This document shows positions 1-64,000 of a stretch of 64,000 nucleotides of DNA, in pieces. The DNA comes from Tissierellales bacterium (GTDB lineage: Bacteria; Bacillota; Clostridia; Tissierellales; JAOAQY01): NCBI GenBank assembly GCA_025210965.1, contig JAOAQY010000069.1, positions 1 through 64,000 of the forward strand. The letters are read 5' to 3'. Under the pieces are notes generated by a model that made no database searches, was not told the DNA's origin, and saw nothing but the letters and a program-made list of their open reading frames with translations. Made by a program: the position numbers and the translations under genes. How positions within the stretch are numbered: the stretch's first letter is position 1; every line of letters begins with the position of its first letter.

Positions 1-219
1 GAAGAGTATGATTTGCTTATAGAAAAAGCTACAAATACAACTGGTGATGAGAGAATGCAAGCTATGATTGATGCAGAAAAGATTCTTATGGAAGAAATGC
101 CAGTAGCGCCTATTTACTACAAAGCGTCAAACATTGTTCAAAGAGATTACTTGAAAAATGTTTTGAAATTCCCAGTGGGAATAACTTATGAATACAAGTG
201 GGCAGATATTGTAAGATAG
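1..219 (+). CDS. Peptide ABC transporter substrate-binding protein, C-terminal end (partial)
   Basis: The frame is open from base 1 and ends at TAG 217-219, so only the last 72 codons of a gene that starts upstream are seen. The run EEMPVAPIYY, followed by a short segment ending KWADI, looks like the C-terminal end of family 5 solute-binding proteins (OppA/DppA), which bind peptides outside the cell for an ABC importer. A terminator follows, so this is the last gene of its operon. Substrate specificity cannot be judged from this piece. Confidence 0.75.
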   Translation, partial: EEYDLLIEKATNTTGDERMQAMIDAEKILMEEMPVAPIYYKASNIVQRDYLKNVLKFPVGITYEYKWADIVR

Positions 220-231
220 GATATTTGTTAT

Positions 232-265
232 AAAAAAAGCCATTCCCGTGGGGAGTGGCTTTTTT
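232..265. terminator. Intrinsic terminator, probably bidirectional
   Basis: A 10-bp stem (AGCCATTCCC / GGGAGTGGCT, one G-T pair) with loop GTG is flanked by A7 on the left and T5 on the right. It can stop the peptide-binding gene from the left and the convergent glutaredoxin-like gene from the right. Confidence 0.85.
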
Positions 266-602
266 AGGTTTTTGTTTCAAATTTGTGTTTACAATGAGGA
301 CAAGTCGCTCTCAATTTTCCCATATGACTTGGAAGACGCATTCTGCTATTGCATTCGGGACAAGTAACAATAAATGGGGTTAGATATTCGTTTATTTTTT
401 TTAGATCAAAGCCAACAACGTAGTGTCCATTAATTTTAAAAGTAGGAACGCTCATTATTTTTTGAGATCTTAGTTCTGAAGCAGCGATAGAATCTGAAGA
501 AATATCTTTTTCTGCATATGAAATATTATTTTCGTTTAAGTAATCTTTTGCACGTTTACAATGAGGACAAGTTGGTGTAGTGTATATGATTATTTCGTTC
601 AT
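264..602 (-). CDS. Glutaredoxin-like protein with C-terminal zinc ribbon
   Basis: The protein has 112 residues. Residues 1-75 form a glutaredoxin/thioredoxin-fold domain with active-site C12-P-H-C15 and a cis-proline in SVPTF (P53), as in small Grx/NrdH-like dithiol reductases that reduce disulfides in the cytoplasm. Residues 78-108 add two CxxC knuckles (C81/C84 and C101/C104), a zinc-ribbon pattern. Two-domain proteins of this kind are unusual, since most clostridial glutaredoxins are about 75-85 residues. The gene stands alone, convergent with the preceding gene and divergent from the sigma-factor operon. The physiological partner is unknown. The ribbon could instead be a redox-sensitive or nucleic-acid-binding module. 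Confidence 0.8.
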   Translation of the reverse strand: MNEIIIYTTPTCPHCKRAKDYLNENNISYAEKDISSDSIAASELRSQKIMSVPTFKINGHYVVGFDLKKINEYLTPFIVTCPECNSRMRLPSHMGKLRATCPHCKHKFETKT

Positions 603-737
603 AATAGACCTCCAATCTTATTTTTTTCTAAAATAGTATATTTTAGTGTTTACCCAGCACAGAAAAAGAGATAACATAAAAATAGAAAAAATAAAAATAT
701 AAAAATATTAAAGAAAAGTAAAGAATATAGAAAAAAA

Positions 738-766
738 TGAACTTTTTGTAACGATACTTTGTCTAT
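738..766 (+). promoter_or_regulatory. Candidate ECF-type promoter before the sigma-factor gene
   Basis: TGAACT (738-743), 17 bases, then GTCTAT (761-766) loosely resembles the TGAAAC / CGTC pattern of Bacillus ECF sigma factors and lies 22 bases before the sigma-factor start. A second AAC triplet (GTAAC, 749-753) is too close to the -10 to pair with it. Autoregulation is inferred from family behaviour; the match is weak. Confidence 0.3.
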
Positions 767-788
767 AGAGTAGAAGGGAGCGCAGTAA

Positions 789-1307
789 ATGGAGACAATA
801 GAAAAAGTTAAAGCGGCACAAAATGGTGATTTAGACAGCATAGTTGAACTAATTTCAGTTCAAAAGCTTGTATACTATAAGATTGCTATGTCGTATTTAA
901 AGAATTCGGAAGATGCGCTTGATGCCATAGAAGAGATGACCGTAAAAATATTTTATGACATAAAAAAATTAAGAAAAGCAGAGGCCTTTTATGGTTGGAG
1001 TAAAAAAATACTTGTGAACGTATGTCTAAATATGATTAGAAGTAACAAAAAAATAGTTTATACTGATGATTTAGAAGTTTTTGAGAGAGAAGACGATGTC
1101 ATATTGAAAAAAGAGATTGAATTAGATATTGGAAATTATCTAGATCAAGTAAGCCATAAGCAGAGAGAAGCTTTAGAGCTGAAGTATTATCATGATTTAG
1201 ATTATAAGACTATTTCTGAGAAAACAAACGTTCCTGTTGGAACTGTTAAATCTAGAATATTTAATGGACTAAAAATTTTGAAAAGATGCATAGAAGGGGA
1301 AGAATAG
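789..1307 (+). CDS. ECF-type RNA polymerase sigma factor
   Basis: The 172-residue product has sigma-70 region 2 (about residues 8-80) and region 4 (about 115-165) with the helix-turn-helix run ISEKTNVPVGTVKSRIF, and lacks regions 1 and 3, as in extracytoplasmic-function sigma factors. Such factors direct RNA polymerase to a small regulon in response to envelope signals. ATG 789 has AAGGGAG eight bases upstream. The next gene, a membrane anti-sigma factor, starts one base after the stop, so the two form a classical pair. It is the first gene of an eight-gene operon that it probably drives. The signal is unknown. Confidence 0.9.
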   Translation: METIEKVKAAQNGDLDSIVELISVQKLVYYKIAMSYLKNSEDALDAIEEMTVKIFYDIKKLRKAEAFYGWSKKILVNVCLNMIRSNKKIVYTDDLEVFEREDDVILKKEIELDIGNYLDQVSHKQREALELKYYHDLDYKTISEKTNVPVGTVKSRIFNGLKILKRCIEGEE

Positions 1308-1308
1308 A

Positions 1309-2574
1309 ATGAATAATAAAGATTTGCCTAAAGAGCTGATAGGCTTAGAAGCAAGACTTAAGTCACGCCTCCTAATGGAAGCTAATAAAAAAAGAAATTC
1401 TATTATGAAACGAAGAAAATTAATAGGGATAGCAGCAAGTGTTGCAATAACATTTTCGATAGGATTGAAGCCAATAGCTTCTTTTGTAACAAATAAATTA
1501 GATGAGACTCAGATAGCTAAGATATCTAATTTTGAACCAGGATTGATGTTGGCGATAGAAAATGGTATTATGCAAGACGTTAGCGTTAATGAAAGTAGCA
1601 AAAATTTAAAAATGAGCATACAAGATGTATTAATGGATGATTCTGGAATGATGGTTTTTTATAGTATAGAAAACTTAGGAGATTATAAAGAGGCTATATT
1701 AGAAGAAATGGTATTAGAAGATGAGAATTCAGCTAAAGTTGCTAAAGGATATTTTGAAGGTCGAAATAGTGTATTAGATATAAGTAATTTGTCAAAGTAC
1801 CAGTCAAGATTGATATTTGATTTTGATAATAATGAAGTTGAATCAAAAGTGAATCTAGTAGCTAAATTTAGTGTGAAAAATAGTGATGGCAGTCTAGAGA
1901 AAATATCATATACACTACCTTTTGAAATAGACAATAAAGTGTTCGAAGGAAAAAAATCAAAGTATATAATAAATGAAAATGTAAGTACAAATGCTGGGAA
2001 AATAACGTTTAAGACTTTAGAAGAATACCCTATGAGAAATGTTGTGAGATGCGAAATAAATGAATTAGATAACGTAAAATTGTTAGATTTTGATTCTATG
2101 GCAATCGTTGATGAAGAAGGTGAAAGATATAACTATATGTATAAAAGAGGACAGAAGTTGTATTTTAGCAGTAGTTATTATAAGCCAAGTGATTCATTTA
2201 GACTTGTTGGTGCTAATATAAAGTATTTAGATGAAAATTATAAAATTGAAAATAGTATCGATTTAAATAATAAAAAGTGGATTATAAAGGGGCATGATGA
2301 ATTTGAAATAGCAGAAATGAATAAGACTGATGTAGGATATGATATATCTATTAGAATTGGGAATTTTGATATGAGGGATTTGAATTCAGATATTGAGGTT
2401 AGGTCGAATAGAGCAACTATTTCAAAGAGCAGTTTAAGCTATATAGAAAATACAAATCAAACAATACTTAATTTAAGAGTAAAAACTAATGGGAGTGATT
2501 CTTTTTTAGATTTTGAAATAGAAAATTACCCTAGAATAGAAACTAACTATTTTGATATTGAAATTGGTCGGTGA
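1309..2574 (+). CDS. Membrane-anchored anti-sigma factor (DUF4179-type)
   Basis: This 421-residue protein has a basic cytoplasmic N-terminus (about 1-36), one membrane segment (about 38-60) and a large extracytoplasmic part rich in beta-like runs. The layout and the run MLAIENGIMQDV(S)V at about 78-90 fit the DUF4179 family, found next to ECF sigma factors in Firmicutes. The N-terminal part would hold the sigma factor at the membrane until the outer domain senses a signal. There is no HCxxC zinc motif, so it is not a ZAS-type anti-sigma factor. It follows the sigma gene by one base and is followed five bases later by ABC permeases. Confidence 0.8.
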   Translation: MNNKDLPKELIGLEARLKSRLLMEANKKRNSIMKRRKLIGIAASVAITFSIGLKPIASFVTNKLDETQIAKISNFEPGLMLAIENGIMQDVSVNESSKNLKMSIQDVLMDDSGMMVFYSIENLGDYKEAILEEMVLEDENSAKVAKGYFEGRNSVLDISNLSKYQSRLIFDFDNNEVESKVNLVAKFSVKNSDGSLEKISYTLPFEIDNKVFEGKKSKYIINENVSTNAGKITFKTLEEYPMRNVVRCEINELDNVKLLDFDSMAIVDEEGERYNYMYKRGQKLYFSSSYYKPSDSFRLVGANIKYLDENYKIENSIDLNNKKWIIKGHDEFEIAEMNKTDVGYDISIRIGNFDMRDLNSDIEVRSNRATISKSSLSYIENTNQTILNLRVKTNGSDSFLDFEIENYPRIETNYFDIEIGR

Positions 2575-2578
2575 TATT

Positions 2579-3406
2579 ATGAGAAAAATACTGAAAAATT
2601 ATAGAGGTGTCAAATATATAATTCCAAGTTTGACGGGATTTCTAATTTTGTATCTGATACCTTTATTTTTAGTATTGAAGTACTCATTTCAAAAGAGTAG
2701 CTTCAATACTAGCTTCGTAGGCTTTGATAATTACATAAATATAGTGCACAATAAATCATTTTGCTTAGCGATGAATAATACGATAAAATTTGTAATAATT
2801 GCTATTCCATTGATTATTGTGCTTTCTTTTTTATTAGCATTAACAGTTTATGAAACTAAACCACCTAAATTTGTATCGCTATTTATTATATTGCCCATGG
2901 TTATACCATCTGGAAGTATAGCAGGATTTTTTAAAGAAGCTTTTGGAAGTGGAACTAATAATATATTGGAGACTAAGTATGCGATGATAATCGTCGTATT
3001 TCTATATATTTGGAGAAATACAGGATACAATTTCATTATCTATTTAGCAAGTTTTAGCAAAATTGATAGAGGAATAATAGAAGCTTCTGAAATTGATGGG
3101 ATTTCATATTTGGGAAAGATAAAACATATATTTATTCCGCTCACAGCTCCTGGAACAGCATTTGTAGGAATACTTAGCATTATCAATTCTTTTAAAATAT
3201 TTAAAGATATATTTATTATTCAAGGTGAATATCCTAATCCATCAATATATATGATGCAACATTTTTTAAATAACAAATTTAATTTTTTGAAATATGAAGA
3301 ACTAACTACAGCTGCAAATATTTTTACTCTAATGACTTTAATTTTAGTGTTCATATTTCTAAGAATTGATAGAAATTATGCGAGAAAAGTAGGGAGGCTA
3401 AAATGA
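2579..3406 (+). CDS. Carbohydrate-type ABC transporter permease (MalF/UgpA-like)
   Basis: The product is about 275 residues with six predicted membrane segments. It carries the EAA loop (IEASEIDGISYLGKIKHIFIP, about residues 170-190) through which importer permeases contact their ATPase. The family moves sugars or sugar phosphates inward as a heterodimer with a MalG-like partner, which here is the next gene (4-base overlap). I chose ATG 2579 rather than an upstream start because it lies just after the anti-sigma stop and gives the normal family N-terminus. No ATPase is encoded nearby; a shared MsmX/UgpC-type ATPase elsewhere would be needed. Confidence 0.85.
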   Translation: MRKILKNYRGVKYIIPSLTGFLILYLIPLFLVLKYSFQKSSFNTSFVGFDNYINIVHNKSFCLAMNNTIKFVIIAIPLIIVLSFLLALTVYETKPPKFVSLFIILPMVIPSGSIAGFFKEAFGSGTNNILETKYAMIIVVFLYIWRNTGYNFIIYLASFSKIDRGIIEASEIDGISYLGKIKHIFIPLTAPGTAFVGILSIINSFKIFKDIFIIQGEYPNPSIYMMQHFLNNKFNFLKYEELTTAANIFTLMTLILVFIFLRIDRNYARKVGRLK

Positions 3407-4218
3407 AAAAATTACTGAATAATCTTACAATAATAATATCAATTTTTTTTGTTATTCCAATAATGTATACATTGTTCAATTCTTTCATGGACAGCGTACA
3501 ATTAAATCATGAAGGGCTGCAATTTATTCCAAATCAATTTAATTTACATCAATATTATTTGATAATTACAGATAAAGCAAGTTATTTTAGATACTTTTTT
3601 AATTCAGCTAAAATAACAATTGGTGTTATAAGTGGTCAGGTTTTGATAAGTTTATTTGGTGCATATGGACTTTATAAAATGCCTAAAAGACTTGGAAATG
3701 TAATACTCAGTTTATATGTTTTTGCATTATTATTACCATTTCAAGTTACTCTTATACCAAACTATATAGTTTTTGAAACAATAGAAAGATTGTTTGAATT
3801 TGAAATCATTGATACACATATGGCATTGATATTGCCGGGGATTTTCTCTTCACTAGGAATATTTTTACTAAGACAGTTTATGCAAGATATTCCAAGTGCT
3901 TATCTCGAAGCAGCAGAGATTGATGGTGCTACAAATATTCAGATCTTGTTTAAGGTAATATTGCCACTTTTGAGGCCAGCTATAATATCACTTGTAGTGT
4001 TGGTTTTTATAGACAATTGGAACTTGATAGAGCAATCACTGGTTTTTATAAAAGACCCTGTAAAAGAACCACTTTCAGTTTTTTTAGAAAAAATATACAA
4101 TGGGGATTTAAAAGTTTTTTATGCAGGCTCAGTACTTTATATGGTTCCTACACTAATGATATTTTATAAAGGAGAAAAATATATAAAAGAGGGAATTATG
4201 ACTGGAGGTATAAAATAG
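3403..4218 (+). CDS. Carbohydrate-type ABC transporter permease (MalG/UgpE-like)
   Basis: This 271-residue, six-segment permease has a clear EAA loop (EAAEIDGATNIQILFKVILP) and the family-typical C-terminus with an EGxxTGGxK ending. With the preceding permease it would form the membrane part of a CUT1-type importer. It is translationally coupled to its partner by a 4-base overlap and followed two bases later by a HlyD-like adaptor, an arrangement not expected for a sugar importer. The substrate is unknown. Confidence 0.87.
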   Translation: MKKLLNNLTIIISIFFVIPIMYTLFNSFMDSVQLNHEGLQFIPNQFNLHQYYLIITDKASYFRYFFNSAKITIGVISGQVLISLFGAYGLYKMPKRLGNVILSLYVFALLLPFQVTLIPNYIVFETIERLFEFEIIDTHMALILPGIFSSLGIFLLRQFMQDIPSAYLEAAEIDGATNIQILFKVILPLLRPAIISLVVLVFIDNWNLIEQSLVFIKDPVKEPLSVFLEKIYNGDLKVFYAGSVLYMVPTLMIFYKGEKYIKEGIMTGGIK

Positions 4219-4220
4219 CG

Positions 4221-5495
4221 ATGAAATTTGATAATAAAAGGGATTTTATCATGAGCATATTGATTATATTGGGGTTATGTATATTTTTCTTGCCGAGTAT
4301 ATTTAACTATTACTTACCGAGAGTAAATACTGAAGAGATAGAACAAAGGAAAATAAAGAAGACTATATACTTAGATGCTGAATTAGAAACAGAGAATAAC
4401 TACGATATAACAATTCCTAAGAATGCAAGTGTTGAAAAGTTTTTTGTAAGGTATGGTCAATCCGTTGGAAAAGGGGTTAAGTTATTTAAATGTTCTGGTT
4501 GTTATGAAGATGAGAGACAAAAGTTAATAAGTAATTTCGATGTAGTAATGAGTGAAAATAAATTGTTTGAAACTCAAAAAAGTGATATTTTTAGAAAAAT
4601 AGAATTAAACATAGAGTCTATAAATTTAGAAAATAGAAATAAAGAGCGCTATGATTTACTATATCAAAAAAATGCTATTTCAGAGTCCGATTATCAAAAT
4701 TATAGAAGTGACTATTTTATTAAAGTTGCTGATTTAGAATCAAAAAATGCTCAACATAGGGTTGATTTGCAAAATATAAACGAAAAGTTAAGGACAAATG
4801 ACGATCTTTTGAAAAAACTAGAAGAAAGTATAGGGATAGAACAAAGTCAGAGTTTATATTATAAAGCTGATCAAGATGGAAACTATTATGCTGTAAAATC
4901 CGGACACATAGTGTATATAGATAAGAATCGAAATTTTAAAAGTACTGGAAATAAAATTTTAAGTGTGGCGATAGAGGAGAGTTATAAAGACCTTTTACTT
5001 ATAGCTTCAGTGAGCATGGATCAATCGAAGTATTTTAATGTGGGAGATTTTATTGAAATTGAATCAGATTCTTATGAAAAGCCATTTGAGACTGAGGTAG
5101 AAAATATAGGATATTTAGCAGATAAAGAAGGTAAGATTAAGATTTACATGAAAGTAGTATCAAGACCGAAAGGAAACTATTCTATAGGTAAAAGTTACAT
5201 GGGTAAAATAGAAATGAACATTGAAAATGACAATGCATATGCGGTACCGATGAGTTCGTTTTTAAACCAAAATATAGAAGTTGATAGTACGAATTATATA
5301 TATATATTGGAAAAAAATGGTTTTGCGGGAAGCAGAAAAATTAGGAGGGTAAGTGTTAGAATAAAAGAACTAGGCGATGAATATGTTCTTGGTGAATTGT
5401 CAAAAAGTGACACTGAAGATTTAAAAGAAATTATTGTTTTAAATAGCGTATCTCATAAGTTAAAAGACGGAAAGAGGGTAATGCTATGCAATTGA
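4221..5495 (+). CDS. HlyD/MFP-like membrane fusion adaptor (first copy)
   Basis: This 424-residue protein has an N-terminal membrane anchor (about 12-31). Two half-motifs of a lipoyl-like fold (about 60-90 and 215-245) are separated by a helical, charged coiled-coil region (about 95-210), then beta-barrel-like segments. This is the order in periplasmic adaptor proteins of MacAB, HlyD and RND systems; in Gram-positives such adaptors act outside the membrane next to ABC permeases. A CxxC (SGC and preceding C near residue 91-94) is present but unexplained. The gene is packed between an importer permease and a MacB-like gene, overlapping the latter by 10 bases. Confidence 0.75.
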   Translation: MKFDNKRDFIMSILIILGLCIFFLPSIFNYYLPRVNTEEIEQRKIKKTIYLDAELETENNYDITIPKNASVEKFFVRYGQSVGKGVKLFKCSGCYEDERQKLISNFDVVMSENKLFETQKSDIFRKIELNIESINLENRNKERYDLLYQKNAISESDYQNYRSDYFIKVADLESKNAQHRVDLQNINEKLRTNDDLLKKLEESIGIEQSQSLYYKADQDGNYYAVKSGHIVYIDKNRNFKSTGNKILSVAIEESYKDLLLIASVSMDQSKYFNVGDFIEIESDSYEKPFETEVENIGYLADKEGKIKIYMKVVSRPKGNYSIGKSYMGKIEMNIENDNAYAVPMSSFLNQNIEVDSTNYIYILEKNGFAGSRKIRRVSVRIKELGDEYVLGELSKSDTEDLKEIIVLNSVSHKLKDGKRVMLCN

Positions 5496-6520
5496 AAAAA
5501 CAATTTTTTTTGATAGTAGCTTTATTATTAAGTGCAATGAGTCTAATATATATTGAAAATATTTATAGCACAAAGACGATAGAGATTAGATTTACAGATT
5601 CACTTAGTGAGGAGCAGAAAGATAAAATTGAAGAATTATATGGATCAATCGAAATGGCAATTTTTTATGAAAAAAATGGTGAATATCAAGTTAGAATGAT
5701 GAGCGGAGATTTGAGAAAATTTAGATATATTAACATGACTAAAGGTGAGTTCTTTTTGAAAAATAAAGGCGCGGTTATTAGCGAAAATTTAGTTGATAAA
5801 TATTTGAAATCTGAAAGTGTTATCGGAGAAGAAATAACATATTTGAATAAAAAATTTACTGTAAGGGGGGTGTTAAAAGACGATAATTATTTATATTTGG
5901 GAATGGATGAAGAGATTATAGATGACAACTGGGATTGCAATTATATGAGCTACTTGATGCCGAGCGAAAAGTATTTTGAAGGAAAATTGAGTGAAATAAA
6001 AAACTCTTTAAAGTCATGGGGAGTTGAAATTTTAAGTGTTAAAGTATATTTGGAGTTGACTTATATTTTTAGAAATATTATATTTTTAGTATTTATAGCT
6101 TTATTTTGGGAATTTGCAATTGTTTTTAGAAAAAAATTTGTGCAGTTATTTAAGAATTTAAAAGATAATTATGAAATGCAATACCATAAAATGAGTTTAG
6201 GCAAATATTTGATTAAAAATTATAATCTAATAGCCAAGACTATTGTTAGTTTAGTGTCAGTGTTTATATTTTATTTCGTAGTGTTTTTGCTTATAAGAGA
6301 AATAAAAATTATAGGAAGATATATTCCAGAAGATTTTTTATCGGTAGGTAAAATTATAGATTCTTTCAAAGTTTTTAAATTAGATATATATAAATTATTT
6401 TATTTAGGATTTAATGAATATGAAATTGATGTGTTAAAGGTTATTGTTTGGGATTTTTTATGTATTGGTATCATTTTTGAAATTTTTAGGAGGTGCAAAT
6501 TTGGCAAAAAAAATAATTAA
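5486..6520 (+). CDS. MacB/FtsX-like membrane protein without ATPase domain
   Basis: The 344-residue product has one membrane segment at about 7-25, an outer domain of about 165 residues, and three further segments (about 193-213, 248-272, 318-336). That is the 4-segment topology of MacB/FtsX permeases. The outer domain includes a stretch like the MacB core (AVISENLVDKYL ... VIGEEITYLNKKFTVRGVL). The last part is divergent and I see no ATPase domain or ATPase gene beside it. It lies between two adaptor genes and overlaps both. Function as an exporter or mechanotransmission protein is inferred from topology and context only. Confidence 0.55.
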   Translation: MQLKKQFFLIVALLLSAMSLIYIENIYSTKTIEIRFTDSLSEEQKDKIEELYGSIEMAIFYEKNGEYQVRMMSGDLRKFRYINMTKGEFFLKNKGAVISENLVDKYLKSESVIGEEITYLNKKFTVRGVLKDDNYLYLGMDEEIIDDNWDCNYMSYLMPSEKYFEGKLSEIKNSLKSWGVEILSVKVYLELTYIFRNIIFLVFIALFWEFAIVFRKKFVQLFKNLKDNYEMQYHKMSLGKYLIKNYNLIAKTIVSLVSVFIFYFVVFLLIREIKIIGRYIPEDFLSVGKIIDSFKVFKLDIYKLFYLGFNEYEIDVLKVIVWDFLCIGIIFEIFRRCKFGKKNN

Positions 6521-7748
6521 TATAATAGCTGATGTTCTTTTTGCTTTTTTTGCTATAATTTTCATTTTGGGTTTTTTTTCAGAACAAATCATTGATATAT
6601 TTATGCCGAAAGTTAATATAATGATTCCAAGAAATTCTGAAATTGTAAGAAGTGTAGAATGTAAAGGAATTATAAAACCAAATGAAGTTTATAAAGTTGA
6701 AGTACCTATTGAAATGCAAATAGAATCATATTTTGTAAAAAAAGGAGAGAGGGTTTCACAAAGTCAAAAAATATTTAAAGTACGAAATATAAATGATTTA
6801 ATAGTGAAATTAGAGGAAGTAAATCAATATTTAAAAGATGAGAAAGAAAAAAATGCTACATTAGTAAAATCTATAAAAGAAGAAATTCAAAGAGAAAGAA
6901 GAGACAATCTAGAATTAAAAAAACTCGTAAGAAAAAAGAAAGAAAAAGAATCGCTGATTAATTTTGGAGATTGTGATGAAATGGAGTTAGAAAAAATAAT
7001 ATTAAATGCGTCTATTATCCAGAGTAAAATAGGACAGTTAGAAGAGAAAAAAGATTTGAAATTAGCACAAAATAAGATGTCAAATAATGAGATAAAGAAG
7101 TATTTAGAACTTAAAGAAAAGCTTGAAAAATGGATAGAAATACTAAATGAAGGTCAGGGCTATTATTTGGCCGAAAGTGAAGGTGTAATCTATAATTTGA
7201 ATGAAAAATACGCATTAAAGGAGGGGGAAAGTGTTTTAGAGATTACTAGTATAGATGACTACGAGGATGTTAAGATAAAAACGACTTTGACGGCAGAACA
7301 ATTCAAAAAGGTTGGAGAACTACAACTTCTATATGCGTATGTTGATGGTAAAAAAAAGAAAGCGTACATTGATGATTTATATACTGATGAGTTAGGAAAT
7401 GTTTTTATAGAGGCGTATTTTTACAAAGAATTTGATTCTAATATAGTACTTGGAAGTAGCTATGATTGTAAGTTAGAATACAAAAAAAGATTTATGGGGA
7501 CTATGACTTTACCTAAAAGTGTTATAAAAGCGCCTATTGGCTTTGAAGAAGGAACAAGCGGATCGGTATTTGTTGCTAGAAGAGAAGAAGGAATACTTGG
7601 AGAAGAGTATTTTGTTGATGAAGAATTCGTTGATATGATAGTAGTAGGTGACTACAATGTTATAACGGAGCCACTTAAAAATCCTTATGTTATAACGACG
7701 GTTGATGATAGGATAAAAAAAGGAAAAAAAATTTTTTTAGAGAAATAA
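6501..7748 (+). CDS. HlyD/MFP-like membrane fusion adaptor (second copy)
   Basis: TTG 6501 is chosen because AGGAGG (6489-6494) lies seven bases upstream; a longer reading from 6444 has no ribosome binding site. The protein has about 415 residues: an N-terminal membrane helix (about 5-26), a lipoyl-like half near 50-90, a long charged coiled coil (about 95-215), and a second lipoyl half near 225-250 followed by beta-barrel-like segments. It shares architecture but little obvious sequence with the first adaptor, so the two may form a hetero-oligomer around the MacB-like protein encoded between them. It overlaps that gene by 20 bases. Confidence 0.75.
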   Translation: MAKKIINIIADVLFAFFAIIFILGFFSEQIIDIFMPKVNIMIPRNSEIVRSVECKGIIKPNEVYKVEVPIEMQIESYFVKKGERVSQSQKIFKVRNINDLIVKLEEVNQYLKDEKEKNATLVKSIKEEIQRERRDNLELKKLVRKKKEKESLINFGDCDEMELEKIILNASIIQSKIGQLEEKKDLKLAQNKMSNNEIKKYLELKEKLEKWIEILNEGQGYYLAESEGVIYNLNEKYALKEGESVLEITSIDDYEDVKIKTTLTAEQFKKVGELQLLYAYVDGKKKKAYIDDLYTDELGNVFIEAYFYKEFDSNIVLGSSYDCKLEYKKRFMGTMTLPKSVIKAPIGFEEGTSGSVFVARREEGILGEEYFVDEEFVDMIVVGDYNVITEPLKNPYVITTVDDRIKKGKKIFLEK

Positions 7749-7773
7749 TTTCACAATTTGAGGTGATGATTAG

Positions 7774-9105
7774 TTGAAGACTAGATGGAATGCAATTGTG
7801 ATAATGATTATAATGTTGATTGGTTTTTATTTTTATAGTGAAAATCATAGGAACTTTGACGCAGTAGAAAATGACAAAAAAAATGCAATAGAAATAGCGG
7901 TATGGGAGCTGGATTACGCTAATTGGACAGATTATGAACGGCAAATGCCATATAAATTTGTGATGGAAAATGGTATAAATGTTGTAATAAATCAGATAAA
8001 AGCTAGTAACTTGAGTGAATATCAAGATAAATTGAGAGAGCTTCTTTATAAAAAAGAAGGACCAACTTTAATTTATATTTCTAAGTTAGAATCATATAAG
8101 ACATATTCTGATAATGGAGTGGCAATGAACATTTCAGGGAAAGTTAACAACGCTAGTGAATTGTATCCCATTATGAAAAATGATTATTTTATTCCAGTAA
8201 GAGCAGAGCAGAGTCCAATAGCTATAAAAAAGGAAGTTATTGAAGGAGTAGGCTATTCGAAGGAGGAACCAGAGTTTTGGTCTATTAGAGATAAGTGGTT
8301 GAAATCGTCATGTAAAGACTTGAATTGGCAGAGATATGATGAAATTTTAGGAGATGTAATAGAAAATTTTGATTTAATAAATATTGAAAAAAGAAAGATT
8401 GATTTAACTAAAAAAGAATTTATCAGTCACTTGATAGAAGCAAAAAAAGAATTGTGGTCATCGTTATATTTAAGACCTCACAATTATTCTGTCAATGATT
8501 ATGAAAACTTGCTCTTGAATCCAAACTCAAATTTGTATCAAGAGTCAACTTTTAGACTTTTAGATGATAAGAATTTTAATTATAGGGATGTTGAATTTGA
8601 GAGAACGGTTAATTTGTTAAATCCTTTTTTATACTATGGTATTTCTAGATATGATGATTTGATAATATTAGATAATCAGAAAGCTACTAAATATATCAAT
8701 TTATCTGGATTTATAGTAAATACTAATGGGAAAAATACAAATTCCGGATTATCGTATATAAACGGGTTGATTGAGAGAAATAATCAAAAGATATTATTGG
8801 AAGGTGGTGGAAGAAATATTGGGTATCCAACTAATATGAATGCTATGTCTATTTACATTAATACAGAAGGGTACAAGTCTAGAAAAAAATTTGAAAAAAA
8901 ATATTTGAAACGAGCAAATGATAATATTTTAAGTGGAAAGTATAAGGTGATAGATAAAAATACTCAATTATATAAGGCTTTGAAATTTAAGATAGATAGA
9001 GAAATACTGAGGTTGGTATTTGAGGAAAAGACTATTGATAAGGAGAGTATGACTGAGGAACTTAGATACTTAGGAAATAGGCTAGAGCTTATGATTAATG
9101 AGTAA
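7774..9105 (+). CDS. Membrane-anchored solute-binding-like protein
   Basis: TTG 7774 follows the GAGGTGATGAT ribosome-binding region. The 443-residue protein starts with a single hydrophobic helix (about 6-23) and has no lipobox cysteine, so it is probably tethered by an uncleaved anchor. The rest resembles family 1 extracellular solute-binding proteins: an early beta-strand IEIAVWEL, a GPTLIYI segment, and a late helical region with an INTEGYKSRKKFEKKYL run. The likeness is weak. As last gene of the sigma-factor operon it could be the capture subunit for the two permeases or a sensor. I am unsure of the ligand. Confidence 0.55.
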   Translation: MKTRWNAIVIMIIMLIGFYFYSENHRNFDAVENDKKNAIEIAVWELDYANWTDYERQMPYKFVMENGINVVINQIKASNLSEYQDKLRELLYKKEGPTLIYISKLESYKTYSDNGVAMNISGKVNNASELYPIMKNDYFIPVRAEQSPIAIKKEVIEGVGYSKEEPEFWSIRDKWLKSSCKDLNWQRYDEILGDVIENFDLINIEKRKIDLTKKEFISHLIEAKKELWSSLYLRPHNYSVNDYENLLLNPNSNLYQESTFRLLDDKNFNYRDVEFERTVNLLNPFLYYGISRYDDLIILDNQKATKYINLSGFIVNTNGKNTNSGLSYINGLIERNNQKILLEGGGRNIGYPTNMNAMSIYINTEGYKSRKKFEKKYLKRANDNILSGKYKVIDKNTQLYKALKFKIDREILRLVFEEKTIDKESMTEELRYLGNRLELMINE

Positions 9106-9218
9106 TGTTGTAGATTAGCACTTTCTGTTACAAATTTAGCACAATTGGGGTAAATACTATTCACAGAATAATTTATATGATAAAATACAAAGATAAAGAT
9201 TCAGAAGGAGGCTCTAGC

Positions 9219-10244
9219 ATGGGAAAAGAAAAAGCAAAATTAACAATTACAGATATAGCAGAAATGGCTGGTGTTTCAAAAGCAACGGTATCTAGAGTTA
9301 TTAATAAAACTAAGCCTGTAAGTAGCGAAGTTAGACAGAGAGTTATGCAAGTTATTAAGGAAACTGGATATAAACCATCGTTTGTTGCAAGGAGTTTGAT
9401 TAATAAAGAAACTAATATCATAGGGGTAGTGGTTCCAGATATATCTAATGAATTTTGTAGTCAATTAGTTCAAGGAGTTGTAGATGTCGCTAATATTTAC
9501 AATTACACCATGATTCTTTGTAATACATTTAGTGATTATCAGAGAGAGGAAGATTTTTTGGAAGTGCTATCTGAAAAAGAGGTAGATGGTATTATTTTTG
9601 TGACTTATAGTGCATCTGATTATCACAAAGAATTTTTTGATTCGTATGAAAAACCGGTTGTAACGGTAAATGCAAAAATTCAAGATGTAAGACACCCTAA
9701 TGTCGATATAGATAATGAAATGGCAGCATATGAGGGCGTTAGATATTTGATGGACTTAGGTCATGAAAAGATAGCGATGATAGGCGTAGATAATGCAGAT
9801 TATGCTACAGGATATTTGAGAAAAAAAGGATATAAAAAAGCACTAGAAGATAACGATGTAGAGTATAACGAAGATTATTATAAAGAAGCAAATTATTCAG
9901 CTGAATTAGCTAGAGAGAAAATTAAAGAACTTCTTGAATTAGAGGAAGTTCCAACAGCAGTATTTTGTGCAAGTGATGAAATGGCAGCAGGAGCTATAGG
10001 TTATTGTTTAGAGAATGGGGTTAGAGTGCCAGAAGATATTTCAATAATGGGTTTTGATGACTCAAAAATCTCAAAATTATTTGTACCTCAAATAACTACT
10101 ATTAGTCAGCCATCTTTTGATATGGGAGCTGTAGCAATGAGACTTATAGATAAGATTAAGGGTAAAAATAAATTAGAAGAGATGTCATATCAATTGGCAC
10201 ATAAAATTATAGAAAGAAACAGTACTTCAAAATTGTTTAAATAG
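9219..10244 (+). CDS. LacI-family transcriptional regulator (CcpA-like)
   Basis: ATG 9219 has AGAAGGAGG eight bases upstream; an upstream start would add 14 residues unlike the family. The 341-residue protein has an N-terminal LacI helix-turn-helix (ITDIAEMAGVSKATVSRVIN, about residues 9-28) and hinge, then a periplasmic-binding-protein-like effector domain (IIGVVVPDISNEF onward, with the C-terminal ISIMGFDDS signature). There are no sugar genes next to it, so it could be a global regulator such as CcpA rather than a local repressor, but the HPr-contact residues were not verified. It is followed 11 bases later by a sulfoxide reductase gene. Confidence 0.85.
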   Translation: MGKEKAKLTITDIAEMAGVSKATVSRVINKTKPVSSEVRQRVMQVIKETGYKPSFVARSLINKETNIIGVVVPDISNEFCSQLVQGVVDVANIYNYTMILCNTFSDYQREEDFLEVLSEKEVDGIIFVTYSASDYHKEFFDSYEKPVVTVNAKIQDVRHPNVDIDNEMAAYEGVRYLMDLGHEKIAMIGVDNADYATGYLRKKGYKKALEDNDVEYNEDYYKEANYSAELAREKIKELLELEEVPTAVFCASDEMAAGAIGYCLENGVRVPEDISIMGFDDSKISKLFVPQITTISQPSFDMGAVAMRLIDKIKGKNKLEEMSYQLAHKIIERNSTSKLFK

Positions 10245-10254
10245 GGGGATTAAT

Positions 10255-10761
10255 ATGAAGCCAATAAAGCCTATAGTTACAGAGGACCCTAAAAAACTTT
10301 ATGATTACATAAATTTGAAGATTACAGGTTTTTTGAGTGAAGAGAGCGACTGGCTAGCAAATTTTTCTAATGTATCTGCGATATTGAAGTTGTTACTTAG
10401 CGATATTAACTGGGCTGGATTTTATTTTTTAAAAAATGAAGAGCTTGTATTAGGACCTTTTCAAGGATTGCCAGCTTGTACTAGATTAAAAATTGGAAAA
10501 GGCGTTTGCGGTACTGCGGTTGAAGAAGATAAAATTCAATTAGTAGAAGATGTTAATAAATTCCCAGGACATGTTGCTTGTGATGAAGCATCAAATTCAG
10601 AAATAGTTTTGCCGATTCACTATAAAGACAAGGTTATTGGAGTTTTGGATATTGATAGTCCTAAAATAGGAAGGTTTAAAGAGATTGACATGGAAGGCCT
10701 TAGAAAGATTGTCTATAGTATAGAGCAATATATAGATTTTAAAAACATGGAATTTATATAA
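10255..10761 (+). CDS. msrC: Free methionine (R)-sulfoxide reductase, GAF-domain type
   Basis: The 168-residue protein is a single GAF domain. The three cysteines of fRMsr enzymes are present at C75, C85 and C109, with the same 10- and 24-residue spacing as E. coli C84/C94/C118. Flanking runs INWAGFYF, GLPACTR and GKGVCGTA also match. It reduces free methionine-R-sulfoxide in the cytoplasm using thioredoxin, part of oxidative-damage repair. It sits ten bases after the LacI-type gene and is closed by a strong terminator. Confidence 0.92.
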   Translation: MKPIKPIVTEDPKKLYDYINLKITGFLSEESDWLANFSNVSAILKLLLSDINWAGFYFLKNEELVLGPFQGLPACTRLKIGKGVCGTAVEEDKIQLVEDVNKFPGHVACDEASNSEIVLPIHYKDKVIGVLDIDSPKIGRFKEIDMEGLRKIVYSIEQYIDFKNMEFI

Positions 10762-10794
10762 AAAAATCTCAGAATTAAATTCTGAGATTTTTTT
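10761..10794. terminator. Bidirectional intrinsic terminator
   Basis: A 12-bp inverted repeat (AATCTCAGAATT / AATTCTGAGATT) flanked by an A-run and a T7 run lies between the convergent sulfoxide reductase gene and the 63-residue coiled-coil gene. Confidence 0.9.
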
Positions 10795-10800
10795 AGTGAT

Positions 10801-10992
10801 TTATTTTTTTTCTTTGATTGTTGAAATTGCTTCACGCACTTTATTATTAGTGTCACTACTTAGCATATTCAAGCTATTTACACTTCTCTGTAGTGCGTCA
10901 ATTTCTTCACGATTATAAGAAACATCTTCTGCTAATTTTTCTAATTTAGAATTTATTTGACTTAGTAAATCTAATATCTTTTCATCAGTCAT
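10801..10992 (-). CDS. Small coiled-coil protein of unknown function
   Basis: The 63-residue product is almost entirely helical with heptad-like spacing (LDLLSQINSKLEKLAEDV ... EIDALQRSVNSLNMLS). It has no membrane segment and no cysteine. A clear AAAGGAGG lies eight bases before the ATG on the minus strand and a terminator follows, which supports a real gene despite its length. I recognise no family; a small oligomerising or partner-binding protein is all that can be inferred. Confidence 0.65.
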   Translation of the reverse strand: MTDEKILDLLSQINSKLEKLAEDVSYNREEIDALQRSVNSLNMLSSDTNNKVREAISTIKEKK

Positions 10993-11107
10993 TGGTAAAA
11001 CCTCCTTTAAAATTGGTTGAAACTATAAAAATAGGTATATAAATATTATATACAAAAATAGAGAATTTAAACAGCACAAAATGATAAATCAAAAGGATGG
11101 TGGCGAA

Positions 11108-11599
11108 ATGAAAGGTCATACAGATAAAAAGCAATTGGAAAGACATGCTGTTGATATTTTCGTTGATAGATTTTATAATATATTTGGAGCTAAGTATAAA
11201 ATTCTTGAGTTAAGGGAAAGACCTGATGCACTATTGGAAACCGAAAGAGGGAAGAAGATTGGTGTTGAGATAGCTCATTTGTTTAAAAATCAAGAAGAGG
11301 CTAGATTTTTATTGGGAAAAGCTGAGCAATTAAATTTGTATTTTGAAGTAGCAGAACACTACGATGATCATTTAATTGCACTAAATCAATTGCTGAGAAA
11401 GAAAGAAAAAGTTATAAGTAAGTACGATGTCGATTTTCCTATAGTCTTATTAATAAGGAGTGCTACACCAGATCTGACCTATAGCAGAATGAAGTTATTG
11501 GAAGAGGATTTATATATACCTCAAAGCTGTAGAGATGTTTGGCTATTGTTAGATGATAGTCATGAACATGATTGGGGAAGCTTAGTTAAATTAAAGTAA
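11108..11599 (+). CDS. Conserved hypothetical protein, possibly nuclease-like fold
   Basis: ATG 11108 is preferred because AGGATGGTGGCG precedes it; the ATG at 11081 has no ribosome binding site. The 163-residue soluble protein has an N-terminal helix followed by KYKILELRERPDALLE and KKIGVEIAHLF, a spacing reminiscent of the PD...ExK core of restriction-endonuclease-like folds, although the final lysine is not seen after the glutamate. The C-terminal part has a hydrophobic strand (DFPIVLLIR) and the run VWLLLDD. I do not recognise the family, and the nuclease idea is a guess. A small cysteine-rich gene follows 9 bases later. Confidence 0.6.
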   Translation: MKGHTDKKQLERHAVDIFVDRFYNIFGAKYKILELRERPDALLETERGKKIGVEIAHLFKNQEEARFLLGKAEQLNLYFEVAEHYDDHLIALNQLLRKKEKVISKYDVDFPIVLLIRSATPDLTYSRMKLLEEDLYIPQSCRDVWLLLDDSHEHDWGSLVKLK

Positions 11600-11608
11600 G
11601 GTGATGTA

Positions 11609-11779
11609 ATGCGAGTGAATTGTTTAAAGTGTGTATATTATTATGTAACTTGGGAACCTCAAAATCCAAAGGGATGTAAGTTTTTTGGTTTCAAAAGCAA
11701 AGAAATGCCATCTAATGTAGTGCTGAGAAATTCTGGGGAGGTTTGCCAGAGTTATAAAGAAAAGATCCAAGAAAAATAG
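11609..11779 (+). CDS. Small conserved cysteine-containing protein
   Basis: ATG 11609 is preceded by AAGGTGATGTA. The 56-residue product begins MRVNCLKCVYYYVTWEPQNP and contains four cysteines (C5, C8, C23, C46), with GCKFFGFKSKEMPS in the middle. I recall similar short proteins in clostridial and other anaerobe genomes, probably metal-binding through the CxxC and later cysteines. No enzyme activity can be assigned. The terminator that follows overlaps its last codons. Confidence 0.75.
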   Translation: MRVNCLKCVYYYVTWEPQNPKGCKFFGFKSKEMPSNVVLRNSGEVCQSYKEKIQEK

Positions 11780-11801
11780 ATAAATTTCTTGGATCTTTTT
11801 A
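11761..11801. terminator. Bidirectional intrinsic terminator overlapping a stop codon
   Basis: AAAGATCCAAGAAA pairs with TTTCTTGGATCTTT and is followed by Ts. The left arm codes for the last residues of the small cysteine protein; the opposite strand serves the convergent 273-residue gene. Confidence 0.85.
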
Positions 11802-11805
11802 GTGT

Positions 11806-12627
11806 CTATAGATATAAATCAATATATAGACCAACGCCCATCAAATCATTTAGAAATGTTGGAGGTGAATTTGGAGAGTAGAGAGTAGTTCCCATCATAT
11901 TAACATTAGCTAGAGAAAGAGCGAATTCAGATGTACGCTGCTCTATAAGTGATAAAGTTTGAGTTAATTGAGATAAATAAATATTAAAATCAGAACCTGA
12001 ATATTCATTAGTGCTAGATTCTTCATCTATGATTTTTAGATGGTTTGACTCCTCGGATTTTTCTATGTCAAAGTTAGATAAAGTTTCTTCGTAAATATTT
12101 TCGAGGGAATATATAGATTCTCTCAATGGGTTAAGAGCATTTATTTCTTCATTTTGGTCAAGTAAATCAGTGAAATTATTATAAGTTTTTGTAAAATCAG
12201 ATATCAACGAATTATATGTAGTGTCATTTTCTTCTTTAGCTTTTTGTCTTATTGTCGGTTTTTTAAGAAAATTTTTTTGAATATCGATATCAGGAGTGGC
12301 TTTGTTTTCGTTTAATTGGTTATCATCTTTGTCTTCAATTGCAATTTCAGCAGAAAATGCTTCGTTATTCTCAGCTGAAATTGAAGTATCTTGTTCGCTG
12401 AGAAATTCATTTAATTTTTCACTTGATTCTTCGAGCTCGGATATAGAATTTGAAAATTCTTTTATGAAATTTGTGATTTGTTTAACTTGGTCAAACGAAA
12501 GAAGAGCGTGAAAAGCTTCTAATGGTTCTGGCTGTTTTAATAACTGAATTAAATTTTGACTAGCTGGTGATACAGATTGAATCGGATTGCTTTTTTCGAG
12601 AGACATTAAATTTTCAATGTTTTCCAT
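11806..12627 (-). CDS. Acidic helical protein of unknown function
   Basis: The 273-residue product starts at an ATG preceded by AAAGGGGGA on the minus strand. It has no signal peptide or membrane segment. The middle (about 75-125) is low-complexity and rich in E, S, N and D; the flanking parts are helical (QVKQITNFIKEFSNSISELEESSEKL and IYLSQLTQTLSLIEQR). I recognise no family. It is transcribed divergently from the cupin gene across a perfect 21-bp inverted repeat, so the two may share control. Confidence 0.6.
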   Translation of the reverse strand: MENIENLMSLEKSNPIQSVSPASQNLIQLLKQPEPLEAFHALLSFDQVKQITNFIKEFSNSISELEESSEKLNEFLSEQDTSISAENNEAFSAEIAIEDKDDNQLNENKATPDIDIQKNFLKKPTIRQKAKEENDTTYNSLISDFTKTYNNFTDLLDQNEEINALNPLRESIYSLENIYEETLSNFDIEKSEESNHLKIIDEESSTNEYSGSDFNIYLSQLTQTLSLIEQRTSEFALSLANVNMMGTTLYSPNSPPTFLNDLMGVGLYIDLYL

Positions 12628-12659
12628 AAAAATCCCCCTTTGGTTGAATACAGATTTAA

Positions 12660-12712
12660 CATACTATATTTATATTATACCCAAAAATATAGTATAATAT
12701 AAATATAGTATG
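12660..12712. repeat. Perfect 21-bp inverted repeat between divergent genes
   Basis: Bases 12660-12680 and 12692-12712 are exact reverse complements, separated by 11 bases. Each arm contains TATAAT on its outward strand (for example 12693-12698 on plus), so both divergent promoters may lie inside the repeat. On the plus strand the right arm ends three bases before AGGAGG of the cupin gene, so a transcript could also fold here and affect translation. Confidence 0.85.
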
Positions 12713-12728
12713 AAAGGAGGATTTGAAA

Positions 12729-13076
12729 ATGATAGTACAACATGAAGATACGATACAGTACACTAAAATAAATAATGATGCGACTAAAGGGGCATCTATA
12801 AAGGCATTGATATCACCTAAAGAGGGCTGGGAAGGACATGTTATGAGAATTTTAGAATTAGAAGAGGGAGGATATAGCCCTAAACATGAGCATCCTTGGC
12901 CACATATAAACTATATTTTAGAAGGAGAAGGCTACGTTTATTTAAATGGCGAAGAAATACCAGTTAAAGCAGGTTCGTATGCGTATATCCCAGCTGGGGA
13001 ATTACATCAATTTGTTAACACAGGAAATTCAACTTTTAAATTTATATGTATAGTTCCAGAGGAAGGTCATAAATAA
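12729..13076 (+). CDS. Small cupin-domain protein
   Basis: ATG 12729 lies eight bases after AGGAGG (12715-12720); a TTG two codons earlier is too close. The 115-residue product is one cupin barrel with a metal-binding set PKHEHPWPH (H53, H55, H59), E65 and, in the second motif, GELHQF (H93). Such proteins bind a metal and a small ligand or catalyse isomerase or dioxygenase chemistry; the substrate cannot be told from sequence. It is monocistronic, between a long inverted repeat and a terminator. Confidence 0.85.
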   Translation: MIVQHEDTIQYTKINNDATKGASIKALISPKEGWEGHVMRILELEEGGYSPKHEHPWPHINYILEGEGYVYLNGEEIPVKAGSYAYIPAGELHQFVNTGNSTFKFICIVPEEGHK

Positions 13077-13082
13077 TTCTTT

Positions 13083-13125
13083 AAAATGATTGCAGATATT
13101 TATAAATATTTGCAATCATTTTTTG
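13083..13125 (+). terminator. Intrinsic terminator after the cupin gene
   Basis: AAAATGATTGCAGATATTT pairs with AAATATTTGCAATCATTTT (one G-T pair), followed by Ts. Confidence 0.85.
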
Positions 13126-13150
13126 TTAGAGTGAAAATCAAATTGTGCTA

Positions 13151-13179
13151 TTGACAATCATTATCAAATATTATATTAT
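13151..13179 (+). promoter_or_regulatory. Sigma-A promoter of feoA with overlapping Fur box
   Basis: TTGACA (13151-13156), 17 bases, TATTAT (13174-13179) is a near-consensus promoter. Bases 13152-13166 (TGACAATCATTATCA) match the 7-1-7 Fur/ferric-repressor motif TGATAATNATTATCA at 14 of 15 positions and cover the -35. A weaker half-matching site, TGATTATCATTATTT, lies at 13191-13205. Iron-dependent repression of the feo genes is the expected outcome. Confidence 0.85.
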
Positions 13180-13218
13180 TAAGTAAAGAATGATTATCAT
13201 TATTTAGGAGGTTTTATT

Positions 13219-13443
13219 ATGCCACTGTCTATGGTTTATCCAGGTCAAAAAGTAGTGCTTAAAGAAATTACGTGGGGCGAAAAGGTTAGAAGAAGATTAG
13301 AAGATATGGGACTAACTGAAGGCGTTAGTTTTGAGATGCTTAGAGGCGATAATAGAGGAGCATATATAATTAATTTGCGTGGGAGTAGATTGATATTAGG
13401 GAGAGGCATGGCTCATAAAATTATTGTGGATTTGGCTAAATAG
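13219..13443 (+). CDS. feoA: Ferrous iron transport protein A
   Basis: The 74-residue product is one FeoA/SH3-like domain (PGQKVVLKEI ... KVRRRLEDMGLTEGVSFEML ... GRGMAHKIIV), the usual length. FeoA is a small cytoplasmic partner of the FeoB ferrous iron channel. ATG 13219 follows AGGAGG. It has its own Fur-type operator and promoter. The next gene encodes a FeoB-associated Cys-rich membrane protein, but no feoB lies between or near them. Confidence 0.92.
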   Translation: MPLSMVYPGQKVVLKEITWGEKVRRRLEDMGLTEGVSFEMLRGDNRGAYIINLRGSRLILGRGMAHKIIVDLAK

Positions 13444-13463
13444 TTAAAATCAAGAGGTGATTT

Positions 13464-13637
13464 ATGTTTGAAATAATTGCATATATTATTACAACTATTA
13501 TGGTTATATTTGCGATAGGTATTATTTATAAAAATTTTAAAAATGGTAGTCAAGGAAAATGTTCGAATTGTAATTGTAATTGCAAAGATTGTGGTATAAA
13601 AAATATGAATAAAAAAGACGATAAAAAAGGGCGATAG
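13464..13637 (+). CDS. FeoB-associated cysteine-rich membrane protein
   Basis: The 57-residue product has an N-terminal membrane segment (about 3-22, IIAYIITTIMVIFAIGIIY) and a C-terminal cysteine cluster, CSNCNCNCKDC (residues 33-43), then a lysine-rich tail. This matches the small FeoB-associated Cys-rich proteins that normally follow feoB. AGAGGTGATTT precedes the ATG, and the gene starts 20 bases after feoA. It probably binds iron at the inner membrane face. It was too short for most gene finders but has all expected signals. Confidence 0.85.
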   Translation: MFEIIAYIITTIMVIFAIGIIYKNFKNGSQGKCSNCNCNCKDCGIKNMNKKDDKKGR

Positions 13638-13648
13638 CCCTTTTTTAT
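13623..13648 (+). terminator. Intrinsic terminator of the feo unit
   Basis: AAAAAAGGGC-GATA-GCCCTTTTTT; it includes the last codons of the Cys-rich gene. Confidence 0.85.
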
Positions 13649-13698
13649 TACCCTAGTTATTTGATATAATGTAATAGACAAATAATTGGGGTGAGATT

Positions 13699-14832
13699 AT
13701 GGAAAATAGACGCAATTTAAAAAATGAAAATATACGTTTTACATATGATGTTTTAGATAGTATGGTTGATTGGGTTAGAGTAGTCGATTGCGATGGTCAT
13801 GTTATTTTTACAAATAGAAGTATGAGTCAGTGTATAGGTGGAGTGCGTCTTGATTCGAAATGCTATGAGGCTATTGGAAAGGATAATCCATGCAATGTAT
13901 GCACTACTAAGGCTACCATATCTACTGGAGGAGTAACAGAAAAAGAAGAGGTCATTGGAAATAGAATTTATTCTGTGAAGAGTGCCCCTATAAAAGATGA
14001 GTCTGGTAAAATATATGCAGCGGTGGAGGTTTTTAGAGACGTTACAAGAGAACGTGCTTTAGAGCGTGAAATAATGGAAGCTAATAAGATTATGAGAGAT
14101 GATTTAGAGTTTTCAAGAAAACTTCAAAGAAAAATACTTCCAAATAAAGATCAATATGGTTCATTTAAAATAGATTATATATATGAAGCATCAGAAGCGC
14201 TTAGTGGCGACATGTTTGATGTTTTTAAAATAGATGATAGATATACGGGTATATACGTAAGTGATGTTGTAGGTCATGGTGTTACAGCATCTATGATGAC
14301 TATGTTTATACGCCAAACTATGCGTGCGTTAAAGGACTATTATATTAGGCCAGGAAAAGTTTTGTCTGAATTGCACAAAAGATTTTTACAATTACAATTA
14401 GATGATGATAAATATTTTACTATATTTTATGGTATACTAGATTCGGCGGACGATACTTTTTTATTTTCAAATGCTGGTCATAATTGTATTCCACTCCTTT
14501 TAAAAGATGATGAGGTAAATCTTTTGAAAGTTACAGGATATCCTATTGCATCATTGTTTAATAGTATAACGTATGAGGAACAGACTATCTCCTTAAATGA
14601 AGGCGATAAGCTGTTGTTATACACCGATGGTATAATCGAAGCTAAAAATAAATATGGCGAACAATTTGGCTTAGAAAGGCTTAGAGAGCTTGCTAGAGAT
14701 AGGAATCATAATATAATTGAGGACATAAAAAGGTATGTTAAGGAGTATGAATTCAATACAAAAGAAGATGATTTTGCCATAATAAAGGCAAGATATGTTA
14801 GAAATCAGGGAAGTAAAAACTTTTTTTATTAA
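13699..14832 (+). CDS. PAS domain-SpoIIE/RsbU-type serine phosphatase
   Basis: This 377-residue soluble protein has an N-terminal PAS-like domain (about 15-118) and a short helical linker. A PP2C-type SpoIIE domain follows (about 150-370) with metal motifs SGDMFDVF (D171), [20 protein letters not shown] and EDDFAI. Such phosphatases dephosphorylate anti-sigma-factor antagonists or other regulators when the PAS domain senses a signal. The PAS part holds C55-x9-C65-x2-C68, which may bind a metal, heme or Fe-S cluster. It is not SpoIIE itself: it lacks the ten membrane segments. pgi starts 19 bases downstream. Confidence 0.85.
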
Positions 14833-14851
14833 ATTGAGGAGGCGCCGAGGC

Positions 14852-16183
14852 ATGATTAAAGTTGATTACGCTAGAACAGGTATTACAGAGGAACAATTGA
14901 AGGGTATGCAAGACGAGGTAGGGAAGGCACATGAACTTTTACACAATAAGACAGGTAAAGGAAATGATTTTTTAGGATGGTTAGATTATCCGAATGAATA
15001 TGATAAGGATGAATTTAATCGAATCAAAGAAGCTGCAAAGCGTATACAAAAGCAAAGTGAAGCGTTGATTGTAATTGGAATTGGTGGATCTTATTTAGGA
15101 GCTCGAGCAGCAATTGATGCACTTCAAAACAATTTTTATAATGACTTAAAAGAAAAGAACACACCTAGTATATATTACGCTGGAAACAACATAAGCGGTA
15201 GATATTTAAAAGAATTAGTAGAATTAGTTAAGGATAAAGATATATCGGTAAATGTTATTTCAAAGTCAGGGACTACAACAGAGCCTGCGCTTGCGTTTAG
15301 AGTCTTTAAGAGATTGCTTGAAGAAAAGTATGGCAAAGATGGTGCGAAAGAAAGAATTTTTGCTACTACAGATGCCAATAAAGGTGCACTAAAACAATTA
15401 GCTGATCAAGAGGGATATGAAACATTTGTTATACCTGATGATGTTGGTGGTAGATATTCGATATTTACAGCGGTAGGCTTGTTGCCAATTGCTGTTACAG
15501 GAATAGATATTGATGAAATGTTTAAAGGAGCCAAAGAGGCTGTGAAGATGTATTCAAAAGAGAACATCTTGGAAAACCCTTGTTATCAATATGTGGGACT
15601 TAGAAACCTATTGTATAGAAATGGCAAAAAAATAGAAATAATGGTTAACTATGAACCTTCAATGCACTATTTAAGTGAGTGGTGGAAGCAACTTTATGGC
15701 GAAAGTGAAGGAAAAGAGAATAAAGGAATATATCCATCAAGTGTAGATTTTTCTACAGACTTACATTCTATGGGACAGTATATACAAGAAGGCGAAAGAT
15801 TGTTGTTTGAAACTGTTTTAAATATAGAGAATATTGATGGAGATTTTGATATTTTAGAAGATGGAGAAAATTTAGATCAATTAAATTACTTGGCTGGAAA
15901 GACTATGAATTACGTAAATAAAAAGGCATTTGAAGGAACTGTTTTAGCTCATGAGGATGGAGGAGTTCCTAATATTGTATTGTCGATAGAAAAAATGGAT
16001 GCAAAAGCGTTTGGTCATTTAATTTATTTCTTTGAAAAAGCTTGTGGGGTTAGTGGATACGTACTAGATGTAAATCCTTTTAACCAACCGGGAGTAGAGG
16101 CATATAAGAAAAATATGTTTGCTTTATTAGAAAAGCCAGGTTTTGAAGAGCTGACAAAAGAGCTTAGAGAAAAGTTAAAGTAG
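14852..16183 (+). CDS. pgi: Glucose-6-phosphate isomerase
   Basis: The product is 443 residues, the short form typical of Firmicutes. It interconverts glucose-6-phosphate and fructose-6-phosphate in the cytoplasm. Family segments are visible: [14 protein letters not shown] near 80, [10 protein letters not shown] near 137, [17 protein letters not shown] near 195, and [10 protein letters not shown] near the C-terminus. ATG 14852 has GAGGAGG upstream; longer readings run into the previous gene. The leader between RBS and ATG contains GGCGCCGAG, shared with glmU. Confidence 0.95.
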
Positions 16184-16222
16184 AATATGGATTAGTGATT
16201 GTTGTTTTACAATCTTATGAAG

Positions 16223-16258
16223 AGCTGAGGATGAATTAATTTATCCTCAGCTTTTTTG
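16223..16258 (+). terminator. Intrinsic terminator after pgi
   Basis: AGCTGAGGAT pairs with ATCCTCAGCT and is followed by T6. Confidence 0.88.
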
Positions 16259-16310
16259 TTTTGAAATAACAAATTTGTAACTATATTTTAAATATTGATA
16301 AATTCAGTTG

Positions 16311-16319
16311 TGATATAAT
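16311..16319 (+). promoter_or_regulatory. Extended -10 of the first LCP gene
   Basis: TGATATAAT, an extended -10 (TGnTATAAT), 37 bases before the start codon. There is no good -35. The same 9-mer precedes the second LCP gene at 17492-17500 in a similar leader. Confidence 0.55.
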
Positions 16320-16355
16320 TCGGTTGTATTTAGAAAAAGAGGTCGGTGATTTAGT

Positions 16356-17351
16356 TTGAAAGAATTTTTAAAAATATTTTTAGTAGCCTTAGTTATATTT
16401 TTGATTGTAATTGTAACCGGGGTCAGCGCGCATAAATTTTTTGAATCTGAGGAAAAAATAATTTCAAAAGAAGAGTATAAGGTTGTAGAAGAAACTAAAG
16501 AGAAACATTTAGAGAAAGTTGTTGTAGAAAAAACACCTTTGGAAGAAGCTATAGAAAACAGTGAAAGGATAAATGCGGTTTTTATGGGAATAGAGACTGA
16601 AAATCGTTCAGATGTGATTATGTTTGTAAGTTTTGATCCAGATAATTCTAGTTTGGATATAATGTCAATTCCAAGAGATTCATATTATTATGAAAAGGGA
16701 TATGAAAAATCAGATCAGAGAAAAATAAATGCAGCCTATGGAAGAAATAGAGAAGAAGGGGTTAAAATGGCGGTAGAAGATATATTAGGTGTTCCGGTTC
16801 ATTACTATATAAGTGCGAAATATTCTGGAGTTAAAGCTATAGTTGATGCAGTAGGTGGGGTTGAGGTAGATGTACCAGTTAGAATGCTTTATGATGATCC
16901 TACAGATAATCCGCCTCTACACATAAATATTAAAAAAGGAAAGCAAGTATTAGATGGAAATGATGCAATTGGTTTTTTGAGATACAGACATGGCAACATG
17001 GATCCGAATAGGAATGGAGTGTTTCTAGGAGGTTACAGAGATGGTGACTTGGGTAGAGTTAGGGCACAGCAGTCTTTCATAAAATCAACTATAAAGAAAG
17101 TGTTAGGGAATAATTTTCTATCAGTAGCTAAAACGGCATTATCATATGTAAAAACGAATGCTGGGATGGCAGAAGTATTGTATTACAATGATGATTTGAT
17201 AAAGTTAGATATAGAGAATATACATTTCAGTACGTTACCAGGAATAGCAGAAAAACGAACGTATGGTGGATGGGAATTGTCATATTTTAGTATAGACGAA
17301 GACGAGGTAGAGACATTTATAAATAATCTATACGGGATAGAATCAATATAA
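16356..17351 (+). CDS. LytR-CpsA-Psr (LCP) family protein, first copy
   Basis: TTG 16356 is the only start after the GAGGTCGGTGAT ribosome-binding region. The 331-residue protein has a membrane anchor (about 6-26), a charged K/E-rich linker (about 30-65) and an LCP domain (about 70-330) with RSDVIMFVSFDP, SIPRDSYYY, a conserved GFLRYRH and DLGRVRAQQ, the arginine and aspartate motifs that bind the polyprenyl diphosphate. LCP enzymes transfer glycopolymers from lipid carriers onto peptidoglycan outside the cell. It is the first of two tandem copies that are very similar in the catalytic core. Confidence 0.92.
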   Translation: MKEFLKIFLVALVIFLIVIVTGVSAHKFFESEEKIISKEEYKVVEETKEKHLEKVVVEKTPLEEAIENSERINAVFMGIETENRSDVIMFVSFDPDNSSLDIMSIPRDSYYYEKGYEKSDQRKINAAYGRNREEGVKMAVEDILGVPVHYYISAKYSGVKAIVDAVGGVEVDVPVRMLYDDPTDNPPLHINIKKGKQVLDGNDAIGFLRYRHGNMDPNRNGVFLGGYRDGDLGRVRAQQSFIKSTIKKVLGNNFLSVAKTALSYVKTNAGMAEVLYYNDDLIKLDIENIHFSTLPGIAEKRTYGGWELSYFSIDEDEVETFINNLYGIESI

Positions 17352-17491
17352 GCTATTTGAAGGGTAAATAAATTTAGAATTAGTAGAAAAGTTTCTTTAT
17401 GGGATTATAGAAAAGTACAGTAAGCTAAAAAATAAATGAATTACAAGTTAATATTTGTAACTGAATTTTAACCTTTATGAAATAAATACTA

Positions 17492-17500
17492 TGATATAAT
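17492..17500 (+). promoter_or_regulatory. Extended -10 of the second LCP gene
   Basis: TGATATAAT at the same relative position as before the first LCP gene. It is followed by a nearly identical leader including GAGGTCGGTGATTAG, so the promoter region was duplicated with the gene. Confidence 0.55.
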
Positions 17501-17539
17501 ACCCTATGTGTTTAAAGAAATTAGAGGTCGGTGATTAGT

Positions 17540-18532
17540 TTGAAGGAGTTTTTGAAAGTATTTTTAGTAGCTTTAGTTGTGTTTTTGATTGCAATTGGGG
17601 CAGGGGTTGGTGCGTACAAATTTTTTGCACCTGAGAAAAAAGCAATTGTAAAAGTGGAAGAAAAGCCTATAGAAGAGGTTATTGAAGTTGAAAAGGTGGA
17701 AGAAGTTGTTCCAGAAAAAACACCTTTAGAAAAAGCTATAGAAAATAGTGAGAGAGTAAATGCAGTTTTTATGGGGATTGAAACGGAGAACCGTTCAGAT
17801 GTGATTATGTTTATAAGTTTTGACCCGGAAACGAGCAAATTAGATGTAATTTCTATTCCAAGAGATACATACTATTACGAAGCAGGTCATGAGAGTGCTG
17901 GTCAGAGAAAGATAAATGCAGCTTATGGACGAAGGCGAGAAGAAGGTGTCGAGGACGCTGTAGAAAATATACTAGGAGTTCCTATCCATTACTATGCGAG
18001 TATAAAATATTCTGGTGTTAGAGCCATAGTTGATGCTATAGGTGGTGTAAAGGTAAATGTACCAGTTAGAATGTTGTATGATGATCCAACAGATAACCCG
18101 CCATTGCACATTAATATTCAAAAAGGTACACAAGTACTAAAAGGGAATGATGCAGTAGGATTTTTGAGATATAGGCATGGTAATATGGATCCTGATAGAG
18201 ATGGAGTATTTCTTGGTGGATATCCAAATGGAGACTTAGGAAGAGTTAGAGCACAGCAAGCTTTTGTAAAATCAGCTATTCAGCAAGCTTTATCTCTAAA
18301 GTTTTCATCGGTAGTTAGAACTGCACTTCCTTATGTTAAGACAAATGCAGGTATGAGTGAGATACTTTTTTATCAGGAAAATTTATTGGGAATTACTTCT
18401 GATAAGATAACGATGGGAACTTTACCTGGTGATGCGAAAATGATGACATATAGCGGTGAGAGACTGTCTTACTTTGAAGCAAGTGAATCAGAAATAGAAA
18501 AACTTGTAAAGAAATTGTATGATGTAAAGTAG
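17540..18532 (+). CDS. LytR-CpsA-Psr (LCP) family protein, second copy
   Basis: TTG 17540 is chosen because it aligns with the forced TTG start of the first copy; a GTG at 17531 is possible but falls inside the ribosome-binding region. The product is 330 residues, with a membrane helix (about 5-26), an E/K/V-rich linker and an LCP domain with the same motifs (SIPRDTYYY, VGFLRYRHGNMDPDRDG, DLGRVRAQQ). It links secondary polymers to the wall, as the first copy does. The linkers and C-termini differ more than the core, suggesting divergence of partner or polymer specificity. Confidence 0.92.
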   Translation: MKEFLKVFLVALVVFLIAIGAGVGAYKFFAPEKKAIVKVEEKPIEEVIEVEKVEEVVPEKTPLEKAIENSERVNAVFMGIETENRSDVIMFISFDPETSKLDVISIPRDTYYYEAGHESAGQRKINAAYGRRREEGVEDAVENILGVPIHYYASIKYSGVRAIVDAIGGVKVNVPVRMLYDDPTDNPPLHINIQKGTQVLKGNDAVGFLRYRHGNMDPDRDGVFLGGYPNGDLGRVRAQQAFVKSAIQQALSLKFSSVVRTALPYVKTNAGMSEILFYQENLLGITSDKITMGTLPGDAKMMTYSGERLSYFEASESEIEKLVKKLYDVK

Positions 18533-18550
18533 CTTAATATAATTTATTAT

Positions 18551-18602
18551 AAAAAGTGCTAATGTATTGGTTATTAGTTTACCAATGCACTAGCACTTTT
18601 TC
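18551..18602. terminator. Bidirectional intrinsic terminator
   Basis: A long imperfect stem (AAAAAGTGCTAATG.ATTGG against CCAATGCACTAGCACTTTTT) with A- and T-tracts sits between the convergent LCP and murC genes. Confidence 0.88.
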
Positions 18603-18624
18603 GTTATGAGATACATTTTGTTTT

Positions 18625-19992
18625 TTATTGTTTAACTAAATTATTTGCAATTTTATTCACATCGCCAGCTCCGATTGTTATAAAAACGTCGTTTGGTTTG
18701 AGATAAGATTTGGCATATGATGAAATTTCATCAAAAGATGACATTTGCATTATTTTAGAATCTGGTGAAAGTGCTTTAATTTTATCCACCAAATCTTTGC
18801 TAGATACTCGTCCGTCATTAACTTCTCTAGCGGCATATATATCAGTTATTATTAGATTATTAAATTTAGCTAATATATTTGCGAAATCATCTATCAATGA
18901 TAAAGTTCTAGTATAGGTATGTGGCTGGAAAACTGCTAGTATATTTTGGTGCTTAAAAGAAGCCAAACTATCAAGTGTAGATTTTAACTCTGTCGGATGA
19001 TGAGCATAATCATCTATTATTAGAGCACCATTGCATAAACCTAGTTGTTCAAAACGCCTATGAGTACCAGTAAAATGTTCTATACCTTCAACAATCTTAT
19101 TTATAGGTAATTCAAGACTGTAACAAAGAGCTATTGCGGCTAAAGCATTTAAAATATTATGAGTGCCGAAAACTTTAAGTTGAACGTTATATACTTTGTT
19201 ATTATATGAAAATTTGAAATTTGGATATCCAAAATCGTTATGATTTATATCAAATGCTTGGAAATCTGCATTTGAATTTATTCCAAAGGTTATACAATTA
19301 GGATTGTTTGATATTAATTCTGCAGAATTGACATCATCAGAATTTAATATGAGAGCACCTTCTTTAGGATGTAATGCAGCATAATTTTTGAAAGTAGATT
19401 TTATGTGATCTATGCCTGAAAAATAGTCTAGGTGATCTTCGTCTACATTTAAAATAATACTATGTGTTGGCGAAAAGTCTAAAAAGTTTTCTTTATATTC
19501 ACATGCTTCGGTTAGTATCCAATTTCCGCTACCTATTTTTAAATTTCCATTTATATTTTTTAAGAAACCACCTATTAAAATAGTGCTGTCTGTATTTAAA
19601 TGTTCTAAAATAGTAGCAACCATACCTGTAGTAGTGGTTTTTCCATGAGTACCTGCTACGGTCAATGATTTGTCATAAGATTTCATGAGAAGACCTAGAA
19701 ATTCGGAACGAGACATTAATGGTAAATTGTCTCGTTTTGCGGCAACAAATTCAGGATTGTCGTCACCAATAGCAGAAGTATATACAACTAAACCTGGTTC
19801 ATCGATGTTGGAATCATCGTGTCCATAATATATTTCTATACCTTTGGATTCTAACCAATCGGTAGTTTCAGAATGAGATCTATCAGAACCAGAAATGATG
19901 CAGTTCTTATCTCTCATTATAAGAGCTAGAGCACTCATGCTGATTCCACCTATACCTATAAAATGTATTTTTTTTAATGTGTTGAGATTCAA
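18625..19992 (-). CDS. murC: UDP-N-acetylmuramate--L-alanine ligase
   Basis: The 455-residue cytoplasmic ligase adds L-alanine to UDP-MurNAc in peptidoglycan precursor synthesis, with ATP. Visible features are the N-terminal nucleotide-binding GIGGISMSALA, the P-loop TVAGTHGKTTTTGM near 110, the central VDEDHLDYF and the C-terminal DDYAHHPTEL. Length is normal. It is alone on the minus strand, divergent from purR over 179 bases. Its GGAGG-containing leader is at 19998-20006 (plus-strand complement). Confidence 0.95.
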   Translation of the reverse strand: MNLNTLKKIHFIGIGGISMSALALIMRDKNCIISGSDRSHSETTDWLESKGIEIYYGHDDSNIDEPGLVVYTSAIGDDNPEFVAAKRDNLPLMSRSEFLGLLMKSYDKSLTVAGTHGKTTTTGMVATILEHLNTDSTILIGGFLKNINGNLKIGSGNWILTEACEYKENFLDFSPTHSIILNVDEDHLDYFSGIDHIKSTFKNYAALHPKEGALILNSDDVNSAELISNNPNCITFGINSNADFQAFDINHNDFGYPNFKFSYNNKVYNVQLKVFGTHNILNALAAIALCYSLELPINKIVEGIEHFTGTHRRFEQLGLCNGALIIDDYAHHPTELKSTLDSLASFKHQNILAVFQPHTYTRTLSLIDDFANILAKFNNLIITDIYAAREVNDGRVSSKDLVDKIKALSPDSKIMQMSSFDEISSYAKSYLKPNDVFITIGAGDVNKIANNLVKQ

Positions 19993-20112
19993 ACAAACCC
20001 CTCCTCCAAATATTGAAAATTAATTGATAATAACATAATTATAGCATATAGTAAATGGAAATTAAAAAGTATAAATGGTGAAAATATCCGAAAATAAGAC
20101 TTGATATTATAT

Positions 20113-20160
20113 CATTTTACGAATAAAATAATATTAATAGTAAAAAACATTCGTAAAATG
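20113..20160. promoter_or_regulatory. Inverted repeat, candidate PurR operator
   Basis: CATTTTACGAAT (20113-20124) and ATTCGTAAAATG (20149-20160) are exact inverted 12-mers with 24 bases between, ending 11 bases before the purR start. Bacillus PurR binds pairs of inverted PurBoxes with a central CGAA; the arms here contain that core. Autorepression is inferred. Confidence 0.65.
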
Positions 20161-20171
20161 GGAGTGTGACG

Positions 20172-20987
20172 ATGAAAAGAAATCAAAGAATAGGTGCTAT
20201 TATGAATATTTTAACTACGCATCCTAATAAAGTTTTTAGTTATAATTATTTTACAGAGAAATTTGAAGCTGCAAAAACGTCAATTAGCGAAGATATAGTC
20301 ATTGTAAAGGAAACAGTGGGCTTATTGGATTTAGGTGAAATACAAACGTTGCCAGGTGCTGCTGGTGGTGTAAGGTACATACCAAGTGTAAATGAAGAAG
20401 AAGAAGAAGATGTAGTTCAGTTGATTGCAGAAATGCTCAATAGTAAAGAGCGAATACTTGCTGGAAATTTTATATACATGGTAGATATGCTTTATAATCC
20501 TATATTAGTAGCTAGAATAGCTAAAATTTTCGCAAATCAATATAGAACAGCAGATCTAGATTATGTTGTAACTGTTGAAACTAAGGGGATACCCCTTGCA
20601 TTTGAAACAGCAAGATTGTTAAATGTACCACTTGTTATAATAAGAAGGAATATAAAGATTACTGAGGGGGCAACTGTTAATATAAATTATGTAAGTGGCA
20701 GCTCTGGCAATATTCAAACGATGTCTCTTTCAAGGAAGGCTATGAAAGAAGGTGCAAGAGTATTGGTGGTAGATGACTTCATGAAAGCTGGAGGTACGGC
20801 TAAGGGAATTGTAGAGATGATGAAGGAATTTAAATCAGAGGTTGAAGGTATATGTGTGCTCATGTCAACTGCGGAACCAGAAATAAAATTGGTTGATTCT
20901 TACTACTCACTTTTGACTCTTGAGAAAATAGATAATCATAATGGAGAAATATATATAAAAGCTGGAAAAGAAATTGTACAAGGGTAA
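20172..20987 (+). CDS. purR: Pur operon repressor PurR
   Basis: The 271-residue protein has an N-terminal winged-helix domain (about 1-75) and a phosphoribosyltransferase-like effector domain with the PRPP loop VLVVDDFMKAGGTAKG near 195-210. PurR represses purine genes, and PRPP relieves repression. ATG 20172 has GGGAG seven bases upstream. The Bacillus order purR-spoVG-glmU-prs follows, although yabJ is missing here. A perfect inverted repeat directly before the gene is a likely autoregulatory site. Confidence 0.93.
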   Translation: MKRNQRIGAIMNILTTHPNKVFSYNYFTEKFEAAKTSISEDIVIVKETVGLLDLGEIQTLPGAAGGVRYIPSVNEEEEEDVVQLIAEMLNSKERILAGNFIYMVDMLYNPILVARIAKIFANQYRTADLDYVVTVETKGIPLAFETARLLNVPLVIIRRNIKITEGATVNINYVSGSSGNIQTMSLSRKAMKEGARVLVVDDFMKAGGTAKGIVEMMKEFKSEVEGICVLMSTAEPEIKLVDSYYSLLTLEKIDNHNGEIYIKAGKEIVQG

Positions 20988-21006
20988 TTAAGCCCTTGTT
21001 TTTTTG
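20978..21006 (+). terminator. Intrinsic terminator overlapping the purR stop
   Basis: ACAAGGG pairs with CCCTTGT around the TAA stop codon, then T7. Confidence 0.85.
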
Positions 21007-21140
21007 TAATTTTATTACACGTAATTTGTTTGAATCATTTTTTACTGGGTAAATTAGAGTTGGATGTATAAAATTTACAGGAAAGGAGTCTTTTGAGTTC
21101 AAAAGATATAAAAAAGATTAATTTTTTGTAAAAAAAAAGA

Positions 21141-21167
21141 AGGATTTTTGAATTTTGTGAAGAATTA
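21141..21167 (+). promoter_or_regulatory. Sigma-H promoter of spoVG
   Basis: AGGATTT (21141-21147), 12 bases, AAGAATTA (21160-21167) fits the Bacillus sigma-H consensus RNAGGAWWW-N11/12-RNGAATWW. spoVG of B. subtilis is the textbook sigma-H gene, so both sequence and context agree. Confidence 0.75.
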
Positions 21168-21213
21168 ATTAAGTGAGGAAGCAGCATTGCGAGACAGAAA
21201 GGTGGTGAGTTAT

Positions 21214-21516
21214 ATGAAGGTCACAGATGTAAGAGTTCGTAAAATCAATAACGAGGGCAAGATGAAAGCTATAGTTTCTGTTACATTCGATGAAGAGTTC
21301 GTTGTCCATGATATAAAAATCATAGAAGGACAGAATGGTCTTTTTATTGCGATGCCAAGTCGAAGAATGGCAGATGGAGAGTTTAGAGACATAGCTCATC
21401 CAATTAATTCTGAAATGAGAGCTAGAATACAAGATATTGTATTTGAAGAGTATCACAAAGAACTTGAAAATTCTGATTCGGAAGAAGTTAATGAAGAAGC
21501 AATAGAAGCAGAATAG
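21214..21516 (+). CDS. spoVG: SpoVG, RNA/DNA-binding regulator
   Basis: ATG 21214 follows AAAGGTGGTGAG and gives the family N-terminus [11 protein letters not shown]. The 100-residue protein carries the conserved [21 protein letters not shown] segment. SpoVG is a small cytoplasmic nucleic-acid-binding regulator affecting septation, capsule and sporulation, and it occurs also in non-sporulating Firmicutes. The C-terminal tail is acidic ([14 protein letters not shown]-like). It has its own sigma-H-type promoter and a terminator. Confidence 0.95.
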
Positions 21517-21528
21517 AGATAAAGCCAG

Positions 21529-21560
21529 AAACTGGAAGGAATTATGCCTTTCAGTTTTTT
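21529..21560 (+). terminator. Intrinsic terminator after spoVG
   Basis: AAACTGGAAGG pairs with CCTTTCAGTTT (one G-T) and T6 follows. Confidence 0.82.
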
Positions 21561-21652
21561 GTATTTTGTAGGCTATAATTCTTTTTATTTTAACTAGAAA
21601 TGTGATATAATGCATAAGGAATTTAAAAAAAGGATCATTGGAGGCGCCGAGA

Positions 21653-23020
21653 ATGATAAAATCTGTTATACTTGCAGCTGGTGAAGGAACTAGAATGAAA
21701 TCGAAGCTGCCAAAAGTTATGCATGAGGTGTGTGGAAAGCCAATGTTATTTCACATATTAGATGTAGTTAATAAATCAGGAGTTGAAAAGAATCTTTTGA
21801 TTTTGGGACATAGTAGAGAAACTATAGAAGATATGGTTAAGGCTGAATATAAAGATGTAATAGCTAAAGAACAGCCAGTTGGAGATCAATATCCATATGG
21901 AACGGGATTTGCGGTTAAGCAAGCAATAGATGAAATAGATGACAAGGATCAAGTATTGATATTGTGCGGAGATACTCCTTTATTGAGTCAAGAGTCAATA
22001 GAGGGAATACTAAAATTTCATACTGAGAAAAAAAATGATTTGACGGTTATGACTACACTTTTAGAAAAGCCATTTGGATATGGAAGAATAGTCAGAAATG
22101 AAAGAGGTATAGTTAAAGGGATCGTTGAGCAGAAAGATGCTAGTTTGGAACAAAGAGAAATTAGAGAAATAAATTCAGGAATTTTTGTTGTTAGAGGACA
22201 GCTTTTGAAGCAAACACTATCTATGCTTAGTATGGATAATGCTCAAAATGAAATGTATCTAACGGATATAGTTAGATTGGCCTTTGAATTAGATCAGAGA
22301 GTTGAAGGATATATTTTAGGAAATGCTGAAGAAATTTTGGGCGTAAATACTCGTGTCCAATTAGAACAGGTTCAACAGATTATGAGACGTAGAATTAATG
22401 AGCAGCACATGCTAAATGGAGTTGAATTTATAGATGCGAGAACGGCTTATATAGATAAAGATGTCAAAATAGGACAGGATACAACTATTTATCCGAATGT
22501 TATTTTGCAGGGGACTACGACTATAGGTGATGATTGTATAATTGGAAGTCAGACTAAAATAGTAGATTCTGTTATTGGTGATAGAAATGATATCCAATCA
22601 ACAACTATACTTTCTAGTACTGTTGAAAATGATAACAGTATAGGTCCATTTGCATATTTAAGACCTAATAGTAAGGTTGCATCTAATATTAAAATTGGAG
22701 ATTTTGTCGAAGTTAAAAATACGACTATAAAAGATGGTAGCAAAGTTCCACATCTTGCTTATGTTGGAGATGGTGAAATTGGAGAATCATGCAATATTGG
22801 TTGCGGGGTGATTTTCTGCAACTATGATGGCAAAAATAAACATAAAACCAAATTAGGAGATCATGTCTTCATAGGTAGTAATTCTAATTTGGTAGCACCT
22901 GTTGAAGTTGAAAGCTATGGATACGTTGCAGCGGGTTCAACAATTACAAACAAGGTTGAAGAAAGAGATTTAGCTATAGCTAGGGCAAGACAGGTAAATA
23001 AGAAAAACTGGGTAAAGTAA
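21653..23020 (+). CDS. glmU: Bifunctional UDP-GlcNAc pyrophosphorylase / glucosamine-1-phosphate acetyltransferase
   Basis: The 455-residue enzyme makes UDP-GlcNAc for the cell wall. The N-terminal uridylyltransferase has LAAGEGTRMKSKLPKVMH; the C-terminal half is a left-handed beta-helix of hexapeptide repeats with the acetyltransferase segments NYDGKNKHKT and GSNSNLVAPV. ATG 21653 has TTGGAGG upstream. An extended -10 (TGATATAAT, 21603-21611) lies 42 bases before the start. The leader has GGAGGCGCCGAG, the same 12-mer as before pgi. Confidence 0.96.
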   Translation: MIKSVILAAGEGTRMKSKLPKVMHEVCGKPMLFHILDVVNKSGVEKNLLILGHSRETIEDMVKAEYKDVIAKEQPVGDQYPYGTGFAVKQAIDEIDDKDQVLILCGDTPLLSQESIEGILKFHTEKKNDLTVMTTLLEKPFGYGRIVRNERGIVKGIVEQKDASLEQREIREINSGIFVVRGQLLKQTLSMLSMDNAQNEMYLTDIVRLAFELDQRVEGYILGNAEEILGVNTRVQLEQVQQIMRRRINEQHMLNGVEFIDARTAYIDKDVKIGQDTTIYPNVILQGTTTIGDDCIIGSQTKIVDSVIGDRNDIQSTTILSSTVENDNSIGPFAYLRPNSKVASNIKIGDFVEVKNTTIKDGSKVPHLAYVGDGEIGESCNIGCGVIFCNYDGKNKHKTKLGDHVFIGSNSNLVAPVEVESYGYVAAGSTITNKVEERDLAIARARQVNKKNWVK

Positions 23021-23119
23021 AATGGGATACTATTTTGCACACCCCAGATGGTGCAAGGTAGTAAGTGACGTTGTTTTACGACACATTCCATGAGATAAAA
23101 TATTTTAGGAGGCGTTCAC

Positions 23120-24070
23120 ATGTATTCAGAAAGTAGTACTTTGAAAGTATTTACTGCCAACGCAAATGTAGAATTAGCAGAAAAAATTTGTAAAGAGTTA
23201 GGTGTAGAAGTAGGGAAGGCAAGTGTTTCAAAATTTAGTGATGGAGAGATTGCTGTTGATATTTTTGAAACTGTTAGAGGGGCAGATACTTATATTGTTC
23301 AACCAACATGCGAACCAGTAAACGATAATTTAATGGAGTTGCTTATACTAATTGATGCATTTAAAAGAGCGTCAGCAGGTAGAATAAATGCTGTAATTCC
23401 TTATTATGGTTATGCTAGACAGGACAGAAAAACAAAGGCAAGAGATCCAATTACGTCTAAATTAGTTGCTGATATTATAACTACAGCTGGAGCAGACCGT
23501 GTTATTTGTATGGATTTACATGCATCACAGTTACAAGGCTATTTTAATATCCCTGTAGATCATATGAAAGCAACACCAATATTAGCGAGACATATAAAGG
23601 AAAATTATAATTTGGAAAATGCAGTAGTTGTATCGCCTGATATCGGTGGAGTAAGACGTGCGAGAAATTTTGGAGCTATATTAGACTTACCTATTGCTAT
23701 CATAGAAAAAAGACGTCCTAAGGCGAATGTATCAGAAGTTATGAATGTAATTGGAGATATAGAAGGTAAGGATGCGATAATAGTAGATGATATAATTGAT
23801 ACTGCTGGATCTATGACAAAGGCAGCAGCAGCACTCAAAGATCTAGGAGCTAAAGAAGTATTTGCTTGCTGTACTCATCCAGTACTTTCTGGACCAGCCA
23901 TAGAGCGATTAGAAAATTCTGTTATCAAAAAATTGATAGTTACAGACTCAATAAAATTGCCAGAAGAAAAAAAGATAGACAAACTAGAAATAGTTTCTGT
24001 AGCACCGCTATTAGCAGAAGCTATCACTAGAATACATGGGAATAAATCAGTAAGTACTCTTTTTGATTAA
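23120..24070 (+). CDS. prs: Ribose-phosphate pyrophosphokinase
   Basis: The 316-residue enzyme makes PRPP from ribose-5-phosphate and ATP, feeding purine, pyrimidine, histidine and NAD synthesis. Typical motifs include [31 protein letters not shown] and the PRPP-binding [11 protein letters not shown] near 218-228. AGGAGG lies before the ATG. It follows glmU by about 100 bases, as in Bacillus. That gap has a weak TTGCAC/GTGCAA hairpin (23034-23057) of unclear meaning. Confidence 0.96.
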
Positions 24071-24119
24071 AAATATATTGCGATGGAGTTTTAAAGTTTA
24101 GAAATTTGGGAGTGAGAAT

Positions 24120-24677
24120 GTGTATTTAGTAGTAGGATTAGGAAATCCCGGTAAAAAATACGAGTGGACTAGACATAATGTTGGTTTTAACGCTATAGAC
24201 TATTTATCTGACAAGTGGGGTGTGTCAGTTAAAACATTAAAGCATAAAGCGTTGATTGGAGAGCATAGAATTAATGGTGAAAAAGTTTTACTTGTAAAAC
24301 CTCAAACTTTTATGAATGCAAGTGGAGAATCATTGCGCGAACTTAAGAATTATTATAAAGTGCCAATAGAAAATATAATTGTTATATATGATGATTTAGA
24401 TTTAGACGTAGGCAAACTTAGAATTAGACCTTCTGGAAGTGCCGGCACGCATAATGGGATGAGGTCTATCATATATCAACTTAGAGAAGATCAATTTCCA
24501 AGAATTAGAATTGGAATTGGTAAGCAAGCTGGAGATATAATTCATCATGTTATGGGAGAGTTTTCTAAAGAAGATAGAAAATTAGTAGATGATATGATAG
24601 AATTGACAGCAGGAGCGGTTGAAATGATAGTAACAAAAGATGTTCAAACTGCGATGAATAATTGTAATCGAAAGTAA
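24120..24677 (+). CDS. pth: Peptidyl-tRNA hydrolase
   Basis: GTG 24120 is required because the overlapping ATG two bases earlier meets a stop at once. The 185-residue enzyme cleaves peptidyl-tRNAs released from stalled ribosomes. It has the family start VVGLGNPGKKYEWTRHNVGF with the catalytic histidine (H20), KPQTFMNASG and YDDLDLDVGKLRI. In Bacillus, ctc (rplY) sits between prs and pth; it is absent here. Confidence 0.95.
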   Translation: MYLVVGLGNPGKKYEWTRHNVGFNAIDYLSDKWGVSVKTLKHKALIGEHRINGEKVLLVKPQTFMNASGESLRELKNYYKVPIENIIVIYDDLDLDVGKLRIRPSGSAGTHNGMRSIIYQLREDQFPRIRIGIGKQAGDIIHHVMGEFSKEDRKLVDDMIELTAGAVEMIVTKDVQTAMNNCNRK

Positions 24678-24681
24678 ATTA

Positions 24682-24712
24682 TAGCCTAGGCTTCGGGTCT
24701 AGGCTATTTTTT
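24682..24712 (+). terminator. Intrinsic terminator after pth
   Basis: TAGCCTAG pairs with CTAGGCTA across GCTTCGGGT and T6 follows. Confidence 0.9.
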
Positions 24713-24754
24713 CGTCGATAAAAATCATGAGAATTTGAGAAACGGAGGCAGAAA

Positions 24755-27700
24755 ATGAGAGATTTGTTGATAGATCAATTAAAAAACATGAAAGTATATA
24801 AAGAGCTATTGGAAGATATAGATAAAAAAGCTTCACCTATCGCATTGTACGGGATTCAAGATGAGAACATAGCTCATATTCTCTATGCATTAAAGAAACA
24901 TCAAGATAAACCCGTTTTTATAATTACTTATGATACTGCAAAAGCTAGAGCTCTTAGAACTAGATTAAATGATTTGAAAAAAGAAGGCTCAAGTGAACTG
25001 AGATATAAAGAGCTCATATATTATGATATAGTTGCAACTAGTAGAGAAATAGTATATGACAGAGTTAAATTTTTAAATGATTTAATTGAAGGAGAAAATA
25101 AAATATACATAGCATCTATAGATAGCTTGATGATGCCAGTTCTTAAAAAAAGAAGATTCGAGGAATCGATTTACGATGTAGAGATTGGGAGTGAAATAGA
25201 TTTAAAAAGCTTTACTAATCATTTGAATTTATTGCACTACGAGAGAGTCGAACGGGTTGAACAATGTGGACAATATAGCATTCGAGGTGGAATTGTTGAT
25301 GTCTATTCACCTCAATATGATGATCCTCTTCGAATAGAATTATTTGATACTGAAGTTGACTCTTTAAGATTTTTTGATTCAAGAGACCAGAGAACACTTC
25401 AAAATGTTAGTAAAGCAAAAATTATACAAGCTGGTGAAATAATTTTATATCCAGAAGAAAAATTAAAAATAGCTCAAAAAGTGAGAAGAGATTTAGAAAA
25501 AATAAATGCAGAATTAGATGATGAGCTGTATAAAGAACGAATAAATAAGAAATTCATGAATATAATTGAACGATTGGAACAAAATATTGCATTGCCAAAT
25601 CCAGACATACTGTTGCCGTATATTGGAAATTATTTAGAATCAGCATTTTCATATATAATTGAAAATTCAATGGTGATATTAGATGAATCATCTAGAGTTA
25701 AACAAAGGTATGAGGATAAAAGAGAGTCTTATTCTCAGAAGTTTACAGAGTGGTATCAGCAAGGCGAAATTATGAAATCTCATACGAAAATTTTTAAAAC
25801 TTACAAGAAATTCATAGAGGGTTTACAAATATATTCTATTATTACAATGTCAATGTTATCCAAATCAGACGATTTATTTAGACCCCAAAAGATACACACT
25901 ATAGTTTCTAAAGAAATTGTATTTTATAATCACAAAATGGACTTGCTCATAAATGATTTGAAAAAATGGCAAATACGAGGTTACAAAGTCATTATTGCAG
26001 CAGGTAATGTACAAAAAGCCGAGAGGATAGATGAGCTTTTAAATGAAAATAAAGTTGCACATAGACGTGTAAATGAAATAAGTGAATCGATACAAAGTAG
26101 CGAAATAGTTATTGTTCCTATAGGTATAGAGAGAGGTGTAGAGTATCCTGAGATTAAATTTGTATTAGTGAGTGATCGTGAAATTTATGGAATTCATAAA
26201 ACAAAGAAAAAGAGAAAATCAAGGGATAAGAACAGAAAAAAAATAGATACATTTACTGATTTGAAAGTTGGGGATTTTGTGGTACATGAATCCCATGGTA
26301 TTGGTAGATATATGGGAATTGAAAAACTCGATATACAGGGTATAATAAAGGATTATATGGAAATACAGTATTCGGGTGAAGATAAGTTATTTGTACCAGT
26401 TGATCAGATGGATTTGATTCAGAAATATATTGGTGGAGATAGTTTAAAACCAAGAGTAAATAGATTAAATAGCACAGAGTGGCAAAAGACTAAAACTCGT
26501 GCTAAAAAAGCTATTGAAGATATGGCGGATGAATTAATTGAATTATACGCTAAAAGAAAAGCTGCTCGTGGATATCAATTTTCATCAGATACAAATTGGC
26601 AAAAAGAGTTTGAAGATTTATTTCCTTATGAAGAAACTGATGACCAGTTGAGATGTATAGAAGAAATAAAAGGAGATATGGAAAATCAAAAAGTTATGGA
26701 TAGATTGCTCTGTGGTGACGTTGGTTATGGAAAGACAGAAGTCGCACTAAGAGCCGCGTTCAAAGCTGCAATAGACAGTAAACAAGTGGCTATATTAGTG
26801 CCAACGACAATATTGGCACAGCAGCATTACAATACGATATCAGAAAGATTTAGAGATTACCCAGTAAAAGTTCAGATGTTAAGTAGATTTAGAACAAAGG
26901 GGCAACAACGAGAGATTATGAATGGCGTAAAGAATGGAGAGGTTGATATAGTTGTTGGAACACATAGAATTTTATCTGATGAGCTAAAGTTTAAGGATTT
27001 AGGGCTGCTTATAATAGATGAAGAACAAAGATTTGGTGTAAAACACAAAGAAAAGATTAAGCAATTTAAAGCCAATATTGATGTACTAACACTAACTGCA
27101 ACTCCAATACCTAGAACACTTCATATGTCGATGATAGGAGTTAGAGATATGAGTGTTATAGAAGAGCCACCAGAAGAGAGAATTCCGGTCCAATCTTACG
27201 TTCTGGAATTTAATGAAAATGTAATAAGAGATTCTATACTTAAAGAGATAGACAGAGATGGGCAGGTTTTCTATGTATACAATAGGGTTCAAGGTATAGA
27301 TGAGATAGCGAAAAAAATTCAAGAAATTGTTCCAGAGGCTAGAGTTGGTATAGGTCATGGTCAAATGGGCGAACGTGAGCTTGAAAATGTAATGATAGAC
27401 TTTATGAATTATGAGTATGATGTACTAGTAGCTACTACGATAATAGAAACAGGCTTAGATGTATCACGCGCCAATACTATGATTATACATGATGCAGATA
27501 AAATGGGTTTATCTCAGCTTTATCAGCTAAGAGGTAGAGTTGGAAGGTCAAATAGAATAGCTTATGCCTATTTTATGTATGAGAGAAATAAATCGTTAAC
27601 AGAAATTGCAGAGAAACGACTTAAAGCTATAAAAGAGTTTACTGAATTTGGTTCTGGCTTTAAAATTGCAATGAGGGACTTGGAATTAAGAGGTGCAGGG

Positions 27701-28267
27701 AACTTGTTGGGTTCACAGCAATCAGGGCATATGGAGTCTATAGGTTATGAACTGTATGTGAAATATTTAGAAGAAGCTGTTAAAAAGTTACAAGGTATAG
27801 ATGTGAGAGATGATATTGAAACAGAAGTGGATTTCAATGTGGATGCATATATACCGAAAAAGTATATAGATGATGAAATATTAAGGGTTGAAACTTATAA
27901 GAAGATAGCAATGATATCTGATCAAGAATCATATGAAGATATGCTTGATGAATTGATAGACAGATTTGGAGAGTATCCAAGGGCTGTTTCTAATCTTCTC
28001 AAAATAGCAAAAATAAAAGGTATGTCAAATAAAATGGGCATTGTTAAATTGCAACAATTGGAACCGTATTTAATAATACATTTTAAGAGTGGGGAAGCAT
28101 TGACATCAGAGGTAGTAAATGAGCTTGTTATGTGTTATAGAAATAAAATTGCATTTGATGCTTCAAGTGAACCAAAACTTAAATTTAGGTTGAAAGCTTC
28201 AACTCAGAAAGAAATTTTAGCTGGGGTAGAAGAAATTGTAAATAAATTGTCTGTTTTAATAGAGTAG
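24755..28267 (+). CDS. mfd: Transcription-repair coupling factor
   Basis: The 1170-residue protein has the normal Mfd layout: UvrB-like N-terminal part, RNA-polymerase-interaction domain starting near 490 (KVGDFVVHESHGIGRY), then a RecG-type translocase with Walker A GDVGYGKTE (near 653), DEEQ box, and motifs TATPIPRTL and LYQLRGRVGRS. It removes RNA polymerase stalled at lesions and recruits UvrA. Position after pth matches Bacillus and Clostridium; the small fin gene is absent. Confidence 0.96.
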   Translation: MRDLLIDQLKNMKVYKELLEDIDKKASPIALYGIQDENIAHILYALKKHQDKPVFIITYDTAKARALRTRLNDLKKEGSSELRYKELIYYDIVATSREIVYDRVKFLNDLIEGENKIYIASIDSLMMPVLKKRRFEESIYDVEIGSEIDLKSFTNHLNLLHYERVERVEQCGQYSIRGGIVDVYSPQYDDPLRIELFDTEVDSLRFFDSRDQRTLQNVSKAKIIQAGEIILYPEEKLKIAQKVRRDLEKINAELDDELYKERINKKFMNIIERLEQNIALPNPDILLPYIGNYLESAFSYIIENSMVILDESSRVKQRYEDKRESYSQKFTEWYQQGEIMKSHTKIFKTYKKFIEGLQIYSIITMSMLSKSDDLFRPQKIHTIVSKEIVFYNHKMDLLINDLKKWQIRGYKVIIAAGNVQKAERIDELLNENKVAHRRVNEISESIQSSEIVIVPIGIERGVEYPEIKFVLVSDREIYGIHKTKKKRKSRDKNRKKIDTFTDLKVGDFVVHESHGIGRYMGIEKLDIQGIIKDYMEIQYSGEDKLFVPVDQMDLIQKYIGGDSLKPRVNRLNSTEWQKTKTRAKKAIEDMADELIELYAKRKAARGYQFSSDTNWQKEFEDLFPYEETDDQLRCIEEIKGDMENQKVMDRLLCGDVGYGKTEVALRAAFKAAIDSKQVAILVPTTILAQQHYNTISERFRDYPVKVQMLSRFRTKGQQREIMNGVKNGEVDIVVGTHRILSDELKFKDLGLLIIDEEQRFGVKHKEKIKQFKANIDVLTLTATPIPRTLHMSMIGVRDMSVIEEPPEERIPVQSYVLEFNENVIRDSILKEIDRDGQVFYVYNRVQGIDEIAKKIQEIVPEARVGIGHGQMGERELENVMIDFMNYEYDVLVATTIIETGLDVSRANTMIIHDADKMGLSQLYQLRGRVGRSNRIAYAYFMYERNKSLTEIAEKRLKAIKEFTEFGSGFKIAMRDLELRGAGNLLGSQQSGHMESIGYELYVKYLEEAVKKLQGIDVRDDIETEVDFNVDAYIPKKYIDDEILRVETYKKIAMISDQESYEDMLDELIDRFGEYPRAVSNLLKIAKIKGMSNKMGIVKLQQLEPYLIIHFKSGEALTSEVVNELVMCYRNKIAFDASSEPKLKFRLKASTQKEILAGVEEIVNKLSVLIE

Positions 28268-28317
28268 AGTTTGCGATATAATACTAGACATGGAGAAAGA
28301 AAAAGGAGAGAGGTACT

Positions 28318-29421
28318 TTGAAAAAGAAAATTATAGGACTTATGATTGTAGCAATGTTAGCTAGTGTTGGAACTATGGGGTGTTCTTCTCAAAAGACAGA
28401 GCAAACTAATGATGTGGCAGCTGTAGCGGTAGTTGATGGAGAAAGTATTACAGAGAATGAATTTGATGCATATGTTGAGTTCCAGAAAAAAGGAGCAGAA
28501 AGTAGTGGGCAAATAACTCCGGAGATGTGGACTGAGAATGCTGGTAAGGGAAAAACATTTGAGCAAGAGCTTAAAACTGCAACGCTAGATTACATGGTAA
28601 CACAAGAAATACTTCTTCAGGCAGCAGCAGAAGCTAAGATTGAAGTTAAAGATGAAGCAATGAATTCAGAACTTGAAAAAATCAAATCAAGTTTTGAAGA
28701 TGAGTCACAATACAAAGAGTATTTAGAAAAAATGGCAATAACAGAAGATTACATGAAAGAGTTAATTAAAAACAGACTTATAATCAATCAATACTTGGAA
28801 AGCAGTGTTGTTGTTGACGATGAAGGATTAAAAGCATACTATGAAGAGAACAAACCTTATTTTGACAAGATTCGTGCAAGTCATATTTTGATAAATGTAG
28901 AAAAAGATGAAAATGGAAATTTAGATGAGACTTCTAAAGCGAAAGCTTTTGATAAGATTACAGATATACAAAAAAGAATTGCAGATGGAGAAGCGTTTGA
29001 TGTGGTTGCAAAAGCTGAATCAGAAGGTCCTTCTAAAGATGTAAGTGGAGACTTGGGCTATTTTGGAAAAGGACAAATGGTTAAAGAATTTGAAGATGTA
29101 GCATTTGGTCTTGAAACAGGAGTTGTAAGTGAGCCAGTTCTTACTTCGTTTGGATATCATTTGATTAAAGTTACAGATAGAAAAATGGATTTTGAAAGTA
29201 ACCAATCTGATGTAAAGAATTTGTACACTCAAAAAATGTATTCTGAAAAAATGCAAGAGTTGTCGGAATCGGCTAAAGTTGAAAAATTAGCATCTTTTGA
29301 AAATGTAGTTGAAGAGTCTAAAGGGGCAGAAGCTACTGAAGCATCAGAAGAAGCTAAAACTGATGAAAATGCAGAAAATGAAACAAAAGCTGATGAAACA
29401 TCAGAAAATAGTGCTGAATAA
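28318..29421 (+). CDS. Peptidyl-prolyl cis-trans isomerase lipoprotein (PrsA-like)
   Basis: TTG 28318 follows GGAGAGAGG. The 367-residue product starts with a lipoprotein signal (lipobox TMGC, C22). A SurA/PrsA-type N-terminal helical domain follows, then a parvulin PPIC domain (about 185-285: IRASHILINV ... DLGYFGKGQMVKEFEDVAFGL) and a long tail of E, A, T and K. PrsA-type foldases help exported proteins fold at the outer membrane face of the cytoplasmic membrane. In Clostridium a PPIC gene often follows mfd at this place. The acidic tail may act as a spacer. Confidence 0.9.
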   Translation: MKKKIIGLMIVAMLASVGTMGCSSQKTEQTNDVAAVAVVDGESITENEFDAYVEFQKKGAESSGQITPEMWTENAGKGKTFEQELKTATLDYMVTQEILLQAAAEAKIEVKDEAMNSELEKIKSSFEDESQYKEYLEKMAITEDYMKELIKNRLIINQYLESSVVVDDEGLKAYYEENKPYFDKIRASHILINVEKDENGNLDETSKAKAFDKITDIQKRIADGEAFDVVAKAESEGPSKDVSGDLGYFGKGQMVKEFEDVAFGLETGVVSEPVLTSFGYHLIKVTDRKMDFESNQSDVKNLYTQKMYSEKMQELSESAKVEKLASFENVVEESKGAEATEASEEAKTDENAENETKADETSENSAE

Positions 29422-29436
29422 TAATTTTCTGAATTT

Positions 29437-29464
29437 AGCCCTTTCGTAAAGGAAGGGCTTTTTT
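29437..29464 (+). terminator. Intrinsic terminator after the PPIase gene
   Basis: AGCCCTT pairs with AAGGGCT, loop TCGTAAAGG, then T6. Confidence 0.85.
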
Positions 29465-29522
29465 ATAGCTAATATTTGTATTAGAGAACATAGTATTGAT
29501 AGAAGAGAGGAGTTATCCCCTT

Positions 29523-31127
29523 ATGACAAAGAAAAGTTTTTTAAAGGGCGCTGCCATATTAGGGGTTGCGGGGATTTTAATTAAGATATTAGGAGCTATA
29601 TATAGAATTCCATTGGGAAATTTGCTAAATACCGAAGGTATGGGGTATTATCAAACTTCTTATCCAGTTTACAATACACTATATGCAATATCTACAGCTG
29701 GACTTCCTGTAGCTGTTGCAAAAATCATAGCTGAAAAAAGAGCTTTGGGAGATTATAAATCGGCAAAAAAGGTTTTTGATTTGTCTTTGATTGGTCTCAT
29801 TATATTTGGAATAATAGCGAGTGGAATTGTAACGATATTTGGTGGAAAAATTTCAGTAGCACTTGGCAATCCTAATGCATATTATGCGTTGATGGCTATG
29901 ATACCAGCGCTTTTATTTGCACCTATGACTTCGGCGTTTCGAGGTTATTTTCAAGGACATCAGAATATGGTACCCACAGCGTTGTCACAGATTTTTGAAC
30001 AATTAATCAGAGTGATAGTGGGATATTCACTAGCATATATGCTCATATCAGAAGGGCTTGATAAGGCAGCGGGTGGAGCTACATTTGGAGCATCAGCAGG
30101 TGCGGTTGCAGCATTTTTAGTTGTTTTCTTGATTTATTTAATTAAAAAGAAAGATCTACAATGTGAAATTGCTTTGCAGCATTTTGAAACGAATGAAACA
30201 ACGAGCTCACTTATAAAGCGAATAATAGTTATTGCGCTACCGATTGCTTTTGGAGCAATAATAGTTCCAATGATGAATCTTATTGATGTCAAGCTTGTAA
30301 TGACTAGATTGCAGCAAATTGGATATACTGAAGTAGAGGCTAATTCTATGTGGGGACAATTGTCTGGATTTGCCCAGACATTTATAAATTTTCCACAAGT
30401 GTTAGCGATAAGTTTAGGCATGAGCCTTGTGCCAGCTGTATCTGAAGCATTCGCACTAAAAGATAGAGATAGAATGAAAGAAATAGTAAATGGTGGAGTT
30501 AGAACCATAGTAATGATTGGTTTGCCAGCTGCATTTGGTTTATTTGTTTTATCGACACCTATAATACAATTATTGTATTATAAACTATCAGAGGCCAGTC
30601 AATCGAGCATAGGGTCTATATTAGCATGTCTTTCATTTAGTGTTATATTTCTAACTATAATACAGGCGCTTACAGCAATCTTACAAGGAATCGGAAAAAC
30701 AAGTGTCCCTGTTATTAATCTACTAATTGGTGGGGGCGTGAAATTGATACTTTCATACGTGCTTATAGGAATACCTGCACTTAACATTTATGGTGCGGTT
30801 ATAAGTACTACGGCGTTTTATATAGTTGCAGCGGTACTTGATTACATGGCTGTAAAAAAATATCTTGGTGTGAATTTTGACATAAAGCAGGTTTTTATAA
30901 AACCATTTGTAGCAACTATTATGATGGCTTTGACAGCTTGGGTGGCTTACAATGGATTTAGCTATATTATTAGTCATAAAATAGCTACTATAATAGCCAT
31001 TTTACTTGCTGTTATTGTTTATGCGGTATTTGTAGTTAGTCTAAAAGCAATAACAGAAGATGAACTTAAGAGCATCCCGGCTGGCGGAAAGATAGTTAAA
31101 TGCTTTAAAAAAATGAGATTGATTTAG
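29523..31127 (+). CDS. MATE/MOP-superfamily lipid flippase (SpoVB/YabM-like)
   Basis: The 534-residue polytopic membrane protein has about 14 hydrophobic segments, in the polysaccharide-biosynthesis / MurJ-like branch of the MOP superfamily (early GAAILGVAGILIKILGAIYRIPLGNLL). Location between mfd and mazG equals spoVB (yabM) in Bacillus. SpoVB-like proteins flip lipid-linked wall precursors; here it may work in vegetative cells because neighbouring sporulation genes are gone. ATG 29523 has AGAGGAG ten bases upstream. Confidence 0.87.
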   Translation: MTKKSFLKGAAILGVAGILIKILGAIYRIPLGNLLNTEGMGYYQTSYPVYNTLYAISTAGLPVAVAKIIAEKRALGDYKSAKKVFDLSLIGLIIFGIIASGIVTIFGGKISVALGNPNAYYALMAMIPALLFAPMTSAFRGYFQGHQNMVPTALSQIFEQLIRVIVGYSLAYMLISEGLDKAAGGATFGASAGAVAAFLVVFLIYLIKKKDLQCEIALQHFETNETTSSLIKRIIVIALPIAFGAIIVPMMNLIDVKLVMTRLQQIGYTEVEANSMWGQLSGFAQTFINFPQVLAISLGMSLVPAVSEAFALKDRDRMKEIVNGGVRTIVMIGLPAAFGLFVLSTPIIQLLYYKLSEASQSSIGSILACLSFSVIFLTIIQALTAILQGIGKTSVPVINLLIGGGVKLILSYVLIGIPALNIYGAVISTTAFYIVAAVLDYMAVKKYLGVNFDIKQVFIKPFVATIMMALTAWVAYNGFSYIISHKIATIIAILLAVIVYAVFVVSLKAITEDELKSIPAGGKIVKCFKKMRLI

Positions 31128-31137
31128 AGGTGAGGGC

Positions 31138-32586
31138 ATGAATAATATTACGATTGTTGGTATGGGGCCTGGTGATTCTAATTTGCTAACTAGAGAGGCT
31201 TATGATGTGATGAATAGTGCGAGTAAGTTGATATTTAGAACATCATGGCATCAAGTATATAAAGAATTTGAAGCAATGGGCAAAGTAGTAGAGTCATTAG
31301 ATGATTGGTATGAAGAAGCTGATGATTTTGACGAGCTATCAGAGAGGATACAAAATCATATAGAAAAAATTGCAGAGAATGAAGATGTGGTTTATTGTGT
31401 TCTAGGCAATCCTGCTGAAGACGATGAAGTTACACTAAGATTGCTAAATAGCGATAGAACCATAAATATAGTATCTGGGATAAGTTATGTAGCTTATGCT
31501 ATGAATTTTGTTTCAATAGATAGTAAATTTCCAAGTAAAGTTATGAATGTTTTTGATTTTTCAAAGTATTTTTATGATATTCATAGTAATAATTTTATAA
31601 CAAATGCATATGATTCAATGCTTTTAAGTGATTTGGTTTGGACATTAGAAGAGCAATTAGGCGATGAATACGAAGTTTATTTGTTTTTAAAGGTTGGGAC
31701 TAAAGATGAGTTTACTGTCAATAAAACGAAATTGATGGATATATTGAATTATGAAGGATATGATCATCAAACAGTTATATTTATACCAGCGGTGCCTAAA
31801 TATGAAAAGTATAATTTAGGAGATTTGAGAGAACTCGTGGAAAAACTTAGAGGTAAAGATGGTTGTCCTTGGGATATAGAACAAACTCATGAGAGTGTCA
31901 AACGAAACTTGATAGAAGAAGCTTACGAAGTTATTGAAGCTATTGAAAATGAAGATTATGCTAATTTAGAAGAAGAGCTTGGCGATTTGCTTTTTCAAGT
32001 AGTTTTCCACTCGCAGATGGCAGATGAAGAAGGATATTTTGGAATGGATGAGGTAATAAATCATATTTCGAGAAAAATGGTTTATAGACATCCTCATGTT
32101 TTTGACGAAAAACAACGAGATTTGAATACTGACAAAGTGTTAGAACAATGGGATAAGCTTAAAGATAGCGAAAAAGGCATAGAAAATTACACAGAAAGAT
32201 TATTAAATGTGCCAAAAGTATTGCCATCTTTGCTAAAAAGTTATAAAATACAAAAGAAGGCTTCAAAGGTTGGCTTTGATTGGGATGATATCAATGGTCC
32301 TCTAGAAAAACTATGTGAAGAAATTGTTGAGATTAAAGATGCAATTGAAAATGGTAGTAGAGATGATATGTTAGAAGAGTTAGGCGATGTATTGTTTTCT
32401 GTTGTAAATGTTTCAAGGTTTTTGAATATAGATCCTGAAGAAGCACTTGAAAAAACTATAGAGAAGTTCATAAAGCGTTTCGAATATATAGAAAAGCGAA
32501 GTTTAGAGGCTAATATGCGATTAGAGGATATGTCTTTAGACGAAATGGATAAGTACTGGGAAGAGTCAAAAGAGTTATTAAATTAG
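31138..32586 (+). CDS. mazG: Fusion of tetrapyrrole-methylase-like domain and MazG NTP pyrophosphohydrolase (YabN)
   Basis: The 482-residue protein has an N-terminal SAM-dependent methylase-like domain (about 1-220, VGMGPGDSNLLTREA). Tandem MazG domains follow (about 230-480) with metal-binding EExxE/ExxD sets (LIEEAYEVIEAIE ... EEELGDLLFQVVFHSQMA and CEEIVEIKDAIE ... EELGDVLFSVVN). MazG hydrolyses NTPs or dNTPs to monophosphates. The fusion is the regular Firmicute YabN form. It begins ten bases after the flippase gene. Confidence 0.94.
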   Translation: MNNITIVGMGPGDSNLLTREAYDVMNSASKLIFRTSWHQVYKEFEAMGKVVESLDDWYEEADDFDELSERIQNHIEKIAENEDVVYCVLGNPAEDDEVTLRLLNSDRTINIVSGISYVAYAMNFVSIDSKFPSKVMNVFDFSKYFYDIHSNNFITNAYDSMLLSDLVWTLEEQLGDEYEVYLFLKVGTKDEFTVNKTKLMDILNYEGYDHQTVIFIPAVPKYEKYNLGDLRELVEKLRGKDGCPWDIEQTHESVKRNLIEEAYEVIEAIENEDYANLEEELGDLLFQVVFHSQMADEEGYFGMDEVINHISRKMVYRHPHVFDEKQRDLNTDKVLEQWDKLKDSEKGIENYTERLLNVPKVLPSLLKSYKIQKKASKVGFDWDDINGPLEKLCEEIVEIKDAIENGSRDDMLEELGDVLFSVVNVSRFLNIDPEEALEKTIEKFIKRFEYIEKRSLEANMRLEDMSLDEMDKYWEESKELLN

Positions 32587-32626
32587 TGCTCACTAATTTA
32601 ACATAAAAAACAAGGAGGTATTTATT

Positions 32627-32905
32627 GTGAATAAAGCTGAATTGATAGCAAGTATTTCTGAGAAAAGTGGGTTAAACAAAAAAAATGCAGAGGCAGCATT
32701 GAATGCATTTATGGAAAGTGTAGAAGAGGCTTTAATTGAAAATGATAAAGTTCAATTAGTTGGTTTTGGTACATTTGAAGTTAGAGAAAGAAAAGAGCGC
32801 GAGGGAAGAAATCCTAGAGATCCTAAGCAAAAAATCACTATTCCAGCATCAAAAGCTCCTGTATTTAAAGCAGGTAAGACTTTAAAGCAATCAGTAAATA
32901 AGTAG
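32627..32905 (+). CDS. hup: HU-family DNA-binding protein
   Basis: The 92-residue protein is a standard HU (MNKAELIASISEKSGL ... GFGTFEVRERKEREGRNP). It binds and bends DNA as a dimer and compacts the nucleoid. GTG 32627 lies after AAGGAGGT. In clostridia hup often sits between mazG and yabO, as here. Confidence 0.96.
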   Translation: MNKAELIASISEKSGLNKKNAEAALNAFMESVEEALIENDKVQLVGFGTFEVRERKEREGRNPRDPKQKITIPASKAPVFKAGKTLKQSVNK

Positions 32906-32912
32906 AAATTTA

Positions 32913-32942
32913 AAAATCAGGTCAATAGACCTGATTTTTTTA
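32913..32942 (+). terminator. Intrinsic terminator after hup
   Basis: AAATCAGGTC-AATA-GACCTGATTT followed by Ts. Confidence 0.9.
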
Positions 32943-33088
32943 TAATTTAGAGGCGCAATACTCTATGGTCTAAGCCTAGTTATAGTTGAAAAAAATAAAT
33001 GAATGAGTTAATAATGGGTATTAGATAAATTAGACTTGTAGATAAATTTATTTTTTATGATATAATTATTAAAAAGAGGTGAATAATG

Positions 33089-33331
33089 ATGAGAATAGAT
33101 AAATACCTTAAAGTGAGTAGACTTATAAAGCGAAGAACAGTTGCAAAAGAAGCGTGTACTCAAGGTAGAATTTTAGTAAACGGTAAAGCTGCGAAACCAG
33201 GGACAGAAGTTTCTGTTGGGGATGAAGTTGAATTAGGATTCGGAGACAAGAAAGTTACTATAAAGATAGCAAATATAAAAGAGCATGTACTAAAAGATGA
33301 AGCTACAATGTTATATGAAATTATAGAATAG
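33089..33331 (+). CDS. rqcP: S4-domain RNA-binding protein RqcP (YabO)
   Basis: The 80-residue protein is a single S4 domain (MRIDKYLKVSRLIKRRTVAKEAC). RqcP joins RqcH and the 50S subunit in ribosome-associated quality control, where it supports alanine tailing. ATG 33089 fits the GAGGTGA (33076-33082) spacing better than ATG 33086, one codon earlier. TGATATAAT at 33058-33066 is a likely -10. In Bacillus yabP and yabQ follow; here the next gene is divIC-like, 12 bases on. Confidence 0.93.
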   Translation: MRIDKYLKVSRLIKRRTVAKEACTQGRILVNGKAAKPGTEVSVGDEVELGFGDKKVTIKIANIKEHVLKDEATMLYEIIE

Positions 33332-33343
33332 AGTTGATTGATT

Positions 33344-33706
33344 ATGAAAAGATTTGGAAGTTTTAAAATAAGATATTTAATTGTTGTAGCAATTATGCTT
33401 TATTTTGGATCGACATATTATAATCAAGCAAAGCAGATAACTAGATTGAAAGAGGAAAAGCAGGAGCTTAGCCAAACTATATGTGAATTAAAAGAAGAGA
33501 ATGTTGATAAGGCAGAGCGATTAAAACGTTTACAAATATATATTTCTAATGAAAATGATTCATTAAAGACAATTGAGGCTCAAGCCTATATAGAGATGGT
33601 TGCTAGAGATGAAGGTATGATTAGAGATAATGAAATCATGTTTATTGACGAAGCAACCAAAAAAAATGAAGAAAAAAAGCGTTTTTATAATAATTCTGTT
33701 AAATGA
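33344..33706 (+). CDS. divIC: Septum formation initiator (DivIC/FtsB-like)
   Basis: The 120-residue protein has a short cytoplasmic start, one membrane segment (about 9-27) and a coiled coil (about 30-75) followed by a short outer domain with the AQAYIEMVARDEGMIRDNE pattern typical of FtsB/DivIC (usual: ARdelgmvkpgE). It would form the divisome subcomplex with FtsL and DivIB/FtsQ. ATG 33344 is preferred over TTG 33338; the RBS is weak, so translation is probably coupled to rqcP. Confidence 0.85.
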   Translation: MKRFGSFKIRYLIVVAIMLYFGSTYYNQAKQITRLKEEKQELSQTICELKEENVDKAERLKRLQIYISNENDSLKTIEAQAYIEMVARDEGMIRDNEIMFIDEATKKNEEKKRFYNNSVK

Positions 33707-33804
33707 TTGGTTGACGAAAATCGAAACCTGTTATAAACTTGAAAGAGTAGAAAACTTCCAATAGAATAAGGAAGAGAATATTAAAAGGAGGAATCTTAAA
33801 TAAC

Positions 33805-34209
33805 ATGGCCATTAAGGTAGGAGAAATATTGAGTGGAACGGTTACAGGTATTACTAATTTTGGAGCGTTTGTTAAATTAAGCGAAAAAGAGACAGGGTTG
33901 GTGCATATATCTGAAGTTTCTCATGATTATGTTAGCAATATTAAGGAATATTTAAAAGTAGGACAGAAGGTACAAGTTAAGGTAGTAGAAGTGGACGCTA
34001 AGGGAAAAATTAGTCTATCTATTCGACAAGCCAAAAAGAAAAGTACTAAGATGCCAGAAGTTGTTGACTTGAAAGTGAAGAACAAACAACAGAAGGGACT
34101 ATCTTTTGAGGATAAAATTGGTGCATTTTTAAAAGAAAGTAGTGAGAGAATAGACGGTACGAGAGCTAAGCAAAAAGAAAATCGTAAGCGTCGATATACT
34201 CGAAATTAA
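33805..34209 (+). CDS. yabR: S1 RNA-binding domain protein (YabR-like)
   Basis: The 134-residue protein has one S1 domain (about 1-70, GEILSGTVTGITNFGAFVKL ... GLVHISEVSHDYV) and a basic tail ending in KRRYTRN. YabR-like proteins bind RNA or ribosomes; their precise role is unclear. ATG follows AAAGGAGGA by 13 bases. Its position after divIC matches the Bacillus order. spoIIE, the next gene there, is missing. Confidence 0.92.
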   Translation: MAIKVGEILSGTVTGITNFGAFVKLSEKETGLVHISEVSHDYVSNIKEYLKVGQKVQVKVVEVDAKGKISLSIRQAKKKSTKMPEVVDLKVKNKQQKGLSFEDKIGAFLKESSERIDGTRAKQKENRKRRYTRN

Positions 34210-34236
34210 AACCGGAGTGCTCCGGTTTATTTTTTT
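34209..34236 (+). terminator. Intrinsic terminator after yabR
   Basis: AAACCGGAG-TG-CTCCGGTTT followed by T-rich sequence, only ten bases before the tilS start. Confidence 0.85.
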
Positions 34237-34245
34237 GGAGGTATC

Positions 34246-35643
34246 ATGAGGACAAAATTGAAACAATTGATTTTGAGTGAAAAATTGATTATAGCTGGAG
34301 ATAAATTGCTTTTGGGTGTATCAGGAGGAGTAGATTCTATGGTATTACTCGACCTTATGATTCAGATTAGAGCGGATATGTCAATAGAGTTAGGCGTAGC
34401 TCATTTAAATCACGGGTTGAGAGGAGAAGCTGCTGACAAAGACTGTGAACTGGTAAGGCGTGTTAGTATTGAAAATGAAATTCCTTTTTATGAAGAAAAA
34501 GTGGATATGATGGAATATTCTAGAACACATAAATTAACACCAGAAGAGGCAGGACGAAATTTAAGGCGAAATTTTTTCAGGCGAATAAGCGAAAAATATG
34601 ACTATAAAAAAATAGTGCTAGCGCATAATCAAAATGATCAAGCAGAAACTCTTATAATGAGGATATTTAGAGGAACAGGAATAGATGGATTGATAGGTAT
34701 AAAAAAAATAAATGGAATGTGGATACGACCTATGCTTATGATTAGTCGAACTGAAATTGAGAGATATGCGTTGGAATATGGAATCAAATACAGAACTGAC
34801 CATACTAATTTAGAGACTATTTATGAGCGAAACAAAATTAGATTAGATTTATTGCCTATGATTCAAAAACAATATAATCCTAAAATTATAGAAAGCTTAG
34901 TCAGACTTTCTAAATCTGCAGAAGCCGATGTATCTTATATTGAAGGTGTAGTTGATGGGATAGCAAGTGAAATGTTTGAAATAGATGAGAAATACTTGGA
35001 ATTTTCCATAGAAAAATTTAATAAAATAGATAATCGACTAAAAAATAGGGTACTAAGAAGAGGCCTGCGATTATTAAAACAGTCATTAGAGGGAATCGAA
35101 GAAAATAATATAATTTTGTTAAAAGCGTTTATTGAAAATAGCGTATCGGGAAGGTTTCATGATATTAAAGATGGGCTGAAGGCACATAGTTATAATGATA
35201 AGTGCAGAATAGGCTATATAAATATGAATTCTGAACGATATGAATACGAAATAGGAATTGGGACTTTATTGAAAAACGAGCGTTTTGAAATAGAAACGGA
35301 AGTAATAAATGCAGAAAATATAAAAAAATATTCCAAAGACGTGTTTGTAAAATGCTTTGATTATGATAAAATTAGTTATGCTCTTAAAATTAGAAATCGA
35401 AAAAATGGTGATCGCATAAAAGTTTTGGGCATGCAAGGTAGTAAAAAATTAAAAGATTTATTTATTGATTTGAAAATACCAAGATATGAGAGAAATGATA
35501 TACCTCTCATAGTTTCTGGTGATCAAATTGTTTGGGTAGTTGGGTACAGGATTAGTGATGATTTCAAGGTAACTGATTCTACTAGGAGAGTTTTAAAGAT
35601 TAAAATTTTAAAACGAGGAGAGAAAAAGTTAGATGATGAATGA
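34246..35643 (+). CDS. tilS: tRNA(Ile)-lysidine synthetase
   Basis: The 465-residue enzyme converts C34 of the CAU-anticodon isoleucine tRNA to lysidine with ATP and lysine, an essential step. The PP-loop LLGVSGGVDSMVLLD is near residue 22-36; HLNHGLRGE and AHNQNDQAETLIMRI follow; a C-terminal TilS domain ends with RVLKIKI. TTTGGAGGTATC precedes the ATG. The stop overlaps the hpt start by 11 bases. Confidence 0.95.
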   Translation: MRTKLKQLILSEKLIIAGDKLLLGVSGGVDSMVLLDLMIQIRADMSIELGVAHLNHGLRGEAADKDCELVRRVSIENEIPFYEEKVDMMEYSRTHKLTPEEAGRNLRRNFFRRISEKYDYKKIVLAHNQNDQAETLIMRIFRGTGIDGLIGIKKINGMWIRPMLMISRTEIERYALEYGIKYRTDHTNLETIYERNKIRLDLLPMIQKQYNPKIIESLVRLSKSAEADVSYIEGVVDGIASEMFEIDEKYLEFSIEKFNKIDNRLKNRVLRRGLRLLKQSLEGIEENNIILLKAFIENSVSGRFHDIKDGLKAHSYNDKCRIGYINMNSERYEYEIGIGTLLKNERFEIETEVINAENIKKYSKDVFVKCFDYDKISYALKIRNRKNGDRIKVLGMQGSKKLKDLFIDLKIPRYERNDIPLIVSGDQIVWVVGYRISDDFKVTDSTRRVLKIKILKRGEKKLDDE

Positions 35644-36181
35644 ATGGATGAATGATATCGAAAGGGTATTACTTACTGAAGAAGATTTAAAGAATAAAAT
35701 TGCTCAATTAGGGGAGCAGATTTCAAAAGACTATCAAGGCGAAGAATTACTCTTGTTAGGTATATTGAAAGGAAGCGTAATATTTATGTCTGATTTAGCA
35801 AGATCGATAAGCATTCCTGTATCTATGGATTTTATGGCGGTATCTAGTTATGGAGATGGAACAGAATCTTCTGGAGTAGTTAGAATTTTGAAAGATTTAG
35901 ATCAAGAAATAAAAGGGAAAAATATACTTATAGTCGAAGATATAATAGACAGTGGTTTGACACTTGATTATTTGATGGGATATTTTAAAGCTAGAGGTCC
36001 TAAAAGTGTTGAAATTTGTACTATTATGGATAAGTCAGATAGACGAACAGTTGAAGTACCTATTAAATACCTTGGTTTTGATGTTCCAAACGAATTTCTA
36101 GTAGGCTATGGATTAGATTATGCAGAAAAGTATAGAAATCTACCGTTTGTAGGCATCTTAAAAGAGGAGGTTTACAAATAG
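35633..36181 (+). CDS. hpt: Hypoxanthine(-guanine) phosphoribosyltransferase
   Basis: The 182-residue enzyme salvages hypoxanthine and guanine with PRPP. It shows LLGILKGSVIFMSDL, the conserved SSYGDGTESSG flap and the PRPP loop VEDIIDSGLTLDYL. ATG 35633 or 35636 may be used after GAGGAG (35615-35620). tilS-hpt-ftsH is a classical Firmicute order. Confidence 0.95.
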   Translation: MMNEWMNDIERVLLTEEDLKNKIAQLGEQISKDYQGEELLLLGILKGSVIFMSDLARSISIPVSMDFMAVSSYGDGTESSGVVRILKDLDQEIKGKNILIVEDIIDSGLTLDYLMGYFKARGPKSVEICTIMDKSDRRTVEVPIKYLGFDVPNEFLVGYGLDYAEKYRNLPFVGILKEEVYK

Positions 36182-36209
36182 AGTATCACCATGAGAAAGG
36201 AGGCATCTC

Positions 36210-38189
36210 ATGAAAAAATTCATGAAAAGTATTAGCTTCTATTTGTTAATTTTTATAGCCATAATATTAGTTGTACAGATGGCTACACAGCAAACACCAA
36301 CTATTAAGGCACTTACATTTGAAGAATTAGTAAGTCAGGTTGAAAAAGCAACACCAGAAAAGATAATTGAGATGAAAATTGTGGAAAATAGTATAGAAGG
36401 TAAATTGCCGGATGGTACTGAATTCAGGTCTTATGTGCCAGAAATTCCACATGATTACTACGAGGCTTTACAAAGCAACAGTAATATAAAAATGGTAGCA
36501 GAGGCTAAACCTCAGACTTCATTTTTAATTACAATGTTACCAACTATTTTTATGATTCTCGTGTTAGTGGCCTTTTGGGTTATTTTCATGCAGCAATCAC
36601 AAGGTGGTAATGGTAAGGTTATGAATTTTGGAAGAAGTAAAGCGCGTATGAAAAAGCCAGATGATGATAATAATCAAGTTACATTTGAAGATATTGCTGG
36701 TTTAGAGGAAGAAAAAGAAGAATTAGCTGAAGTTGTTGATTTTCTTTCGAATCCAAAGAAGTTTATTGATTTAGGCGCAAGAATTCCGAAAGGAATACTA
36801 ATGGTAGGTCCTCCTGGTACAGGAAAAACTTATCTTTCAAGGGCAGTAGCTGGAGAAGCGGGAGTGCCGTTTTTTACGATTAGTGGTTCTGATTTCGTAG
36901 AAATGTTTGTTGGGGTTGGAGCTTCGCGTGTTAGAGATTTGTTTGACCAAGCAAAGAAGAATTCGCCTTGTATTATTTTTATTGATGAAATCGATGCAGT
37001 TGGAAGACGTCGTGGCGCAGGTCACGGTGGAGGTCATGATGAAAGAGAACAAACTCTTAATCAGTTGTTAGTTGAAATGGATGGATTTGGCAAAAATGAA
37101 GGAGTAATAGTTATGGCTGCCACTAATAGACCAGACATACTAGATCCTGCACTTTTGAGACCAGGCCGATTTGACAGAAGAGTATATGTTGGAGTTCCTG
37201 ATATAAAAGGGCGAGAAGCTATACTTAAAATTCATTCTAAAGACAAACCTCTTGCAGAAGATGTTGATTTAAAGGTATTAGCGAGAAGAACACCAGGATT
37301 TACTCCTGCTGATTTAGAAAATCTAATGAATGAAGCAGCACTTTTAACGGCTAGAGAGGCATTAAAAGAGATTCCTATGCGGATAGCTGAAGAAGCTATT
37401 ACTAAAGTTCAAGCTGGAGTAGCTAAGAAGAGTAGAATAGTTAGTGAAAAAGAGAGAAGATTGACGGCGTACCATGAAGCCGGTCATGCTGTGGTTACGG
37501 CGGTTTCGTCTAACTCTACGAATGTACACATGATAACTATTATTCCTAGAGGTGGAGCTGGAGGATTTACTATGAAGCTTCCAGATGAGGATAATAAATC
37601 TTATTATTCTAAAACAGAAATGGAAGAAGAATTGGTAAGTCTTTTAGGTGGACGAGTAGCAGAAGCTCTTATTTTGGATGATATAAGTACAGGAGCGTCT
37701 AATGATATTGAGAGAGCTACTAAAATTGCTCGCAGTATGGTTACTAAATATGGTATGAGTTCTAAATTAGGACCTATTTCTTATGGTGGGGATTCAGACG
37801 AGCCTTTCCTTGGAAGAGATATGGGACGTCCTAGAGACTTTAGTGAGAAAGTTGCAGCTGAAATAGATCAAGAAGTAAGAATGATAATTGATGCGGCATA
37901 TCATAAAGCGGAGACTCTTTTAACTGAAAATATGGATAAGTTAGAAATAGTTGCTCAAGGACTATTGAAAGTGGAAACATTAGATGCTAAACAATTTAAG
38001 GGATTATTTGATGGTTCTATGGAATTAGAGGATTTAAAAGTTTTTGATGACGAAGCGCAGAAAGATAAATCTAAATCAGTTGATTTGGAAAAATCATCAG
38101 ATGAAGATACAAAAGTAGATTTAGAGAAGCCTAGTACTGACAATCAAGAACATATTGAAGATGCAGAATTTGAAAAAGAAAAAGAATAA
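36210..38189 (+). CDS. ftsH: ATP-dependent zinc metalloprotease FtsH
   Basis: The 659-residue membrane protease has two membrane segments (about 7-24 and 105-127) with an outer domain between. An AAA domain follows, with Walker A GPPGTGKT (near 199), Walker [12 protein letters not shown] and the SRH region, then the protease domain with HEAGH (H422-H426). It degrades membrane and short-lived cytoplasmic proteins. The tail beyond 620 is low-complexity and acidic, longer than in many homologues. AAAGGAGG precedes the ATG. Confidence 0.97.
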
Positions 38190-38194
38190 GAAAT

Positions 38195-38224
38195 AAAAAG
38201 GAGACTCTTTGAGTCTCTTTTTTA
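38195..38224 (+). terminator. Intrinsic terminator after ftsH
   Basis: GAGACTC-TTT-GAGTCTC with flanking A- and T-tracts. Confidence 0.88.
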
Positions 38225-38382
38225 TTTTTAAATAATCATTCTACTATTATTGTCAAAAAAATGTATATTTTGAATTTTTACAGTCACCTTTTTTAACAAA
38301 ATGAAATAAATATTGCAAAAAAAACGAGAATGTAATAGTCTATATTTGGGAGAATACAAAACCTATGAACGGAGGTCAATGG

Positions 38383-40062
38383 ATGATAGAAAAAGATAAA
38401 TTAAATCAAATAGCCGAAGGAAAGAAAAAATGGCGAGAAACAACAGTAGAAAAAGTCGTTTCTAGATTTCCAGAAAGAAAAGAAACATTTACTACAGGCT
38501 CTGGAGAAGCTGTTGAGCGTTTGTATACACCAAACGACGCTTCTAATCTAGATTATGAAACCGATTTAGGTTACCCAGGTCAATATCCATACACAAGAGG
38601 CGTACAACCAACTATGTATAGAGGTAGACTTTGGACTATGAGAATGTATGCTGGATTTGCGACTGCTGAAGAATCAAACAAGAGATATAAATATTTAGTA
38701 GAGCAAGGATCTACAGGTCTTTCAGTTGCATTCGATTTACCAACACAGATTGGATATGACTCGGATCATCCTCTTTCAGAAGGGGAAGTTGGTAAAGTTG
38801 GGGTTGCTATAGATTCCCTTGCAGATATGGAAATTTTATTTGATGGGATTCCTTTGGATAAAGTAAGTACATCAATGACTATAAATGCTCCAGCGGCAGT
38901 TTTGTTAGCAATGTACATTGCTGTTGCAGAAAAGCAAGGTGTTAGTGCAGAAAAATTGAGGGGAACTATTCAAAATGACATACTTAAAGAGTATATAGCC
39001 AGAGGGACGTATATATTCCCTACTGAACCTTCAATGAGACTAATAACAAATATATTTGAGTATTGCTCTAAAGAGGTTCCAAAATGGAATACAATAAGTA
39101 TTTCAGGCTATCATATTAGAGAGGCTGGTTCAACAGCGGCACAAGAAGTAGGTTTTACAATTGCAGATGGTATTGCATATGTAGAAGCAGCATTAGAGGC
39201 TGGATTAGATATAGATGATTTTGCACCTAGACTTTCTTTCTTCTTCAATGCACACAATGATTTATTAGAAGAGGTTTCTAAGTATAGAGCTGCAAGAAGA
39301 CTTTGGGCAAAAATTATGAAAGACAGATTTGGAGCAAAAAATCCGAAATCTATGGCTTTGAAGTTCCACACTCAAACTGGTGGTTCTACACTTACAGCAC
39401 AGCAACCAGATAATAATATTGTCAGAGTTGCTATACAGACATTAGCTGCAGTATTAGGTGGCACACAGTCTCTTCATACAAATTCAAAAGATGAGGCTTT
39501 AGCACTACCTACTGAAGATTCTGTTAGAATAGCACTTAGAACTCAGCAAATAGTGGCACATGAAAGTGGTGTAACAAATACAGTAGATCCACTTGCTGGT
39601 TCATATTATATTGAAGCAAAGACAAGTGAAATTGAAGAAAAAGCTATGGAGTATATTTCTAAGATAGATGAAATAGGTGGAGCACCTAAAGCTATTGAAA
39701 TGGGCTATATTCAAAAAGAAATAATGGAAGCTGCATATCACTATCAAAAGGAAGTAGAATCAGGAGAGCAGATTGTAGTAGGTATGAACAAATTTAAAAT
39801 AGAGGAAGAACCACCAAAAGGTCTTTTGAAAGTCGACCCAGCTGTTGGCGAGAGAAAGAAAGAAGGACTTAAAGCATTAAGAGATGAAAGAGATCAAGCC
39901 AAAGTTGACGAAACTTTGAAGGCATTAAAAGTGGCTTGTGAAGGTACAGAAAATGTTATGCCGTATATATTAGAGGCTGTAAGAGTATATGCTACACTTG
40001 GAGAAATTTGTGGAGTTATGCGTGAAGTATTTGGTGAATATCAACAGAGTGTTATGCTATAG
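38383..40062 (+). CDS. mcmA1: Methylmalonyl-CoA mutase, catalytic (large) subunit
   Basis: The 559-residue protein is the TIM-barrel part of B12-dependent methylmalonyl-CoA mutase ([25 protein letters not shown] ... [14 protein letters not shown]), which interconverts succinyl-CoA and (R)-methylmalonyl-CoA. It lacks the cobalamin-binding domain, supplied by the next gene. ATG 38383 lies seven bases after GGAGGT; an earlier ATG at 38365 is upstream of that RBS. It is the first gene of an eight-gene propionate operon. Confidence 0.95.
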
Positions 40063-40081
40063 GATTTGAGGAGGATATGAT

Positions 40082-40480
40082 ATGGATAGACCAATTAGAG
40101 TTTTGATGGCAAAACCAGGCCTAGATGGGCATGATAGAGGAGCAAAAGTAGTTGCTAGAGCACTTAGAGATGCAGGAATGGAAGTAATATATACAGGGCT
40201 CAGACAAACACCAGAGCAAATAGTTGCAGCAGCCATACAGGAAGATGTTGATGTAGTAGCAATGAGTATACTATCAGGAGCTCACAATCACTTATTTCCA
40301 AAAGTAATGGAATTATTGAAGAATCAAGATGCAGATGACATTTTAGTTGTCGGTGGTGGAGTTATTCCAGAGGAAGATATTCCATTTTTGAAATCATGTG
40401 GCATAGCAGAGGTATTTACTCCAGGAACTCCAACACAGGTTACTATTGATTTTATAAAAGACAACCTTAAAAGACATTAA
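40082..40480 (+). CDS. mcmA2: Methylmalonyl-CoA mutase, B12-binding (small) subunit
   Basis: The 132-residue protein is a single cobalamin-binding domain with the DxHxxG motif (GLDGHDRG, near 14-21), whose histidine coordinates cobalt, followed by SILSGAH and [10 protein letters not shown]. It joins the large subunit 19 bases upstream to form an active mutase. The split two-chain form is common in anaerobic Firmicutes and archaea. Confidence 0.95.
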
Positions 40481-40492
40481 GGAGAGTTTAAG

Positions 40493-41449
40493 ATGGACCA
40501 GCTAATAGAGAGATTGTTAAAGGGAGATAAGAGGGCTTGTGCTAGAGTGATTTCCCAAGTTGAAAACAGTGAAGCGCTGGCATCGGAGCTAGTGAGAGAA
40601 ATATATCCATATACAGGTAAGGCCCATGTTGTAGGTATAACAGGGCCGCCTGGTGGTGGTAAAAGCACTATTACAGATAAACTTGCAAAACACATTAGAA
40701 AATTAAATAAAAAAGTTGGAATAATAGCTATAGATCCGACAAGTCCTTTTTCTGGTGGATCAATACTAGGAGATAGGATTAGAATGAACGATTTGGCGTT
40801 AGATCCAGATGTATTTATTCGCAGTATGGGTACTAGAGGTCATTTAGGAGGTCTTTCAAGAGCTACTAAAGATGCTATTAAAGTGCTAGATGCATTTGGA
40901 ATGGATTATATATTTGTTGAGACTGTAGGAGTAGGACAATCAGAAGTTGATGTAGTTAAAACAGCAGATACAGTAGTTATGGTAATGGTACCAGGACTGG
41001 GTGATGATATTCAGGCTATAAAAGCTGGTGTTATGGAGATTGGAGATATATTTGCTGTAAACAAATCGGATTTATTTGGAGCGCAGCGAACAGTTACTGA
41101 AATAAATATGATGTTAGATTTAGGTGGTCATTTAGAAAGACGCCCACCAGTTGTTGAAGTAATAGGATTAGAAAACAAGGGAATTGATGATTTGTTTGAA
41201 GAGATTGAAAAGCATAAAGCTTATTTGATTGAAGAAAATTTATATGAAGAAAGAAAAAGAGATCATTTGAAATATGAAATTTTAGGATTGGTTGAAGACA
41301 AACTTATCAATGTTATATATGAAAATGATCAAAAATCTAGTTATTTGGATAAAATAGCGCATTTAGTTTTTGAAAAAAGACAAGATCCTTATTCTGCAAG
41401 GGATGAGGTTATTGATAAAATCATTTCAAAATCAAGGGGAGGCAATTAG
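40493..41449 (+). CDS. meaB: Methylmalonyl-CoA mutase-associated GTPase MeaB
   Basis: This 318-residue G3E-family GTPase (formerly ArgK) has a P-loop [16 protein letters not shown] (near 49-64), [11 protein letters not shown]-like switch (ETVGVGQSE) and NKSD. MeaB gates loading of adenosylcobalamin into the mutase and protects it from inactivation. It starts 12 bases after the small subunit gene; its last bases abut the epimerase GTG. Confidence 0.95.
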
Positions 41450-41450
41450 A

Positions 41451-41855
41451 GTGATAAAAAAAATAGACCATATAGGAGTTGCAGTGAGCAATTTAGAAGA
41501 AACTTTAGAGTTTTACACAGATGTTTTAGGACTCGATTTAGCGGGAACTGAGGTAGTGGAAGAACAAAAGGTGAAGGTAGCTTTTTTGCCAGTAGGAGAT
41601 AGTGAAATTGAATTATTAGAATCGACAGAAGAAGATGGTCCGATTGCTAGATTTATAGAAAAAAAAGGTCAAGGGATACAGCACATAGCACTTAGAGTAG
41701 ACAATATTGAAGAAGCTATAGAAGAGATGAAAGCAAAAGGAATTAGAATGATTGACGAAAAACCTAGATATGGTGCAGGTGGCGCTAAGATAGCCTTTTG
41801 TCATCCAAAAAGCACTAAGGGTGTACTTTTGGAACTTTGCGAAAGAAATGATTAG
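41451..41855 (+). CDS. mce: Methylmalonyl-CoA epimerase
   Basis: GTG 41451 is chosen: it follows AGGGGAGGC by six bases and yields the family start [19 protein letters not shown] longer reading would run into meaB. The 134-residue glyoxalase-fold protein has metal ligands H in DHIGVAV, H in IQHIALRV and E in LLELCE. It interconverts (R)- and (S)-methylmalonyl-CoA, linking mutase and decarboxylase. Confidence 0.95.
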
Positions 41856-41877
41856 AAGGCGATAAGGAGGTTTAGAG

Positions 41878-43425
41878 ATGTCAAACTCTAAAATAGAAGA
41901 ACTTTATGAAAAACGCTCTAAAATAGAAAATGGTGGCGGAGAAGCACAGATAGAAAAGCAGCATAAAAGAGGGAAATTAACAGCTAGAGAGAGAATAAAT
42001 GTATTACTAGACACTGATAGTTTTGTAGAATTAGATGCATTTGTAGCACATAGATGCAATAATTTTGGTATGGAGAAAAAAGATATTCCAGGAGAGGGAG
42101 TAGTTACTGGATATGGAACGATTGACGGAAGATTGGTTTACGTATTTGCGCAGGATTTCACTGTTATAGGTGGCTCACTTGGAGAAATGCATGCAAAGAA
42201 AATTTGCAAGATACAAGAGCTAGCTATGAAAGTGGGTGCTCCGGTAATTGGATTAAATGATTCTGGTGGAGCGAGAATACAAGAGGGTGTTGATGCACTT
42301 TCAGGATACGGAAGAATATTTTACAACAATACCAAAGCATCGGGCGTTATCCCACAAATTTCTGTTATTATGGGACCATGTGCAGGTGGAGCAGTTTATT
42401 CTCCAGCACTTACTGATTTTGTATTTATGATTGAGAAAACAAGCAAGATGTTTATAACAGGTCCACAGGTAATAAAAACAGTTACTGGCGAGGAAGTATC
42501 TGCTGAAAAACTAGGTGGTGCAATGACTCACAATACAGTAAGTGGAGTTGCGCATTTTGTAGATAACAGTGAAGAGGATTCATTAAATGCAGTTCGAAAA
42601 CTCTTAAGTTATTTGCCATCTAATAATCTAGAAGAAGCACCTAGCATAGATAGTGATGATGAGAGAAACAGACTTAATACTATTTTAAATGAATTGGTTC
42701 CAGAAAATCCAAATAAACCATATGACATGAAAGAAATTGTTAGAGAAATTGGAGATAATGGAGAATTTTTTGAAGTTCAGCCTCATTTTGCTAAAAATAT
42801 AATAACTGGATTTATAAGATTAAATGGTCAATCTGTTGGAGTTATAGGGAATCAACCAGCAGTTCTCGCAGGATGTTTAAATATAGATGCATCGGATAAA
42901 GCAAGTCGTTTTATAAGAACTTGTGATGCGTATAATATTCCTATATTAAATTTGATAGATGTTCCAGGATTTTTGCCAGGAGTAGACCAAGAATATGGTG
43001 GAATCATAAGACATGGAGCGAAGATGTTGTATGCGTATAGTGAGGCGACAGTTCCTAAAGTATCTATAGTTGTAAGGAAGGCCTATGGAGGATCATATCT
43101 TGCTATGTGTAGTAAAGATATGGGAGCTGATATTGTATATGCTTGGCCAAATTCAGAGATTGCTGTAATGGGACCTGCTGGGGCAGCAAATATAATATTT
43201 AGAAAAGACATAGAAAATTCTAATGATCCTCTAGAGACTAGAAACGATAAAATAAATGAGTATAGAGATACAGTAGCAAATCCTTATGTTGCTGCAGGTA
43301 GAGGATTTATTGATGATGTAATAGAGCCTGCTCATACGAGAGCTAGACTTATAAATGCATTTGAAATGCTTGCAACAAAGAGAGAGGCATCGCCAGCTAA
43401 GAAACATGGCAATATTCCACTATAG
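41878..43425 (+). CDS. mmdA: Methylmalonyl-CoA decarboxylase, carboxyltransferase (alpha) subunit
   Basis: The 515-residue protein is an acyl-CoA carboxyltransferase (PCCB/MmdA family), with [12 protein letters not shown], the oxyanion region [12 protein letters not shown] and [29 protein letters not shown]. It moves the carboxyl group from methylmalonyl-CoA to biotin on the MmdC carrier. Presence of OadG- and OadB-like genes just downstream indicates the decarboxylase rather than propionyl-CoA carboxylase. AAGGAGG lies before the ATG. Confidence 0.93.
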
Positions 43426-43439
43426 AAGAGGTGATATAG

Positions 43440-43808
43440 ATGATTACAGATGTGCATAATGTCACGATTGCAGAAGCAGCTACGGTAATGATTTTTAGTA
43501 TGGCTATTGTATTTTTTGTTTTACTAATAATTTCTTTTATGATGGATTTGATAAGAATGGTTTTTGGAGAAAAGCAAAAAGCAGAGGTTGTTAAGGATAT
43601 AACTCCACAGGTAAAGAAAACAGAAATTACAAGTAATACTTCAAAAGACGATGACGAAGAGCTTATAGCTGTTATTACTGCAGCAATAGCAGCAGAACTC
43701 TCTTGCAGTACTAGAGATATAAGACTAAAGAGCATAAAGAGAAAAAATACGCCAGTGCAACCGTGGGCAGAAGCTGGTAAACACGAAAACATGCTTAATC
43801 GCATATAA
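43440..43808 (+). CDS. mmdD: Na+-pumping decarboxylase, small membrane (OadG/MmdD) subunit
   Basis: The 122-residue protein has one N-terminal membrane segment (about 13-38), a K/T-rich linker and the conserved C-terminal EELIAVITAAIAAELS plus a basic/tryptophan end (VQPWAEAGKHENMLNRI). It ties the carboxyltransferase to the membrane beta subunit. It starts 14 bases after mmdA with AAGAGGTGAT. Confidence 0.9.
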   Translation: MITDVHNVTIAEAATVMIFSMAIVFFVLLIISFMMDLIRMVFGEKQKAEVVKDITPQVKKTEITSNTSKDDDEELIAVITAAIAAELSCSTRDIRLKSIKRKNTPVQPWAEAGKHENMLNRI

Positions 43809-43822
43809 TTGGGGGAGCGGAA

Positions 43823-44233
43823 ATGAAAAAATATAATATTACAGTAAATGGCAAAACTTATGAAGTTGAAGTTGAAGAAGTTCAAGGTTCAAGCAGTGTT
43901 GGTGCACAAAGTACAGCTAGGTCAGAGAAACGAGTAGAGACAAAAGCAGTAGAAACTCCAAAGATGGAACAAAAGAAAGCAGCAAAAAAAGAAGCTCCAA
44001 AGGTAGAAGTATCTGCAGGTTCAACTACAATTGAAGCGCCTATGCCAGGAGCTATATTGGATTTCAAAGTTAGTGTTGGTGACAGCGTTCAAGCTGGAGA
44101 TGTAGTATTGATTTTAGAGGCTATGAAGATGGAAAATGAAATTACTGCACCTACATCGGGAAAAGTTAGTGCGATTCATGTATCAAAAGGTGATAATGTT
44201 GGATCAGGTGATACATTAGTTTCACTTAATTAA
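43823..44233 (+). CDS. mmdC: Biotin carboxyl carrier subunit of the decarboxylase
   Basis: The 136-residue protein has an N-terminal short domain, an A/K/P/E-rich flexible linker (about 25-65) and a biotinyl domain (about 67-136) with the biotinylation motif EAMKMENE. It carries CO2 from the alpha subunit to the beta subunit. AMKM is the classical biotin acceptor lysine context. It is 14 bases from mmdD. Confidence 0.95.
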   Translation: MKKYNITVNGKTYEVEVEEVQGSSSVGAQSTARSEKRVETKAVETPKMEQKKAAKKEAPKVEVSAGSTTIEAPMPGAILDFKVSVGDSVQAGDVVLILEAMKMENEITAPTSGKVSAIHVSKGDNVGSGDTLVSLN

Positions 44234-44257
44234 GACGACGAAAGGCAGGTCGATTTC

Positions 44258-45385
44258 ATGGAACTTTTACAAAATTTTTGGGAGACAACCGGGTTTGCCA
44301 TGGTACAGCCAGGGCAAATAGCTATGATAGTAGGGGCTTGTTTTTTCCTATATTTAGCTATAAAAAAAGAATATGAACCATATTTGCTTATTCCTATATC
44401 GGTAGGAATAATATTAGTAAACTTACCTGGAGCAAACCTAATGGCACACCCTGAAGGAGATGCAAATGGCGGACTGTTGTATTACCTATATCAAGGAACC
44501 AAGCTTGGTATATATCCTCCTATCATATTTTTGTGTTTAGGGGCTAGTACGGATTTTGGACCAGTACTTGCAAATCCAAGGAGTTTGCTTTTAGGAGCAG
44601 CAGCTCAATTTGGAATATTCTTTACATTCTTTGGAGCAATATTATTTGGATTTGATGGACTAGAAGCTGCAGCTATTTCTATAATTGGTGGAGCAGATGG
44701 TCCTACGGCACTTTATCTTACAAGTAAGCTCGCACCTCATTTACTAGGTTCTATAGGTCTAGCTGCGTATTCCTATATGGCGTTAGTGCCTATTATTCAG
44801 CCACCTATTATGAGAGCGCTTACTACTAAGGAAGAAAGACAGATAAAAATGACACAACTAAAGCCAGTGTCTAAAAGAGAGAAGATAGTATTTCCTATAG
44901 CTGTTATGATATTTGTAATATTCTTGCTTCCAAGTGCAGGACCACTTATAGGGATGCTAATGTTTGGTAATTTAATAAAAGAATCTGGAGTTGTGCCAAA
45001 ACTTACTGAAACTGCTACAAATGCGATGATGTATACTGTGACAATATTATTAGGTGTTACAGTTGGTGCGAAGGCAGATTATGTAACGTTTTTAGATCCA
45101 AAAACAGGATTGATATTTATACTAGGAATAGCGGCATTCTGTGTTGGAACGGCGACAGGGGTTTTATTCGGAAAAGTAATGTGTAAATTGTCAAAAGGCA
45201 AGATAAATCCACTTATAGGAGCAGCTGGTGTATCGGCAGTACCGATGGCTGCTAGAGTTGTTCAAAAAGTAGGAAGAGAAGAAAATCCTAACAATTATTT
45301 ATTGATGCATGCTATGGGTCCTAATGTAGCGGGAGTAATAGGTTCTGCTGTAGCAGCTGGTGTTTTATTGATGTTCTTTCAGTAA
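44258..45385 (+). CDS. mmdB: Na+-translocating decarboxylase, beta (membrane) subunit
   Basis: The 375-residue polytopic protein is an OadB/MmdB type. It decarboxylates carboxybiotin while exporting Na+. Conserved stretches GGADGPTALYLTSKLAP and SYMALVPIIQPPIMRALTTKEER are seen, and the C-terminal GPNVAGVIGSAVAAG. It is the last gene of the operon, closed by a terminator. With the other subunits, it turns methylmalonyl-CoA to propionyl-CoA and drives a sodium gradient. Confidence 0.95.
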   Translation: MELLQNFWETTGFAMVQPGQIAMIVGACFFLYLAIKKEYEPYLLIPISVGIILVNLPGANLMAHPEGDANGGLLYYLYQGTKLGIYPPIIFLCLGASTDFGPVLANPRSLLLGAAAQFGIFFTFFGAILFGFDGLEAAAISIIGGADGPTALYLTSKLAPHLLGSIGLAAYSYMALVPIIQPPIMRALTTKEERQIKMTQLKPVSKREKIVFPIAVMIFVIFLLPSAGPLIGMLMFGNLIKESGVVPKLTETATNAMMYTVTILLGVTVGAKADYVTFLDPKTGLIFILGIAAFCVGTATGVLFGKVMCKLSKGKINPLIGAAGVSAVPMAARVVQKVGREENPNNYLLMHAMGPNVAGVIGSAVAAGVLLMFFQ

Positions 45386-45401
45386 TAAATAAAAGATTGA
45401 G

Positions 45402-45434
45402 AAACATCCTCTATATTTTGGAGGATGTTTTTTT
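45402..45434 (+). terminator. Intrinsic terminator of the propionate operon
   Basis: AAACATCCTC pairs with GAGGATGTTT, loop TATATTTTG, then Ts. Confidence 0.9.
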
Positions 45435-45506
45435 GGTTTAGTTTTTTTGATTCAATTTGATATCTCAATTTTGTGATATAATGATTTGAGAATAAGAGGT
45501 GATATT

Positions 45507-45824
45507 GTGATATATACGAGAGCAGAGTTGATTTTTTATGTTTATATGATATTGATGAATATCATGGGAATAATGGTTATGTATTTAGATAAGCGAAAAG
45601 CCAAAAATAAAAAATGGAGAATAAGTGAAAATAGTTTGATATTTACAGCTGTTTTTGGCGGAAGCATAGGCATTTTATTTGGTATGATTTTTTTCAAGCA
45701 TAAGCTAAATAAATCGAAATTCAAGTATGGAGTTCCATTTATATACGTCGTTCAAAAACTTGTAACTATTATGATTACTCATATGAGTTTTCACATTGGA
45801 TTATTAGAAAATTTAATAGGATAG
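45507..45824 (+). CDS. DUF1294 membrane protein
   Basis: GTG 45507 follows AAGAGGTGATATT; an upstream start at 45486 precedes the RBS. The product is about 105 residues with two or three membrane segments and the DUF1294 signature WRISENSLIFTAVFGGSIGILFGMIFFKHKLNKSKF. Function unknown; such proteins are widespread small integral membrane proteins. TGATATAAT at 45474-45482 is the likely -10. The gene stands alone. Confidence 0.85.
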   Translation: MIYTRAELIFYVYMILMNIMGIMVMYLDKRKAKNKKWRISENSLIFTAVFGGSIGILFGMIFFKHKLNKSKFKYGVPFIYVVQKLVTIMITHMSFHIGLLENLIG

Positions 45825-45947
45825 AAATGATATGTTGATTTCGTAAAATAATAAAAAAGAATTCAAATTGAGTTGATAGACTTTGTCAAAACTGATAAAA
45901 TAGTAGGGCAGTGTGATTAAGAAAATCTAAAGTTGAAGGGGTAGTGC

Positions 45948-46919
45948 ATGAAAATAGGAAATTTAACTTTTGAACATGGAGTATTTTTAGCACCAATGGC
46001 TGGTGTGACAGATGCTGTTTATAGACAGATTTGTAGAGAAAATGGTGCTGAAATGGTTTTTAGCGAAATGGTTAGTTGTAAGGGACTTTACTATGAAGAT
46101 AAAAAAAGTGAGCAAATGCTCCATATAGAAGAAGGAGAAAGACCAGTAGCTCTTCAGATTTTTGGTAATGACGAAAAAATTATGTCATATGTTGTTTCTA
46201 AATATTTAAATAAAAGAGACGATATTGATGTTATTGATATTAATATGGGATGCCCAGCACCTAAAATTGTAAACAATGGAAATGGGAGTGCCCTTATGAA
46301 ATCACCCGAGAGCGTTAGTAAAATTGTAAGAGAGGTTGTAAATGCATCTAATAAACCTGTTACGGTGAAAATGCGAAAAGGATGGGATGATGATAACATA
46401 AATGCAATTGAAATTGCTAAAATAGCAGAATCAGAGGGTGCACAAGCTGTTACTATTCATGGTAGAACTAGAGAAGAATTTTATACTGGTAAAGCTGATT
46501 GGGACATAATAAGACGTGTAAAGGATGAACTGAGTATTCCGGTTATAGGTAATGGCGATATATTTGAAGCAGAAGATGCGCTAAAAATGTTTCAATATAC
46601 TGGTTGTGATGGTGTAATGATTGGAAGAGGATGCCAAGGCAATCCTTGGATATTTAATGAAATAAAAGATTATTTGAAATCAGGAGATGTGCCTAAAAAG
46701 CCAGAGCCCTTTGAACGATTAGAAATGGCGTTAGAACATATGAGAAGATTGATACCATATAAGGGTGAATATAGAAGTATAAGAGAAATGAGAAAGCATA
46801 TTGGGTGGTATGTAAAAGGTATAAGACATTCTACTGAAATTAGGAGACAAATAAATACATTAGAAACATATGAAGAGGTAGAAATTTATCTAAAGAGTAT
46901 GATTAATAAACTTATTTAA
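45948..46919 (+). CDS. dusB: tRNA-dihydrouridine synthase (DusB-type)
   Basis: The 323-residue flavoenzyme reduces uridines in tRNA D-loops. Family marks are APMAGVTDAVYR near the N-terminus, the catalytic-cysteine region DINMGCPAPKIVNNGNGSALMK, and HGRTREEFYTGKADWDII. dusB-greA-lysS is a common Firmicute order and is seen here. GAAGGGGTAGTGC is a weak RBS before the ATG. Confidence 0.94.
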   Translation: MKIGNLTFEHGVFLAPMAGVTDAVYRQICRENGAEMVFSEMVSCKGLYYEDKKSEQMLHIEEGERPVALQIFGNDEKIMSYVVSKYLNKRDDIDVIDINMGCPAPKIVNNGNGSALMKSPESVSKIVREVVNASNKPVTVKMRKGWDDDNINAIEIAKIAESEGAQAVTIHGRTREEFYTGKADWDIIRRVKDELSIPVIGNGDIFEAEDALKMFQYTGCDGVMIGRGCQGNPWIFNEIKDYLKSGDVPKKPEPFERLEMALEHMRRLIPYKGEYRSIREMRKHIGWYVKGIRHSTEIRRQINTLETYEEVEIYLKSMINKLI

Positions 46920-47034
46920 ATGAGACTTCAAGCAAACTTGACAATGCTTGAAGACTAAATTATAATTATCGTTATATGCGAGCGGTAAGACATAAAACGG
47001 AATTTAAATATAGGAATGGAAAGGAAGACGATAA

Positions 47035-47511
47035 ATGGCTGAAAAAGAAGTTATTTTAACCAAAGAAGGTTTACAGAAACTAGAAGAAGAATTAGATTAT
47101 TTAAAGGCGACGAAGAGAAAAGAAGTTTCAGAAAGAATAAAGATTGCTATTGGTTTTGGAGATTTAAGTGAGAATGCTGAGTATGACGAAGCTAAAAATG
47201 AACAGGCTCAAGTTGAAGAGCGCATTTATAAATTAGAGCAGATGATTGCCAAAGCTGAAATTATAGATGATTCTAAAATTGATAAATCAAAGGTACATGT
47301 CGGATCGATTGTTACTATTTTAGATTTAGAGGAAAATGAAGAAGTTGAGTACACAATAGTAGGTTCTACGGAAGCTGATCCATTTGAGTTTAAGATTTCA
47401 AATGATTCTCCTGTAGGTTCTGCACTTTTAGGACATGTAGTAGATGATGTGGTAGACGTTCAAGTGCCAGATGGCATAGTTCAATATAAAGTATTAAAAA
47501 TAGGTCGATAG
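47035..47511 (+). CDS. greA: Transcription elongation factor GreA
   Basis: The 158-residue protein has an N-terminal coiled coil with the tip acidic residues ([13 protein letters not shown]) and a C-terminal FKBP-like domain ([20 protein letters not shown]). It stimulates RNA cleavage by backtracked RNA polymerase. Length is normal. A short stem-loop lies directly after the stop. Confidence 0.96.
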
Positions 47512-47533
47512 AGGAGAGAAATCTCCTTCTTTT
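47512..47533 (+). terminator. Weak terminator-like hairpin after greA
   Basis: AGGAGA-GAAA-TCTCCT followed by a T-rich stretch (TCTTTTAT). The stem is short, so read-through to lysS is likely. Confidence 0.45.
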
Positions 47534-47554
47534 ATGTAAGGGAGTGGGCATTTA

Positions 47555-49027
47555 ATGGATAATTTAAATGAAATGCAAATTATAAGACGTGACAAATTAA
47601 AAGATTTACAAGCAAATGGTAGAGATCCTTTTAAGATAGAAAAATTCGAGGTTACAAACAAGAGCAAGGAAATTAAAGAAAGATTTGAAGAATTCGAAGG
47701 TAAAAACGTTGTTTTAGCTGGACGACTTATGTCTAAGCGTGGACAAGGAAAAGTTGGATTTTATGATATTCAAGATTCTAATGGAAGAATTCAATTATTT
47801 ATCAAAAAAGATTTGGTTGGAGAAGCTGAATATGAGTGGATTAAAACTTATGATATAGGTGATTACTTAGGAGCAGAAGGAACTATTTTCATGACTAAGA
47901 AGGGTGAAATTTCTGTTAGAGTTGAAAAAGTTACTTTGCTTTCTAAATCATTACAGATATTACCAGAAAAATTCCACGGATTAAAAGATCCAGATTTAAG
48001 ATATAGACAAAGATATGTTGATTTGGTTATGAATCCAGAGATTAAAAATGTTTTTGAAACTCGTTCAAAAATAATCAGAAAGACTAGAGAGTTTTTAGAT
48101 GGTAGAGGGTTCATGGAAGTAGAGACTCCAGTATTAAATACTCTTTCGGGAGGAGCATCTGCTAGACCATTTATCACACATCATAACAGTTTAGATATAG
48201 AAATGTATATGAGAATAGCCTTAGAATTACCACTTAAGAGATTGATTGTTGGTGGATTTGACAAGGTGTATGAAATGAGTCGTGTATTTAGAAATGAAGG
48301 AATGGATGCTAGTCATAATCCAGAATTTACATTATTGGAAACGTATGAAGCATTTGCTGATTATGAAGATGTAATGAGAATGGTTGAAGAACTTTATGCA
48401 TTTGTAGCGCAAGAAGTAAAAGGTGATTTGAAAATTAATTTCCAGGGAGAGACTATTGATTTGACACCACCTTGGAAAAGAGCTAGAATGGTCGACTTAG
48501 TTACAGAATATGCTGGTGTTGATTTTGACAAGATTACTGACAAAGAAGAAGCTCATGCTAAAGCTAAGGAATTACACTTAGAGTTAGAAGGTCATGAAAG
48601 TATTGGAGAGATTATCAATGAGGCATTTGAAGCGTTTGTTGAAGAACATCTAGTTCAGCCAACGTTTGTAACTCATCATCCAGTTGAAATATCTCCATTA
48701 GCTAAAAAAGATCCAGAAGATGGAAGATATACACATAGATTCGAAGCGTTTATTTGCAAAAGTGAAGCAGGAAATGCTTTTTCAGAATTAAATGATCCAA
48801 TTGATCAAAAAGAAAGATTTATGGATCAAGTTAAGAAAAGAGAATCTGGTGATGAAGAAGCTCAAATGATGGATACTGACTTTATAAATGCACTAGAAGT
48901 TGGTATGCCACCAACAGGCGGTTTAGGAATTGGAATTGATAGAATGGTAATGTTATTTACAGACCAATCGAGCATAAGAGATGTAATTTTATTCCCAACT
49001 ATGAAACCAACAGGTGGACAGCAATAG
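47555..49027 (+). CDS. lysS: Lysyl-tRNA synthetase, class II
   Basis: The 490-residue enzyme has an N-terminal OB-fold anticodon-binding domain (about 50-150) and a class II catalytic core: motif 2 [24 protein letters not shown] and motif 3 [12 protein letters not shown]. It charges tRNA(Lys). It lies 43 bases after greA, with GGGAGTGGGC before the ATG. Confidence 0.97.
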
Positions 49028-49050
49028 AAGATAATAAATAGTTTGATATA

Positions 49051-49075
49051 AAAAAGCGTCCTATGGACGCTTTTT
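49051..49075 (+). terminator. Intrinsic terminator after lysS
   Basis: AAAAAGCGTCC-TAT-GGACGCTTTTT. Confidence 0.92.
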
Positions 49076-49110
49076 AGTTATCTTAAAACACATTTAAAAG
49101 GAGTGATCCT

Positions 49111-49677
49111 ATGTACACGTTAGATTCACTTGAACAGATATGCCATGGCTGCCGAAAGTGTAAACTAGGAGAAACTAGAAATCAATTGGTATTTGGAAAA
49201 GGTAAAGAAGATGCTGATATGATGCTTATTGGCGAAGGTCCGGGCTATAATGAAGATCAGCAGGGAATACCGTTTGTAGGAGTTGCAGGTCAATTACTAG
49301 ATAAAATATTGGCAGCTATAGAACTTAGTAAAGAGGAAGTTTATATAGCAAATATAGTTAAATGTAGGCCGCCGAATAATAGAAATCCACTTAAAGAAGA
49401 GGAAGACTCGTGCTTGCCATATTTGAGATGGCAAGTTAAAATTGTAGAGCCCCAAATTATAGTGTGTTTGGGTGCAGTAGCATCTAAGCGATTGATTGAT
49501 GAAAATTTTAGAATAACTAGAGAGCATGGAAAATGGTTTAAAAAAGGGAATTATTGGATGATTGCAACCTATCACCCAGCAGCACTTTTAAGAGATGAAT
49601 CTAAAAAAAGAGATGCATGGGATGACTGGAAGGTAATAAAAGCAAAATATGATGAACTTAAGGGGGAAATAATTTGA
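49111..49677 (+). CDS. Uracil-DNA glycosylase, family 4 (iron-sulfur)
   Basis: The 188-residue protein removes uracil from DNA to start base-excision repair. The four Fe-S ligands of family 4 are present: C14 and C17 (CHGCRKC), C85 (KCRPP) and C101 (DSCLPYL). The active-site motifs GEGPGYNED (41-49) and HPAALL (155-160) are present. AAAGGAGTGATCC precedes the ATG. A second, paralogous gene overlaps its stop by four bases. Confidence 0.93.
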
Positions 49678-50246
49678 ATAAAGAATTTGTAGAACGATTA
49701 AAAAAACACTTTCCTGACAAAAAATTGGTTTTTGGAGATGGAGAAAAATCAACGAAAATTTTATTGATAGGAGAAGCTCCAGGAGAACAAGAAGCTAAAC
49801 AAGGAAAACCATTTGTAGGCAAGGCTGGCAAAAATCTAGATGAATTTATATCTATTCTGAAATTACAGAGAAAAGATTTATACATAACAAATGTGGTCAA
49901 ATTTAGACCAACTAAATTAAGTGTTAAAACTGGGAAACCAATAAACAGACCCCCTAAAAAAGACGAAATAAGTAGTTTTAAACCTTATCTGATAGAAGAA
50001 ATTGAAACTATTAAACCAAAAGTTATAGTAACACTTGGAAATACTCCGTTAAAAGCACTTTTAGGAGACAAGGTAAATATAGGACAATGTCATGGTGAAA
50101 TTCAAACATTGGATTTAAATGGAATAGAATTTGACTTGATGCCGCTCTATCATCCAGCAGCTATAATATACAATCAAAGCTTAAAAGAAATATATGCGAA
50201 TGATTTGGAGCGATTAAGAACATTCTTAGAGGAGAATTTGATATGA
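49674..50246 (+). CDS. Uracil-DNA glycosylase-superfamily paralogue lacking Fe-S cysteines
   Basis: TTG 49674 overlaps the preceding stop (TTGA) after AAGGGGGAA, so translation is coupled. The 190-residue protein keeps the glycosylase motifs GEAPGEQE (33-40) and YHPAA (159-163) and the general fold. It lacks the N-terminal CxxC segment, has F77 in KFRP where the neighbour has C85, and F102 in SFKPYL where the neighbour has C101. It therefore cannot form the family 4 cluster. It also has a longer insertion around 80-97. Function could be an altered-specificity glycosylase or a partner of the first. Confidence 0.85.
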
Positions 50247-51019
50247 AAAAGCCAAATATACTGAAGTGGGTTGGAACAATATTATTGATTAGTGGATTGA
50301 TGTCTATTATAGGTCAAAATATCTTATTTAATATCTTGAGAAATCAAAATTTATTAACTAATGTAAATGCTAGTTCTATAACTATATTGTATTCCCTAAT
50401 AGCTGTGATTAGTTTGATGAGCGGTATATTGATCTTAAAAGGAAATTCAATTGGAGAAAAAGTATATCTTTTGAGTATGCCTATAGCTATTGGGGTAGAA
50501 ATTTTCATGGTAGGATTTACACCCATGGTCATGTCGAATTCTATGGCTTGTATTTTGGTATATTTATTGTTGAATACACAAGATGTAAAAGATTTTTTTA
50601 AAGAAAATAGGTTAGAAAAAGAAGAAATGAAAGAATCGAAAATTATAGAAGCACCGTACAAATTACTTGGAGTATTTTTATATGGAATAAGTTTATTTAT
50701 ACTAACTGGTGGTATAATATTGGGATTTTTAGCGATAGCAAATTTAGGAGACTTTAGATACTTTGAGATTGCTTTGGTTTTGATTGGAGTAGTTTTGAAT
50801 ATATTTAGTTTGAAACTGTGGAAAATTAATTTTAAATTCATGATAGGAGTATCTTTTATAGTAGTTGGAAGTTTGTTTTTAATAAATGCAGTAACATTTT
50901 CACTTCTGGAGAGAATTGTATCAGAGCAGATATTATTAATGAAATATATTTTGTCAGGTTTAATCGGGATTGGGCAATTATTTTTAGGAAAAAGTCTTGT
51001 TTTGAAATCGAGAAAGTGA
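50243..51019 (+). CDS. Polytopic membrane protein of unknown function
   Basis: The 258-residue protein has about eight hydrophobic segments in two groups, separated by a short charged loop (about 115-133, FFKENRLEKEEMKESKI). It overlaps the preceding glycosylase-like gene by four bases, and AGAGGAG precedes the ATG, so it is coupled. I recognise no family. The link to uracil repair is only by position. Confidence 0.65.
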   Translation: MKKPNILKWVGTILLISGLMSIIGQNILFNILRNQNLLTNVNASSITILYSLIAVISLMSGILILKGNSIGEKVYLLSMPIAIGVEIFMVGFTPMVMSNSMACILVYLLLNTQDVKDFFKENRLEKEEMKESKIIEAPYKLLGVFLYGISLFILTGGIILGFLAIANLGDFRYFEIALVLIGVVLNIFSLKLWKINFKFMIGVSFIVVGSLFLINAVTFSLLERIVSEQILLMKYILSGLIGIGQLFLGKSLVLKSRK

Positions 51020-51044
51020 TAGACTAATATCGAGAAGATGCTAC

Positions 51045-51077
51045 ATATGGGGTCTGATTATCAATCAGACCCCATAT
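51045..51077. other. 15-bp perfect hairpin just before nrdJ
   Basis: ATATGGGGTCTGATT (51045-51059) and AATCAGACCCCATAT (51063-51077) are exact complements around ATC. There is no T-run, so it is not a standard terminator. It ends five bases before the ribosome binding site of nrdJ, and could act on mRNA stability or translation, or be a protein-binding site. Confidence 0.75.
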
Positions 51078-51095
51078 AATGTGGAGGTGCAATTA

Positions 51096-53444
51096 TTGAA
51101 AGTTATAAAACGAAATGGAGATTTAGTTGAATTTAACAAAAATAAGATTGTGGTAGCTATACGAGCTTCTATGGCTGAAACTAAGCTTGGAATTGAAGAG
51201 GATATCATAGCGGATGTAGTTGCAGTTGTTGAACAAATCATTGAAAAAGGTTATGAAAGCATTAATGTAGAAGATATACAAGATATTGTTGAAAATGCAC
51301 TTATGGATAGTAGTCGAAAAGATGCTGCTAAGCGATATATATTGTATAGATATGAAAGAGATAAAACTAGAGATGCTAGAAAAAGACATGATGGAAGTTT
51401 ATTGAGTGAAGAATTTGTAAGTCAGTATAAACACAAGCCATCGCCTATGAAACAATTGGGGAATTTTGTATACTACAGAACGTATTCCCGATATATACCT
51501 GATTTAAAAAGAAGAGAATATTGGTGGGAGACTGTAAAACGAGCGGTAGATTATAATTGTAAATTAGTTCCAACTACTAAAGAAGAAGCTGAAAATTTAT
51601 ACGATAATATATTTAATTTGAGACAATTTCTATCGGGTAGAACATTTTGGGTTGGAAACACAGAAGTAGCTAAAAATTATCCTATGTCGAACTATAATTG
51701 TGCATTTGAAGTTATAAATAGTTTTGAATCTTTGAGGGATTTATTTTATTTACTGATGGTAGGAGCTGGAGTTGGCGTTAGAATATTAAAATCAGATGTT
51801 GAGCAACTGCCTAAAATTCGAACAGATTATGATTTGATTCATGGGGATTATACTCCTATTCAAAAGCAAAATAGAGAAGATAGCACTAGTCTCGAGTTCA
51901 GTTATAATTCGGTTGTTAAAATAACGGTAGGAGATAGTAAAGAGGGTTGGGTTCAATCGCTTGATTATTTCTTTAGATTGTTGTATAGCAACGAATACAG
52001 AAATATTAAGACAATTATAATAAATTATGACCATGTTAGACCTAAAGGAGAAAGGCTCAAAACATTTGGAGGAACAGCTAGTGGTCATGAGAGTCTTAAA
52101 AACATGTTTTATAAAGTAGATAGAGTTATAAAGAAAGCCTCTGTGTTAGCTGAAAAAGCAAGAATAGCACTAAGACCTATAGATTGCTTGGATATAGCAA
52201 ACATAATTGGAGAAAATGTTGTAGTAGGTGGAGTTAGAAGGACAGCAGAAATAGTACTTGTAGATCAAGATGATGAAATGAGCATTGATGCAAAAACTAA
52301 TTTATACAAAAAAATTGACAATAACTGGATAGTGGATCAGGAAATAATTCATAGACAGATGAGTAATAATTCAATATATTATACAAAAAAACCTACGCGA
52401 GAAAGATTACATTGGCAAATGGAAAAAATGAGATATTCTGGAGAACCTGGCTGGGTAAACGAAGAAGCGGGAGCTAAAAGACGTCCGAATATGAATGGGG
52501 TAAACCCTTGCGGAGAGATATTGCTAGATGCGAAGGGAATGTGTAATCTGACTACAGTAAATGTATATTCATTTGTAGAAAATGGAAAACTAGATATTGA
52601 AAGATTGCTTGATGCTCAAAGACTTTCAGCTAGGGCGGCATATAGAATGACTTGTGTAGAACTTGAAATACCTAAGTGGGATAAGGTTCAAAATAGAGAT
52701 AGGCTATTAGGATGCTCAATGACGGGATGGCAAGATATGGTTAATGCAACTAGTATGGAGAGAGAAGAGCAAAAGCATATACTTGGAGAACTTAGAAAAG
52801 CTGCGCGTGAAGCTGCAGATGAGTATGCTAGGGAACTAGGTCATAGTGAACCACTTCTTGTGACTACTGTAAAGCCGGAGGGAACATTATCTCAACTTCC
52901 AACAGTGTCTAGTGGAGTTCATTATTCACACTCACCTTACTTTATAAGACGAGTTAGGATTAGTTCTGATGATCCATTGGTCAAAGTTTGTGAAGAGTTA
53001 GGTTACCCAGTATTTCCAGAAGTTGGGCAAGATATTAAAACTTGTACAACTAAAGTAGTAGAATTTCCAGTAAAGGCACCAGATGGAATTACTAAGTATG
53101 ATGTAAGTGCTATAGAACAATTAGAAAATTATAAGATGTTTATGAAACACTATGTAGATCACAATTGTTCTATTACAATACATGTAAGACCGCATGAATG
53201 GGAAACTGTAGAAGAATGGGTTTGGGAAAATTGGGATGATGTTGTGGCACTTTCGTTTTTGGCATTAGATGATAATTTTTACGAATTATTACCATATGAA
53301 GCTATTGACGAAGAAGAGTACAATAGGAGAGTTGGTGAAATGAAATCATTTATACCATCTCTCATTAGTAAGTATGAAAAAGAAGAAACTGAATTTGACA
53401 TAGGGACAGAGGGTTGTGAATCAGGAGTTTGTCCGATAAGATAG
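51096..53444 (+). CDS. nrdJ: Adenosylcobalamin-dependent ribonucleoside-triphosphate reductase (class II)
   Basis: TTG 51096 follows GGAGGTG (51083-51089). The product is about 782 residues: an N-terminal ATP-cone (about 1-95, VIKRNGDLVEFNKNKIVVAIRASM), then the reductase barrel with NYNCAFEVINSF, the finger loop NPCGEILL and a C-terminal Cys pair in CESGVCPIR. It makes dNTPs from NTPs with B12, without oxygen dependence. It resembles the monomeric Lactobacillus type. No cobalamin riboswitch can fit in the 76-base gap upstream. Confidence 0.94.
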   Translation: MKVIKRNGDLVEFNKNKIVVAIRASMAETKLGIEEDIIADVVAVVEQIIEKGYESINVEDIQDIVENALMDSSRKDAAKRYILYRYERDKTRDARKRHDGSLLSEEFVSQYKHKPSPMKQLGNFVYYRTYSRYIPDLKRREYWWETVKRAVDYNCKLVPTTKEEAENLYDNIFNLRQFLSGRTFWVGNTEVAKNYPMSNYNCAFEVINSFESLRDLFYLLMVGAGVGVRILKSDVEQLPKIRTDYDLIHGDYTPIQKQNREDSTSLEFSYNSVVKITVGDSKEGWVQSLDYFFRLLYSNEYRNIKTIIINYDHVRPKGERLKTFGGTASGHESLKNMFYKVDRVIKKASVLAEKARIALRPIDCLDIANIIGENVVVGGVRRTAEIVLVDQDDEMSIDAKTNLYKKIDNNWIVDQEIIHRQMSNNSIYYTKKPTRERLHWQMEKMRYSGEPGWVNEEAGAKRRPNMNGVNPCGEILLDAKGMCNLTTVNVYSFVENGKLDIERLLDAQRLSARAAYRMTCVELEIPKWDKVQNRDRLLGCSMTGWQDMVNATSMEREEQKHILGELRKAAREAADEYARELGHSEPLLVTTVKPEGTLSQLPTVSSGVHYSHSPYFIRRVRISSDDPLVKVCEELGYPVFPEVGQDIKTCTTKVVEFPVKAPDGITKYDVSAIEQLENYKMFMKHYVDHNCSITIHVRPHEWETVEEWVWENWDDVVALSFLALDDNFYELLPYEAIDEEEYNRRVGEMKSFIPSLISKYEKEETEFDIGTEGCESGVCPIR

Positions 53445-53452
53445 GAGTAAAC

Positions 53453-53908
53453 ATGAAAATTAGAGGATTTGAATTAGTAAGCGACAAAAACAAAAAGCAA
53501 AATGATGAGGTTAAATTGCCTAAAAGAGGCAGTAAAACATCGGCTGGATATGATTTTTATACACCAATAGATGTGGATATAGAAGCTGGTAAACAAGCTA
53601 TTGTTTGGACTGATATAAAAGCATATATGCAGGAGGATGAAGTACTGCAGCTTTATGTTAGAAGTTCGATAGGTATAAAAAAAGGTATAGTGCTTTCAAA
53701 TGGAACCGGAATAGTCGATCATGATTATTACAATAATGATTCGAATGAAGGAAACATTGGTATTGCATTAATTAATAATAGCGACAAAACAGTAAATATA
53801 AATGCAGGAGAAAGAATAGCGCAAGGGATATTTATGAAATACTTGGTTGCAGATCAAGGAAATAGTGATGAAACTAGAACTGGCGGTATTGGAAGTACAG
53901 ATAAATAG
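53453..53908 (+). CDS. dut: dUTPase-family protein
   Basis: ATG 53453 follows AGGAGT; an upstream start overlapping nrdJ is less likely. The 151-residue protein has all five dUTPase motifs in modified form: AGYDFY, YVRSSIGIKKG, NGTGIVDHDYYN (motif 3), RIAQGIF and the C-terminal RTGGIGSTDK. It would hydrolyse dUTP to dUMP and so supports nrdJ, eight bases upstream, and limits uracil in DNA. Motif 3 has DHDYYNND in place of the usual DxDYRG, so the enzyme is a divergent type. Confidence 0.85.
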   Translation: MKIRGFELVSDKNKKQNDEVKLPKRGSKTSAGYDFYTPIDVDIEAGKQAIVWTDIKAYMQEDEVLQLYVRSSIGIKKGIVLSNGTGIVDHDYYNNDSNEGNIGIALINNSDKTVNINAGERIAQGIFMKYLVADQGNSDETRTGGIGSTDK

Positions 53909-53918
53909 CTTTAATTAA

Positions 53919-53974
53919 AAATAAATACTAGTATTTGAATTGAAATATATTCGAGTACTGGTATTTTATTTTTG
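53919..53974 (+). terminator. Terminator-like stem after the dUTPase gene
   Basis: AAATACTAGTA pairs with TACTGGTATTT over a 22-base loop, and a T-rich run follows. Confidence 0.7.
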
Positions 53975-54042
53975 TCTGAATTTGCTAATTGATGTAAAAA
54001 ATATGCTATAATTGTAGTGAATTAAGTTCAGAAAGGGGTATA

Positions 54043-54900
54043 ATGATGGGTAAGATAGGTTTGATATTAGAGGGTGGTGGAATGCGTGGCATGTACACTA
54101 CCGGTGTTTTGGATTTTTTCATGGAAAAGAATTTATATTTCCCATATGTAATTGGAGTATCCGCAGGAGCGATGAATGGACTGAGCTATGTTTCTAAGCA
54201 GAAAGGAAGAAATAGAAATATTACTATGGAATTTATTAGTGATTCGCGATATGTAAATATGAGAAATATATTTTTGGGAAGAGATGTTTTTGGACTAGAT
54301 TTCATATTTGAAGATATTTGTAAAAAATATAATCCATTCGACTACAAGACTTTTATGGAATCTGATCAAAATTTTAACTTGGCTTGTACTGATGTAGAAA
54401 CTGGAGAGCCTGTTTATTACGATAAAGGAAGCTGTGATGACATATTGACTGCTTGTAAAGCTTCAAGTAGTTTGCCGTTAGTTAATTCTATAGTAGAATT
54501 TGAGGGTAGAAAACTTTTAGATGGAGGATTGTCTGACCCTATCCCATATAAAAAGGCAATTAGAGATGGATATTGTAAAAATGTAATAGTTTTGACTAGA
54601 GATGAAGATTTTGAAGTAGAACCAGTAAAACATAAACTGATATTGAATACGCAATATGGAGAATACCCAAATTTGCTAAAAACTATATTTGAAAGACCAG
54701 TTAATTATGAACGAACGCTTAGTGACATAAAAAACTTAGAGAAATCTAAAGATTTTTTTGTTATTCGCCCTAGTGAGCCAATCAATATAAAAATATTTGA
54801 TTCAAATATTAAAGATTTGATATATATTTATATAAGAGGATATATAGACGCAGAAAAGAAATATAAAGACCTTCTCGAATGGATAGATGATAATAAATAA
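54043..54900 (+). CDS. Patatin-like phospholipase
   Basis: The 285-residue cytoplasmic or membrane-associated lipase of the RssA/YjjU group has the oxyanion loop LEGGGMRGMYTTGV, the nucleophile GVSAGA (S42 region) and the catalytic aspartate DGGLSDP. It would hydrolyse membrane lipid or acyl esters. AAGGGGTATA precedes the two ATGs. It is followed 16 bases later by a response regulator, so the two are likely co-transcribed. Confidence 0.9.
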   Translation: MMGKIGLILEGGGMRGMYTTGVLDFFMEKNLYFPYVIGVSAGAMNGLSYVSKQKGRNRNITMEFISDSRYVNMRNIFLGRDVFGLDFIFEDICKKYNPFDYKTFMESDQNFNLACTDVETGEPVYYDKGSCDDILTACKASSSLPLVNSIVEFEGRKLLDGGLSDPIPYKKAIRDGYCKNVIVLTRDEDFEVEPVKHKLILNTQYGEYPNLLKTIFERPVNYERTLSDIKNLEKSKDFFVIRPSEPINIKIFDSNIKDLIYIYIRGYIDAEKKYKDLLEWIDDNK

Positions 54901-54916
54901 CAAAGGAGGAGTGTAG

Positions 54917-55786
54917 TTGAACAAAATATTTGTTGTAGATGATGAAAAATATTATTTGAATAGTTTAAATCGTATTTTGCATAATATTTACGAATTGAAG
55001 TGCTTTTCTGATGGAGAAGAACTTTTAAATTATTTTGATGAGAATACTATGTTACCAGATTTGATATTGCTAGATATTATGATGCCCAAAATGAATGGTT
55101 ATGATATTTGTAGAGAATTAAAAACTAATGAAAAGACAAAAGATATACCTATAATATTTGTCTCGGGATTGGACTCTTTTGATGATGAAGCAAGAGGGAT
55201 AGAATTTGGTGTTGAAGATTATATATATAAGCCATATAATACAGAAGTTTTAAAGGCACGTATGGCAAATGTTATAAGGCTCAGTAAGCATAGAAAAAAT
55301 CAAAAACACAACAATTTTAGCAATCTAGGCAAAAAAATGATAAAAATATGGCTAGGGAAAATGTCTGATGATGATGAGAACATTATTAATAAAACATTAT
55401 TTGAAGCGTATTGGATGGGAAAACTTGTGTTTGAAGTAACCGGTTCAAAAAATGAGCAAGAAGAGGCTTATTACTTGAAGGTTAATGAAATTGTACGCAA
55501 AGAATACCAAGATTATAGCATTGAAATTCAAACAAAAATAGACAAATATAATGAAGATATATTAGAGCACTGGGATGGAAGTGGTAAGGTTTCTCTAAAG
55601 AAAAATAATGTAAATCTGATTTCAAGGGTTAAAGATGTTGTAGAAACTTATGCGGATGTTTTTTATGACTGTTATGATTTGAAAAAAGGTATCGATTATT
55701 GCGTGGAATTAAGAGGAACCACATTAGATCCAGAAATCACAGATTTATTTGTAGATTTAATAAAAAAAGATGAGAATGTAGATTAA
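54917..55786 (+). CDS. Response regulator with degenerate HD-GYP-like output domain
   Basis: TTG 54917 follows AGGAGGAGTG. Residues 1-120 form an intact receiver (D8, D9, phosphoacceptor D53, S83, K105). Residues about 140-285 resemble an HD-GYP c-di-GMP phosphodiesterase: HWDGSG (218-223) and a C-terminal RVKDVVETYADVFYD ... LDPEITDLF run. The catalytic dyad region reads AYWMGK (164-169) where HD-GYP has LHDIGK, and the GYP motif reads GKV, so phosphodiesterase activity is unlikely. The stop lies inside a terminator. No sensor kinase is adjacent. Confidence 0.8.
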   Translation: MNKIFVVDDEKYYLNSLNRILHNIYELKCFSDGEELLNYFDENTMLPDLILLDIMMPKMNGYDICRELKTNEKTKDIPIIFVSGLDSFDDEARGIEFGVEDYIYKPYNTEVLKARMANVIRLSKHRKNQKHNNFSNLGKKMIKIWLGKMSDDDENIINKTLFEAYWMGKLVFEVTGSKNEQEEAYYLKVNEIVRKEYQDYSIEIQTKIDKYNEDILEHWDGSGKVSLKKNNVNLISRVKDVVETYADVFYDCYDLKKGIDYCVELRGTTLDPEITDLFVDLIKKDENVD

Positions 55787-55807
55787 ATACATTCTCATCT
55801 TTTTTTG
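55768..55807. terminator. Bidirectional intrinsic terminator
   Basis: AGATGAGAATGT pairs with ACATTCTCATCT; A7 precedes and T7 follows. It serves the response regulator and the convergent lipoprotein gene. Confidence 0.92.
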
Positions 55808-55810
55808 CTA

Positions 55811-57604
55811 TTACATTGAAATAGGTACAACTTTCCAAATGTCATTTTCTTTTATTACTTGAATTGGCTGGTTTTCAAGAGTTTTATTCACTTGAACATC
55901 TTCGCCAGATTCATTTTTTTCAGTAGCTTTATAAGTGTAAGTAACAGAAACTGTATAACCCTTATCGTTTGGAGTCATATCACCAACTGTATATTTAGAT
56001 ATTGATATATTGCTTTTTTCATGATTAGATGCAAAAGTGTCATAGTCTTTATCTCTTGACTCGATTGCAGTTATTAAATATAGAGAAGCTGTCTTGTCAT
56101 ATCTTTCAGCTTTTAAATATTTTTTAACAGCATCTATAGGTGTTCGTTCTATACGATCTAAAGATACATCTTTTACATCTTTCTTTTCATAATTGTAGAA
56201 GAATATTCTTGGATCATAAGTGTTACCAGCATCCCAGATTAAATAATCGTTTATGCCTAGATCCATACAAGCTAGAATTTGTTTTCGAATATTTTCAGGT
56301 GAATAATCGATGTGACCTTTAACCCATCCTGCTGTAAAACCTTGGATCCAAGGTCTTATAGTTGCTGGAGTTTGCTGTGCAGCATTTTTTTCTATAGCTT
56401 CCTTCATAGATGCTTCCAATACGCCGTAAGGATGAGCATCTGGATATTTAAATCCATACCATCCGGTAGAATAATGGCTAGGATACACCATAGGACAAAT
56501 GTACTCGGTAGTATTTGCAACTTTTCTCCATGTTTGACCAATATCTTCAGGTTTATCATCCCAATTTCGTGTTATAACACCAAAAACATCAGCTGCTATA
56601 TTTACGCCATAAGGAGACAGTTCTTGTCTTGCAAATTCAAGAAAATCTTCAATTCCTTCATCTTTATCTCTATCATTTCTATGCGGATAGTTAACTTGCT
56701 TATTATAAACTCTTGCATTATCAGGGAAACGCACATAATCAAATTGTATTTCGTCAAAACCCTTTAACGCAGCTTCCTTTGCTATAGCAACGTTATAATT
56801 CCAAACGTATTCGTCGAATTGATTTACCCACGGGATACCGTGTCTATCATGCCAAACTCCACCTGATTTTGATTGCATTGAATGTTTCGACATAGTTCTA
56901 GCAAAATGAGGATCTTTAAAAGTAACTATTCTAGCTATAGCGTAGATATCATGTTTTTTCAAAAGTTCGATAAGAGCATCGATATTACGTATAGAATTTT
57001 TGCTATTAGATTTTGCTATATTTGTAGCTTCAACATCGCTATTGTAAGTCATGAAACCAGAATCATTTTTGACGTCTATTACAAGTGCATTTACTTCAGT
57101 AGCTAAACAAATTCCAACAGCTTTTTCTAAAAGATTTGCATTTTTATTGCTAGCGCTGTTTTGAGAAATTAATTCTTGATTGCCTGTTTTTAATCCTTCT
57201 ACGTACTTAGCATAACTTTCAATCCTAGATTCATCAAATTTGTATCCTGCAACAGAGCCTGTAACATAAAGACCTTTAGCTTCAATCATTTTTTTTGCTA
57301 CTTCTTGATCAAGTGCAGGAAGTGGTACATAAAATTCTTTGTACTGTTCCTTTCTAGAAGTTTCAAGTGCCAATCTTTCTTCAGCTTTTTTTTCAGCTTC
57401 AAATTTAGCGGCTTCTTCAGCTTCTTTTTTTTCGCGTTCTATTCTTTCAGCCTCAGTTTCAGTAGGCTCAGAATTTACTTCAGAAGAAACAGTTTGTTCA
57501 CCAATATTGCTTTGTTCATTATTTTGCGCAGTGCCAGTTTTGCAACCAGTTAAGGCAAGTGTTGCGCATAGAGAAATTATTGCGTAAAACTTGAGTTTAT
57601 TCAT
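55811..57604 (-). CDS. Lipoprotein with putative glycoside hydrolase domain (DUF4015)
   Basis: The 597-residue protein starts with a lipoprotein signal (lipobox LTGC, C21) and an E/K/A-rich helical linker (about 25-90). The DUF4015 putative glycosidase TIM-barrel occupies about 105-470, with YVTGSVAGYKF, ALVIDVKNDSGFMTYNS, EIQFDYVRFPD and FTAGWVKGHIDYSPENIRKQI. A C-terminal domain of about 110 residues has an NTF2-like look (YTYKATEKNESGEDVQVN). It probably acts on wall or extracellular polysaccharide; substrate unknown. Minus strand, single gene, AAGGAGGAT upstream. Confidence 0.85.
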   Translation of the reverse strand: MNKLKFYAIISLCATLALTGCKTGTAQNNEQSNIGEQTVSSEVNSEPTETEAERIEREKKEAEEAAKFEAEKKAEERLALETSRKEQYKEFYVPLPALDQEVAKKMIEAKGLYVTGSVAGYKFDESRIESYAKYVEGLKTGNQELISQNSASNKNANLLEKAVGICLATEVNALVIDVKNDSGFMTYNSDVEATNIAKSNSKNSIRNIDALIELLKKHDIYAIARIVTFKDPHFARTMSKHSMQSKSGGVWHDRHGIPWVNQFDEYVWNYNVAIAKEAALKGFDEIQFDYVRFPDNARVYNKQVNYPHRNDRDKDEGIEDFLEFARQELSPYGVNIAADVFGVITRNWDDKPEDIGQTWRKVANTTEYICPMVYPSHYSTGWYGFKYPDAHPYGVLEASMKEAIEKNAAQQTPATIRPWIQGFTAGWVKGHIDYSPENIRKQILACMDLGINDYLIWDAGNTYDPRIFFYNYEKKDVKDVSLDRIERTPIDAVKKYLKAERYDKTASLYLITAIESRDKDYDTFASNHEKSNISISKYTVGDMTPNDKGYTVSVTYTYKATEKNESGEDVQVNKTLENQPIQVIKENDIWKVVPISM

Positions 57605-57876
57605 TTAATGTAAAATCCTCCTTAGTAAAGTATTCATCTATATTATACAGTAGAAAAATTGATATTATGTTACAAATTAATGACATGAATAAGTATTTAT
57701 GAGTGAAAATCGAAAATATCTGAGAAATTTGTAAAACATTGGGTATAAGAATTTCGTAGTGAATTTAAATTATATTGAACTAAAAATAATATAAAAAAAG
57801 AAGGAATAGGAGGCAAAAAGATAGAATTATATAAATAATCTGAAAATAACCACATAAAGATTAAGGGGGAACAATT

Positions 57877-59943
57877 ATGAAGAATTATAGTGCAGATAAA
57901 ATAAGAAACATGGCGTTATTAGGGCATCACGGAAGCGGTAAAACAACTTTAGCAGAAGCTTTACTATATACTACTGGAGCTATTTCTAAGGCAGGTAGTG
58001 TTGAAGAAAAAAATACTGTTTCCGATTATGATAAAGAAGAAAAAACTAGACAAGTTTCAATCAGCACATCAGTTATTCCAGTTGAATGGAAAGATCATAA
58101 ATACAATGTTCTTGATACACCAGGTTATTTTGATTTTGTTGGAGAAGTAGATAGTGCACTCAGAGTTGCACGAGGTGCAATTATAACGATGGATGCATCG
58201 GCAGGATTTGAAGTTGGAGCTGAGAAAGCTTGGAAATATACTAGAAGAAAAAATCTACCTACTTTACTTTTTGTTAATAAGATGGATAAAGAAAATATAA
58301 ATTTTACAAAATTAGTGGAAGAACTCAGAACTCAACTGGGAAAACAGGTAGTTCCATTCTGTATTCCTATAGGAAAAGGAGAGGAATTTGAGGGATTTGT
58401 AAATATAGTTGATATGAAAGCAAGAATATATGATGGTACTAGCTGTAAAGATGCTGAGATTTGGCCAGAAAAAGCAGAGAAAGTAGATCAATTTAGAGAA
58501 ATGCTAGTAGAGTCAGTTGCGGAAAGTGATGACGAACTTATGGAAAAATACTTTAATGGCGAGTCATTTACAGAAGAAGAAATCCACAAAGGTCTTAGAA
58601 AAGGCGTTATTGAGGGGACATTGGTTCCTGTTCTATGTGGTTCAGCAACAAAAAATGTTGGAGTTCATACATTGTTGGATATGATTTGGGATTATTTGCC
58701 TTCGCCAACAGATATGCAAATGCCATTTGGAATAAATCCTAAGACTGAAGAAGAAATTGAAAGAAAGATAGATAAAGATGAACCATTTTCAGCAGTAGTG
58801 TTTAAAACGATAGTTGACCCTTATGTTGGAAAGATGTCATTGTTTAAGGTTAGATCTGGATCTCTTAAGAAAGATGATGAAATATATAATGTTAATACTG
58901 AAACTACAGAAAAAGTAAACACATTGTTCTTGCTTAGAGGAAAAGAACAAGTATCGGTTGATTCAGTTAGCGCAGGTGATATAGGTGTAGTTGCTAAATT
59001 AAATGATACTCATACTGGAAATACATTATGTGCTAAAGATGCTCTTATAAAGTACAGAGAGATTCCATTTACTCAGCCAACGTATTTTATGGCAATTAAT
59101 CCAAAATCAAAGAACGATGAGGATAAATTAAGTTCAGCATTAACAAAAATATTAGATGAAGATAAAACTATATGCGCAGAGCGAAAATCAGAGACAAAGC
59201 AATTGCTACTTGGAACTCAAGGCAATTTACATTTAGAGGTTATAAAAAATAAATTAGAGAATTTATATGGCGTGCATATAGATATAGAGGATCCTAGAAT
59301 TGTTTATAGAGAAACTATAAAAGGTCAAGCTGATGTACAAGGAAAACACAAAAAACAGTCTGGTGGAGCTGGGCAATACGGAGATGTTCATATTAAATTT
59401 GAGCCTTGCGAAGAAGATTTTGTTTTTGAAGAAAAGATTTTTGGAGGATCAGTTCCAAAATCTTATATACCAGCAGTGGAAAAAGGATTAGTTGATAGCT
59501 TGAAAAAAGGAGTATTGGCAGGATATCCAGTAGTAAATGTTAAAGCAATATTACATGATGGATCATATCACGCGGTAGATTCTAGTGAGATGGCATTTAA
59601 AACAGCAGCATCGATTGCATTTAAAAAAGGAATGAAAGAAGCTAATCCTGTATTACTAGAACCGGTTATGAGAGTTGAAGTTTTAGTACCAGAAGAGTAT
59701 ATGGGAGACGTAATGGGAGATATGAACAAAAGAAGAGGTCGTATACTTGGAATGGAGCAACAAAAAGACGGATCTCAATTGGTTATAGCAGAAGCTCCAG
59801 AAGCTGAATTGCTAACATATACTGTTGATTTAAAATCTATGACTCAAGCTAGAGCTAGCTTTACACTTAAGTTTGAGCGATATGAAGAGGTTCCTGGCAT
59901 GATTGCAGATAAGGTAATAGGGGAAGCGCATCAGGAGAATTAA
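57877..59943 (+). CDS. EF-G-like translation GTPase
   Basis: The 688-residue protein has all EF-G domains: G domain with P-loop LLGHHGSGKTT (near 14-24), DTPGYFDFVGEV and NKMDKE, then domains II-V with KQSGGAGQYGDVHIKFEP and a C-terminal RGRILGME. Classical EF-G reads AHIDAGKTT in the P-loop, so this is the EF-G-like/EF-G2 paralogue, not the str-operon fusA. Its role in clostridia is unclear (possibly recycling or a specialised translocase). AAGGGGGAACA precedes the ATG, and the 272-base leader is otherwise featureless and AT-rich. Confidence 0.85.
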   Translation: MKNYSADKIRNMALLGHHGSGKTTLAEALLYTTGAISKAGSVEEKNTVSDYDKEEKTRQVSISTSVIPVEWKDHKYNVLDTPGYFDFVGEVDSALRVARGAIITMDASAGFEVGAEKAWKYTRRKNLPTLLFVNKMDKENINFTKLVEELRTQLGKQVVPFCIPIGKGEEFEGFVNIVDMKARIYDGTSCKDAEIWPEKAEKVDQFREMLVESVAESDDELMEKYFNGESFTEEEIHKGLRKGVIEGTLVPVLCGSATKNVGVHTLLDMIWDYLPSPTDMQMPFGINPKTEEEIERKIDKDEPFSAVVFKTIVDPYVGKMSLFKVRSGSLKKDDEIYNVNTETTEKVNTLFLLRGKEQVSVDSVSAGDIGVVAKLNDTHTGNTLCAKDALIKYREIPFTQPTYFMAINPKSKNDEDKLSSALTKILDEDKTICAERKSETKQLLLGTQGNLHLEVIKNKLENLYGVHIDIEDPRIVYRETIKGQADVQGKHKKQSGGAGQYGDVHIKFEPCEEDFVFEEKIFGGSVPKSYIPAVEKGLVDSLKKGVLAGYPVVNVKAILHDGSYHAVDSSEMAFKTAASIAFKKGMKEANPVLLEPVMRVEVLVPEEYMGDVMGDMNKRRGRILGMEQQKDGSQLVIAEAPEAELLTYTVDLKSMTQARASFTLKFERYEEVPGMIADKVIGEAHQEN

Positions 59944-59992
59944 CAGATAATTACTAAACTTTAAATAAATATCTTCGATTTAGGAAATGTTA

Positions 59993-60042
59993 TGCACTGG
60001 TATTTGGTGAAATAATCCAAATGCTGGTGCATTTATTTTTTA
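59993..60042 (+). terminator. Intrinsic terminator after the EF-G-like gene
   Basis: TGCACTGGTATTTGG pairs with CCAAATGCTGGTGCA (with G-T pairs), then a T-rich stretch. Confidence 0.8.
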
Positions 60043-60201
60043 GTATAAAAATTAAGAGATCAACATAAGCTAGTTCATTTGATACAACGATGATATAATA
60101 AAATGGTAAAACTGTGTAATTTTTATAAATATATGACAAAATTTAAAATATATTTATTTTGATATAAAAAAAACTTATAATATAGTAATGGAGAAGATAA
60201 T

Positions 60202-61563
60202 ATGGCTAAGATAAAAACAAAATATATTTGCCAAAATTGCGGTTATGAAACTCCTAAATGGATGGGAAAGTGTCCAGACTGCAATGAGTGGAATACATTT
60301 GTAGAAGAGTTAGTAGAAAAAGAGCAAAAAAATAGTGTGATGCCGAAGGTTTCAGCCGGAAAGGCAAAAAAATTAGAGGACATTCAATTTGATGAGAAAA
60401 AGAGAAATAAAACGGGTATAGAGGAGTTAGATCGCGTTCTTGGTGGAGGGATAGTAAAGGGATCTTTGATCTTAATAGGTGGAGATCCAGGTATTGGAAA
60501 ATCTACTATACTACTTCAAGTTGCTGAATGTATGGCAATTCAAGGACAAAAAGTACTTTATATTTCTGGAGAAGAATCAGAAGAGCAGATAAAACTTCGT
60601 GCAGAGAGGTTAGGCGTGAAGTCAGATAACTTGTATTTAGTTGCAGAGACAAACTTGGCTTATATAAGAGGGATAATTGATGCTGAAAAACCAAATCTCT
60701 TAATAGCAGATTCGGTACAAACTTTATTTAACCCTGATATAGTGTCGGCACCCGGAAGCGTTTCACAGGTTAGGGAAGTTACGAACTTTTTTATGAAGTA
60801 TGCAAAAAGTCAAGGTATAGCGACGTTTGTAATTGGTCATGTTACAAAGCAGGGTTCTATTGCAGGCCCAAAGGTATTGGAACATATGGTGGATACTGTA
60901 CTTTATTTTGAAGGTGACAAGGATAATATATATAGAGTTGTGCGAGCTGTTAAAAATAGATTTGGATCTACAAATGAGATTGGAATTTTTGAAATGACAT
61001 ATAGAGGTCTTATAGCTGTAGAAAATCCGTCAGAGATGCTTTTGGCAGGAAGACCAATTGGAGAATCGGGAACCATCGTTGTTTCGGCGATTGAAGGAAG
61101 TAGACCGGTAATGGTTGAAGTTCAGGCGTTAGTTAGCCCTACTTCTTTTGGAAATCCTAAAAGGCTTACTACTGGAGTAGATTATAACAGAGTGTCACTA
61201 CTCATGGCAGTATTGGAGAAGAGGATAGGGCTTCAGGCGCAGGCCTTCGATGCATATGTTAATATAACTGGTGGAATTCAAATGAAAGAACCGGCTTTAG
61301 ATTTAGGGATAGTAGTAGCATTGGTATCATCGTACAAAGATAAAGCTGTAGATGGTAAAATTGTTGTGGCTGGAGAAGTTGGATTAGCTGGTGAAATAAG
61401 GACTATTACAAACTTGGAAAAGCGAATATCAGAAGCTGAAAAATTGGGTTTTGATAAAATATATATACCAAAAAGTAGATTTGAATTACCTAAGAATACT
61501 AGTATAGAAATTGTAGAAGTAAGTCAAATAGGGGAACTAATTACAAAAATATTTGGGAGGTGA
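60202..61563 (+). CDS. radA: DNA repair protein RadA
   Basis: The 453-residue protein has an N-terminal C4 zinc finger (CQNCGYETPKWMGKCPDC, residues 10-27), a RecA-like ATPase with GGDPGIGKST and the RadA-specific KNRFG motif, and a C-terminal Lon-protease-like domain. RadA drives branch migration in recombination repair. It overlaps the GTG/RBS of disA. The ctsR-mcsA-mcsB-clpC genes that precede radA in Bacillus are not here. Confidence 0.96.
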   Translation: MAKIKTKYICQNCGYETPKWMGKCPDCNEWNTFVEELVEKEQKNSVMPKVSAGKAKKLEDIQFDEKKRNKTGIEELDRVLGGGIVKGSLILIGGDPGIGKSTILLQVAECMAIQGQKVLYISGEESEEQIKLRAERLGVKSDNLYLVAETNLAYIRGIIDAEKPNLLIADSVQTLFNPDIVSAPGSVSQVREVTNFFMKYAKSQGIATFVIGHVTKQGSIAGPKVLEHMVDTVLYFEGDKDNIYRVVRAVKNRFGSTNEIGIFEMTYRGLIAVENPSEMLLAGRPIGESGTIVVSAIEGSRPVMVEVQALVSPTSFGNPKRLTTGVDYNRVSLLMAVLEKRIGLQAQAFDAYVNITGGIQMKEPALDLGIVVALVSSYKDKAVDGKIVVAGEVGLAGEIRTITNLEKRISEAEKLGFDKIYIPKSRFELPKNTSIEIVEVSQIGELITKIFGR

Positions 61564-61568
61564 TTAAT

Positions 61569-62657
61569 TTGAGCAAAACGGTCAAACAATTAGATCAAAA
61601 AACTGCATTATTTAAATTTGTTAAAATGGTAGCTCCTGGAACTGAATTTAGAGAAGGTCTTGATAATATTCTGAAAGCGAACACTGGGGCTATAATAGTA
61701 TTAGGTGACGATGAAGATGTTATGAGTCTAACTGCTGGAGGATTTTCTATAGATAGTGAATATTCACCAGCTAAGTTGTACGAATTGGCTAAAATGGATG
61801 GTGCGATAGTATTGAGTAAGGATGCGAGACGAATTGTTTCAGCAAATACTCAATTAGAACCTGATGCAAATGTCGGTTCGGATGAAACTGGAATAAGGCA
61901 TAGAACAGCAGAAAAATTTGCTAAGCAAACTAGCAGATTAGTTATATCTATATCACAAAGGCGAAATATAATAACTCTATACTATAAAAATGAAAAATAT
62001 GTGCTTAAGGAATCGAGCAGAGTGTTAATAAAAGCCAATCAAGCAATACAGACGCTAGAAAATTACAAAAAAACATTAGACAAAGCTATGGGTGATTTAG
62101 AAGCGATGGAGTTTGAGGACAGTGCAACACTATATGATGTATGCAAGGTTCTTCAAAGAATAGAGATGATGATGAAAATAGTTCAAGAAATAGAAAGTTA
62201 TATATTAGAACTAGGAATAGAAGGACGATTAATAAGTATGCAGCTTCAAGAACTTACAACAGACATTAAAGAAGACAGTGAAAATATAATAAGAGATTAT
62301 GCTAAAAAAGAAGTTGCAGAAGAGCCTAAAATGGCAAGAAAAGAAATAAAAAAATTAGACTCAGAAGAACTTTGGGACTTAGTTAATATTTCAAAAATAT
62401 TAGGGTATGAAAACATAGCTGGAATATTAGATCAAAGTGTTGAGCCATATGGATATAGAATATTGGCAAAAATACCTAGATTACCAAATAGTGTTTTAGA
62501 AAAATTGATAGAAGCATTCGGTAGTTTTCAATCACTTATAGAGGCTGATACTGATCAATTAGAAGAAGTAGATGGCATTGGAGAAAAGCGAGCCAAAATT
62601 ATAGCTGATAAATTAATGAGACTACAGGAGAGGGCTATGCAAAATAGAACAATATAA
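61569..62657 (+). CDS. disA: DNA integrity scanning diadenylate cyclase
   Basis: TTG 61569 lies eight bases after GGAGG (61556-61560) and gives the N-terminus MSKTVKQLDQ; GTG 61560 falls inside the RBS. The product is 362 residues: DAC domain with DGAIVLSKDARRI and RHRTAEKFAKQT, a helical linker and a C-terminal HhH/DNA-binding domain (VDGIGEKRAKII). It synthesises c-di-AMP and senses branched DNA. radA-disA is a conserved pair. Confidence 0.95.
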   Translation: MSKTVKQLDQKTALFKFVKMVAPGTEFREGLDNILKANTGAIIVLGDDEDVMSLTAGGFSIDSEYSPAKLYELAKMDGAIVLSKDARRIVSANTQLEPDANVGSDETGIRHRTAEKFAKQTSRLVISISQRRNIITLYYKNEKYVLKESSRVLIKANQAIQTLENYKKTLDKAMGDLEAMEFEDSATLYDVCKVLQRIEMMMKIVQEIESYILELGIEGRLISMQLQELTTDIKEDSENIIRDYAKKEVAEEPKMARKEIKKLDSEELWDLVNISKILGYENIAGILDQSVEPYGYRILAKIPRLPNSVLEKLIEAFGSFQSLIEADTDQLEEVDGIGEKRAKIIADKLMRLQERAMQNRTI

Positions 62658-62660
62658 TTG

Positions 62661-62689
62661 TTGACATTGAAGACTATGTGTGTTAAAAT
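62661..62689 (+). promoter_or_regulatory. Sigma-A promoter P1 of carD
   Basis: TTGACA (62661-62666), 17 bases, TAAAAT (62684-62689), directly after disA. Confidence 0.8.
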
Positions 62690-62696
62690 ACAAATT

Positions 62697-62725
62697 TTGA
62701 CATAATCCTTTATATAGGGTATACT
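62697..62725 (+). promoter_or_regulatory. Sigma-A promoter P2 of carD
   Basis: TTGACA (62697-62702), 17 bases, TATACT (62720-62725), 36 bases after P1. Both have a perfect -35 and optimal spacing. Confidence 0.85.
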
Positions 62726-62755
62726 AGAATTATATCCTTATATGGAGGTGCTGAA

Positions 62756-63235
62756 ATGTTTGAAATAGGAGATAGAATTTTTTACCCTATGCATGGTGCA
62801 GGGGAGATTGTAAACATCGAGAAAAGAGAGATACTAGGTGAAGAACTTGAGTACTATGTGATGTTTATACCAGTTGGGAGTATTAGAGTTATGGTTCCGG
62901 TAAAGAATGCCAGTAATATTGGTCTTAGAGAATTGGCTTCTAGAGAAGAAGTAGATCAGGCATTTGCAATACTTGCAGATGAAAAAACTAAGATGCCGCA
63001 AAATTGGAACAGAAGATTTAGATTAAATTTAGACAAGATTAAGGGAGGGGATATTTTCGAGATTGCAGCAGTTATAAGAAACTTGATATTGAGAGATAGA
63101 GAAAAAACACTTTCTACTGGTGAGAGAAAGATGCTAAATACCGCAAAACAGATGCTTATAAGTGAAGTTGTACTAGTATTAGATAAGGAAGAAGAAGAGG
63201 TTGAGCGTCTAGTTCAAGAGACAGTAGGAGAATAA
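62756..63235 (+). CDS. CarD-family transcription regulator
   Basis: The 159-residue protein has an N-terminal CarD/CdnL Tudor-like RNA-polymerase-interaction domain (FEIGDRIFYPMHGAGEIVNIEKREI) and a helical C-terminal domain (KTLSTGERKMLNTAKQMLISEV). CarD proteins bind RNA polymerase beta and modulate promoter opening, for example at rRNA promoters. In clostridia the gene often follows disA, as here. TGGAGGTG precedes ATG 62756, and two strong tandem promoters lie in the gap. Confidence 0.93.
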   Translation: MFEIGDRIFYPMHGAGEIVNIEKREILGEELEYYVMFIPVGSIRVMVPVKNASNIGLRELASREEVDQAFAILADEKTKMPQNWNRRFRLNLDKIKGGDIFEIAAVIRNLILRDREKTLSTGERKMLNTAKQMLISEVVLVLDKEEEEVERLVQETVGE

Positions 63236-63250
63236 CTTGGAGGTGAATTA

Positions 63251-64000
63251 ATGGTTGAACGCATAATTAGAGCAGTGCTTACTCTTTTGGGAGGAATCAT
63301 TGGTTTGGGCGCGTATTCTCTTTTTGAAACTCTTTTTTCGTGGGAATTTGAAGGGTATTTACAATTTGGAGTTAATTCAGTATTTGTTATTATTTTTGCA
63401 CTTATATTGTTTATTATTTCTAGAAAAATTATCAATCATTTTCATAAATTAGAGGAGACGATTCAAAAAGTACCATTTAGTGATGTTATTTTAGGATCTA
63501 TTGGATTGATTATTGGACTACTCATAGCGTTTTTAATTAGCCAAATTTTTTATCAAATAAATATACCGTATGTAGCTAATATAGTGTCGATATTGTTGTA
63601 TTTATTGTTAGGTTATCTTGGTGCGATGGTACCGCTTAAAAGAAAAGATGATATAGCTAATCTTTCTATTTCTTTTAAGAAAAATACAGCTAATCAAAAT
63701 AAAGAAAAATATGCATTAAAAGGCGTTAAGTCTAAAAATAAAGCAAAGGTATTGGACACTAGTGTTATTATAGATGGCCGTATAGCTGATATTTGTGCGA
63801 CAGGATTTATAGAAGGCCCGTTGGTAATTCCTGAGTTTGTACTTGGCGAGTTACAGTACATAGCGGACTCATCAGACGGAATGAAGCGTAAACGTGGTAG
63901 AAGAGGCTTAGATGTATTGAATAGAATTCAGAAGGAAATAGATATAGAAGTTGTTATTTCTGATAAAGATTTTGAAGAGATATCTGAGGTTGACATGAAA
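63251..64000 (+). CDS. PIN/TRAM-domain membrane protein (YacL-like), partial
   Basis: The reading frame runs from ATG 63251 (AGGTGAATT upstream) past the window end, giving 250 residues. It has four membrane segments (about 6-24, 38-58, 78-98, 107-128) and then a PIN nuclease domain starting at about 169 (VLDTSVIIDGRIADICATGFIEGPLVIPEFVL) with its conserved aspartates. YacL/PilT-type proteins of this layout carry a TRAM domain further on, outside the window. Function is uncertain; the location after disA/carD is as in other Firmicutes. Confidence 0.9.
   Translation, partial: MVERIIRAVLTLLGGIIGLGAYSLFETLFSWEFEGYLQFGVNSVFVIIFALILFIISRKIINHFHKLEETIQKVPFSDVILGSIGLIIGLLIAFLISQIFYQINIPYVANIVSILLYLLLGYLGAMVPLKRKDDIANLSISFKKNTANQNKEKYALKGVKSKNKAKVLDTSVIIDGRIADICATGFIEGPLVIPEFVLGELQYIADSSDGMKRKRGRRGLDVLNRIQKEIDIEVVISDKDFEEISEVDMK

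Follow-up and report, generated by a model that had tools for sequence, protein, structure and literature searches.

A CUT1-type importer gene set linked to membrane fusion adaptors in Tissierellales and other Bacillota

Gene content of the operon

We analyzed a 64,000-nucleotide stretch of DNA from a Tissierellales bacterium (assembly GCA_025210965.1, contig JAOAQY010000069.1, positions 1 to 64,000), here called the window. Its open reading frames include eight contiguous genes on the + strand that span positions 789-9105. They encode, in order, an ECF sigma factor, an anti-sigma factor, two CUT1-type ABC permeases (PermA and PermB), a membrane fusion adaptor (MFP1), a MacB-like protein, a second adaptor (MFP2), and a solute-binding protein (SBP). 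The recomputed intergenic gaps are 1, 4, -4, 2, -10, -20, and 25 bases, taking as the start of PermA the ATG at 2579, which is the most likely choice over the TTG at 2552. A terminator scan found no strong terminator inside the operon, and no ATPase gene was found in 789-9105. A first-pass annotation had described eight genes spaced -20 to 25 bases apart and no encoded ATPase, and both descriptions hold. Its family descriptions of the eight genes were likewise confirmed, by direct matches or, for the weak ones, by family profiles. In single-sequence searches, the sigma factor, PermA, PermB, and the MacB-like protein had clear matches; those of the anti-sigma factor, the adaptors, and the SBP were weak.

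The sigma factor (172 aa; 789-1307) contains sigma regions 2 and 4, with Sigma70_r2 and Sigma70_r4_2 both above cut-off. Its closest group model is the SigV-like TIGR02954, at 115 bits and thus below the cut-off of 188.5. The membrane anti-sigma factor (1309-2574) has one transmembrane segment (TM) and matches DUF4179 and a DUF5643-like region, both under the curated Pfam cut-offs (DUF4179, 29.5 bits versus 30.1). PermA (2579-3406) and PermB (3403-4218) both match BPD_transp_1 above cut-off, and their EAA loops are intact, as the annotation had claimed (EASEIDGISYLGKIKHIFIPL and EAAEIDGATNIQILFKVILPL). The two thus form the pair of EAA-bearing permeases typical of CUT1 importers, and the family profile of PermB matches AlgM2/SugB/MalG.

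The adaptors are of the MacA/HlyD type. MFP1 (4221-5495), which has one N-terminal TM, matches RND_mfp at 2.8e-9 as a single sequence, and MFP2 (6501-7748) matches HlyD_3 weakly. The adaptor family profile matches EmrA (2e-20) and MacA (5nik, 4dk0; 1.9e-16), identifying adaptors like the MacA-like ones of MacAB/YknXYZ transporters. The SBP (7774-9105) carries a hydrophobic anchor at its N terminus and has no lipobox. It gave no direct family match in a single-sequence search, and its family profile matches sugar-binding proteins, CbpC and YesO among them. Its AlphaFold model (pLDDT 72.4) matches sugar-binding proteins in Foldseek at 8e-11 with modest TM-scores, and the corresponding SBPs of relatives match SBP_bac_1/8. 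These results place it among the cluster-1 solute-binding proteins of CUT1 importers.

Elsewhere in the window, we noted by eye a tandem pair of LytR-CpsA-Psr-like proteins (16356-17351 and 17531-18532) and two overlapping tandem paralogous genes resembling uracil-DNA glycosylases (49111-49677 and 49674-50246).

Conservation and descent of the adaptor-linked module

We annotated 118 related loci with iterated profiles. These loci were selected by PermB similarity, and the counts therefore describe that branch rather than all importers. An MFP gene is the next gene after PermB in 109 of the 118 loci, a sugar-type SBP lies in the same run in 98, and a MacB-like gene does so in 79. The importer-adaptor combination noticed in the first-pass annotation recurs in other genomes, and the permeases and adaptors of relatives do not occupy the separate loci that would have spoken against one combined system. 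L009, L043, and L045, from three genomes that all belong to one other family, have exactly the window's order PermA-PermB-MFP1-MacB-like-MFP2-SBP.

Of 249 whole genomes of the order that were searched, 34 hold PermB relatives at E<=1e-30. Scanning GTDB genomes gave 80 loci, with named genera including Paenibacillus, Ruminococcus, Alkaliphilus, Maledivibacter, Lutispora, and Desulfotruncus, and the adaptor-linked module spans Clostridia and Bacilli. In a phylum-wide sample, seven of the eight PermB matches better than about 1e-47 were accompanied by an MFP, the exception (L191) being a short contig fragment; matches at 1e-39 to 1e-35 were without one. The hybrid importer-adaptor gene set is not a local accident.

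We constructed a quick PermB tree (104 rows, without bootstraps, midpoint-rooted). A single branch (SH-aLRT 100, with 1.21 changes per column along its stem) holds 80 MFP-linked permeases together with eight further ones, and ordinary CUT1 permeases, including four of the source genome, fall outside it. The MFP-linkage label requires 3 changes on this tree versus 21.7 in shuffles. Among the eight exceptions, seven are PermA-PermB fusions that arise within the branch, and the eighth is the truncated L191. The absence of an adaptor in the fused-permease sub-branch is most simply a secondary loss. On this phylogeny the adaptor-linked module appears to have had one origin. The fused genes (L017 and L065-L070) encode proteins of about 576-594 aa with no adaptor after them, and most of these loci also have MalK.

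Linkage among the proteins was measured as rank correlations of patristic distances, which partly reflect the common descent of the host genomes. Across 89 loci, the correlations were 0.91 for PermA-PermB, 0.87 for PermA-MFP, 0.83 for PermB-MFP, 0.92 for MFP-SBP, and 0.90 for PermA-SBP, so that adaptor-permease distances correlate almost as tightly as those of the two permeases. The MacB-like protein correlated with the other parts at 0.67-0.69 (PermB-MacB-like 0.67, 75 loci) and MalK at 0.44-0.70 (PermB-MalK 0.60, 18 loci). Thirty loci whose sequence runs on for 2.5 kb or more downstream of the MFP have no MacB-like gene, and 28 of these are from Paenibacillus. Since these 28 loci keep the MFP without a MacB-like protein, the MFP appears to partner the permeases. 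Together with the lower correlations of the MacB-like protein, this defines SBP-PermA-PermB-MFP as the near-constant core.

The SBPs varied in form. Of 111 module SBPs, 38 exceed 600 aa, many of them at clostridial loci (for example, L014 9113-11356 and L015 3631-5859). These long forms have an N-terminal region of about 300 residues with beta-propeller-looking repeats (for example, GNIYALKLDNSIEVFN) before the SBP_bac_1 domain. At L011 and L137, a single permease set is accompanied by an array of three to five paralogous SBP genes, a layout in which several specificities might feed one transporter. Undescribed surface proteins adjoin the module in Paenibacillus. At L103 (13465-15588) and L119 (13458-16406), large surface proteins of 707-982 aa with no Pfam match directly follow the SBP, and a protein resembling them occurs in the gene run of 14 loci.

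ATPase supply and the MacB-like protein

A MalK/MsmX gene lies in the same run as 19 MFP modules, including one (L042) of the window's own branch. The source genome has one full-length orphan MsmX-type ATPase (contig C34, 41132-42244) with unrelated genes on both sides, which the solved MsmX structure 6yir matches at 1.9e-141. This is the MalK/MsmX-type ATPase with OB/TOBE domains that a CUT1 importer uses, and its pairing with PermA and PermB is putative. Full-length MsmX homologues were present in all 14 relatives examined. Four other CUT1 operons of the source genome also have no ATPase gene, and the orphan MsmX probably serves these sugar importers as well. In Bacillus subtilis, MsmX is common to several ATPase-less importers (PMC7658222). 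Because related operons carry MalK/MsmX and the genome has an orphan MsmX, the absence of an ATPase from the operon is ordinary sharing. Recent loss at this locus only, which the first-pass annotation had named as a counter-explanation, is ruled out, since whole branches are without the ATPase and orphan MsmX genes are present. The module therefore resembles MalFGK2, YesOPQ, and AraNPQ (CUT1 systems, with shared MsmX/MsmK) in its SBP, two EAA permeases, ATPase outside the operon, and orphan MsmX. It differs from them in adding a near-constant HlyD/MacA-type adaptor and, frequently, a MacB-like protein.

The MacB-like protein (5486-6520) matches MacB_PCD above cut-off (31.2 versus 27), and its family profile matches MacB and YknZ. 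Its AlphaFold model (pLDDT 80.6) matches MacB/YknZ in Foldseek at 3.8e-8, with low TM-scores (0.27-0.36) against full MacB. The layout is that of the MacB core, with TM1, a periplasmic core domain, and TM2-4, and no nucleotide-binding domain (NBD) was found in the protein. In MacB, the motif that couples to the ATPase lies between TM2 and TM3 and is of the type E-I-G-x-x-R-x-x-G. This motif was found in none of the 79 module copies, and a LolD-like match was found in 3 of the 118 gene runs. The MacB/LolD-type ATPase and coupling motif of MacAB/YknXYZ transporters are thus missing, and powering of the MacB-like protein by a LolD-type ATPase is ruled out as a general rule. By its sequence, the MacB-like protein is a MacB from which the ATPase domain and coupling motif have been lost, and would not be an engine. 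It is an optional accessory, and the protein that almost always accompanies the permeases is the adaptor. The likeness to YknWXYZ, MacAB, and Spr0693-0695 lies in the MacA-like adaptor and in a four-TM MacB-like protein with a periplasmic core domain; these systems differ from the module in having the MacB-type ATPase and motif and in having no importer-type permeases or SBP.

A canonical YknXYZ-type operon is also present in the source genome (L204; contig C34, 118.8-122.7 kb), with an adaptor, a LolD-type ATPase, and a MacB at about 118.8-122.0 kb, followed by a multi-TM protein that may be a counterpart of YknW. This separate MacB has the motif EIGIRKALG, and the organism therefore keeps both kinds side by side.

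Regulation and proposed function

A candidate ECF-type promoter, TGAAC-N17-TGTCTA, was read from the sequence before the sigma gene (738-765, + strand). The search pattern was taken from this site itself, so its exact match there is not independent evidence, and a scan for promoter-like sites was uninformative, giving no more of them than shuffles did (60 versus 64.3). Sigma/anti-sigma genes were found in none of the 118 relative loci and were seen in the window only, which rules out the pair as a conserved part of the module. Weak relatives of the anti-sigma factor were found in 8 of 249 genomes of the order, the window's own included. The lysozyme-sensing anti-sigma factor RsiV and its ECF30 relatives contain DUF4179 (PMC6066255), and the window pair resembles these SigV/RsiV systems in that an ECF sigma factor stands beside an anti-sigma factor that has one TM and a DUF4179-like region. 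It differs from them in scoring under curated cut-offs, in its target genes, and in its absence from other module loci.

At least 31 of the 118 loci have a response regulator and a kinase in the same run, and those that were typed are OmpR-type. Some loci adjoin an N-acetylmuramoyl-L-alanine amidase, a D-Ala-D-Ala carboxypeptidase, or an LCP protein. Few catabolic genes adjoin the module, one being a GH1 gene at L014, and assignment of a substrate from neighboring genes was dropped for want of consistent catabolic genes. An envelope role fits the wall-related neighbors and sensor systems no less well than nutrition does. Envelope-sensing control of the module is plausible; for the window, the case is built on gene order and the putative promoter at 738-765.

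We propose that the operon probably encodes a sugar-type importer that bears an adaptor, draws its power from MsmX, and is controlled by envelope sensing; we infer the physical complex, the direction of import, the substrate, and the control by the sigma factor. The surface-anchored SBP would capture a ligand that is probably a glycan or derived from one and hand it to PermA-PermB, which a shared MsmX-type ATPase encoded elsewhere would drive in trans. The MFP, probably as a MacA/YknX-like ring in the wall zone, would surround or dock on the permeases and may hold or guide the binding protein and its ligand through the wall. The MacB-like protein would be an accessory membrane scaffold for the adaptor. 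In the source genome, the ECF sigma factor would switch the operon on when the DUF4179 anti-sigma factor senses an envelope signal.

Gram-positive bacteria have no outer membrane. Here the adaptor ring might, as a more tentative extension, belong structurally to the importer and form a conduit or a docking ring that crosses the Gram-positive wall. This would make the module a class of trans-wall ABC importers in which efflux-type adaptors operate inward. The role of adaptors in the Gram-positive 'periplasm', and peptidoglycan binding by YknX, have been discussed (PMC5985334).

The SBP and permeases could instead be chiefly a sensor of ligand or flux that signals through the adaptor and MacB-like protein to a regulator, either a two-component system or the anti-sigma factor, with little net transport. 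The response regulators and kinases in the gene runs, the sigma/anti-sigma pair in the window, the wall enzymes beside some loci, and a MacB-like protein without an NBD are consistent with such a sensing machine. However, intact EAA loops and the MalK/MsmX genes kept in 19 MFP loci suggest active transport, and many loci have no regulator alongside, so that we consider it rather unlikely. BceAB-type systems are comparable in that an FtsX/MacB-superfamily membrane protein lies near two-component systems in many relatives, but the module has importer permeases, an SBP, and a MacB-like architecture with an adaptor, and no LolD-type ATPase.

It is more doubtful still that the permeases, MsmX, and adaptor move cargo outward, with the SBP as acceptor or chaperone. 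The other known settings of MFPs are efflux and secretion machines, in keeping with the profile matches to MacA and EmrA. However, CUT1-type permeases with an SBP and MalK/MsmX are known as importers, and no outward-moving engine is encoded, the MacB-like protein having neither NBD nor coupling motif. Two independent machines under one promoter, an importer of the ordinary CUT1 kind beside the relic of a MacAB-like system, would fit the lower correlations of the MacB-like protein and the canonical adaptor-ATPase-MacB set on C34, but are very improbable given the single branch of MFP-linked permeases, the MFP kept without a MacB-like protein in 28 Paenibacillus loci, and the MFP-SBP and MFP-permease correlations of 0.83-0.92.

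The first-pass annotation is supported in its idea of one combined system and corrected in three respects. Linkage, the single branch, and the correlations speak for one system; the sigma pair is not conserved, the MacB-like protein is optional, and the missing ATPase reflects sharing.

Each part of the module is of a known type, and the combination of importer and adaptor appears to be new. Within the open-access literature searched, we found no account of an adaptor as an integral part of a CUT1 importer. The results suggest a widespread Bacillota module in which adaptor rings may also take part in import or sensing across the cell wall. Why Gram-positive bacteria keep adaptors is an open question, and a widespread, tight pairing with importers would give these proteins a new role, which could be tested directly in Paenibacillus and other culturable genera. 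It would also be a reason not to label such genes 'efflux' when genomes are annotated.

Follow-up and report, generated by a model that had tools for sequence, protein, structure and literature searches.

In a 64,000-nucleotide stretch of a Tissierellales genome (contig JAOAQY010000069.1; hereafter the window), two uracil-DNA glycosylase (UDG) genes overlap, and only the first encodes the cysteines that hold the iron-sulfur cluster of family 4 enzymes. This arrangement raises the question of what the second protein does: the initial annotation proposed that it is a cluster-free glycosylase, an enzyme with a changed base specificity, or a subunit of the first.

The gene pair and its setting

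The first gene, gene A, encodes the full set of family 4 ligands, with C14, C17, C85 and C101 all read among its cysteines (11, 14, 17, 85, 101 and 119), and it scores 200 bits against the family 4 model TIGR00758, whose cut-off is 125.3. The second, gene B, encodes a single cysteine, C139. All four cluster cysteines are missing from B; the N-terminal CxxC is absent and phenylalanines, F77 and F102, stand at the other two positions. B retains the motifs GEAPGEQE (33–40, with GEAPG at 33–37) and HPAA (160–163). The two genes overlap by four bases: the TTG start of gene B (49674–49676) falls within the final codons of gene A, and gene A ends with a TGA stop (49675–49677). In each of these points our reading agrees with the initial annotation. 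B also scores 156.5 bits against TIGR00758, above the curated cut-off, which is presumably why such genes get named family 4 UDG; genes filed in this family by score may be cluster-free. Gene B is neither a chance pattern nor a damaged gene; the idea that it is degenerating was ruled out by the conservation of its residues and by its open frame.

Table 1 Features of the gene pair, its neighbours and related loci
Feature	Position	Strand	Remarks
Gene A, canonical family 4 UDG	49111–49677	+	188 aa; Pfam UDG; CxxC (14, 17), C85, C101
Gene B, cluster-free long-loop UDG homologue	49674–50246	+	190 aa
Ribosome-binding site of gene B, AAGGGGG	49660–49666	+	strong; 7 nt 5' of TTG; read from sequence
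F77 codon of gene B	49902–49904	+	replaces third cluster cysteine (Tth C84)
F102 codon of gene B	49977–49979	+	replaces fourth cluster cysteine (Tth C100)
Codons 80–90 of gene B, beta hairpin with loop insert	49911–49943	+	alignments and AlphaFold model
Terminator-like hairpin, intergenic (lysS/gene A)	49051–49075	+	pattern scan: 11 pairs, then T run; consensus match only
Membrane protein gene	50243–51019	+	258 aa; ATG at 50243; overlaps gene B by 4 bases; no Pfam match
B12-dependent ribonucleotide reductase (neighbour)	51081–53444	+	
dUTPase (neighbour)	53429–53908	+	
Cluster-bearing long-loop UDGs, other classes of the phylum	L200–L207, L209–L216, L218–L226		

Upstream of gene A lie greA and lysS. 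Given that gene B overlaps the membrane protein gene downstream as well, three genes are coupled at this locus. A conserved link between gene B and the membrane gene was rejected, as it appears in its own genome and as one weak match among 60 genomes of the order, and the membrane gene is probably outside the gene A/B system. The pair has lysS on its 5' side in at least 10 of 29 loci from the order (L003–L031), and a reductase lies near gene A in at least two others (L007 and L011); these counts are lower bounds because the order loci extend no further than about 1.4 kb either way. A ribonucleotide reductase, a dUTPase and uracil glycosylases make sense together as uracil hygiene; only the link to lysS recurs often here. 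Elsewhere in the window, two open frames (331 and 333 aa; 16356–17351 and 17531–18532) that clearly resemble each other lie in tandem.

Active-site residues and predicted fold of B

Across 24 aligned B proteins, E34, A35, E40, F47, N73, K76, N91 and H160 are invariant; these residues correspond to E41, (G/A)42, E47, F54, N80, K83, N89 and H155 of Thermus UDGa. From the loci retrieved we also assembled a set of 86 B proteins, taking as criteria an insert of 8–9 residues and a residue other than cysteine at the third ligand site, so that insert length and the missing third cysteine are selection criteria in this set and not findings. The full octet is retained in 83 of the 86, the exceptions being one K-to-R change and two incomplete rows. 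The first and second ligand cysteines, which are independent of the selection criteria, occur in none of them (0/86). Twelve keep the fourth ligand cysteine alone (L042, L057–L059, L064, L069, L082, L083, L094, L095, L097 and L246), perhaps as a remnant of stepwise loss. Outside the octet, Tyr166 of B aligns with Tyr170 of S. tokodaii UDG, a residue that is reportedly linked to DNA binding, going by the title of a 2015 study by Kawai. Between species, B is almost as conserved as A, though it is evolving somewhat faster, with a mean identity of 48.5% vs 55.6% for A (1431 pairs from 54 loci).

The roles of these residues in Thermus UDGa are described in PMC5387724, where every residue of the octet except K83 was mutated: N80 acts in uracil recognition, E47 in thymine exclusion, H155 in stabilisation of the leaving group and N89 in placement of the water. 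B retains both the uracil-reading and the thymine-excluding residues, as part of the octet found in 83 of 86 proteins, and this argues against the changed base specificity that had been suggested for it.

The AlphaFold2 model of B (pLDDT 94.3, pTM 0.90) superposes on the structures of family 4 enzymes and UdgX. In the model, the insert forms a beta hairpin with strands at 80–82 and 89–91 that leads into the catalytic N91 and occupies the place of the cluster-anchored loop, and the N-terminal segment that carries the CxxC in family 4 is a plain helix. A Foldseek search with the model ranked UdgX first, followed by the family 4 enzymes of S. tokodaii and Thermus. The VIA-align Z scores are ties, at 24.2 to both 1ui1 and 4zbx and 23.8 to the UdgX-ssDNA structure 6iod.

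How does B compare with known systems? With family 4 UDGa (Thermus thermophilus 1ui0, Sulfolobus tokodaii 4zbx) it shares the fold, all checked catalytic and pocket residues, the tyrosine matching S. tokodaii Tyr170, a TIGR00758 score above the cut-off, and the motifs GE(A/G)PG and HPAA, which define the family in PMC10359453. It differs in having no cluster cysteines, a plain helix for the CxxC segment and a hairpin before the catalytic Asn. Because B has the motifs, residues and score of family 4 but not its cluster ligands, it should not be filed as plain family 4.

Membership of an already known cluster-free UDG family, which the initial annotation had named beforehand as speaking against its reading, was not found by the motif tests made. 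BdiUng and UDG families 1, 2, 3 and 6 belong to the same superfamily and are cluster-free; motif A of BdiUng is GQDPA, which is absent from B, where GEAPG stands instead. Likewise absent from B are motif A of families 1, 2 and 3 (GQDPY, GINPG and GMNPG, respectively; B has GEAPG) and the family 5 UDGb motifs GLAPA and HPSPLN (B has GEAPG and HPAAII), as these motifs are given in PMC10359453. B is a cluster-free variant on the known family 4 fold, set apart from UdgX and from families 1, 2, 3 and 5. No description of cluster-free family 4 paralogues in Clostridia was found in the literature searched, which included few subscription papers.

Ancestry of B and loss of the cluster

Among 398 genomes of the phylum, a search revealed four-cysteine proteins that have an insert at the same site as B and the same C-terminal signature. 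The 25 rows of cluster-bearing long-loop UDGs in Table 1 were selected by four cysteines and an insert of at least five residues, so that these two traits are their definition and not a finding. The catalytic octet is complete in all 25. In a profile comparison with 16 of these cluster-bearing long-loop proteins, B gives a probability of 100 and 42% identity, and the model of one of them (pLDDT 90.9) has a hairpin too, with strands at 93–95 and 104–106. They therefore share with B the insert site, the signature HPAA.IY..L..Y..D, the octet and, as described below, a clade; unlike B, they keep all four cysteines. No published name for them was found in the literature searched.

The initial annotation had proposed a phylogeny of both proteins. 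We built a first tree of 106 rows, using subsamples of the rows for A, B, the long-loop proteins and the viral proteins, and removed 26 chosen rows (long branches and near-copies) to give a tree of 80 proteins, with the cysteine and loop columns omitted. In the 80-protein tree, B forms one clade (98/94) within a clade made up entirely of long-loop proteins (97/97) from which A is excluded. We then compared groupings, picked after the first tree was known, by the AU test. Forcing A and B into one clade is rejected (49.6 log units, p-AU 0.021); a tree that keeps every cluster-free long-loop protein in one clade is not rejected, scoring 4.0 units better (p-AU 0.62). The tree and the AU test (p-AU 0.021) thus reject a recent duplication of A as the origin of B. 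On this phylogeny, A and B are old paralogues, with B descending from a separate long-loop lineage that is widespread in Clostridia.

These results amend the proposal that the cluster was lost in a retained paralogue: the two paralogues are old, and the loss happened within B's own long-loop lineage. Because the long-loop relatives of B in other classes keep four cysteines, it was probably an ancestor of B that lost the cluster, and the hairpin most likely arose before this loss. It is possible that a single loss is shared by B, the Bacilli homologues described below and a small group in Clostridia. In a Clostridia subgroup (L208 and L243, from genomes G098 and G199), the proteins are cluster-free with a long loop, and Phe replaces the conserved Lys83.

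Over the whole tree, at least five changes of cluster state are required, which implies cluster loss elsewhere too, for example in the haloarchaeal proteins L193 and L233. These plasmid homologues (L193 541–1098, L233 701–1174) have no cluster cysteines, no insert and a whole octet, and they probably represent an independent loss. Spread of B on plasmids was rejected: of 451 records, none is more than 60% identical, and none of the eight records inspected is B-type. An origin of B in phages was rejected as well, as it has only a weak match to the UDG domains of phage polymerases (SPO1, 31.7% identity). Among the viral-contig rows listed, none is B-type; most have four cysteines, one is Bacilli-type (L108), and four have neither cluster cysteines nor an insert (L125, L142, L158 and L174).

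The cluster-free homologues in Bacilli (Enterococcus WP_002355481.1, Listeria and G543; L187–L189 and L217) share the insert and HPA(A/S).(F/L)Y with B. Unlike B, they have Ser for the uracil-reading Asn, Arg for the Lys, and an insert of 11–17 residues. Proteins of this type are encoded at L187 5956–6606, L188 4001–4543 and L189 703–1284, and also in L217 and L108. Given the substitutions at Asn80 (Ser) and Lys83 (Arg), it is quite possible that the Bacilli-type homologues have acquired a changed base specificity.

Together, these proteins offer a graded natural series built on the same catalytic residues: a cluster with a short loop (A), a cluster with a long loop, one leftover cysteine, and no cluster with a long loop (B). 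Comparisons across the series would bear on the role of the cluster, be it redox sensing, loop anchoring or mere stabilisation of the fold.

Distribution and predicted function

The B profile was searched against 391 Clostridia genomes, which it divides sharply. It has a match of at least 158 bits in 95 of them, and the next among the matches listed score 140 bits or less; two of these lower matches are partial B genes by sequence and the others compared are A. The source genome, 95.8% complete, has no UDG-superfamily matches besides A and B, and it lacks Ung. More broadly, Ung is found in 2 of 97 Clostridia genomes with B vs 216 of 294 without B (Fisher p 1e-39 with kinship ignored, from genome lists compiled by hand). 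Presence of Ung was scored as a TIGR00628 match at E <1e-50 (218 of 239 matches), except that G031 and G043 were scored as Ung-bearing from a 62-bit PF03167 match alone, outside the TIGR00628 search. Ung is also found in 16 of 74 genomes that have a match but not B. Its scarcity is common to family 4 in general and is not specific to B, and related genomes are not independent.

The survey of the gene pair in relatives that had been suggested showed that the two genes are often neighbours. A lies directly 5' of B, on the same strand and within 150 nt, in 18 of the 29 loci from the order (a set located by means of A), in 15 of 37 genome-contig loci holding B, and in 17 of 30 class loci with B (the best 30 of 95), with distances taken from stop-to-stop frames and not from true starts. 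A occurs without a nearby B in the remaining 11 of the 29 order loci. B also occurs without A. Nine of the 95 B genomes have no second match; we checked these nine together with G031 and G043, all picked for the apparent absence of A, with PF03167. B was found without A in all 11 draft genomes. In seven it is the sole gene of the UDG superfamily (99, 96, 92, 88, 80, 71 and 61% complete), and in the other four it is accompanied by an Ung-like gene.

From sequence, model and distribution, we consider it probable that B is a working uracil-DNA glycosylase with a family 4 fold and no [4Fe-4S] cluster, the first of the possibilities raised at the outset and one that these data support well as a predicted activity. 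With the cluster lost but the checked active-site residues kept, B probably removes uracil independently of iron; its presence without A in 11 drafts, and as the sole UDG gene in seven, makes an obligatory subunit or a dead copy unlikely. We infer the catalysis, the substrate and the freedom from any other metal. Support for the dispensability of the cluster comes from two archaeal family 4 enzymes in which removal of ligand cysteines cost only about 40% of activity, according to PMC5295032. The same paper reports frequent inactivity among the family 4 paralogues of Halobacteria, and because many haloarchaeal paralogues are inactive, catalysis by B should not be taken for granted.

If B works as we propose, uracil would be flipped into the same pocket as in Thermus UDGa, where N73 would read N3 and O4, F47 would stack on the base and E40 would exclude thymine. 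H160 would stabilise the leaving uracilate, and N91 would position the attacking water, as proposed for the Thermus enzyme. The hairpin and the aromatic residue at site 77 may take over the structural, loop-anchoring work of the cluster, and A and B would be made together from their overlapping genes. B is thus a candidate for a small, iron-independent uracil-DNA glycosylase.

The retention of B beside A calls for the two to share the work in a way that the sequence leaves unexplained. One explanation is that B, though active as a glycosylase, prefers a different target from A, either another damaged base or uracil in a particular DNA setting, such as single strands or replication forks, with the longer hairpin near the active site doing the selecting. 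We regard this as unlikely. Several observations are consistent with a different target: many lineages retain A and B as a neighbouring pair, the best Foldseek matches are to UdgX, whose extended loop alters the chemistry there, and where B occurs together with an Ung-like gene, in four genomes, the missing gene is A, as if Ung replaces A and not B. The last pattern hints at something other than plain redundancy between B and Ung, but the four genomes are few, partly related and drafts. Against a different target, the base-reading and thymine-excluding residues match those of the narrow-specificity Thermus enzyme in 83 of 86 B proteins, and being the sole UDG in seven genomes suits a general uracil remover.

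Rather improbable, too, is a further reading, a guess that fits the observations, in which bacteria of this lineage keep B as a stress-proof twin: under oxidants, A would fail just as uracil rises, and the coupled, cluster-free B would carry the repair. Nitric oxide and related oxidants both deaminate cytosine to uracil and destroy iron-sulfur clusters. In this reading, the hairpin of a long-loop ancestor would no longer have relied on anchoring by the cluster, and this would have made the loss possible.

It is very unlikely that B is a non-catalytic partner of A that, for instance, binds DNA or lends stability within a heterodimer, with coupled translation supplying both halves in equal amounts. 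The frequency with which A lies immediately 5' of B (18/29, 15/37 and, among the best class loci, 17/30) fits such a partnership; the 11 genomes in which PF03167 finds B without A do not, nor do the common cases of A without a nearby B, and strict conservation of catalytic residues is unexpected for a dead subunit. The role as a subunit of A that the initial annotation had considered is therefore disfavoured by the genomes that have B without A.

Our preferred reading, a cluster-free hydrolytic glycosylase, also separates B from UdgX. The Mycobacterium smegmatis protein and B both combine the family 4 fold with a loop extended at the same site. They differ in the cluster, which UdgX carries and for which B has no ligands; in motif A, which reads GEQPG in UdgX and GEAPG in B; and in the residue at the position of the cross-linking His109 of UdgX, where B has Asn91. 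In PMC10359453, His109 takes the role of Thermus N89, and replacing His109 with one of six other amino acids restores UDG activity to UdgX. Because B has Asn at this site, ordinary hydrolysis is expected and not cross-linking. That B, like UdgX, bonds covalently to DNA once it has taken out the uracil is scarcely credible despite the extended loop at the position of the UdgX R-loop and the top Foldseek matches, since B has N91 instead of the cross-linking His, GEAPG instead of GEQPG and no KRRIH, scores 112.3 bits against TIGR03914 where the cut-off is 189.95, and falls in a tree where a clade of UdgX with the long-loop proteins is 17.9 log units lower (p-AU 0.228; not favoured, not rejected). 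All four UdgX proteins in our set (L228–L231) have His at the site of the third cluster cysteine (C, C, H, C), and their cluster may be held by a His ligand or by three cysteines.
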